Positions 1-30,928 of a stretch of DNA of 30,928 bases are shown one piece after another (position 1 is the first letter of the stretch; every line of letters starts with the position of its first letter). The DNA comes from a virus. The notes below the pieces were generated by a model. The model had not been told where the DNA came from. It did not search any database and worked only from the letters and a program-made list of their open reading frames with translations. The position numbers and the translations under genes are program-made. The stretch is from the IMG/VR virus record IMGVR_UViG_3300003108_000001, positions 1 through 30,928 of that record; one strand, written 5' to 3'.

Positions 1-283
1 AGTGGTGCGGCTATGTATGTATGTGCTATTGGATTGCATACATATTTAGCCCGCTATTATTAGCGGTGCTTTTTAACTAAATGGCTTGGTTATCAAATTG
101 AGTGGATAAGGTGCTAGTAGTGGCAGGGATAAGCGAAAAGGCAGCCACAAGGCTGGTGTATGAAAGGGACTGGTAGCGAGCGGCGCTCGCGCTTCCTGCC
201 TGGAAGGCGCGTGGTTAGCGGGTCGCGGTAGGTTTAGAAAGGATCGGCGCGAGAAAAGCACCACATACGACTTGTGAAATAAT
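1..283. other. Non-coding, hairpin-rich leader upstream of parA
   Basis: I see no convincing gene here. The stretch holds several inverted repeats: CAGCC/GGCTG at 142-155, GCGAGC/GCTCGC at 176-190 and CTTCC/GGAAG at 192-206. GGCAGG at 122-127 could also pair with CCTGCC at 195-200 and enclose the first two hairpins. A 63-codon minus-strand frame (73-264) has no ribosome site or family resemblance, so I do not call it. Near the left edge (11-45) an AT-rich TATGTATG / GCATACAT imperfect palindrome is present. A structured RNA, a regulatory leader or part of a replication region are all possible; nothing decides between them. Confidence 0.4.
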
Positions 284-323
284 GTTTGTACTTTTGTACT
301 TTTGTGCTAATGTACGTTTGTAC
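284..323 (+). repeat. Five tandem 8-bp repeats (array A), likely centromere/operator of the par operon
   Basis: Five head-to-tail octamers of consensus NTTTGTAC begin at 284, 292, 300, 308 and 316 with no spacing; the third ends TGC and the fourth reads TAATGTAC. They lie immediately upstream of parA, where operators and parS sites of type Ib partition systems sit. Such systems use a ribbon-helix-helix protein that binds short direct repeats cooperatively and represses its own operon. The same repeat recurs at 25133-25164 and 26994-27057. The repeats are read directly; binding by the downstream protein is inferred. Confidence 0.8.
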
Positions 324-351
324 GATACAAAAACCGAGGAGATACGGACCA

Positions 352-987
352 ATGGCAAAGGTTATTGCGCTACTGAACCAAAAGGGCGGGGCTGGCAAGA
401 CTACCGTCGCGACCAATCTAGCGTGCTGGCTGCACTCGCAAGGCCACAAGGTGGTGCTTGTCGATCTAGACCCGCAGGGCAGCTCTACTGAGTGGAGCGA
501 GACACGCGAAAGCGAGGACGTTTTCCCGGTAATGGGCATGGGCAAGCAGGTCGCTCGCGACCTACCGCGCGTTACTGGCGGCTATGACTACGTGATCCTG
601 GATGGCGCGCCGCAAATCAGCGAGCTGATCACACCAGCGATCAAGATTGCTGACCTGGTGCTGATCCCCTGCCAGCCTAGCCCGTTCGACATCTACGCCT
701 GTGAAGATCTCGTCGACCTAATCCACGCCCGGCAAGAAGTGACCGACGGCAAGCCTAAAGCGGCGTTCGTCGTGTCGCGGGCGATCAAGAACACCCACCT
801 GGGGCGCGAAGTACGCGAAGCACTGGCCGAGTACAACCTGCCAATCTTCAACGCGCTAACCACTCAGCGCGTGGCGTATGCCGACTGTGCCAACGGCGGC
901 AGCGTGATGGATCTACCCGAGGGCGACAAGGCCCGCCAGGAGATCGAAACCCTGGGCAAAGAGACACTGGAGTTCATCAATGGCTGA
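352..987 (+). CDS. parA: ParA-family partition ATPase (type Ib)
   Basis: This is a small Walker-type ParA ATPase that would move or position the extrachromosomal prophage on the nucleoid. The deviant Walker A motif KGGAGKTT sits at residues 11-18, Walker B-like VLVDLDPQG at about 35-43, and YVILDGAP follows. At 211 residues it has the usual length of type Ib ParA proteins and lacks the N-terminal DNA-binding domain of P1/F types. I chose the ATG at 352 because GAGGAG lies just upstream and because the longer in-frame start at 286 would run through the repeat array. The gene overlaps the next one by 8 bp, so they form an operon, probably repressed through the octamer array in front of it. Confidence 0.93.
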   Translation: MAKVIALLNQKGGAGKTTVATNLACWLHSQGHKVVLVDLDPQGSSTEWSETRESEDVFPVMGMGKQVARDLPRVTGGYDYVILDGAPQISELITPAIKIADLVLIPCQPSPFDIYACEDLVDLIHARQEVTDGKPKAAFVVSRAIKNTHLGREVREALAEYNLPIFNALTTQRVAYADCANGGSVMDLPEGDKARQEIETLGKETLEFING

Positions 988-1294
988 ACGGAAAAAGCTG
1001 ACGACGCGAAAGCCTGCAGCAGCTAAGGAAGCCGCTGCAGAAGCACCGAAGGAAGCGCCGAAGCACGTAGAGCGCGCCATGCGCGACGTAAAGGAAGATG
1101 TAAAACCACGGCGGGTGATCTACGACACGCATCCGGACATCCACAGCAAGCTGAGCATGATGCGCTCAATGAGCCGCGATAACGTGCCGGTGAAAACGTT
1201 TCTAGACGAAGCGGTGCAGGATCTTTTCGAGAAGTACCGGAAGGGGGAAGGGCAGTACGAGGTGAAGGATATCGACCGGATCCTGGGCGATTAG
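980..1294 (+). CDS. parB: Ribbon-helix-helix centromere-binding protein (ParB-like partner of ParA)
   Basis: This 104-residue protein has an Ala/Lys/Glu-rich flexible N-terminus (about residues 1-40), followed by a short beta segment (RRVIYDT) and two helices ending in FLDEAVQDLFEKY. That is the pattern of a ribbon-helix-helix dimer. Position, size and an 8-bp overlap with parA fit the small centromere-binding partner of type Ib systems: it would bind the octamer arrays, stimulate ParA through its basic N-terminal tail and autorepress the operon. It is not a classic HTH ParB. Family assignment rests on pattern and context, and the symbol is used in the functional sense only. Confidence 0.78.
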   Translation: MAERKKLTTRKPAAAKEAAAEAPKEAPKHVERAMRDVKEDVKPRRVIYDTHPDIHSKLSMMRSMSRDNVPVKTFLDEAVQDLFEKYRKGEGQYEVKDIDRILGD

Positions 1295-1304
1295 CCCTAA
1301 AACG

Positions 1305-1341
1305 AAAAAGCCCGGCAGTCGGCGGCTACCGACTACCAGGC
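1305..1341 (-). terminator. Hairpin terminator facing leftward, downstream of parAB
   Basis: A 13-bp stem with two G-T pairs (1310-1322 with 1329-1341, loop 1323-1328) is followed on the minus strand by TTTTTCG. On the plus strand there is no T-run, so as an intrinsic terminator it points against the par genes. It would stop antisense transcripts coming from the right before they enter parAB. Confidence 0.55.
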
Positions 1342-1370
1342 AGACATAAACAAACCGAGGATGGACTGCT

Positions 1371-1520
1371 ATGTCGAAGCAAGAGATTACCACAATCCGC
1401 AGAATAACGCTGCAAAACGTGCTGGCGCACCGGCAACTGGTCGAGCGCTACGCCTCCGATGAAAACACCCCCGCCTGTGTCGCACGCAGCCTGCTAAGGC
1501 TGCTGGGAGCGCCCGCATGA
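1371..1520 (+). CDS. Small hypothetical protein, 49 aa
   Basis: The 49-codon frame starts at ATG 1371 and ends by overlapping the next start as ATGA (1517-1520). GAGG at 1356-1359 lies about 11 nt upstream. The product is basic, begins MSKQEITTIRRITLQ, and has a helical C-terminal half rich in Leu and Arg. I recognise no family. An alternative ATG at 1361 in another frame lies directly against the GAGG and is a poor start. Tight stop-start overlap with the following gene is the main support for this being real; it is the first of three coupled tiny genes. Confidence 0.55.
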   Translation: MSKQEITTIRRITLQNVLAHRQLVERYASDENTPACVARSLLRLLGAPA

Positions 1521-1726
1521 GCAACACGATCTCACGCATCGAGCAAGCGCTCGAACGCCAGCAGGCGCGCATACAGGCGCTAGAAACAGCGCTCGCGCCG
1601 TTTGCCCAAGCATGGGAACGCCGTAGCCCTAGCGATAGCCCCATGGCCCGCCGGGTACGGGAAAAGCGTCACTTCGATGATCAACACCTGAAAAATGCCC
1701 ACACGGCACTGAGAGGTGGGCAATGA
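1517..1726 (+). CDS. Small hypothetical protein with coiled-coil N-terminus, 69 aa
   Basis: The first ~30 residues (ISRIEQALERQQARIQALE) form a heptad-like amphipathic helix, followed by a basic Arg-rich tail. The gene overlaps both neighbours through ATGA junctions at 1517 and 1723, so the three small genes are probably translated in a coupled series. I do not recognise a family. A role as a DNA-associated accessory protein of the maintenance region is possible but unsupported. Confidence 0.6.
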   Translation: MSNTISRIEQALERQQARIQALETALAPFAQAWERRSPSDSPMARRVREKRHFDDQHLKNAHTALRGGQ

Positions 1727-1851
1727 AAGCGCTCAAGCAGATAGGCCGCTTCCTGGTGGCAGCTACCCGCTACCTGATCGCTTTGGCGGATTACTTGATC
1801 GAGATCCTCGAAGAGATGGGATCGCCCAAACGTCGCCGCCCTCGTCGCTAA
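1723..1851 (+). CDS. Very small hydrophobic/basic protein, 42 aa
   Basis: The frame from ATG 1723 to TAA 1849-1851 encodes 42 residues. A hydrophobic, partly amphipathic helix (FLVAATRYLIALADYLIEIL, about residues 10-29) is followed by a very basic end, KRRRPRR. The start overlaps the previous stop as ATGA. The shape could be a membrane-associated or nucleic-acid-contacting micro-protein. No family is recognised; coupling to its neighbours is the main evidence that it is expressed. Confidence 0.5.
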   Translation: MKALKQIGRFLVAATRYLIALADYLIEILEEMGSPKRRRPRR

Positions 1852-1867
1852 TCAAAAGGAAATAATT

Positions 1868-2464
1868 ATGTGCAACCAAAAAAACGAATACGCGATCACA
1901 GCGATCCTCAACTCTATTGGCTGTGAAAATCTTGAGATTGATGCTATCGACGACTGCTTAGTCGATGTTGAAAAAGATGGTGATAAAAACGAGGTTACTT
2001 TTGTCACGAAGCAGCCAGCCATTCAGGGCAAGTTGGATCGATTCGGCTGGGTGTTCTGGATGGATCGAGAGCAGTTTGTCGAAGCGACTACCAAAATGCT
2101 CGAAGCCGAGCCGCGCGGCTTTATGGATTATGATCCCAACCTTACTAACTCAGGACGCATGGCCAAACAGACCGTCCGGCTCACTTTCGGCCTATGGAAA
2201 TACCGCAAAGAAATGGAGGTGCAGGTGGGCGGCAACTGCACCGGACTTAGAGTCATCGACAGCGCCGTCGAGCAAGCCTATGAAAACCTGGATAGGCTTG
2301 GCGTTTACATGAGTGACGATACTTACGCTGTGATCTACATGAACAGCACAGATGGCACCGAGTCGATGGAGTGCGCCGATGAGGAAGATGAGCGAGAAGA
2401 CTTCCTCAAAAACATGTTGATCAAGGCCGAGATCGTTGACATACAGCCGGACGACAGCATCTAA
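1868..2464 (+). CDS. Hypothetical acidic protein, 198 aa
   Basis: A good ribosome site (AAAGGAAA at about 1855-1862) precedes ATG 1868. The product is acidic, soluble and Cys-poor, with a mixed alpha/beta pattern and an acidic C-terminus (CADEEDEREDF). A segment around residues 100-125 (VRLTFGLWKYRKEMEVQVGG, then NCTG) looks like a conserved beta-rich core and faintly recalls small phage and plasmid proteins of unknown function such as DUF5406. I am not confident of that. It is transcribed with the maintenance genes and followed at once by a strong terminator. There is no signal peptide or membrane segment. Confidence 0.75.
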   Translation: MCNQKNEYAITAILNSIGCENLEIDAIDDCLVDVEKDGDKNEVTFVTKQPAIQGKLDRFGWVFWMDREQFVEATTKMLEAEPRGFMDYDPNLTNSGRMAKQTVRLTFGLWKYRKEMEVQVGGNCTGLRVIDSAVEQAYENLDRLGVYMSDDTYAVIYMNSTDGTESMECADEEDEREDFLKNMLIKAEIVDIQPDDSI

Positions 2465-2472
2465 CCCACCCC

Positions 2473-2500
2473 AGCCCTGCCACCCGGCAGGGCTTTTTGT
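2473..2500 (+). terminator. Rho-independent terminator after the 198-aa gene
   Basis: A perfect 9-bp stem AGCCCTGCC / GGCAGGGCT (2473-2481 with 2486-2494), loop ACCC, is followed by TTTTTG. It closes the plus-strand maintenance operon. Confidence 0.9.
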
Positions 2501-2541
2501 TGCACTCTCCACACCGCGATGCCGCGCACACCATGATAACC

Positions 2542-2565
2542 TTCCCCTGATATAACGCAGGGGAA
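2542..2565 (+). promoter_or_regulatory. Inverted repeat overlapping the ribosome site of the 130-aa gene
   Basis: TTCCCCTG (2542-2549) and CAGGGGAA (2558-2565) are perfect 8-bp arms around an 8-nt spacer ATATAACG. The right arm contains the AGGGGA ribosome binding sequence of the gene starting at 2570. As RNA it would bury that site in a hairpin; as DNA it could be an operator. Confidence 0.55.
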
Positions 2566-2569
2566 CGGT

Positions 2570-2962
2570 ATGAAAACCATCACAAAGATCATTCTCGGCG
2601 TGACCGCCGTTGGCGCTGTCATTGCCTATTTAAGCGACCAAGGCCGCAAAGACGAACGCCAGCTCGAACTGGTCATCCAGGAAACCGGCAGGGCCGCGAC
2701 CTGCACCCGCACCGATGACGTCCAGGGCCACGACTGGGCGGCATGCCGGTGGAGCGATAGCGACCAAGGGCCGGTCTGGATTCGCGTCGGTGAGCAGGAC
2801 GGCCGACCGATCTGGACAACAGCCAACGGCAGGGCAATCAACACGCTAGAAGCGTACCGGCTAGCAGCGCCCGCCGATCGCCAAGCGAAGCTCGCCCAAG
2901 TGCGCCCACGCGAGCCCGGCGAGGATCTGCCCGGCTCAGTGCCCTGGGATCAACTCAACTAG
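2570..2962 (+). CDS. Small membrane-anchored or secreted hypothetical protein, 130 aa
   Basis: The N-terminus has Lys residues followed by a hydrophobic stretch (IILGVTAVGAVIAYL, about residues 7-21), like a signal anchor. The remaining ~105 residues are hydrophilic and would lie outside the inner membrane. Two Cys residues (in ATCTRTD and AACRW) are ~17 apart and could form a disulfide. It stands alone between two terminators, downstream of an inverted repeat that covers its ribosome site, so it has its own regulation. Such isolated cargo genes in temperate phages often alter the lysogen, for example by superinfection exclusion, but nothing in the sequence proves this. Confidence 0.75.
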   Translation: MKTITKIILGVTAVGAVIAYLSDQGRKDERQLELVIQETGRAATCTRTDDVQGHDWAACRWSDSDQGPVWIRVGEQDGRPIWTTANGRAINTLEAYRLAAPADRQAKLAQVRPREPGEDLPGSVPWDQLN

Positions 2963-2976
2963 CCAAACGCCAGACA

Positions 2977-3017
2977 CAAAAAAAGCCCCACCGCCTTTCG
3001 GCGATGGGGTTTCTTTT
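2977..3017. terminator. Bidirectional terminator between convergent operons
   Basis: The stem CCCCACCGCC / GGCGATGGGG (2986-2995 with 3000-3009) has an A-run on its left (2977-2984) and TTTCTTTTT on its right. It ends the plus-strand 130-aa gene and the long minus-strand late operon that finishes with the methylase. Confidence 0.9.
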
Positions 3018-3020
3018 TGC

Positions 3021-3776
3021 CTACCAGTTATAAATCACCAACTCTTTGGCTTTCTTGCTGTTACTCGCGCCCACCGTGTAGTTGAGCGAGATCTCCTCGA
3101 TCCGAAAACCGGAAAACACCTGGCGTATATCAGGGTGATCATTGATCGAGATAATCATCTTGCCCTGGATCTCGCGGGCAAGCGTGGCCATCGCCTCATA
3201 CTGCTCAAACGGGAACTCGCAATCATAGCCAGCGGTCGCCCAATACGGCGGGTCCAGGTAGTGCAGCGTATGCGGGCGATCGTAACGCTTAATGATCGCT
3301 TTCCAGTCCATGTTCTCGACAAAGACGCGTGACAAGCGCATGTGCGCCTGGCTGAGCGTCTCCTCGATCCGCAGCAGGTTGAACCCAGGCCCGGACGTGG
3401 TCGATGTGCCAAAGTTGGAATTGAGCCTACCGCCAAAGCCTTGCTGCTGCAGGTAGTAGAACCGCGCGGCGCGCTGAATATCCGTCAGCGTGTCAACGTG
3501 CTTGAGCTTTTCCCACTCGAACATCTCGCGCGACACCAACGACCATTCGTACATACGTACAAACTCTTTTAAGTGGTTCTGCACCACCCGGTAGAGATTG
3601 ACCAGGTCGCTGTTAGTGTCGTTGATCACCTCGACTTTACTGGGTTGCTTCATGAAGAACAGCGCCGCACCACCCGCGAACGGCTCAACGTAGCACTGGT
3701 GGTCGGGGAAGTTAGGCAGAATGTGCTTAGCTAGGCGGCGTTTGCCGCCCATCCAGGTAATGAATGGTTTAGACAT
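3021..3776 (-). CDS. dam: DNA adenine N6-methyltransferase (D12/Dam class)
   Basis: The protein (251 aa) starts with FITWMGGKRRLA, has the AdoMet-binding EPFAGGAALFF at about residues 31-41 and the catalytic DPPYW near residue 174. These are the class-alpha D12 methylase signatures. It would methylate adenine in phage or host DNA, probably for protection against restriction or to mark packaged DNA; the target site cannot be read from sequence. It is the last gene of the late operon, with AAGGAC placed well upstream of the ATG at 3776. No partner nuclease is nearby, so it is an orphan phage methylase. Two octamer-like units lie inside the gene at 3545-3560. Confidence 0.93.
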   Translation of the reverse strand: MSKPFITWMGGKRRLAKHILPNFPDHQCYVEPFAGGAALFFMKQPSKVEVINDTNSDLVNLYRVVQNHLKEFVRMYEWSLVSREMFEWEKLKHVDTLTDIQRAARFYYLQQQGFGGRLNSNFGTSTTSGPGFNLLRIEETLSQAHMRLSRVFVENMDWKAIIKRYDRPHTLHYLDPPYWATAGYDCEFPFEQYEAMATLAREIQGKMIISINDHPDIRQVFSGFRIEEISLNYTVGASNSKKAKELVIYNW

Positions 3777-3916
3777 CTTCGTCCTTGTGGGTCAGTAACT
3801 TATCGGTTAGCCTCCCCAGCGCCTGTGCAGGCATGGGGGGCCATGGCTGGCCCACTCGGTGCATCGAGTGTGTCAGCGCGGCAGCAGTGTTCCAGCACCG
3901 CTGTCGCGCCCTCCAT

Positions 3917-4936
3917 CTACTCTTCTCGGCCTTCTGGCCAAGTCGCTTCTATCCGGCAGCGATAACCGCTTTTCTCACCGCGCGCCGTTACCTTGTCGAC
4001 CGACCACGTTCCCCGCATGTGGCTTGGCCAGGTGTCATCCAGGATGATCAAACCCTCAGCCACGAAACGAGGATCGCCAGGCGCGTCGACCGTTAGCTTT
4101 GCCGCTTGCCGGGTTAACTTTCGCTGCTCACCCTGCGCGGCCGCTTGAGCTTCAGCCTCGCTCTGATACTGCTGTCGCAGCGTTTTGAACGGCTTCTCTC
4201 CCGCTTCTACCGTCACCGTCTTAGCGGCTTCGTCGTCGTACCAGCTCGCCCGCACACCGGCAAACTCTTGGCGACCGGAGCGATCCACCGAGGCAGACAC
4301 AAAACTGCCCGCACCCGGCCTATTTTCCTGCGGTACCGAGAGCGTGACCGGCGGCAGCGATTGCCCGCTGACGCTTTTCACCTGGCCGCGCCGGGCCAGA
4401 ACGTAAAGATCCTCCACTGGCTTGGTCACTGCGTCATGCTTTGCCGCGATGCGCGTCAGAAAACCCATATCCGTCTCGTCGGCCTGGTCAACGTGATCGA
4501 TCGGCAGCGCATCGAGCTCCGGCGCAATGCGCGGCTGGAAACCATGGCGACGTACCAGCTGCCGGAAGATCTCGCCGAACGTAGTCGGCCCGTAGCTTGC
4601 CGATCGGCGCTCACGAAACGAGCTATCGTCCTGCGCCTCAAACGGCGCAGCGGTGGCCACAATGCTCATGGCCATCGGGAAAAGCTGTGGCGTCGTGCGC
4701 GTCACGCGAAACGCGCCCTTGTCCCACAGGCCCGTTTCGGCGTAGCCCTCACGCCAGCGGATCCGCCCACCGTCGCTGGGCAGGCCATCCAGCCCTTCGG
4801 TGTCCACCACCAGTGTCAGCCGATCGGACTCAAGCCCCGCCGCGTCGACACGCTCCCAACGGATTAACCGGGAATTGATCAGCCCTGCATTAGCGCCGTC
4901 GGCCTCAACCAGCGGCGTGTATCCCATTAGTCCCAT
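3917..4936 (-). CDS. D: Phage tail/baseplate protein D (P2 GpD-like, VgrG/Pvc8 family)
   Basis: The 339-residue protein matches P2 late-control/tail protein D, which forms the baseplate hub together with the spike. Visible family features are the two beta-rich halves, the central RQLVRRHGFQPRIAPEL helix region and the DETDMGFLTRIAAKHDA segment typical of this hub fold, and a C-terminal IEATWPEG end. It directly follows genes U and X, as in P2. Its start overlaps the end of X by 10 nt. The alternative start at the second Met would shorten it by three residues. Confidence 0.9.
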   Translation of the reverse strand: MGLMGYTPLVEADGANAGLINSRLIRWERVDAAGLESDRLTLVVDTEGLDGLPSDGGRIRWREGYAETGLWDKGAFRVTRTTPQLFPMAMSIVATAAPFEAQDDSSFRERRSASYGPTTFGEIFRQLVRRHGFQPRIAPELDALPIDHVDQADETDMGFLTRIAAKHDAVTKPVEDLYVLARRGQVKSVSGQSLPPVTLSVPQENRPGAGSFVSASVDRSGRQEFAGVRASWYDDEAAKTVTVEAGEKPFKTLRQQYQSEAEAQAAAQGEQRKLTRQAAKLTVDAPGDPRFVAEGLIILDDTWPSHMRGTWSVDKVTARGEKSGYRCRIEATWPEGREE

Positions 4937-5139
4937 ACGTTAGTCACCTTGGCTGGGGTCGGCGTCTCCTGGATCTCGGGCACGTAGACGGTCACGCCCG
5001 ATGGCAGCGTTGGACCATAAGCGGCCAAGCCTGGATTGACTTGCCACAGCGCTTCCTCGGCGGCGTCGTCGTAACGGCCGGTCTCCCGGTACAGAATGCC
5101 GTTGGCGGTATCACCCGCCCGGCTGCGGATCTTCCTCAT
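4927..5139 (-). CDS. X: Tail protein X (P2 GpX-like, LysM-type)
   Basis: This 70-residue protein carries the short GpX/LysM-like pattern: a GDTANGILYRETGR segment, then LWQVNPGLA, then a hydrophobic LPSGVTVYVPEI strand. GpX is a small tail component believed to sit at the tail tip or hub. The start overlaps the end of U by 29 nt and the stop overlaps D, as expected in a compact P2-type cluster. Confidence 0.88.
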   Translation of the reverse strand: MRKIRSRAGDTANGILYRETGRYDDAAEEALWQVNPGLAAYGPTLPSGVTVYVPEIQETPTPAKVTNVWD

Positions 5140-5518
5140 CGCTGTACTCCGTCAGCAACATTTCCCATCTGACGATCATCGCCGTGCCGTCGTCGATGAT
5201 GCGCTCCTGGTTCTCGTTTAAGTCGTCGAACGTCCAGCGGCCCCAGTTCATCCCATGGCCATCGACCAGGGTGAGCGGTTCACGCTTCGCCTGCAGGGCG
5301 CGCAGCTCGTCGAGCTTGTCCATGCCATAGGCATAAAAAGCCTTGCCCCGCAGGCGCACCGTCTCGGCACCCTGGCCGGTGTTGTGCGCCCTTGGCTTGG
5401 CGTTGACGATATCGATCCGCTGCCAGCCGCCAGACGACTTGCGCTCCAGCGTCTCGTAAGCGAACTCGCCCTGCTGACTGAACACGAATCCGCCCAGCGA
5501 TAGCTGCTGTCGCGCCAT
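5111..5518 (-). CDS. U: Tail protein U (P2 GpU-like)
   Basis: The 135-residue product begins with LGGFVFSQQGEFAYETLER, contains RLRGKAFY, and has the GWQRIDIVNAKP block, all typical of P2 GpU. GpU is a tail completion protein at the end of the tape measure/tube assembly. The gene lies right behind the tape measure gene (1 nt between) and ahead of X and D, matching P2 order T-U-X-D. Confidence 0.9.
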   Translation of the reverse strand: MARQQLSLGGFVFSQQGEFAYETLERKSSGGWQRIDIVNAKPRAHNTGQGAETVRLRGKAFYAYGMDKLDELRALQAKREPLTLVDGHGMNWGRWTFDDLNENQERIIDDGTAMIVRWEMLLTEYSDEEDPQPGG

Positions 5519-5519
5519 A

Positions 5520-8213
5520 TCAAGCCCCTCCGTCGGTTAGTGATGCATCTAGGCGAACATCCAGCCCGCCGCCCTGCAGCATGGGCATTAGCTCAGTACG
5601 TAGCCGCTCCATCAGCCGATCGAGCAGCACCTCGTCACGCGCGGGGTCGCCGCTCGACTCGATCTTGATGTCAAACGTCGGTGAGATCGTGCGGTTATCG
5701 TTGTTCTCAGTGACTTCCCGCGCCGCATCCTCGGGAGACGCCACCCGGTTAGCTGCAATCAGCGCTTCCGGGGAGATCAGCGCCGGTTTCGGCATGCCCA
5801 CATGCGCGGCCGCATTCACGGCGGAAGGATCCAGCGCCGCCTTGGGCTTGTCGTCGCCGCCGGTTGCCCAGTTCCAGAATCCGCCGGCCTTTTCGCCGAT
5901 CCACTGGCCGGCACGCGAGCCAGCAACACCACCGATCAGGCCACCAGCCGCACCACCCACTGCCGTACCGACGCCCGGCAAAACCATCGTGCCAAGTGCT
6001 GCACCGGCACCCGCACCGGCCCAAGCACCCCCCAGCCCGCCGGTCATACTGCCGACTGCGCTACCAACGCCCTCAGCATCGCCCTCGCCTGCTGCATGAG
6101 CCGCTTGAGCAGCACCTCCCAGCAGCATCAGCGGCACCGCTGCACGGCCACCCCATCTCGCCACCCGGCTGTTGCTTGCCCGGTTGGCCAGGTCGCCCGC
6201 GCGCGATAGACCACCACGCCAACCACCACGCGCCGCATTACCAGCAGCAGGCGCAGCCGTTGAAGCCGCCCCGCCCACTGGGGCAAAGGACATCCCCGCC
6301 ATGCGTGTATTGGCAGCTGGCACGGTGGCTCGGCGCGGCGCACCACCTGTAGCACCGGCCGTTGCCCGGCCCGCTGTGCGGGCGCGACGCCCAGCCGCAC
6401 CGGCAGCGCCGCCACGGCCTAGCATGTTCATGGCCGCGTTTAAGCGCCGCGTGGCACCGTCTGCCGCGCGAGCCGTTTGAGCCTGTCGGGTATTCAGCCC
6501 TGAACGGGCATTGGCCAGCCGCGCGTAGTTCGCACCCTGGCCAAGCATCAGCTTGCCGAACTGGAGACCCAGCGCTGCCGTCTTGAGCGCGACGATGCCC
6601 GCCGCACCGGCGGCAAGCACGCCCACCAGCCCTTGGTTTTCCTCCGCGAAGTCAGCGACCAGATTGACCGCATCCGCCACCGGATTGGCCACCGCCTCAA
6701 AGGCAGGCAGCATTGCCGTGCCAACGATCGCGGTCAGTCGACCAAACGACGAGAGCGTGCGGTTCCAGGTGGTGCGCGACGTCTCGGAAAGCCCCGCCGC
6801 TTCTCGCGCCGATGAGCCCATCAGGGACTGCTCGTCGGCCACCAACGCAAACGCCTGGCGTAACGCATCGGTGTTGGCCAACAAGGGCATGATCGCGCCC
6901 TTGCTATCCTCGCCAAAGATCTGCGTTACCAGCGCCGAGAGCTGCTCAGGCGGTGCCTGCTGCAGCGCATCGATCACTTCAAGCGTGGTGCCCACAGCAT
7001 CCGACTGCATTGAGCTGGCGAGCGCTACCGAGTCGAAACCCAGCGTGGAAAGCGCCTGCTTTTGCGGGTTCGATGCTGCATCGCCTTTGGTCAGCGCACC
7101 GGTCAGGTTCTTCAGCGCCGTCGCCGACACCTCGCGGGTAGCACCGCCGTTGAGCAGCGCCGCCGAAAGGGCAGCGGTTTCAAGTTCGCTAAAGCCCGAC
7201 GACATCGCCACAGCGCCTTGGCGGCGCAATACATCAGCAATATCACCCGACTGGGCGTTGAAGGTGTTGCCCAGCTCATTGCTGGCATCGGCCAGCAGGT
7301 TGGCCCGCCCCTGGTCGAGCCCCATACCGGCACGCCACGCCATCAGCGTGTCACCGGCATCGTCAGCGCTCATATCAAACGCTGCCGCCATCGTCGCGGC
7401 GGTGCGCGTGAACGGCATCACCTCTTCGGAAGCGATGCCACCCTGGGCAGCCGACGCCTGAATACGGAACAGGTCGACCGCGCTCAGCTGGGCCGCAGCG
7501 AACTGCCGCTCGGTCGACATGCGCAGGTTGGCCGAGGCCATCGCCTGGATCTGCTCAGGCGTGACGCCGTTGGCCACCTTGGCGTATTCGGCCGCAGCGG
7601 TTTCAACGTCCATCGCCTGATTGATCGGGCGCGATGCGAGATAGCCCAGCGCTGCCGTTTCCACCGCTCTACCGCGAAGGTCTGCCCTAGCGTTACGGTT
7701 CGCATCGATACGGCCTTGAGCGTCACGCACGGCGTCCAGGCGGCCACGCTGGCTTTGCAAAGCGCCGTTCGCGCTCTCGATCGAGCGCTCCAGGCGTCGC
7801 TGCTCTTCGGCCAGGTTGTTGGTATCAACACCGGCATCCGACAGCGATCGGCTAACGCGACCCAACTCATTGCGGTGGCCACGCTCGGCGCTTTCCAGCG
7901 TTTTAACCTTGGCAGTGGCGCGATCATAAGCCCGCGTCAGCCGCTGGCTGGGGTTCTCAGCCTCGCTCATCTCCCGAGCAAGCCTGGCTTGCTCGGTGCG
8001 CGCGGACGTCAGCTCGGTCGCCGTCTCCCCAAGCTTGCGCTGCAGGCGGTCGTAACCGTCGACATCACGCGCCGCGCGGTTGAGCTCGCGCAGTTCCTTC
8101 TGCTGGTCACGCACCGCATCAGCAACGTCTTCAGAGACACCCTCAAAAGCGCGAAACGTACTGCTGAAGGCATCCTGGGCAGCGAGCCGGATAGAATATC
8201 TGGATTCAGCCAC
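5520..8213 (-). CDS. T: Tail tape measure protein (P2 GpT-like)
   Basis: At 897 residues this sets tail length and spans the tube lumen. The N-terminal ~190 residues are a long coiled coil with many Arg, Glu and Gln. A TP901-type tape measure core follows, with hydrophobic segments near residues 525-550 and 690-705 and a Gly/Ala-rich membrane-active stretch near 715-760. The C-terminal ~120 residues are soluble. The start is GTG at 8213, chosen because CGAGGAGGG lies ~8 nt upstream. The gene follows the frameshifted tail chaperone, the standard position for a tape measure in caudoviruses. Confidence 0.93.
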   Translation of the reverse strand: MAESRYSIRLAAQDAFSSTFRAFEGVSEDVADAVRDQQKELRELNRAARDVDGYDRLQRKLGETATELTSARTEQARLAREMSEAENPSQRLTRAYDRATAKVKTLESAERGHRNELGRVSRSLSDAGVDTNNLAEEQRRLERSIESANGALQSQRGRLDAVRDAQGRIDANRNARADLRGRAVETAALGYLASRPINQAMDVETAAAEYAKVANGVTPEQIQAMASANLRMSTERQFAAAQLSAVDLFRIQASAAQGGIASEEVMPFTRTAATMAAAFDMSADDAGDTLMAWRAGMGLDQGRANLLADASNELGNTFNAQSGDIADVLRRQGAVAMSSGFSELETAALSAALLNGGATREVSATALKNLTGALTKGDAASNPQKQALSTLGFDSVALASSMQSDAVGTTLEVIDALQQAPPEQLSALVTQIFGEDSKGAIMPLLANTDALRQAFALVADEQSLMGSSAREAAGLSETSRTTWNRTLSSFGRLTAIVGTAMLPAFEAVANPVADAVNLVADFAEENQGLVGVLAAGAAGIVALKTAALGLQFGKLMLGQGANYARLANARSGLNTRQAQTARAADGATRRLNAAMNMLGRGGAAGAAGRRARTAGRATAGATGGAPRRATVPAANTRMAGMSFAPVGGAASTAAPAAGNAARGGWRGGLSRAGDLANRASNSRVARWGGRAAVPLMLLGGAAQAAHAAGEGDAEGVGSAVGSMTGGLGGAWAGAGAGAALGTMVLPGVGTAVGGAAGGLIGGVAGSRAGQWIGEKAGGFWNWATGGDDKPKAALDPSAVNAAAHVGMPKPALISPEALIAANRVASPEDAAREVTENNDNRTISPTFDIKIESSGDPARDEVLLDRLMERLRTELMPMLQGGGLDVRLDASLTDGGA

Positions 8214-8216
8214 GCG

Positions 8217-8998
8217 CTACCCTCCTCGGCGTTTAGGGTTGAGCCGCTGCACCGCTAATTCGTAGCGGCGCATGGCTTTGTCAGGTTTCCACGACAGGAT
8301 CTCGGCTTCGCTAACGTGGTAAACCAGAGGGATCACATCGGTCAGCGTGTCGATGTCACGCCGCAAAAATAATCCCCCGTGTCGGCCAAAAAACGGGTAA
8401 TCCTCGCCTGAATTTGATTCCAGTCAGGCAACGACAACCGGCCCAGCTCCTCGCGGGAAAGCCCGGTGCAGTGCATGTTGATGAATAGATTCTGATCTTC
8501 AATATCGGTCTTCTTCTCCATCAGGATCGTTGCCTCAAGGGCGGGCACTTCCAGAGTGACCTGATAGATCAAACCGCCATCATCACTGGTGATCGGCACC
8601 AGTAGCTTAGGCGCGTCAGGGTCGGTAATTTCGAGGTATTCATGGTCGTTAATCTGGCGGTAATCGTTGGGATCGTTGTACTCAGGCCACTCCGGATCAG
8701 TGATCTTGAGGAACTCCTCCGCGCTGATTGTTCTAAACTCGTCGGCATTTTTACCGCTCATCTTGCGCAGCCATTCAGCCAGGCTATTAAAGTCAGGCCG
8801 CTTGAGCGTCTTGATCACTTTCTCCGGCAGCCCGGTGGCCAGCGTGGCCATCGCAACGAACTGCTGGGTGCCGTCTTTCAGCGGCAAAACGTGCTTATCA
8901 TATTCAGCTTTGGTAACTGCACGCAGCGGCAGCTTTTCAAGGCGCGCACCATCGTGATCGATCGGCCACGTCAGGGTGATAGGTTCGGGCTTCCACAT
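8217..8998 (-). CDS. Tail assembly chaperone long form E+E' made by -1 frameshift
   Basis: The short frame has a heptamer T TTT TTG (minus strand, 8393-8387) set exactly in the X XXY YYZ phase. A -1 slip there leads into an open frame that runs to TAG at 8219-8217 and adds 56 residues, including LFLRRDIDTLTDVIPL and WKPDKAMRRYELAVQRL. The fusion would be about 260 residues. P2 gene E uses the same TTTTTTG heptamer to make E+E', and the location directly before the tape measure gene is the universal place for this event. The extension is clearly protein-like and ends in the ribosome site of the tape measure gene. Confidence 0.85.
8342..8998 (-). CDS. E: Tail assembly chaperone, short form (GpE-like)
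   Basis: The unshifted product is 218 residues: an N-terminal beta part (ITLTWPIDHDGARLEKLPLR), helical segments including TLATGLPEKVIKTL, and a C-terminal helix ending near the slip site. It is longer than P2 GpE because an insert rich in Asp/Pro (ITDPEWPEYNDPNDY and ITDPDAPKLL, about residues 95-135) splits it; that insert holds two copies of an 'EFLKITDP / EYLEITDP' motif. The protein would coat the tape measure during assembly. Start ATG 8998 follows a terminator. Confidence 0.85.
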   Translation of the reverse strand: MWKPEPITLTWPIDHDGARLEKLPLRAVTKAEYDKHVLPLKDGTQQFVAMATLATGLPEKVIKTLKRPDFNSLAEWLRKMSGKNADEFRTISAEEFLKITDPEWPEYNDPNDYRQINDHEYLEITDPDAPKLLVPITSDDGGLIYQVTLEVPALEATILMEKKTDIEDQNLFINMHCTGLSREELGRLSLPDWNQIQARITRFLADTGDYFCGVTSTR

Positions 8999-9021
8999 TG
9001 GTCAGGATCCTTCAGGCAGAC

Positions 9022-9060
9022 AAAAAGAAACGCCGCCCCGGCACTAAGGTCGGGGCGGCG
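9022..9060 (-). terminator. Terminator between tail tube and tail chaperone genes
   Basis: A GC-rich 9-bp stem (9031-9039 with 9052-9060) is followed on the minus strand by TTTCTTTTT (9030-9022). It lies between the highly expressed tube gene and the chaperone and would lower downstream transcription unless antitermination is active. Confidence 0.85.
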
Positions 9061-9080
9061 CAGATAGCAGTGAGGTGGAT

Positions 9081-9581
9081 TTATACTTCAGCGGCGCGTC
9101 GGTGAGCTTCCATCATGTCACCACTGCCGAGATCGACTACCTGAGTACGCACGTTGATGTTGTGAATCAACGTATCGCCTTCGGTACGTTTGCTGGCGAT
9201 CACAGCCAGCTCGACCGTTCGCTGCGGGAACTCGCCCATCTTGACCGCGCGCGACTCCACTTTTTTGACCGTGCCAGTGATCTCGTGCTTAACCGAGACG
9301 GCTTCGCCCTCTTCGGTTTCCCAGGACTCGCGCACGTAGAGCTCGACATCCTCACCGGTCGGCGGGTTAAGGTCGGCAAACATCGCCGAGTCTGCACCGG
9401 TGAGCACGATCGAAGCAGTCATGTTCTCTAGCCCGACCATCAATTCGCGCGAAACGAAGCGACCACCGCGCGAGGCTTCCATCGTCTTTTCTATGTTGGT
9501 CGGAGTGAACTCCTCGATCTCCTCAAGGAGCGGGTAGCCCTGGAATGTGCCCGCTAGTAGGCGGCGTGTACGTTCAGCCAT
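9081..9581 (-). CDS. FII: Major tail tube protein (P2 FII-like)
   Basis: This 166-residue protein has the P2/Mu tail tube pattern: an N-terminal LEEIEEFTPTNIEKTMEASR region, a beta-rich middle (ASIVLTGAD), and HEITGTVKKVESRAVKMGE with the strand pair of the tube fold. It forms the inner tube of the contractile tail. It directly follows the sheath gene with a 8-nt overlap and is followed by a terminator, both as in P2. Confidence 0.92.
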   Translation of the reverse strand: MAERTRRLLAGTFQGYPLLEEIEEFTPTNIEKTMEASRGGRFVSRELMVGLENMTASIVLTGADSAMFADLNPPTGEDVELYVRESWETEEGEAVSVKHEITGTVKKVESRAVKMGEFPQRTVELAVIASKRTEGDTLIHNINVRTQVVDLGSGDMMEAHRRAAEV

Positions 9582-10764
9582 TGAGCATGCTCTCCACGAA
9601 GGTGCCGATCAGGTCTTCAGACGCGTTCAGCTGATAGACCATGTGTTCATTTGGCGAGTAACGCGCGTAGTTCAGCACGATGTACCAGGTGCCGTTGCGG
9701 TACTCGTCGACGGTGTTCAAGGTTGGGTGCAGGTAGCACTCGAAAATCGGCAGCACGCCCTGGGCCACCAAGTTCTGCCCAAAGTTGTCGATCCGGCGCA
9801 GCTCTTGGCGCATAAACGCCATGTCGAGGTTTTTGGCCATCGCTTTCTGTGCCGTTTTGCACAGCTTCCGGCCGATCTCGTCAGCAAGGCCCGTGTGCGA
9901 GATGAACGATCCATCCAGCGCTCGGTTGCCGATCAGCGAGAAACCACCCAGCGAGGTGCGCGCGAAGTAGCTCACGCCAAAACGGTTGAGCAAGTCGCCC
10001 TCGTGCGTTTTATCCAGGATGTTGTAATCGATATCCCGGCTCACGCCGTCGATGTACACGCCCTGGTTGCCTGGGCTCTCCCACGGCTTCACTGCTGCAA
10101 AGCAGCCCATGGCCATCGTGCTGGGCGGCACGAAGATCTGACCTAGCGCTGCTTTGGAGTACACCTGGCACTGCTGGTAGGCCATGTAAACGCCTTCGTA
10201 GCCAAGCCCCGGACCGCCTAACGTCTCGCTAAAGGCGGTAATTCCCGACACCGCTTCGTCTGGTGCGTCGACCAGCACCCGCGCGCGGATCCGGCGCCCC
10301 ATGCTGGCCAGCGCATCGATGACTTCTTTTTGGTGACTGAAGCCCGGCGCGGCGATGACATTCGGCACCTCGGCAGCGGTAGGGATCGCAGAGATACCGG
10401 TCTTTTGACCGCTCTCGACATCAATGCCGCCGATGATCTTGGCCGTGGTGGCCGCGAGGTCTGGCTCGCCTTCGGCGGTGGTCGCCTCTTCAACGATAAT
10501 CACGTACTGGACGCACTGGGCTTTCTTCAGCGTCTGCGAAACGGCATGAAACAACGTGCCCGCCTCTTCACCGACGGTGTCCAGCAGCGCTGCGTCTTTC
10601 GTGTTCGCAATGCGGATCGGCACGTTCAACGGCAGGCTGGCATCACGATCAGGCGCGGTACCCACCCAGCCAGGGATCGTGCCCGAGAGCGGTCCCATCG
10701 GCGCTGGCGGCTCGGTCGTATTGATCGAGATGCCGTTGTGGTCAAAATTTGGAATCTCAGCCAT
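9574..10764 (-). CDS. FI: Major tail sheath protein (P2 FI-like)
   Basis: At 396 residues this has the size of the P2 sheath. Family features include the segment ANTKDAALLDTVGEEAGTLFHAV, the central GFSHQKEVIDAL region, a VPPSTMAMGCFAAVKPWESPG block, and the C-terminal MVYQLNASEDL strand. It proves a contractile tail (myovirus). It is adjacent to the tube gene. Start ATG 10764 lies 3 nt beyond the preceding small gene. Confidence 0.94.
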   Translation of the reverse strand: MAEIPNFDHNGISINTTEPPAPMGPLSGTIPGWVGTAPDRDASLPLNVPIRIANTKDAALLDTVGEEAGTLFHAVSQTLKKAQCVQYVIIVEEATTAEGEPDLAATTAKIIGGIDVESGQKTGISAIPTAAEVPNVIAAPGFSHQKEVIDALASMGRRIRARVLVDAPDEAVSGITAFSETLGGPGLGYEGVYMAYQQCQVYSKAALGQIFVPPSTMAMGCFAAVKPWESPGNQGVYIDGVSRDIDYNILDKTHEGDLLNRFGVSYFARTSLGGFSLIGNRALDGSFISHTGLADEIGRKLCKTAQKAMAKNLDMAFMRQELRRIDNFGQNLVAQGVLPIFECYLHPTLNTVDEYRNGTWYIVLNYARYSPNEHMVYQLNASEDLIGTFVESMLNG

Positions 10765-10767
10765 CGG

Positions 10768-10956
10768 TTACTTGCCTTTCTTAGCGGCCGCGACGGCCGT
10801 AGTGGGTTTAACCGGCTGCAGGCGCCCTGCGCGCACGAGCTGCTCGGCTTCACAACGCAGGAGCTCAAGCTCCTGGCCTTTCTGCGTCCAGTGCCCGCCC
10901 TTATGGGGGAACGGAACGACGACGCGGTATTTGCGACGGTTTTGGCTATCAGCCAT
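10768..10956 (-). CDS. Small hypothetical protein upstream of sheath, 62 aa
   Basis: I chose ATG 10956 because CTGGAG lies ~8 nt upstream; a longer GTG start at 10974 would begin inside that ribosome site. The product is basic, with RRKYRVVVPFPHKGGHWTQKG, then a helix LLRCEAEQLVRAGRLQ and a Lys/Ala tail. The HWTQKG...AEQLV...GRL arrangement resembles small head- or tail-associated phage proteins with a winged or SH3-like core, but I cannot assign it. It sits just downstream of a terminator and 3 nt ahead of the sheath gene, suggesting co-transcription with the tail genes. Confidence 0.7.
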   Translation of the reverse strand: MADSQNRRKYRVVVPFPHKGGHWTQKGQELELLRCEAEQLVRAGRLQPVKPTTAVAAAKKGK

Positions 10957-10973
10957 TGGGCTTTCTCCAGGCA

Positions 10974-10995
10974 CAAAAAAACCGCCATTAGGCGG
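10974..10995 (-). terminator. Terminator after the DUF4376 gene
   Basis: CCGCC / GGCGG (10982-10986 with 10991-10995, loop of 4) is followed on the minus strand by seven T. It separates the tail fibre genes from the sheath block. The stem is short, so it is probably leaky. Confidence 0.75.
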
Positions 10996-11020
10996 GTCGG
11001 TGTAGTTCAGTGGTTAAGCG

Positions 11021-11647
11021 TCAGCCGGTGGTGGCTTCCGCTTCCAGCGCTGCTGCGTTGAGTGCTTCCAGCGCTGCGGCAAACTCCGCTGCGATGTTGA
11101 TTGCATGCAGTGCTTCAGCACCTTCGGCGGCGTTAATTTTCTCACTGACGCGGCGCTCGGCCGTGAAACACGGCTGCACATGCCAGGCCACTGCTTTAGC
11201 AATTGGGGTGATCTCGTCGAGCGTGATCGTGACCCAGCCGTTTTCGCCTTTGAAGTCGGCGGTCGTCAGAAAATTATCGCGCAGCGTGGTGTAAGCGGCG
11301 TTTACTTGTGCCTGGCTTTCGCGATCGGTGAGTATGCGTGAGCCGTCGGGCAGCGTTACGCCACCGGTTTCGATCTGGAAACGATGGTCGGCTAGCTCTT
11401 GCAAGCGCACCGCGCGGCGCTGCTCGATGAGCTTGGCCCACTCTTCAGTGCTGATCTCGCGCAGTACGCCTGGCACGTCGATCTGGCGGTCGTTAGCGAC
11501 CAAACCGAAGTAGTGCGCGGGGTTGCTGCCTTCCCACCATAGAATAGTGATGTTCTCCACGGGGTCGGCGGGGCCATGGCGGGCTGGGTATTCCGTAGCG
11601 GGGCGTCCGTCGCGGGCGTCCACTTTGACAAATTCAATGGGTTTCAT
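11021..11647 (-). CDS. DUF4376 tail-fibre-associated protein
   Basis: The C-terminal two thirds carry the DUF4376 pattern: LPDGSRILTDRESQAQVNAAY, then WVTITLDEITPIAKAVAWHV and a helical CFTAERRVSEKINAAEG end, followed by an Ala/Glu-rich tail. The N-terminal ~60 residues resemble the short start domain of tail fibre accessory proteins. Proteins of this kind lie next to tail fibre genes and are thought to be fibre assembly or fibre tip proteins. The gene follows the fibre gene by 12 nt here, which supports that role. The exact function is not known. Confidence 0.8.
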   Translation of the reverse strand: MKPIEFVKVDARDGRPATEYPARHGPADPVENITILWWEGSNPAHYFGLVANDRQIDVPGVLREISTEEWAKLIEQRRAVRLQELADHRFQIETGGVTLPDGSRILTDRESQAQVNAAYTTLRDNFLTTADFKGENGWVTITLDEITPIAKAVAWHVQPCFTAERRVSEKINAAEGAEALHAINIAAEFAAALEALNAAALEAEATTG

Positions 11648-11659
11648 GGATCACCTCGA

Positions 11660-13858
11660 TTAGATGTAATGTCGGCGGACAGCGCGGAAATAATCTGTGT
11701 TGCCCTTGTTCCCTGTGTAATGCCGTCCATCCGTGAAGCCAAAGCGATTCGCGCTAGCTCCTGCGGTCGTTCCCCAGTGCCATGCTGATTCAATGGCTTC
11801 ATTACCACCGGCTGTAAAGCCGGGGACTGTCGTTCGCCCAGGACTGTTGGTGGTGTAATCCTCAGTCGGGGGAATAATAAGATCACTGCCCCCCACTGAT
11901 GTAGCAAGATTGTTGCTGTCTGTGGTCGGTTTGAAATTCCAGTACAGCGCCATTGCCTCATCAGGCGTGGGGAGCCTCCAGTCTTCGTGCCCGCCCGTCG
12001 TCATCGAGTTACAAAACCCATCAGCTCCATACCACGTGACATTACCACTGGGCTCTCCCTCGGCCTTCGGAGAGATCACCAGCGCGTACTCCAAACCCTG
12101 TTCATCAAGCATTCGCGACACGAAATAACCGCCACCAAATGGCACGCCCGCCTCGCCCGATTCAGGTACGAACGAGGCGGACGTCGTGAACGAAAAAGCA
12201 TTAGACCAAGCGCTGGCAGGGAGGCTCTCGCCGATATGCCGCACCTCTACGGTGTAGGTCATCGACTCTTGCAGCAAACCCGCTGGAATCGCGATGCCAG
12301 TTTTGTTTGCGCTGTCGTTGAGCTTTTCCCAGACCACGTTGCCCTGGCTGTCACTCACTCTCCATGAGGTGGCGAAGTGTGTATCGCTACCGGCTGGGTC
12401 GGTGGCAAACGCGCTGCACTCCAGCACCGGCGACTCGGGCTGATTGGTTGCGCCGTCTACCGGGGCGGTAATGCTGGGCGTGACGATGTATTGATCAGTC
12501 GTTTCAAACTCCACCACGGCTGACCACGCAGACGCGCCGAGGCTTGCGCCGTTATAGCGTGCGCGGGCGTAGTACTGGGTTGTTTTGTCCAGTACGCCAG
12601 CGGGTACGCCGATGCTTGTTAGGTTGCCCTCATTCGCGGCGCTTTCCCAAACGATGGTCGTGAACGCGGCATCGCTGGCGATCTGCCAATCACTGGTCGC
12701 GTGGGCGTCGTAGTCGCCTGGGTAGGTGCGAAACGCGGTGGCTTGCAGTGTGGGCGATAGCTCGACACCGGTCGCGCCATTACTTGGCCCGGTTAGCTCG
12801 GGCGCTGCAACGGTCGGCGCGCCGACTGCCAGCGGATACGTCACCCCGGCGTTGTCGCGGGTAATGTTGAGGTCTAACGATCCATCGGGTTCGCTGGCAT
12901 CGAGCGTTAGCGTGATGGTGCCACTGCTGCGGCTGACGGTGCCCCGGCTGGCGGTCACTTCGTACTGGGCGAATCCGTCATAGTCAGTGATGGTGTAGGT
13001 GTTGACGCTCTCGGGAAAGATGAGGTCGGGACCATCAAGCGACACGCGGGGTAACACCAGTTCGCCCACTTCTTCATTTCGCACGAACAGGACTTCGTCA
13101 CCGGCGTTTAGCTCGGCCGCAAAGCGCATTTGTGTTTCGCCGAGCGGTTCCCAGCCGCTACGCGGGACGCGCTGGCCGTTGACGTAGGCGGCCATGCCGC
13201 GCGTGCTGACGATGGCGAGGCTAAAGGCGCGCTGACCGGCGACCGCGACGCGGCGTTCTTCGAGGGATTCCACCGCGACATTGATGCCTTCTTCTGGATC
13301 GAACCATTCGACATCGCCGTCGGTGTTTGAGCGCTTGCGGGCGAGCTGATGAGTCAGGCCGCCCACCGGCATTAGCTGCGGACGGATGACATCGATGTCT
13401 TGCTTTGTCGCTATCGTGATGTAGTCGTTGATGACGGCAGTGACGTTTTGCGCGTTGCCGACCACGGTGTAGAGATCAAAGACGTTTTCGACCAGCGTGG
13501 CACCGCCACCGGCGGGCAGGAAGTCCGGCTGGTTGCCTGCGTTGGTGTAGCTGTAGAGCTGCTCTTCGCCGGTGTCCGGGTCTTCGGCAAAGACGCCCAT
13601 TTCACGCACGAAAAATCCGTTGGTCAACGACTCATTGGTCATGATGACGCGCATGCGGGAGGTGCCGTCGCCAACAACCTCAAAATCTTGGATGCTGAGC
13701 GAAAGCAGCTCATTGCTTAGCTCGCTCATGGCGTCCGGTGCGCTGGTGGAGCCATCGCCCAGCCCGACGCGGGTAAATTTGAGCGCCGCGCCGATCTGCG
13801 CTTTTGTTTGTAGATTGCGGCCTGCGGTGGTTAAGACCAAGCCGGGAAAATTTGCCAT
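11660..13858 (-). CDS. H: Tail fibre / receptor-binding protein (P2 GpH-like N-terminus)
   Basis: The 732-residue protein has a phage tail-collar N-terminus (about residues 1-150: LTTAGRNLQTKAQIGAAL, FVREMGVFAEDPDTGEEQLY) that joins the baseplate. Then come a beta region, two related Ig/fibronectin-like repeats (about 355-455 and 465-555, each starting 'P.(D/S)GAT..... SP.L...AF' and ending in SAWS....F.TT), and a C-terminal ~170-residue domain with DWRLPTPDEAM and an end YFRAVRRHYI. That end is the Lcl/DUF1566 C-type-lectin-like fold, a likely receptor-binding head. It follows gene I as in P2. The adhesin-like end is probably the host-range determinant. Confidence 0.88.
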   Translation of the reverse strand: MANFPGLVLTTAGRNLQTKAQIGAALKFTRVGLGDGSTSAPDAMSELSNELLSLSIQDFEVVGDGTSRMRVIMTNESLTNGFFVREMGVFAEDPDTGEEQLYSYTNAGNQPDFLPAGGGATLVENVFDLYTVVGNAQNVTAVINDYITIATKQDIDVIRPQLMPVGGLTHQLARKRSNTDGDVEWFDPEEGINVAVESLEERRVAVAGQRAFSLAIVSTRGMAAYVNGQRVPRSGWEPLGETQMRFAAELNAGDEVLFVRNEEVGELVLPRVSLDGPDLIFPESVNTYTITDYDGFAQYEVTASRGTVSRSSGTITLTLDASEPDGSLDLNITRDNAGVTYPLAVGAPTVAAPELTGPSNGATGVELSPTLQATAFRTYPGDYDAHATSDWQIASDAAFTTIVWESAANEGNLTSIGVPAGVLDKTTQYYARARYNGASLGASAWSAVVEFETTDQYIVTPSITAPVDGATNQPESPVLECSAFATDPAGSDTHFATSWRVSDSQGNVVWEKLNDSANKTGIAIPAGLLQESMTYTVEVRHIGESLPASAWSNAFSFTTSASFVPESGEAGVPFGGGYFVSRMLDEQGLEYALVISPKAEGEPSGNVTWYGADGFCNSMTTGGHEDWRLPTPDEAMALYWNFKPTTDSNNLATSVGGSDLIIPPTEDYTTNSPGRTTVPGFTAGGNEAIESAWHWGTTAGASANRFGFTDGRHYTGNKGNTDYFRAVRRHYI

Positions 13859-13861
13859 TGG

Positions 13862-14557
13862 TTAGCCTCTGACGGTGATGTGGCGGTAATCGTGATAAAC
13901 GGTAGCGTGCGCGGTAGCCGAATCGCCGACAGCAAGGCGTAGACGCCACGGCGAGATGCGGTATCGCCCGGCGGCGTGCTGTGCGGTGGCGAGTGTTAAT
14001 TGGTTGGCTTCACTGCTGGGCATCGCTGGGCGCGGCCCCATGCGCATGTGGTTGCCTTGCGCCGTAGCGGTTGCAAAATAAAGCGGCATTGATGCTTCGC
14101 GCAGCATGCGCAGCGTGAGTGTGTCGCGTTCTGCCTTAGCCCCGGCAATGCGCTGGAAAAGGCGCGCCGTTTTTACTTCGTCGATCGTCTCTTCGCTACG
14201 TGCCTCGATGCGCAAGGTAAATGGCTGGCCACGCGGCGAATCTTCCTGCCACGGCACAAGCGTGGTGCTGAAATTCAGCGACGCTAACGCCGAGGCCAGC
14301 GCCTTACCAGTGCCTGCCAGGCGTTGCGTAGGCCATGCCGCGGCTACCGTTTTTCGCTTCTCATCATCCGCCGCGGCGCTTTCCCACTCCGCCACCCCAC
14401 GGTCATTGGCGAGATACGGCAAAAACTCAGCAGGCGTCTGCTGCGGGTTCAGCAGCCCTGGGAACGGCGCTTCAATCTCACCCAGCAGATCTAAAAAAGC
14501 GCGCTCAAAGGCGCGCTCTAATTTGGATGCGTTCTCAGGCAGCAGGCTGTAGGTCAT
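13862..14557 (-). CDS. I: Tail protein I (P2 GpI-like baseplate wedge)
   Basis: The 231 residues show the GpI pattern: MTYSLLPENASKLERAFE at the start, LLNPQQTPAEFLPYLA near residue 40, and the AWPTQRLAGTGKALASALA helix typical of 'phage tail protein I'. The C-terminal half is beta-rich. It forms part of the baseplate wedge with J and W. Its start overlaps the stop of J as ATGA. Confidence 0.92.
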   Translation of the reverse strand: MTYSLLPENASKLERAFERAFLDLLGEIEAPFPGLLNPQQTPAEFLPYLANDRGVAEWESAAADDEKRKTVAAAWPTQRLAGTGKALASALASLNFSTTLVPWQEDSPRGQPFTLRIEARSEETIDEVKTARLFQRIAGAKAERDTLTLRMLREASMPLYFATATAQGNHMRMGPRPAMPSSEANQLTLATAQHAAGRYRISPWRLRLAVGDSATAHATVYHDYRHITVRG

Positions 14558-15543
14558 AGCTGCTCTACCTCGACATTGATCGACTCGCAGAACGGCGCTT
14601 CATCCCATGACGCGTTAACCGCCTCAATCGGCCCGACTAGCTCAACACGCGCGGCACCCGCTTCGTGCAGGTGGTGATACACCCAACTGGGATCAATGCT
14701 GCCATTTAGCCGGTGCTGCTCATCGGCGTACCCCCGCAGGCGTTCTTCAGCATTTTCTTTCGTAATTGCACTGTCCGGGCCTGGGTAGATGTAGGCGATC
14801 GCTGTGATCTGATACGGCAAGATACTGGCCGCTTTGATAATGACGTCGTCGGTTTCCGGGCGAACGTCATCGCGGGCGAAGTGTGCCCGCTGGGCGTCCA
14901 GCAGTTCAGCGCTGGGCGTTCCATCGCCTTCGCGACCTAACACGGCCACCGTGACCTCACCGACGCCGGTGCGCACGCCTTTGGCATCTTTCACCTGGGC
15001 GGCCCAGGTATCGCCCGCGAACTGGTAACGGATCAGCACCTCGCCAGTGGCTGGCGTCTCAACTGTCACAAGCGCTCGATCGCCCAGCGTTAGCGCCTCG
15101 GCACGGTAATGCAGCCGGGAGCCAGCAGCAGGCGCGTGCGGCGCGAGAAAGTAGCGTAGCCGCAGGCGCTCGTCGTCTTCTCTCACCGCCGGTACCGGGG
15201 GAAAAGCATCCGGGTCGCCTTCGGTGATCGTTTGTCGCTGTAAGCCCAGGTCAGCGACCTTGGCATCCAGGTTACTGCCCTCTGCCCACCAGGCCAGCAT
15301 TTGCTTAATCTGTTCGTTTCGGTGGCGACGCTCGGTCTGCAGTATCACTGTCGCGGCTTGCACTAGCTTAGTGAAAACCTCCGGTTCACTTTCCAAAGTG
15401 GCCCGGATCTTTTCCGAAAGGGCCGGATCGCTTTCCGCAACCAGGCCGATCGCTACCGATTTGAACTTCGCGAGCATCTGCTCGAACGGCGGAACCTCGA
15501 CGATTGCAGGATCCGCGAGGCGGTTTTGGCCGGGAATCAGCAT
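14554..15543 (-). CDS. J: Baseplate protein J
   Basis: This is the P2-type baseplate wedge protein J: FEQMLAKFKSVAIG at the N-terminus, HRNEQIKQMLAWWAEGSNLD, and the PYQITAIAYIYPGPDS domain with the GSIDPSWVYHHLHEAGAARVEL end. I place the start at ATG 15543, where TAATG joins the stop of W and GAGGT lies upstream; this gives 329 residues. A longer GTG-type start further upstream would overlap W heavily. Confidence 0.9.
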   Translation of the reverse strand: MLIPGQNRLADPAIVEVPPFEQMLAKFKSVAIGLVAESDPALSEKIRATLESEPEVFTKLVQAATVILQTERRHRNEQIKQMLAWWAEGSNLDAKVADLGLQRQTITEGDPDAFPPVPAVREDDERLRLRYFLAPHAPAAGSRLHYRAEALTLGDRALVTVETPATGEVLIRYQFAGDTWAAQVKDAKGVRTGVGEVTVAVLGREGDGTPSAELLDAQRAHFARDDVRPETDDVIIKAASILPYQITAIAYIYPGPDSAITKENAEERLRGYADEQHRLNGSIDPSWVYHHLHEAGAARVELVGPIEAVNASWDEAPFCESINVEVEQL

Positions 15544-15881
15544 TAGGTCTGTACCTCGAATTGCACGCGCTCGTGACGCCAAACGCCACGAAACTTGATC
15601 AGAATACCCGGCCCATCCGTGCGCCGCGTGGCCACACAGCTATCAACGCGAAAATCGCCGATACCGTTGACCGGGTTGTAGAAAGCATCGGTCGCGTGCG
15701 CCTGGGCAGTCAGCAGCAGCTCGTCGCTCATGTTTTTTCCAAGCGTCTCGGGCACTCTGGAGCCGAAACGGCGACGGTGCTCACGCGACCCCAGCGGGGT
15801 AGTCATTACCTGGGTCACGCGCGAAACGAATTGATCCCAGTCGTTAATGGTGCGGCCAGTGTTTCGATCCATGCCAATCAT
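15543..15881 (-). CDS. W: Baseplate protein W (P2 GpW / T4 gp25-like)
   Basis: The 112-residue protein carries the gp25-like signature: MDRNTGRTINDWDQFVSRVTQVMTTP, followed by GSREHRRRFGSRVPETLG. The last part is the EPR-type motif region of gp25-like baseplate wedge proteins. It lies between PAAR and J as in P2-like baseplate clusters, with TAATG coupling to J. Confidence 0.92.
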   Translation of the reverse strand: MIGMDRNTGRTINDWDQFVSRVTQVMTTPLGSREHRRRFGSRVPETLGKNMSDELLLTAQAHATDAFYNPVNGIGDFRVDSCVATRRTDGPGILIKFRGVWRHERVQFEVQT

Positions 15882-15883
15882 GG

Positions 15884-16174
15884 TCAGCCCCCCGCATAGA
15901 CGTTGCCGCTACCACCAGCCACCGACGACCCGCAGGCGACCGGGTCGCCGATGCGGCCTAGCTGCTTACCATTGGCATAAACGCTACTGGACCCGTTGGC
16001 GAGACTGCTGCCGTGGCAGACTGGGGTAGGGTTGCAGTGCGTTGCCCACCCATCACCTTGACGATGCACAGCGATGCTGTTGGCAAATACGTTCCCGCTT
16101 CCCCCGGTGCTAGGCCGTGGCGGAAATGAACCGTGGCCAGTGCAGCTATCCCCACGGCGAGTAACTGCTGGCAT
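15884..16174 (-). CDS. PAAR-repeat spike tip protein
   Basis: At 96 residues this matches the PAAR family that caps the membrane-piercing spike. It begins MPAVTRRGDSCTGHG and contains repeats of the type SGNVFANSIAVHRQGD and SSVYANGKQLGRIGDP. His and Cys residues (CTGH, THCN, CHGS) are suited to metal binding at the tip. AGGAG is well placed upstream of the ATG. It follows gene V (the spike shaft), which fits its role. Confidence 0.92.
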   Translation of the reverse strand: MPAVTRRGDSCTGHGSFPPRPSTGGSGNVFANSIAVHRQGDGWATHCNPTPVCHGSSLANGSSSVYANGKQLGRIGDPVACGSSVAGGSGNVYAGG

Positions 16175-16186
16175 AGTGATCTCCTA

Positions 16187-16738
16187 TCAGTTGAGGTCGA
16201 TACGTGAACCGTTCAAACGAATGCCTGAAGCGTCGAGTGTCAGCGTCGAGCCGTTGCTCGATAGCTCGATATGATCGCGATCGGCGGTGATCTTGCTAGC
16301 GGCGATCTCCCATAGCAGACGATGCGCCGCATGGTCGTAACTGAAGCGGGTGCCGTCGGGGTACTCCCGGCCGTGCACATCCAGAGAGTCCCATGGTGCC
16401 GGATGCTTAGCGCTGAACAGCCCACATAGCGCTGCGACCTGCGCACCGTCATCGCCGCCGCCGTAGTTCAGCAGCAGGCACTGTTCGCCAAGGCTCGGCG
16501 GATCCCACTCGCGAGTGGTACCCGCGCGCAACGTCAGCCATTTTATCCACGGCGTTTCATTTTCGCCGTGCTGAACCTTGCAGCGTGGCGGCTTTGCCTG
16601 AACGGCTGAGATAACGCCGATACGGCCCTGGTTGCGCAAGCGGCGTTGGGCATCGTCTGCCCCCGACTGCGCCTCTGCCATGCGCTCCTGGAACGGCCCT
16701 AGCCGATCGCTAATTAGCTGATCGATCATGTCGCGCAT
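16187..16738 (-). CDS. V: Baseplate assembly protein V (central spike)
   Basis: This 183-residue protein resembles P2 GpV. An N-terminal helix (about residues 1-35) is followed by an OB-fold domain (RIGVISAVQAKPPRCKV, then LGEQCLLLNYGGGDDGAQV), and a C-terminal beta-helix-like stretch (ITADRDHIELSSNGSTLTLDASGIRLNG) forms the needle. It pierces the outer membrane on contraction. A second possible start (ATG 16729) overlaps the upstream stop as ATGA and would lack three residues. Confidence 0.9.
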   Translation of the reverse strand: MRDMIDQLISDRLGPFQERMAEAQSGADDAQRRLRNQGRIGVISAVQAKPPRCKVQHGENETPWIKWLTLRAGTTREWDPPSLGEQCLLLNYGGGDDGAQVAALCGLFSAKHPAPWDSLDVHGREYPDGTRFSYDHAAHRLLWEIAASKITADRDHIELSSNGSTLTLDASGIRLNGSRIDLN

Positions 16739-17340
16739 GAGATGGGCCTATAGTCGCCGGGGTTATCAGTATCGACTGGGTCGTCAGACGTATCTGGCGC
16801 GGCCGGATCGTAGAAAGGATCGGCGGCAGGGTCGTTGGCGTTCCAGACGATCATACCTGTACCGGTGTCGCCCATCGGCGTGGCTTCGGGATCCGGCAAC
16901 GGCTCGCCCATGTAAATCACTTGCTCGAACGATACGCCCCAGGCCTCGTAGCCATGCTCGCCACCGGCAAACATAGACGGCGCGGAGCTGACGTTCTCTG
17001 GCACACCGATCGCACGGTGACTGAATCCCCAGTGGTGGGAAGCCTTCGCCGCTACCACGCGCTGCAAGGCGCTGGTTAAGTTGACAGCTTCCAGCGGCGC
17101 GCGCCGGCGATGCTTAGCCACCACGCCGTGCAGGGTGATCCGGTACCGGCTGCCAGGACGGCCATCGTTGGAGTACTTCGCCGGGGACGATTGCTCGAAC
17201 TCGATCAGCACCATGGCGTCGCCGGTCACACCGTTAAACTCGTCGTAATTGCCGATAGTGATCCCCGCAATGCGGGCCATCAGGGTGTCGGTGATACCGT
17301 CAAACACCTCGGACGGCTGCTCAATCACGGGAAAGGACAT
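16726..17340 (-). CDS. Head-tail region protein, probable tail terminator-like, 204 aa
   Basis: The start ATG 17340 has CAAGAGG about 8 nt upstream and is preferred over a start 18 nt further up. The first ~150 residues (FDGITDTLMARI, AMVLIEFEQSSPAKYSNDGRPG, YRITLHGVVAKH) look like a compact alpha/beta fold, of the kind seen in tail terminator/neck proteins of Mu-like and P2-like phages. The C-terminal 50 residues are acidic, Pro/Asp-rich and probably disordered. Position between the minor tail gene and spike gene V agrees with a neck or tail completion role; the family name is uncertain. Confidence 0.7.
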   Translation of the reverse strand: MSFPVIEQPSEVFDGITDTLMARIAGITIGNYDEFNGVTGDAMVLIEFEQSSPAKYSNDGRPGSRYRITLHGVVAKHRRRAPLEAVNLTSALQRVVAAKASHHWGFSHRAIGVPENVSSAPSMFAGGEHGYEAWGVSFEQVIYMGEPLPDPEATPMGDTGTGMIVWNANDPAADPFYDPAAPDTSDDPVDTDNPGDYRPISCAT

Positions 17341-17851
17341 AGCGGGCCTCTTGCTCAAATATCTCGATAAAACGCGTCGTGGCGCGGCGTTCCCAGCGCT
17401 GAATAACCAGCTGGGCGGCCTCTTGCCAGTCCTCGGTAACTTTCTCGATTGGCAGTCGTTCCTTGCCCTTGCGCTGCCACACCATGGGCGAGCGGCTTTT
17501 CATCGGGTCAACGAACGCGCCCTCGTAATCGTGGCGGCCTACGCTAACGCCGCTAGGCGTCTGGCGTGGCGTGCCCAAATAGTGAACGGCCAGCGGTTCA
17601 AGGCCAATCCACAGCTTTGTTTCTCGCTCACCACGAATCGGGTAAACCTTGAAACGTAGGCGAATCGGGCGCTGGATGATGCTTAGCTCGCGCCCGATCT
17701 CCCGGGCGGAGTGTGTGCGCAACCACTGGGCAGTTTTCGCCAATGCGCGGTCAGCAGCCCGGTCGAGATCTTGCCGGGCAGCACTGAGGATGTCCGGCGC
17801 GCGGGCCAGTGCCTCGCTCATGTCGATATCAAGTGCGAAGCCAGCTGCCAT
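17321..17851 (-). CDS. Minor tail / tail completion protein (GpZ-like)
   Basis: The 176-residue product is helical at both ends with a central basic beta region (RLRFKVYPIRGERETKLWIGL, then PSGVSVGRHDYEGAFV). That layout resembles the lambda/prophage minor tail protein Z family (tail completion, neck). It overlaps both neighbours by ~20 nt in the packed head-tail joining cluster. I recognise the layout rather than a decisive motif. Confidence 0.65.
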   Translation of the reverse strand: MAAGFALDIDMSEALARAPDILSAARQDLDRAADRALAKTAQWLRTHSAREIGRELSIIQRPIRLRFKVYPIRGERETKLWIGLEPLAVHYLGTPRQTPSGVSVGRHDYEGAFVDPMKSRSPMVWQRKGKERLPIEKVTEDWQEAAQLVIQRWERRATTRFIEIFEQEARYVLSRD

Positions 17852-18194
17852 TGTTTTCGCTCCGTTCTTTCCAGGGAGTGAGGATCAGTTCGATGCGCAG
17901 TCGGCCCAGCGAGACCAAATCACCGATCGCGTACTCGACGCCATCGACAACCACCCGCGTCTCACGCCAGGCGTTTGGCAGGTCGCGTAAAGCTATCTGC
18001 AGCGGTTTCTCGTCTGGAGCGATGCGCAGGCCCGCACCATTGGTGTAGGCCCGGCGCAGCGTCTCTCTGCCCGCCGGTGGGCTCCACATGCCACCGGTTT
18101 CACGCGGCTTCGGCTCGCCCGGAACATGCAGTTCGACCAGGACACCGAATCCATCAGGGTCAAAAAACGTTGCCCAGTCGCCATCGCCAATCAT
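17829..18194 (-). CDS. Head-tail connector protein, 121 aa
   Basis: The protein has FDPDGFGVLVELHV near the start, a Pro/Gly-rich turn, then LQIALRDLP and VVVDGVEYAIGDL followed by RIELILTPW. This is the strand pattern of small head-tail joining proteins of the lambda FII type. Its start is coupled to the preceding stop through TAATG. It sits where the P2/lambda neck genes lie. Confidence 0.65.
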   Translation of the reverse strand: MIGDGDWATFFDPDGFGVLVELHVPGEPKPRETGGMWSPPAGRETLRRAYTNGAGLRIAPDEKPLQIALRDLPNAWRETRVVVDGVEYAIGDLVSLGRLRIELILTPWKERSENNGSWLRT

Positions 18195-18475
18195 TACTTA
18201 GCAGCCTTTGTCGTTTCCTTTTCAGCGGCTAGCTTTTCAGCGTCACCCCCTGCTGCGGTAGGCGTACTGGCCTTGGTCGTCGGTTTAGCTTTGCCCTGTT
18301 CAGCGCGAAACTTCTCATTCTCCTTATCAGTGGCATCCCGGACGCTCTTGGCGGCCACCAGGGTGACGCGCTCTTTACGTGTCGCTCCGAATACCGCGCC
18401 TTCCTCGACTAGATCACCGCGATGCCAGAAGGCACTCAGGGCGACGACGACATACGTGTTTTGTGTTACTGCCAT
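18194..18475 (-). CDS. Small hypothetical head protein, 93 aa
   Basis: The first half (TYVVVALSAFWHRGDLVEEG, VTLVAAKSVRDATDKENE) looks like a short beta hairpin plus a helix; the second half is a Lys/Ala/Thr-rich low-complexity tail. Genes of this kind follow the capsid gene in several Mu-like and P2-like phages. It may be a capsid-associated or connector protein; the low-complexity tail may bind DNA. No function can be assigned. Confidence 0.65.
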   Translation of the reverse strand: MAVTQNTYVVVALSAFWHRGDLVEEGAVFGATRKERVTLVAAKSVRDATDKENEKFRAEQGKAKPTTKASTPTAAGGDAEKLAAEKETTKAAK

Positions 18476-18501
18476 GCTCTTAGTCCTATCAGTGATGCGG
18501 A

Positions 18502-18525
18502 TAAAAATGGGGGCCGCAGCCCCCT
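18502..18525 (-). terminator. Terminator downstream of the capsid gene
   Basis: GGGGGC / GCCCCC (18509-18514 with 18519-18524, loop CGCA) is followed on the minus strand by ATTTTTATCC. It would set a high capsid mRNA level relative to the genes after it. Confidence 0.85.
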
Positions 18526-18545
18526 AACTGCCCGCTAAGGAAGGT

Positions 18546-20489
18546 TTAGACGACGGTCTTACGAGCCAGCGCGAAGGACTCAGGGCGACGCACGCCCACA
18601 TCAGCGTCTTGGAATACACGCAGGATCAAACCGTCGCTGCCAGCTAGCGTGGAAGTGTCAGGCTTGAGATCCATCACGCCCCACATGCCACAAACAAGCT
18701 GCGAGAAGTCACCAAACAGCCAGGCATCGTCAGGCATTTGGTTCGTCGAGTTGAGCGGATAGCCATTGGTCTTTCCGTTCTCGCCAATGGCTTTGCCTGT
18801 TCCAGCAAACTTCTCAGCGGTTTTTGCATAACCGTCCTGCACCACACTGGTGAGGTAGGAAAGCGCGTTCTTACGCGCATTTTTTGCGCGCACCTTGGTT
18901 TCCAGCTCGACCACCTGTGCCCAGCTCATGTTATCGGTGTAGGACAAACCACCCAGACCGGACTGGTTCAGCAAACCAAGCGGCTCGTCATCAATACCCG
19001 TGCCGAGCAGCATCGCGTAGTCGATCGCGACTGCCAGCCCCTCGGTCAAGTCCTGGATGATCATCGCCTCAATCGACAAGCTGGCCTGCTTACGAAGCTT
19101 ACGAGTCACTGGGATACCACCAGCGATCGTTTTAGGCGTCAGACGTAGAGTGGTCAGATCCATATCGGTGAGAGGCGCGTTCTCGCCCTCTTTGATCCAC
19201 CCGAAACCCGCACCGCTGACTTTCTTGGGCAAATCAACATCACCCACCAAGCCAGACAGGATTCGTGCGCCAAGTGATGCGACCAGTGCTTCATTGCGCA
19301 AAATATCGATGAATTGATCAATACGCAGATCAGTGGCCACTACCTCGCCACCCTTGCCAGCAGTCTGCTTTTCCATCGTTCGCGCAGCACCCAGGGTGCG
19401 CTGCAGGATCTCGTGAGGCACGAAGAAGCCACGAGCTTCTTTCTTGGTTTTGTCTGCGATCGCTACCGAGATCTCACGCTCAAGCCCTGCTTTATCCCAG
19501 TCATTGTCGGCAGCAGCGTTGATCGCGCGCATCAGCGAGTAGCCGTCCGCCTCCTTTTCGCTGACACCCAGTTCGCGCAGTGAATTAGGCTGGCTCATGA
19601 AGCTGGGCAGATCACGATCGCCCGATTTAGGTTGCTGAGTAGCCGATGGCGTAGGTGACCCGCCCGCTTCTCGCAGGCTGCGCATAAATTCGCTGACGCT
19701 TGTACCCTCTTCAATCGCTTTATCAGCGAGATCTCGGCGATTCTGCATCGCGCCCAGCGAGGAGATATCAGCGCAACGCTGACGCTCCGTTTGCGCATGA
19801 TCAATCGGCTCTGCGTGCTGACGCTGCCCGCCTTCTGGCTGGGTAGAAGCACCAGTGGTTTTCGGCTGTTCGTTAGCCTTGGTCATTGCCATTCCTCGAA
19901 TAGTGATGGTGTTGGTTGTTTCTGAGTTGGATCGGCCAACGCCGACTGTTGGATCTGCTGCCACGGAAACGCTAGAAACCTCATAAGGCTCCCAGCGGGT
20001 CACTCGGTAGTGATCGAGATCTCCCTCGCTTCTATCGAGAACCATTTCGTGGATCAGGTAGCCACACGAGATATTTCGGCGGATGCCATCAATCACGTCC
20101 TGCCAGACTTGCTCTGCTCGCTCGCCCTTGCCAAAGCGCACACGTGCACGCAAGCGGCGATCGCCGTCGAGCCATGCCTCTTCAACGACGCCGAGCGGGT
20201 CGGTGTACGATCGGTGGCTGTCGAGAAGCGGCGCACCCGCCTGCAGGCGGTGCATATCAATCGCGTCTGCGCTGTGGTCGAGCACTTCCATGCCAAACCA
20301 GCGGCGCACTGGATATTCACTGGACACCGCCACTTCAACAGTTCGCGTCTCCTTATCGATGGTGTCGCTATCGATAGCCAGGGAGCGTGTTTGCGGGCCG
20401 CTTTCAATTTCTCTCAGCACCGATAACGCCTTACCTTCAGTCGGTTCCGGTGGCGTTGGGGATGTCGTCTTCGTCGTCTTCGTCGTCAT
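18546..20489 (-). CDS. Prohead protease-major capsid protein fusion
   Basis: This 647-residue protein joins two normally separate proteins. Residues ~20-200 are an HK97-type prohead protease, with LLDSHR (His near residue 91) and NISCGY (Ser near 140) as candidate catalytic residues. Residues ~200-360 are a helical, Gln/Glu-rich scaffold-like delta segment. From ~360 to the end is the HK97-fold capsid (RIDQFIDILRNEALVASLGAR, FGWIKEGENAPL, GGIPVTRKL, LFGDFSQ). The protease would cut itself and the delta segment away during maturation. Such fusions are known in phiHAP-1 and VP882. GAGG 9 nt upstream supports ATG 20489; it overlaps the portal by 53 nt. Confidence 0.93.
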   Translation of the reverse strand: MTTKTTKTTSPTPPEPTEGKALSVLREIESGPQTRSLAIDSDTIDKETRTVEVAVSSEYPVRRWFGMEVLDHSADAIDMHRLQAGAPLLDSHRSYTDPLGVVEEAWLDGDRRLRARVRFGKGERAEQVWQDVIDGIRRNISCGYLIHEMVLDRSEGDLDHYRVTRWEPYEVSSVSVAADPTVGVGRSNSETTNTITIRGMAMTKANEQPKTTGASTQPEGGQRQHAEPIDHAQTERQRCADISSLGAMQNRRDLADKAIEEGTSVSEFMRSLREAGGSPTPSATQQPKSGDRDLPSFMSQPNSLRELGVSEKEADGYSLMRAINAAADNDWDKAGLEREISVAIADKTKKEARGFFVPHEILQRTLGAARTMEKQTAGKGGEVVATDLRIDQFIDILRNEALVASLGARILSGLVGDVDLPKKVSGAGFGWIKEGENAPLTDMDLTTLRLTPKTIAGGIPVTRKLRKQASLSIEAMIIQDLTEGLAVAIDYAMLLGTGIDDEPLGLLNQSGLGGLSYTDNMSWAQVVELETKVRAKNARKNALSYLTSVVQDGYAKTAEKFAGTGKAIGENGKTNGYPLNSTNQMPDDAWLFGDFSQLVCGMWGVMDLKPDTSTLAGSDGLILRVFQDADVGVRRPESFALARKTVV

Positions 20490-21981
20490 GTGTGGTTACC
20501 TCGCTAGTGGCGCGCTTGCCGTAAGGACTGGGCAGCCCCATTTCGGCGAGGCGTGCCTCGTCGTCGGCTATTTCTCGGAAATGGTCATCGGGGTCGATAC
20601 CCTTGCGGCGTAAAATGCTGCCGACTGTGTCGGTAAGTGTTTCAAGGCCAGTTTTAGCGGCGTCACTGTCCTTTTTCGGGTCGACCCAATCCCAACCGCG
20701 AGGCAACCACTCGATCAATGACAGGCGGCTAAAGTGGCGCGGGGGGATCGCCAACGCACCTGACAACATCGACGAAGCAAGCCAACGCTCAGCAACAGCA
20801 TCAAGCAGCTCATCGATCAGGAAGCGCTGTACCGTTTTATAAAAGTCTCGCTCGTCCAATTCGCCTGAACGCAGGCTGGAAAAGCTCACTCCTTCCAGGT
20901 CATTAGCCAAGCGGTTGTAGGACGTACCGAACGCACCGGCGACGCGGCGCACAGCCGCTTTAGTGAACGGTGCGAAGTTTGTGGATGGATGCTTGTTGTC
21001 GTAGGGCTTGAACGTCACGCCGTAAGGCAGCAGACGCGAGCTGCCAGCCTCTATTTCCTCGACAATCTCCCCCTGCTCTTCATCGTCATCAGCAGGTGGA
21101 TCAGCCCACTCAGCATCCTGCTCATAAAAGCCAGTTATTTTTGCACCCTGCTCAGCTGCTACCAACTCAGCATTGGCATACTCATCCACATGGTGCAGAT
21201 CACTAGCCCCGGCGTGGGTCCAGGTGAAACCACGCGACTGGTGTGGCCGCCATGGGTCGAAGATGAGGCGAAGCTCATCGGCTGGAATGCGCTGGTAATC
21301 CTGCTCGCCTGGCGTCCGATAGGTGTCGCCTGGATGGTCATGCTTGAGCCAGTAAGCAACCGGTTTTTCCCACTCATCTAGCTCGACGCCCATCCGCACG
21401 CGATTGCCGTTGCTTAACCAGGTGTTTAGGTTCACATCAAGCCGATCGGCTTCAAGTATCTGGAGAGCAAATCCCCAGCGGTTCGACCAGTTGCTGACAA
21501 ACCGCACCATCACTTCGCCGTCTCGGGCCAGTGTTTCGATCAGCAGCCAGAGAAAAACCACGAACGAATAGCGCCCGGTCACATCACAGTTACCGCGTTT
21601 TGCCCACTGCTTGTATTCCTTCTCGATCTCACGCCGCCACTTTGTGTCAGCGCTACCGTCTGCCTTGCAAGCCTTCGACTGCAGGGCGATACCGTTAGGC
21701 CCGACCACGTTTTGGCGCAGCAGTCGATAGAATCGTTTGGCATAGCCTGAGTTGATTGATTGCTCACGGGCATGCTGCCGCAGCGTTTCGTGATCGCGGT
21801 GTATTACCTGGTCAGCATCACCCGCCGTGCTTCGACCGGCCCATGAGCGGTGAAGACGGCCACGCTTCGCCATCGCAAAGCCTCGGTTTAACGTTGGTTC
21901 TTTTCGAGCTGCCTGGGCTGGCACCGCATCGGCCTGCCCGGCGAGCTTCCACGCGCGTGCCGCTCGCTTGAGTAGGCCCAT
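20437..21981 (-). CDS. Portal protein (lambda GpB family)
   Basis: At 514 residues this is a lambda-type portal: RGFAMAKRGRLHRSW near the start, DQVIHRDHETLRQHAREQSINSGYAKRFYRLLRQNVVGPNG in the N-terminal third, YKQWAKRGNCDVTGR, and the QILEADRLDVNLN block of this family. It forms the dodecameric portal ring through which DNA enters. GGAGATG lies just upstream of ATG 21981. It is encoded between the connector gene and the capsid fusion. Confidence 0.93.
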   Translation of the reverse strand: MGLLKRAARAWKLAGQADAVPAQAARKEPTLNRGFAMAKRGRLHRSWAGRSTAGDADQVIHRDHETLRQHAREQSINSGYAKRFYRLLRQNVVGPNGIALQSKACKADGSADTKWRREIEKEYKQWAKRGNCDVTGRYSFVVFLWLLIETLARDGEVMVRFVSNWSNRWGFALQILEADRLDVNLNTWLSNGNRVRMGVELDEWEKPVAYWLKHDHPGDTYRTPGEQDYQRIPADELRLIFDPWRPHQSRGFTWTHAGASDLHHVDEYANAELVAAEQGAKITGFYEQDAEWADPPADDDEEQGEIVEEIEAGSSRLLPYGVTFKPYDNKHPSTNFAPFTKAAVRRVAGAFGTSYNRLANDLEGVSFSSLRSGELDERDFYKTVQRFLIDELLDAVAERWLASSMLSGALAIPPRHFSRLSLIEWLPRGWDWVDPKKDSDAAKTGLETLTDTVGSILRRKGIDPDDHFREIADDEARLAEMGLPSPYGKRATSEVTTHDDEDDEDDIPNATGTD

Positions 21982-21984
21982 GAA

Positions 21985-22500
21985 TTACATCTCCGCGTAA
22001 ATAAAACGACCGAACGGCGACCCGCTACGTTCTCGGCTAGCTTCTCGCCGGTAGGTGCGACGCAGTTCCATCAGCCGCTCTACTGGTATCCGATCAAGAC
22101 GCTGGCCATCGATCTCATAGCTTTGCTCGTCTCTGGGAATACGCTTCTCAAGCGCCGCCTGGATGAGCTCCAGCATCCGTTGCGCGTGGCTACGCACATC
22201 GCTTGGTTCTGCCAGCAGCAGATTCGGCGCGATAATGATGCTGCCGGTTTCAATCGTGTAGCGTTGATCACCTGGACCAATCACATACGCCGCCCAGCGG
22301 TACTTCCCAGACGCCCAGTCGCGCGTAGTCGACGCAGCGATCTCAACGCGATAAGCGTCGCCATCTTCAATTGCGGCAATCTCAATCACCTGCGGGCCAT
22401 GCAGCACGTAATGAAGCGCCCAGCCAGCACTGGCCAAGTACTCAGGCACGGCACGGCCCCAGGCGACCGAGTCGCCTGCGTGTAGTTTTTTAGGTTCCAT
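21985..22500 (-). CDS. Head-tail joining protein with C-terminal GpW-like segment
   Basis: The 171-residue protein has an N-terminal half of strands (GWALHYVLHGPQVIEIAAIE, YRWAAYVIGPGDQRYTIETG) typical of an Ig-like domain. The C-terminal half is helical: RMLELIQAALEKRIPRDEQSYEIDGQRL then IPVERLMELRRTYRREASRE. That helical part resembles lambda GpW and related adaptors, which join the portal to the tail. Its location between terminase and portal equals that of lambda gpW. The two-part arrangement suggests an Ig-like extension fused to a W-like adaptor; this is inferred. Confidence 0.65.
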   Translation of the reverse strand: MEPKKLHAGDSVAWGRAVPEYLASAGWALHYVLHGPQVIEIAAIEDGDAYRVEIAASTTRDWASGKYRWAAYVIGPGDQRYTIETGSIIIAPNLLLAEPSDVRSHAQRMLELIQAALEKRIPRDEQSYEIDGQRLDRIPVERLMELRRTYRREASRERSGSPFGRFIYAEM

Positions 22501-22503
22501 TAG

Positions 22504-24507
22504 TTACCGCCGTTTTTTGACGACCTTGAAGCGACCGCGTTTTTTTGGCGGTGCTGGTGGCGTGTTATCAGTGGAGGTTGGTTTTGCTTCCGGTTCGGGC
22601 TCAGCTGGTGTGTCGGTATCATCGACTGGATCACCGCTCTCGCCTTTCGCCAGGCGCTTTAGATCGCCCATGGTGAGCGCGCCGCGCTTGCGTCTGTGCA
22701 GCTTCGCGCGTAGCGCCATGATGTATTGCATCGCCTCGCAGTCGAGCTTGTGGTTTTCGCCGACCTTCTTATACGTGCCGGTCTCCTCGCTCCATTCCTC
22801 GCCCACGATCTGCTTGCAGTAGTCGTCAGTAACGTCCGTGGGGATCAGCCACCAGCCTGGGTAACGGTCAGCCTCGCCGCTTTGCGCCCGGCTAATGCGG
22901 CTATGCACCCAACGCTTGGCCAACGGTGAGTCGAACGCCCAACGGGCGTCGCCGCGCTTGCGCACCTTGCCCTGCTTGTTAACTTCAACCAGCTCTTTTT
23001 TGAACGGCTTATCGAGCTTTTCCCGGCCACGCAGTGCCACCACACGGCCCTTGTGAGCGTTGATGAATGCATAAACCTGATCGTCTCGGTAGCCGATATC
23101 GATACCGGTTTCGTTAATCGGATGGCCGCTGTACTCTTGATCGATCAGCTCACTCAGGTCATCCCACACCAAATCCTCATCGGTGTTGCCCCAGAGTTCG
23201 CCCTCCTCGAGCAGCTGCGACCCCATCCCGACAAACCAGGCACGCACGGTGTATTCCAGGCGGTTTTTCTGCACATCGATAGTGCAGAAAATCTTTACTG
23301 GATCCGGCAGCACTAATTCACCACTGGCATAAGCCCAACGCATAGAGCGAATCTCCTCCCACGTTGGCACGTCGCCGACTTCCGCAAACAACTGACCAAA
23401 GCCGGTATTTGTGACGCCCATGAGCGTGGCGGGGTCGCCCGATCGCTGCGCTTCCAGCAGCTTCTTAGCAAGAAAGCCGTATGATTTTTTAGCCGCAAAG
23501 CTGACCAGGCCGGATACCCATAGCGAGTAGTGACTAGATCCTTCAGTTTCCGATGTGTCGGTGACTTCACCGGGCAACACCTGGTCGCCCTTTCGCTGTG
23601 CCGGTGTGACTGATTGACCCGGCGCAACGGCCACGCCGCGAGCGTTCATCCACGGCCTGTACTTATCTTCGATTGAATCGCCGCAGCAGGAGCAGATCAG
23701 GCGCGCTTCGCGTTCTGCAACGTCCGGCGAGCACTCCTCTTTGCTGCCCTGGCCAGGCCACCACAGCAAATCTAAATGCGGTATGAAATAGTCGAGGCAG
23801 TTGGGGCACGGGATCGCCCACTCGTGACGTGTGCCTGATTGCCAGAGTCGCCATACCTTCGACGTTACCGCGCCCTTTTTGCCGACCTGCCAATGCTCCA
23901 GGCCGGTGTCTGGATGCTTGCGCTTCGTTACCCGACCACGTAGCGGCGTCGCGGTATAGCCGACCTTTGAATCAACGTAGGCATCGCCACGCGCTTCAAT
24001 GATCTCAGTCGTGTCGCCTTCGCCGGTGTTGACGATCCGGTCTACCTCATCGACCAGTATCAAACCGGCAGAGTCGGCAGCGAGCTCCGTGGGCGAACCC
24101 GCCCAAGCGAAACGGAATTTAGTGCCGCCGATCCACTTCGTGAATTGCGTTGACCGGCGCTTGTCATACTTCCGCCAGAGCGCGGCGCACTCCCGAAACA
24201 TGTCCATGAACTTCGGCTCGACTGTGCTCGTTATCAGCGGCTTAGTCGGCGTTACGTACAGGACTGGTGTCGGATCTTCATCCAGGCGATGGCCAACGAC
24301 ATTTTCCATCGTCACTGACTTGCCCATTTGCGTGCCCATGACGAACGTCACGCGGCGAAACTGTGGCTGGGCGAATGCCCACGCCACCGGTTTCATATAG
24401 GGGTTGCTGTCCGGGTTAAACGGCCCCGGTACCGGCGCGGCTGGTGGCATGATCCGCTTGTCGCGTGCCCACTCGTCACTCGTCCTCGGCGGCGGTGCCT
24501 TCACCAT
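22504..24507 (-). CDS. Terminase large subunit (GpA family)
   Basis: This is a lambda/GpA-type packaging motor and nuclease. The protein (667 aa from ATG 24507) has EWARDKRIMPPAAPVPGP at its start, the family Walker A variant GTQMGKSV near residue 57, Walker B LILVDEVDR near 150, CPNC...CSCC zinc-like Cys pairs around 235-290, and a nuclease domain (FCTIDVQKNRLEY, GIDIGYRDDQVY). Earlier starts at 24564 and 24642 lie deep inside the small subunit gene and lack ribosome sites; 24507 still overlaps that gene by 32 nt, so the start is uncertain. GpA-type motors cut at cos sites. Confidence 0.92.
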   Translation of the reverse strand: MVKAPPPRTSDEWARDKRIMPPAAPVPGPFNPDSNPYMKPVAWAFAQPQFRRVTFVMGTQMGKSVTMENVVGHRLDEDPTPVLYVTPTKPLITSTVEPKFMDMFRECAALWRKYDKRRSTQFTKWIGGTKFRFAWAGSPTELAADSAGLILVDEVDRIVNTGEGDTTEIIEARGDAYVDSKVGYTATPLRGRVTKRKHPDTGLEHWQVGKKGAVTSKVWRLWQSGTRHEWAIPCPNCLDYFIPHLDLLWWPGQGSKEECSPDVAEREARLICSCCGDSIEDKYRPWMNARGVAVAPGQSVTPAQRKGDQVLPGEVTDTSETEGSSHYSLWVSGLVSFAAKKSYGFLAKKLLEAQRSGDPATLMGVTNTGFGQLFAEVGDVPTWEEIRSMRWAYASGELVLPDPVKIFCTIDVQKNRLEYTVRAWFVGMGSQLLEEGELWGNTDEDLVWDDLSELIDQEYSGHPINETGIDIGYRDDQVYAFINAHKGRVVALRGREKLDKPFKKELVEVNKQGKVRKRGDARWAFDSPLAKRWVHSRISRAQSGEADRYPGWWLIPTDVTDDYCKQIVGEEWSEETGTYKKVGENHKLDCEAMQYIMALRAKLHRRKRGALTMGDLKRLAKGESGDPVDDTDTPAEPEPEAKPTSTDNTPPAPPKKRGRFKVVKKRR

Positions 24508-25051
24508 CGTCGCGGTCGATCGAATCAAGCGCGTCAAGCTCCTTAATGAGCTCCGATGCTGCATCGTCAAGTCGTTCGGAAGTAGACCCACGGATACGGC
24601 GGGTCTCGGCGTGGATCCGCTCGCGTACTGTTGCTGGGTCATCGATCACCGCCAAATCTGAGGCTAAACGGCTCGATAGCGAATCGAGCTGGGTAGCGAA
24701 CACCGCGCCGACCGCTTGCAAGATTCTCCCGACCGCGTCTAACGGCACCAAGCGGCGGCGCGCCAAATCAACTTCTATTTGCAGCTTTTCACGCCGCACC
24801 TTTTTGAGCAGGCGATCCTCGGCACTGGCCGAACCGACGCCATCCTCTGTTTCGTCGTCATCGTCACCGTACTGGCGACGCACCTCACGGCGGATCAGCC
24901 AGTCGATAGCGTCTTCGGTGTCGATCTCAAGCACGCGGCCCTTGCCACCACCGCCCGCCGTGGGCATGCCTTCATCGACCCACTTGCCGATCCAGCGCTC
25001 CGACTTCCCCACCATTTTGGCAAACATCTTTTTGCTAACGATCTCGCCCAT
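24476..25051 (-). CDS. Terminase small subunit (Nu1-like)
   Basis: Starting at ATG 25051, with GGAG about 9 nt upstream, this gives 191 residues. The N-terminus SKKMFAKMVGKSERWIGKWVDEGMPT is a winged helix-turn-helix like lambda Nu1, which binds cosB repeats. A long helical region (DRLLKKVRREKLQIEVDLARRRLVPL) follows, and the C-terminus is acidic. It precedes the large subunit as expected. A longer start at 25102 would cover the likely packaging-site repeats and lacks a ribosome site. Confidence 0.88.
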   Translation of the reverse strand: MGEIVSKKMFAKMVGKSERWIGKWVDEGMPTAGGGGKGRVLEIDTEDAIDWLIRREVRRQYGDDDDETEDGVGSASAEDRLLKKVRREKLQIEVDLARRRLVPLDAVGRILQAVGAVFATQLDSLSSRLASDLAVIDDPATVRERIHAETRRIRGSTSERLDDAASELIKELDALDSIDRDDGEGTAAEDE

Positions 25052-25066
25052 CGGTGTGGCTCCAGG

Positions 25067-25232
25067 AGAAAGGACTAAGGCGCGCGGCCGTTTGACGTGC
25101 AAATGTAGAAACGTCCTTTCTCACTAAAGGCCGTTTGTACATTTGTACTGTTGTACTAATGTGCATGGTTGCTGGGCTGCCGGGGCGACGACGCCACCCC
25201 GGCCAGTCCTTTCTAGAAAGGAAGTAAGGACT
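25067..25232. repeat. AGTCCTTTCT repeats: candidate terminase-binding (cosB-like) or operator region
   Basis: The decamer AGTCCTTTCT occurs exactly at 25205-25214 and, inverted, at 25067-25076; near copies are at 25112-25121 (9 of 10) and inverted at 25215-25224 (8 of 10). The last two adjoin as the perfect 16-bp palindrome TCCTTTCTAGAAAGGA (25207-25222). A further partial inverted copy is at 25226-25232. All lie immediately upstream of the small terminase gene, where lambda-like phages keep cosB near Nu1. Function is inferred. Confidence 0.5.
25133..25164 (+). repeat. Four tandem 8-bp repeats (array B), same motif as in front of parA
   Basis: Octamers start at 25133, 25141, 25149 and 25157 with no spacing: GTTTGTAC, ATTTGTAC, TGTTGTAC, TAATGTGC. 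The consensus equals that of array A, and both arrays share the junction TGTRCTAATGTRC. The array lies between the holin gene and the terminase genes and would place the partition protein next to the late structural genes. Confidence 0.8.
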
Positions 25233-25325
25233 CGAAAAATTCACAGAAAAACGCGCGAATCCCGCGAGTTTCTCACCCGTGGGGGCCTGTAGGCGGGGGA
25301 GTACCTTTTCCCACTGGGGGTGCTA

Positions 25326-25883
25326 TTACCTCCCATAATCGCTTAAATCTCGCAGGTTTTTCCCGCCTAACTGGGCGGGCGGTGGGCCACCTCCACCGCC
25401 ATAAAAGAACTTCATTAAGCCGCCGATCAGGCCGCCGACAATCACAACGTTTAGTATCAAATCGGCATACCGCTCGCCTTCAGGCGTCAGCGGGAAGAAG
25501 GTGACTGCAACCGAATAGCCAATAGCAAACGAAACCAGCACAAAGGTAAGCAGGTAAATGAAGTTCTTAGCGAGCCACCCTGACCGCTCAGACTCCATCA
25601 CTGCCACTTGCATTGAGCGAGCATCGACACGATCCTCATGGGCAATACGCTCCAGCTTCACCTGCCGATCAATCAGTGCCTCTTCAAAACGAAGCCGGGC
25701 TTCTGGGTCAGTCTGCAGCGCCTCAAGCGCATCGACCTCAGTTGGCGCGCCGGTAATCAGCTTGGCCATATCGATCACCTGCTCGGCAACTTCAACGCCG
25801 TTTTTTGCCGCGAACAGCCCGCCAATCTTTTTGCCTAAGCCCACCGTTTGAGCTAGGGCGGACGCTATAGTGATAATACTCAC
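25326..25883 (-). CDS. Holin (3-TM GTA-holin-like)
   Basis: The 185-residue protein has a short hydrophobic N-terminus (IITIASALAQTVGLG), a central charged helical part (about 55-100), and two membrane segments near residues 106-127 and 136-158. After these comes a Gly-rich turn (FYGGGGGPPP) and a short polar tail. This is the layout of the 'holin of 3TMs' family. It overlaps the endolysin by 4 nt and would form the membrane lesion that releases it. Confidence 0.8.
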   Translation of the reverse strand: MSIITIASALAQTVGLGKKIGGLFAAKNGVEVAEQVIDMAKLITGAPTEVDALEALQTDPEARLRFEEALIDRQVKLERIAHEDRVDARSMQVAVMESERSGWLAKNFIYLLTFVLVSFAIGYSVAVTFFPLTPEGERYADLILNVVIVGGLIGGLMKFFYGGGGGPPPAQLGGKNLRDLSDYGR

Positions 25884-26527
25884 AAAAACTCCCCTTGCGG
25901 CACAGCCGCCACTTCGTTAAGCCAATCGCTGGGCACCGGTTGCTGCAGCAGCACGTTAGAGAGCAGCTTGACCACACGTTTGAACCAGCCATAAGTGAAT
26001 GTCTCCTGGTCTTCGCTGCGCTCTGCTAAACCACGGCAGAACACAATACGCTCAGCGTTGACCGTGTGAGCCAACACCTCTAAACCACCATCACCACGTG
26101 CGGCCGCGAAACCTTTCAAGGCTTTCATTGACTCATTACCGAACGCCCGGTCAACTTCGATATCGGGATAAAGCTGACCGCGATTGTTCAGCACGTTCAG
26201 CTGACGCTGCAGGTACTCCGCAGCACGACCCGGCCCGCTGTTAACGCCAAAATCAAACAACACCAACGCAAGGTCGGTGCTTAACTCGGCGACTTCATCC
26301 AGTTTCAGCGAATGCCAGTAGTCACCGGCATAGATCGCAGCCGCCGTGGATCGTGGCAGGGCGCGCATATCGCCGGTGTAGCCATTCTTTCGCGCAACTG
26401 CGATTGTGATGCCCCAGTTGGTTGGCCCGCCACGATCTTCAGATCGGTTGGAATAGCCGCCCTCACGGTCGATCACTTCCGCTATCAGCTTCCGCTTTAG
26501 CTGATCGATGCTTATCACCCGGCTCAT
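25880..26527 (-). CDS. Endolysin, glycoside hydrolase family 108 (N-acetylmuramidase-like)
   Basis: The protein (215 aa) carries the GH108 signature REGGYSNR with the probable catalytic Glu at residue 22, followed by RGGPTNWGITIAVAR, ALPRSTAAAIYAGDYW and LALVLFDFGVNSGPGRAA. The C-terminal half matches the predicted peptidoglycan-binding part of this family (AERIVFCRGLAER). It degrades the cell wall at lysis. There is no signal peptide, so it depends on the holin. It overlaps the neighbouring lysis genes by 4 nt on each side. Confidence 0.92.
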   Translation of the reverse strand: MSRVISIDQLKRKLIAEVIDREGGYSNRSEDRGGPTNWGITIAVARKNGYTGDMRALPRSTAAAIYAGDYWHSLKLDEVAELSTDLALVLFDFGVNSGPGRAAEYLQRQLNVLNNRGQLYPDIEVDRAFGNESMKALKGFAAARGDGGLEVLAHTVNAERIVFCRGLAERSEDQETFTYGWFKRVVKLLSNVLLQQPVPSDWLNEVAAVPQGEFL

Positions 26528-26850
26528 GGCTGCACTCCCGCTTTGCTTAAAATGATCTCAACAAGCACCGGCCCAGCGACCAGCCCGAAAAACGCCAACA
26601 CGCCAAAGAACACCTTTGAAAAGGTGCTCCAGCGATGCACTGACGTAGAGCTCAGCTTTTCCACCTCCGTTTTGAGCGTGGCCACCGCGCCCTCTACGGT
26701 GTCCAGGCGGCCTTCAGCGTGAGCAATGTCTCTTTCGTTTCTGTCCTGTCGCTCTTCCAGCCGAACGACGCGATCGAGCTTCTCCTCAATGCGCACCAGG
26801 CGCGCGAAAAGCTCCTGGCTCATTAAGTCGGAGTTCATAGTCGTATCCAT
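26524..26850 (-). CDS. Coiled-coil and membrane-anchor lysis protein (XhlA-like)
   Basis: A long coiled coil (about residues 15-70, with ARLVRIEEKLDRVVRLEER and the VEGAVATLKTEVEKL heptads) is followed by one membrane segment (VFFGVLAFFGLVAGPVLVEI) near the C-terminus. That is the layout of XhlA-type and related lysis accessory proteins. It is the first gene of the lysis operon, upstream of the endolysin and holin. Two starts are possible (26850 and 26838, the latter with a weak GGA); I keep the longer one. It could also be a holin regulator. Confidence 0.65.
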   Translation of the reverse strand: MDTTMNSDLMSQELFARLVRIEEKLDRVVRLEERQDRNERDIAHAEGRLDTVEGAVATLKTEVEKLSSTSVHRWSTFSKVFFGVLAFFGLVAGPVLVEIILSKAGVQP

Positions 26851-26876
26851 TGGAGAGTTTTAGCGGAAGCCAGAAA

Positions 26877-26901
26877 CAAAAAAGCCCGCACGAAGGCGGG
26901 C
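26877..26901 (-). terminator. Leftward terminator t2 of the late control region
   Basis: GCCCGC / GCGGGC (26884-26889 with 26896-26901, loop ACGAAG) is followed on the minus strand by TTTTTTG. It lies between the predicted late promoter and the first lysis gene, where a lambda tR'-like terminator would be. Confidence 0.85.
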
Positions 26902-26921
26902 AAAGGTTGTCACCGGGAACG

Positions 26922-26953
26922 AAAAAGCCCGCCGGGTTAGGGCGGGCTTTCGC
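26922..26953 (-). terminator. Leftward terminator t1 of the late control region
   Basis: AGCCCGCC / GGCGGGCT (26926-26933 with 26941-26948) is followed on the minus strand by TTTTTCG. Its other side has only TTTCG, so it acts mainly leftward. It stands in tandem with t2, about 20-25 nt after the expected transcript start. Confidence 0.85.
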
Positions 26954-26974
26954 AATTAGGGCAATTTGACATAG

Positions 26975-27002
26975 AGAATACCTCGGTACGGACTTTTGTC
27001 AA
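26975..27002 (-). promoter_or_regulatory. Predicted late promoter overlapping array C
   Basis: On the minus strand TTGACA (27002-26997), a consensus -35, is followed after 16 nt by TATTCT (26980-26975), which matches 4 of 6 of the -10. A transcript would start near 26968, meet terminators t1 and t2, and then enter the lysis operon. The -35 sits inside the first two octamers of array C. This is the pR'-tR' layout controlled by a Q antiterminator in lambdoid phages; activity is predicted, not shown. Confidence 0.6.
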
Positions 27003-27057
27003 CAAGTACAAACGAACTAACCTACCTATGTACATTCGTACTAAAGCACTTTTGTAC
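26994..27057 (+). repeat. Eight in-phase 8-bp units (array C), same motif as in front of parA
   Basis: Eight consecutive octamers occupy 26994-27057. Strong matches to NTTTGTAC are at 27026, 27034 and 27050; partial ones are at 26994, 27002, 27010, 27018 and 27042. All keep the same 8-bp phase, which argues against chance. The right end just touches the stop codon of the Lar-like gene and the left end covers the late promoter -35. Binding by the partition protein would be expected to repress this promoter. Confidence 0.7.
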
Positions 27058-27362
27058 TAACGCAAGCGCCGCGCCCAGCCTGCCACCGCGCCTTGCAACG
27101 ACATAAATCCGCCCACACGGTTATCGCAACCGGTGCAGCCACCGAACCACTGCTGCTCACGTTGCTTAAAGCGCACCGGCTTTTCTTCACAGCAGTAGGG
27201 CAGGTCGGTGCGGTTGACCTGGCTCCAGGACGCCACCGCCCAATCGTGGTTGGTGCTGGCCTCACCACGGTTGTTACACACCGGGCAGATCAGCAGCAGG
27301 GCACCGGCCTTTTCGCGGCGCTCTGGTGGGTGCTGGCAGTGGGTGCAGTTGGGCAGGCTCAA
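27057..27362 (-). CDS. Small zinc-finger protein resembling Lar restriction alleviation proteins
   Basis: The 101-residue product has Cys pairs at 6/9, 26/29, 57/58 and 76/79. The first half (CTHC...CPVCNNRGEA......WAVASWSQVNR) follows the Lar pattern CPxC, CPxCGA, A...WN.R. Lar-type proteins help incoming phage DNA survive host restriction. A second zinc-type pair in the C-terminal half makes it larger than E. coli RalR/Lar. The start is TTG, overlapping the previous stop as TTGA. It is the last gene of the early operon and its stop touches array C. Lar assignment is tentative. Confidence 0.6.
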   Translation of the reverse strand: MSLPNCTHCQHPPERREKAGALLLICPVCNNRGEASTNHDWAVASWSQVNRTDLPYCCEEKPVRFKQREQQWFGGCTGCDNRVGGFMSLQGAVAGWARRLR

Positions 27363-27586
27363 TCTTTATCATCCCACAGCGCCCAAGTGACGATAGGCCA
27401 TAACAGTATCAGCAGGCCCGTTCTAACGATGCTAACGCTAGCAGCGTCGTTCCAAATCATCTCCCTGACGCCTGCTAGCTTTATAGCGAAATAGATAAAA
27501 GCTACCAAACCACCCAACAGCCATAGCAAGACAAACCCACTGCTGGGAATGAATACCGGGACGGAAACGCTAAACCAGTGGATCAC
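27359..27586 (-). CDS. Two-pass membrane protein, 75 aa
   Basis: The 75 residues contain two hydrophobic segments, FVLLWLLGGLVAFIYFAI (about 18-35) and IVRTGLLILLWPIVTWAL (about 53-70), with a short charged loop between them and an acidic end WDDKD. The start is GTG at 27586 with GAGG ten nt upstream. It could be a superinfection exclusion or accessory lysis protein; no family is recognised. It is coupled to the next gene by TTGA overlap. Confidence 0.65.
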   Translation of the reverse strand: MIHWFSVSVPVFIPSSGFVLLWLLGGLVAFIYFAIKLAGVREMIWNDAASVSIVRTGLLILLWPIVTWALWDDKD

Positions 27587-27591
27587 TTTGC

Positions 27592-27837
27592 CTACTCCTC
27601 AGCCAACGGCACGCCGCTGGCCTTCAAGCTCTTAACCAGGCGTATGGTTTCAGGATCCACCAGGAACTCACCCATCTGCTTAACCATCTCAGTGCGTGCC
27701 GATGTGAAGCTGCTGAACAGAGCCTCCCAGCCCAGGCTGCAAGCAGCCGCCTCATATTCCACGTCGACCTTATCGACGTTCGCCGCCTCCATATCGCCGC
27801 GCATTAACCCTGCGTCACTCCAGCCGTAAACCTTCAC
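27592..27837 (-). CDS. Hypothetical protein after the Q-like gene, 81 aa
   Basis: I place the start at GTG 27837 because GGAGG sits 7 nt upstream; a TTG start at 27852 also exists but lies inside that ribosome site. The product begins VKVYGWSDAG and has two helical stretches (CSLGWEALFSSFTSARTEMV, TIRLVKSLKASGV). No family or motif is recognised. It overlaps the Q-like gene by 4 nt and must be translated with it. Confidence 0.6.
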   Translation of the reverse strand: MKVYGWSDAGLMRGDMEAANVDKVDVEYEAAACSLGWEALFSSFTSARTEMVKQMGEFLVDPETIRLVKSLKASGVPLAEE

Positions 27838-28469
27838 TCGGTCACCCTCCAAAGCGCTTCAAGCGCTTCGCGATCGATATCGTTAAGCAGGCGGTGCATC
27901 GTTTGCCACCGGCCGCACCAGTGCTTGTCCCAGTTCGCCCGCGTCACGCCGAGCAGCTGCTGCAGGCGCTCAGGCTCATAGGCAGGCTTGCCGCTGTTCT
28001 TACGCGCCTTGTGGCACTGCACAGCGAGGTGTGCCAGCCCTTTGCAGCCCTTGAGCGTCTTAGCCTGCACCTTGCCCATCACCGGCTCGAAACGCCCCCA
28101 CAGGGCCACGGTGACGCCTTGCTCGTCGCACCATTCACGGCTATCGGCATACGCATAGCGCAACCAGTGCTGGTGGCCAGGCTCAAGCGTGCGGATCGCC
28201 GCCACGATCCGCGCGTCATCAAACGCCCACGGCGGCAGCGGGAGAGAGCTGCTCGGTTTCGGCCTGGTGCCGCTGGCGATCAGCCGCGTTGATGCCCGTT
28301 TCATTTCAGCCGACCAACGGCGTGGCCCTGCCGGGGGAGTGCGGTCTCGGTAAGTGTCATCGGTATAGCGCGCGACGCTACCGTCTTCGCTAATACGGCG
28401 GGGTGATGGCGTTGCATGCGCATAGACAACGGTGCGCCGCAGATACGCCAGATCCTGAGCTCCCAGCAC
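27834..28469 (-). CDS. Probable late antitermination protein (Q-like)
   Basis: The protein is basic, with an unstructured Pro/Ser/Arg-rich N-terminal third, followed by a helical core HWLRYAYADSREWCDEQG, LWGRFEPVMGKVQAKTL, KGLAHLAVQCHKAR, then GVTRANWDKHWCGRWQTMHRLL. The W..RYAY and the Trp-rich end are reminiscent of phage antitermination Q families. Its position just upstream of the late promoter, paired terminators and lysis operon is where Q genes lie in lambdoid phages and VP882. I use GTG 28469, with GAGGGG 7 nt upstream; a GTG at 28529 would overlap the TraR-like gene by 50 nt. The family call rests mainly on context. Confidence 0.55.
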   Translation of the reverse strand: MLGAQDLAYLRRTVVYAHATPSPRRISEDGSVARYTDDTYRDRTPPAGPRRWSAEMKRASTRLIASGTRPKPSSSLPLPPWAFDDARIVAAIRTLEPGHQHWLRYAYADSREWCDEQGVTVALWGRFEPVMGKVQAKTLKGCKGLAHLAVQCHKARKNSGKPAYEPERLQQLLGVTRANWDKHWCGRWQTMHRLLNDIDREALEALWRVTE

Positions 28470-28479
28470 GACCACCCCC

Positions 28480-28707
28480 TCATCGAAAGCGCTTGGCTTG
28501 CCGATCAACAAAATCCTGACATTCGACACAGCGCGTCACCCACGGCATGGCCGCCCGGCGCGCAGCCGGGATATCAAAGCCACACTCGACGCAATGCTCC
28601 GACCCCTGCTGGCGTTCGCGTGCCGCTTGCTCACGCGCTAATCGCTCAGCCGTGGCCGCGTCCAGGCGCGCCTGTTCTTCCCCTGCGACATCTGCTATAT
28701 CACTCAC
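28480..28707 (-). CDS. TraR/DksA-type C4 zinc finger protein
   Basis: Starting at GTG 28707 (AGGGG nine nt upstream), the 75-residue product has a helical N-terminus (EEQARLDAATAERLAREQAARERQ) and the TraR/DksA finger CVECGFDIPAARR...CVECQ. That is the usual size of TraR-like proteins, which bind the RNA polymerase secondary channel and shift promoter use. In phages such proteins are thought to redirect host transcription. The start overlaps the previous stop as GTGA. Longer ATG starts upstream lie inside the tiny preceding gene. Confidence 0.9.
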   Translation of the reverse strand: MSDIADVAGEEQARLDAATAERLAREQAARERQQGSEHCVECGFDIPAARRAAMPWVTRCVECQDFVDRQAKRFR

Positions 28708-28784
28708 AGCAACCATTCCCCTGTACTGGCCACTAAAGCGACAAGCCAGAGGCTGCCGATCATGGCTTCTTTGATTAACATCAT
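28704..28784 (-). CDS. Possible 26-aa membrane micro-protein
   Basis: The frame from ATG 28784 to TGA 28706-28704 encodes 26 residues with a hydrophobic core (MIGSLWLVALVASTG). AAGGTGA lies 7 nt before the start, the start overlaps the preceding stop as ATGA and the stop overlaps the TraR-like start as GTGA. The length is below what homology can test, so confidence rests on the coupling and the ribosome site. Confidence 0.45.
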   Translation of the reverse strand: MMLIKEAMIGSLWLVALVASTGEWLL

Positions 28785-29077
28785 GACGGCTCACCTTCTG
28801 GCCCAAATTCTTTAAGCGTCTGCTTAACCACACTCAACCGACGTTGGAGATCCATCTCCTGCCCGCGAAACTCGACAAGCTTCAATAAATCACCAGCCAC
28901 TTTGCATACGCGCTGATGTTTGTAGCGCTGATTGAGCAGATCCTGTTCAAGCTGCTCGATGCGCTCAGCCGCCCGATAAGCGGGATGGCATTCAAGTTCA
29001 TCGTCTGGCAGCCCAGCACAAATGGCAGACGCCGTTAGCCGCAGATGTTCAGAGGTAATCGGGGGTAGCTTATCCAT
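28781..29077 (-). CDS. Hypothetical coiled-coil protein, 98 aa
   Basis: I use ATG 29077, preceded by AGGGGA with 8 nt spacing; longer in-frame starts overlap the upstream gene. The product begins MDKLPPITSEHLRLTAS, has RAAERIEQLEQDLLNQRYKHQ and LQRRLSVVKQTLKEF helices, and is largely helical and acidic. No family is recognised. It lies in the early lytic operon and its stop is coupled to the 26-aa frame. Confidence 0.65.
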   Translation of the reverse strand: MDKLPPITSEHLRLTASAICAGLPDDELECHPAYRAAERIEQLEQDLLNQRYKHQRVCKVAGDLLKLVEFRGQEMDLQRRLSVVKQTLKEFGPEGEPS

Positions 29078-29645
29078 GCTCATTCCCCTCAGCGATCGCA
29101 ACTGGCAGCAACTTGTAGTTACAGAAATATTCGTAATCGCCACCCCAGTAATGCCCGTCTTCGTCGCAACCGTCTTCATCGATCTCGCTCTCTTCAGGCC
29201 GATCGACACGGTCAACTTGACCACTGATGTGAATAGCTCGACCGACGAACACCTGGTCAACTAGCTCATCCCAACCGGTATCCGCGTCTAACCATGCCTC
29301 GATAAACTCTTCAGCCTGCGCTTTGGCTTTTTCCTCAGTATCAAACGCCATAACGCCATTATCCGGGCAGTAGGCAAACCAGGGCTTTTCGTCAGTGACA
29401 CTCCAGGGCGAGGGATCACCAGAACTCCCAAACGCCGCGCGGCTGCCCGTAAGATCATCAAGTTTCTTTTCAAGCTGCTCGATGTGGTCAAGGTGGGCAT
29501 CTTGGGCACCCAAAAGTGCGCGGCGCTCTTTGATCGCATCAGTGCAATCAGCCATAAAAGCCATGAAGCGTTCGCTGTCAGCGTTGGAAAGCAGGAAGCT
29601 GACCGGCTCCTGACCATCTTCTAGGTCAAAATTCATTTGCGGCAT
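29070..29645 (-). CDS. Hypothetical acidic early protein, 191 aa
   Basis: The product has an N-terminal helix-rich part (residues ~1-75, with HIEQLEKKLDDL), a middle with PWFAYCPDNGVMAFDTEEKAKAQAEEFIEAWL, and a very acidic C-terminal third (DEDGCDEDGHYWGGDYEYF). The middle block, an aromatic strand followed by 'DTEEKAKAQAEE', looks like a small domain often seen in phage early proteins of unknown role. GGGGGTG lies upstream of ATG 29645. It overlaps the next gene by 8 nt. I cannot assign a function; the acidic C-terminus could be DNA-mimicking, but this is speculation. Confidence 0.75.
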   Translation of the reverse strand: MPQMNFDLEDGQEPVSFLLSNADSERFMAFMADCTDAIKERRALLGAQDAHLDHIEQLEKKLDDLTGSRAAFGSSGDPSPWSVTDEKPWFAYCPDNGVMAFDTEEKAKAQAEEFIEAWLDADTGWDELVDQVFVGRAIHISGQVDRVDRPEESEIDEDGCDEDGHYWGGDYEYFCNYKLLPVAIAEGNEHG

Positions 29646-29647
29646 CG

Positions 29648-30259
29648 TTACACCCCCATCTCAATCGAGATCATCTTGAAGCGCGGCAACGGACGCCCAG
29701 TACCCAGGCTCACCGCCGCCACTTCGCTCAGCACAACTTCCACCAGGTCGACGGCTTCTTTCATCATGCGATCTACCTGTGCAGGGCAATCGTTCTGGTC
29801 ATAACCGCCGTTATGGGCTGGCTGAGAGAATTGCAGCAGCTCGCCAAACTCTTGGCTGAGGCGGTGCAACTGCGATTTAGCGCGTGGCTGCTCGTTAACA
29901 GCCGTAAAGCGGGGGATAGGCACATACAGCGAACCCGCCATGGCCATGAGCTCTCGGCGGGCTTCGGTCTGGTGTTGCTCAGGCAGCAGGCTGATCCACA
30001 CCCACTTCCAGGCCAGCGGAAACGGCTGGTCGCCGCGAATGATCCGCCCGACTTTCATCGAGACGCTACGTCGCCACCTCATATAGTTTTCGGTGTTGCG
30101 CTCAACCTCTTCGCGGTTCACTTCCATCATGCCCTGGCGTTCCAGCGCCGGGATCAGGTGGATAGTAGAAAACGACTCGATCGATTCACGGCTATTCGTG
30201 AACCAATCCAGAGTCGCTTTGATGATGACGTCGCACTCGGTGCGGGGCTTCGATGACAT
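29648..30259 (-). CDS. CII-like early phage regulatory protein
   Basis: This is the first gene of the leftward early operon, divergent from the CI-like repressor. I prefer ATG 30259 (AAGGA nine nt upstream) to 30268, which abuts it; this gives 203 residues. The N-terminal ~110 residues are helical and basic and may hold a helix-turn-helix (MRWRRSVSMKVGRIIRGDQP). The C-terminal part SQEFGELLQFSQPA...MKEAVDLVEVVLSEVAAV resembles the end of the CII/CP76 family of phage regulators. Position and pattern together suggest a CII-like or Cro-like switch protein; the homology is weak. Confidence 0.55.
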   Translation of the reverse strand: MSSKPRTECDVIIKATLDWFTNSRESIESFSTIHLIPALERQGMMEVNREEVERNTENYMRWRRSVSMKVGRIIRGDQPFPLAWKWVWISLLPEQHQTEARRELMAMAGSLYVPIPRFTAVNEQPRAKSQLHRLSQEFGELLQFSQPAHNGGYDQNDCPAQVDRMMKEAVDLVEVVLSEVAAVSLGTGRPLPRFKMISIEMGV

Positions 30260-30314
30260 GACAACCATCCTTTTTTAGTTATGCACTAAGCCCATCTAGT
30301 GTGGGCGTCCCCAC

Positions 30315-30343
30315 ATTCTGCTTATAAGTAGAATTTAGTTCAA
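30315..30343 (-). promoter_or_regulatory. Predicted early leftward promoter
   Basis: On the minus strand TTGAAC (30343-30338) and CAGAAT (30320-30315) are separated by 17 nt. The -10 overlaps operator O1, so CI binding would block it. It would drive the early lytic operon starting at 30259. Confidence 0.5.
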
Positions 30344-30381
30344 TAGCTTTCTGCTTATCAGACTTTGCTTTTATGTAGATT
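30315..30381. promoter_or_regulatory. Three repeated operator-like sites between divergent regulators
   Basis: O1, ATTCTGCTTATAAGTAGAAT (30315-30334), is a near-perfect 20-bp palindrome. O3 (30362-30381) matches it at 15 of 20 positions. O2 (30348-30367) shares the left half (TTCTGCTTAT) and contains the palindrome TCTGCTTATCAGA. The layout resembles a lambda-type right operator, placed between the CI-like and CII-like genes. Confidence 0.7.
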
Positions 30382-30400
30382 CGCGGTGGAAAATTGACAG

Positions 30401-30928
30401 ATGAAAATAGGAAACGTTATTCGACAGCTGAGACATCAACAGGGACTGACTCTTCAGCAGCTCTGTGATGCGATCGGCAACAACATGCAGACCGGCTACC
30501 TGTCCCGCGTGGAGCAGGACAAGTTGACGCCTAGCGTTTATACCGTCGCGGATATTGCGAGGGCGCTGGGTACAACGGTCGATATCCTACTCAAGAGTAA
30601 CGATGCGTTTCACGCTTATAAGGAGACAAAAGCGTGCCGTAAAATTCCCGTTTTCCCTTTCTCAGATGGCTCTAACGCTTTCGCAGTAGGAGCCGCACCC
30701 CCATTGAGCTCCAGGCCTACCATGCCCACGCCTATCGACGTGCCGCTGGGCAGCTTTGGATTAGTTTTAGACGACGACTCGATGCAGAGCAATGAAGGGC
30801 TAAGTTTTTCGCAAGGCGGGGTGATCATCGTTACACCCTATGAAAGGAACCCGTACATCAAGGAAGGCAAGCCAGCTCTGGGCGATTACCTGATCGTGCA
30901 TGCAAAAGATACACCGCATGGCACCCCT
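30401..30928 (+). CDS. CI-like phage repressor with S24 peptidase domain (partial, 3' end outside window)
   Basis: The frame stays open from ATG 30401 to the right edge (176 codons, no stop). Residues ~1-66 are an HTH_XRE domain: IRQLRHQQGLTLQQLCDAIG, then YLSRVEQDKLTPSVYTVADIARALG. A linker rich in Pro, Ala and Ser follows, and then the start of an S24/LexA-like domain with DDDSMQ (Ser near residue 127) and GDYLIV. The catalytic Lys would lie beyond the edge. I see no clear Ala-Gly or Cys-Gly cleavage dipeptide in the linker (it has AFAVGAA), so RecA-driven cleavage is uncertain. It maintains lysogeny by binding O1-O3. Confidence 0.88.
   Translation, partial: MKIGNVIRQLRHQQGLTLQQLCDAIGNNMQTGYLSRVEQDKLTPSVYTVADIARALGTTVDILLKSNDAFHAYKETKACRKIPVFPFSDGSNAFAVGAAPPLSSRPTMPTPIDVPLGSFGLVLDDDSMQSNEGLSFSQGGVIIVTPYERNPYIKEGKPALGDYLIVHAKDTPHGTP

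Follow-up and report, generated by a model that had tools for sequence, protein, structure and literature searches.

A Q-type late region with tandem terminators and an array of putative partition-protein sites in a relative of Halomonas phage phiHAP-1

The late control region

The DNA analysed is a 30.9-kb viral fragment, and the whole stretch of 30,928 nucleotides is referred to here as the window. The nearest named relative is the Halomonas phage phiHAP-1, a linear plasmid-prophage with a protelomerase and a ParA, which shares 81% DNA identity with it across the late region. On the minus strand a Q-like gene is followed by two small open reading frames, a Lar-like gene (27057-27362) and an array of 8-bp boxes; downstream of the array come a -35 and a -10 element, two terminators (T1 and T2), a holin-like gene, an endolysin gene, another gene and then the terminase and virion genes. 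The gene nearest to the terminators on their 3' side is the holin/haemolysin-like gene (26524-26850, minus strand; phrog_1193 1.6e-5, phrog_689 holin 1.2e-4), and the endolysin (25880-26527, minus strand) is made up of a GH108 domain (PF05838, 6.1e-25) and a peptidoglycan-binding domain (PF09374, 4.4e-13). For comparison, 27 late regions of relatives were retrieved through their Q gene. The order Q, promoter, terminators, holin-like gene and endolysin is kept in relatives from Halomonas, Vibrio (VP882) and Pseudomonas. A BLASTN search of the control region against plasmids gave no match.

The Q-like gene (27834-28529, minus strand) has an uncertain start codon, the similarity to the Q of phiHAP-1 beginning near 28499. 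Its product matches PF06323 (Phage_antiter_Q) at 5.8e-15 and phrog_304 at 2.5e-48, with 85% identity to the phiHAP-1 Q and 34% identity to the Q of phage 82 across about half its length. It thus belongs to the family of the phage 82 Q, which itself matches PF06323 at 6.4e-95, and the Q of VP882, a protein that drives lysis (PMC11315295), is also a member. A search of the Q-like protein against the PDB by sequence gave no useful match. From its family and the layout of the locus, this protein would be expected to antiterminate at the late promoter (27002-26975). Just upstream of the Q-like gene and overlapping it is a DksA/TraR-like zinc-finger gene (PF01258, 28480-28833), which is conserved in the annotations of phiHAP-1, VP882 and VHML.

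The late promoter, on the minus strand, comprises TTGACA (26997-27002) and TATTCT (26975-26980) with 16-nt spacing and 10 of 12 consensus matches, and would give a transcript starting near 26968. Two promoter-like sites were found in 3.5 kb where 1.2 ± 1.0 were expected, so that by itself the promoter lies within chance; it is the conservation of its position in the relatives that decides in its favour. The Q proteins already characterised require two elements, one for binding between the -35 and the -10 and a -10-like one for pausing among the first bases of the transcript (PMC6606751). The spacer of this promoter (26981-26996, minus strand) opens with AAAGTCCG, a candidate Q-binding element that is conserved in the relatives, most of which keep AAAAGTMMSG at the start of the spacer despite the differing cores of their arrays. 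In the initial transcribed region TAATTG (26953-26958, minus strand) is, from its position, a candidate for the pause element. It falls just before T1, where the relatives have a conserved leader block of the GCGATACAT / TTGCGATAAC type. Both conserved blocks sit where a Q-binding element and a pause element belong and may serve as such.

T1, which resembles tR', lies at 26921-26950 on the minus strand and has a 10-bp stem (26950-26941/26933-26924; -18.0 kcal/mol, z -4.0). T2 follows at 26878-26901 on the same strand, with a 6-bp stem (26901-26896/26889-26884) plus U6 (-12.4 kcal/mol, z -3.5). Terminators are found between the promoter and the holin gene in 26 of the 27 related late regions, nearly always as a pair, and there are few elsewhere in those 27 loci. 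In 26 of 29 promoters the first stem base of T1 comes 51-57 nt after the -35, and the sequence of T1 varies among the relatives despite this steady distance. A preliminary description of this DNA had proposed a promoter facing the lysis operon, two terminators ahead of the first lysis gene and a Q-like gene upstream, together the architecture of Q antitermination. All of these elements were recovered and, with the Q family, the gene order and the tandem terminators conserved in the relatives, Q antitermination at this late region appears well supported by comparison.

The region shares with the lambdoid Q/pR'/tR' systems of phages 82, 21 and lambda the Q-family gene upstream, the one promoter with one or more terminators before the lysis genes, the conserved spacer block at the position of the Q-binding element and the very short leader. 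It differs from them in having two tandem terminators, an array of 8-bp boxes, likely partition-protein sites, phase-locked to the -35, and Q-binding and pause elements that are candidates.

Box arrays in the window and in related genomes

Seven in-register 8-bp boxes (NNGTACNN), which we propose to be an operator for a partition protein, occupy 27004-27059, and four of the seven have a perfect GTAC. Two weaker boxes continue the register, one at 26996-27003 over the -35 and one beyond it at 26988-26995. These boxes were found with a hold-out matrix trained on Vibrio and Pseudomonas elements only, and the chance level was taken from 200 shuffles of the whole window. The array including the weaker boxes (26988-27059) scores 56.1 bits against a shuffle maximum of 18.0. 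Other periods give 12-16 bits (5-7, 9-11, 13 and 14) or 22 bits (12); the 7-bp iterons of the omega-type heptad regulon are not found here, a period of 7 scoring 12.5 bits and a period of 8 scoring 56. Pairs of GTAC spaced by exactly 8 occur six times in the window, against 0.14 expected. The preliminary description had placed the array within 26877-27057 and over the -35. An array is indeed present there but ends at 27059, two bases further on, and though the two weaker boxes cover the -35 in register, the bulk lies just upstream of it, from about -36 to -91.

A second array lies upstream of the terminase small-subunit gene (25095-25166; 48-54 bits) and a third immediately upstream of parA (286-325; 47-51 bits). 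The second has nine boxes, four of them good, and is upstream of or overlaps the annotated start of the terminase gene. PhiHAP-1 and a P. corrugata plasmid each have an array in this position, and the one in the window may control packaging genes or be close to the packaging site. The array at 286-325 had been considered as the counterpart of the phiHAP-1 array at 23803; this was wrong, and 286-325 is the parA array. A palindrome, TTCTGCTTATAAGTAGAA, is found at 30316-30333, with a partial copy at 30349-30361, between a CII-like gene and cI. These palindromes are likely to be operators of the CI/Cro type, and they differ from the late array. A reading of the late array as a set of three operators of the lambda type was rejected because its register is 8 bp and the palindromes between cI and cII are different.

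Similar arrays are distributed across the relatives. Both phiHAP-1 and VP882 have them at parA and rep; phiHAP-1 has others at the late promoter, the terminase end and one further place, and VP882 has them in the late region as well. VHML and the Pseudomonas phage-plasmids have arrays at corresponding places. For 49 of the 60 relatives of the partition protein, an array immediately precedes parA. The late array is kept in phiHAP-1, in VP882 and in about 24 of 26 further late regions, and in every genome that has one (26/26) the TTG of the -35 is no more than 1 nt from the array register. In several Pseudomonas elements the -35 itself forms a good box (TTGCGCAA). This register speaks for the array and the promoter being functionally linked, and for a protein filament that extends by 8 bp at a time and would occlude the -35. 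Two relatives (L074 and L075; loci L124 and L122) have the late promoter, the tandem terminators and arrays at parA and lack the late array, so the array would be an added layer that is not essential to the Q mechanism. In phiHAP-1 and VP882, the direct relatives, the arrays, Q, promoter and tandem terminators are all as in the window, with no difference in kind.

The cores of the boxes differ between clades. GTAC is found in Halomonas, VP882 and one Pseudomonas group, GGAC/GTCC in L033, GTGC in L044, GTTC/GAAC in another Pseudomonas group and TTTACGC in L072. Across 23 genomes the core of the late array resembles that of the parA array more within a genome (similarity 0.62) than between genomes (0.33), and for nine hand-picked clades the values are 0.685 and 0.288 (p = 0.0004). 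The same clade test gave p < 0.0001 for parA and rep and p = 0.007 for rep and the late array. Shared descent accounts for part of this similarity, and the co-variation is the trace that would be expected from one protein binding all of the arrays. The most divergent clade, L072, was initially scored as having no late array, and TTTACGCN boxes were then recognised both at parA and at the late promoter, which is the best place for them in the 3.6-kb locus. A matrix derived from L072 is unspecific, with two other late regions outscoring L072 itself, so the finding is worth no more than agreement in the visible TTTACGCN core. One alignment row (L044x) came from a wrong location and was disregarded.

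Further strong arrays lie among small genes of unassigned function downstream of the partition genes, at 23803-23834 in phiHAP-1 (L003) and 12201-12256 in L033. In phiHAP-1 (26515-26554) and VHML (L005, 42742-42789) the array lies inside the annotated parA or right where it begins, and the annotated starts are probably too early. The partition protein encoded on a contig filed under Spirulina subsalsa (L031) shares 67% identity with the one in the Halomonas phage, and the contig has the same arrays; it is probably a phage of a companion bacterium.

The partition genes and the likely binder of the arrays

The third array stands before parA (352-987, plus strand), which encodes a small partition ATPase of 211 residues resembling those of type Ib (AAA_31, 1.7e-26 from residue 2; phrog_164 ParA-like, 8.2e-57) with no N-terminal DNA-binding domain. 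Overlapping it is a gene for a protein of 104 residues (980-1294, plus strand; phrog_15913, 1.9e-29), which we propose to be a ribbon-helix-helix (RHH) partition protein that binds the arrays. Its counterparts are gp52 in VP882 and HAPgp32 in phiHAP-1. Its family, phrog_15913, is annotated as of unknown function. The protein by itself gives a weak RHH match in Pfam; among the 37 family members there are 27 matches to Antitox_RHH (best 1.6e-5) and 8 to RHH_3. An RHH profile searched against the PDB by sequence gave no useful match, with a CopG regulator at E 0.63.

The core of the protein was modelled with AlphaFold2 (pLDDT 87) as an extended stretch and two helices, for which Foldseek returned no match in the PDB at E ≤ 10. 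When the four top-ranked chains were aligned with VIA-align, HicB (6g26) gave 1.4 Å over 44 residues with a Z of 5.5, and the core model also aligned with AtaTR (6ajm, Z 5.0) and HicB3 (4p7d, Z 4.2). These are antitoxin chains of the HicB and AtaR kinds, which we take to be RHH-domain proteins, and the alignments, with Z as low as 4.2-5.5, are no more than suggestive of an RHH fold for the modelled core. A full-length partition protein (L024) gave a model with a pLDDT of 68, and its Foldseek matches were meaningless.

The locus has features of type Ib partition, namely a small ParA that lacks an N-terminal DNA-binding domain, an adjoining small gene of an RHH family and, in the array at 286-325, short sites repeated ahead of the par operon. 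Partition proteins of this type bind iterated short sites and repress promoters (PMC5016525, PMC7308502). The ParG model of Pfam matched none of the 37 family members nor the protein of the window, and the ParB/SopB models did not match the gene after parA, which sets it apart from the SopB type of N15. Where the RHH core begins, the residues expected to form the DNA-contacting strand vary along with the box (RRVIYDT, KRIPLEV, KKIPLLA and ERVYFTG). The RHH partition protein encoded at 980-1294 is the most likely cognate binder of the arrays. Since the core of the late array follows that of the parA array in its own genome, the late promoter most likely carries operator sites for this protein, which perhaps serve as a centromere too. 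The preliminary description had suspected a second, repressive layer at this promoter and made no link to the partition system or to the protein of 980-1294. The idea gains support from finding the array to be one of a genome-wide set with a likely cognate RHH protein.

A possible role for the array at the late promoter

We think it probable that the region is a Q-dependent late promoter of the pR' type, repressed through an array that binds the RHH protein, in a linear plasmid-prophage related to phiHAP-1 and VP882. RNA polymerase would start near 26968 and would normally halt after about 45 nt at T1, or else at T2. Q, once made, would load at the promoter-proximal complex and allow the polymerase to pass both terminators into the lysis genes and then into the co-oriented terminase and virion genes. 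Dimers of the protein encoded at 980-1294 would bind the late array, and this protein would also occupy the arrays at parA, rep and the terminase gene. Coated in this way, the late array most likely keeps the -35 covered in the lysogen and so tightens the off state, with stray transcripts ending at T1 and T2. On induction, amplification of the genome would dilute the partition protein over many arrays, so that the late promoter is freed and initiation rises. The arrays together may also act as a dispersed centromere.

More tentatively, the partition protein could be the copy-number sensor of the lytic switch. It would keep the promoters of par, rep and the late genes in check during lysogeny, and its titration over the dozens of boxes per genome would free the late promoter once there are enough genomes for packaging. 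We regard this as a possibility that is rather doubtful at present.

That there are several arrays per genome, and that two relatives do without a late array, would also fit an ordinary Q-dependent late promoter with a neighbouring centromere site that has no effect on transcription. The linear plasmid-prophage N15 likewise has several separate centromere sites, IR1-4 (PMC7205306), though its SopB is an unrelated ParB of the HTH type and the sites are long inverted repeats. Such a reading seems unlikely to us, as a neutral neighbour would not need a -35 phase-locked to the array in 26 of 26 genomes, with boxes running over it. The position of most boxes directly upstream of the -35, at -36 to -91, might instead suggest that dimers of the partition protein assist RNA polymerase as an activator. 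This is less probable still: the characterised type Ib proteins omega and ParG are repressors (PMC5016525), the array crosses the -35 in register, and one would expect to find the protein in the lysogen, in which the late promoter should be off. Control of the promoter by CI/Cro-type repressors, or by Q through a second set of binding sites, would be simple, but is very improbable as the explanation of the array, given that the boxes also occur at parA and rep with a core that follows the parA array, and that the palindromes between cI and cII (TTCTGCTTATAAGTAGAA) differ from them and are absent near the late promoter.

The arrangement that we favour, repression of the late promoter by the partition protein, has precedents on the plasmid side. 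The omega/delta system of pSM19035 also pairs a small ParA with an RHH partition protein that has iterated sites, and these overlap the promoters of several maintenance genes for copy number and partition, so that one protein is both repressor and centromere binder (PMC5016525). The boxes of the window differ from the omega heptads in their period, 8 rather than 7, and the set of sites here takes in a phage's terminase gene and its late lytic promoter. The ParF/ParG system of TP228 resembles the window in its small ParA, in an RHH partition protein whose N-terminal tail is flexible, and in degenerate tetramer boxes with AT-rich spacers in an operator upstream of the par genes (PMC7308502). In the window there is no match to the Pfam ParG model, and the sites are dispersed over several promoters. 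A Q late region is therefore known, as is a type Ib partition protein with sites over several promoters, in omega of pSM19035. What appears to be new is that such a set of sites reaches a phage late lytic promoter with the -35 in register. In the open-access papers searched we found no Q promoter with partition-protein sites and no description of the box arrays of VP882 or phiHAP-1, and the claim of novelty is provisional because the search covered papers of that kind only.

Phage-plasmids are inherited as plasmids, yet must kill as phages. If the proposal is right, one small inheritance protein on the late promoter wires both programmes together, and the arrangement of sites suggests that plasmid inheritance and host killing may be controlled by the same protein. 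The path from quorum sensing to Q is well studied in VP882 (PMC11315295), and as the late promoter of VP882 carries these sites too, the idea could be tested in an existing laboratory system. In VP882 (L004) there is also an extra pair of boxes between the two late terminators (36509-36524) and another array upstream of the late promoter (35728-35775).
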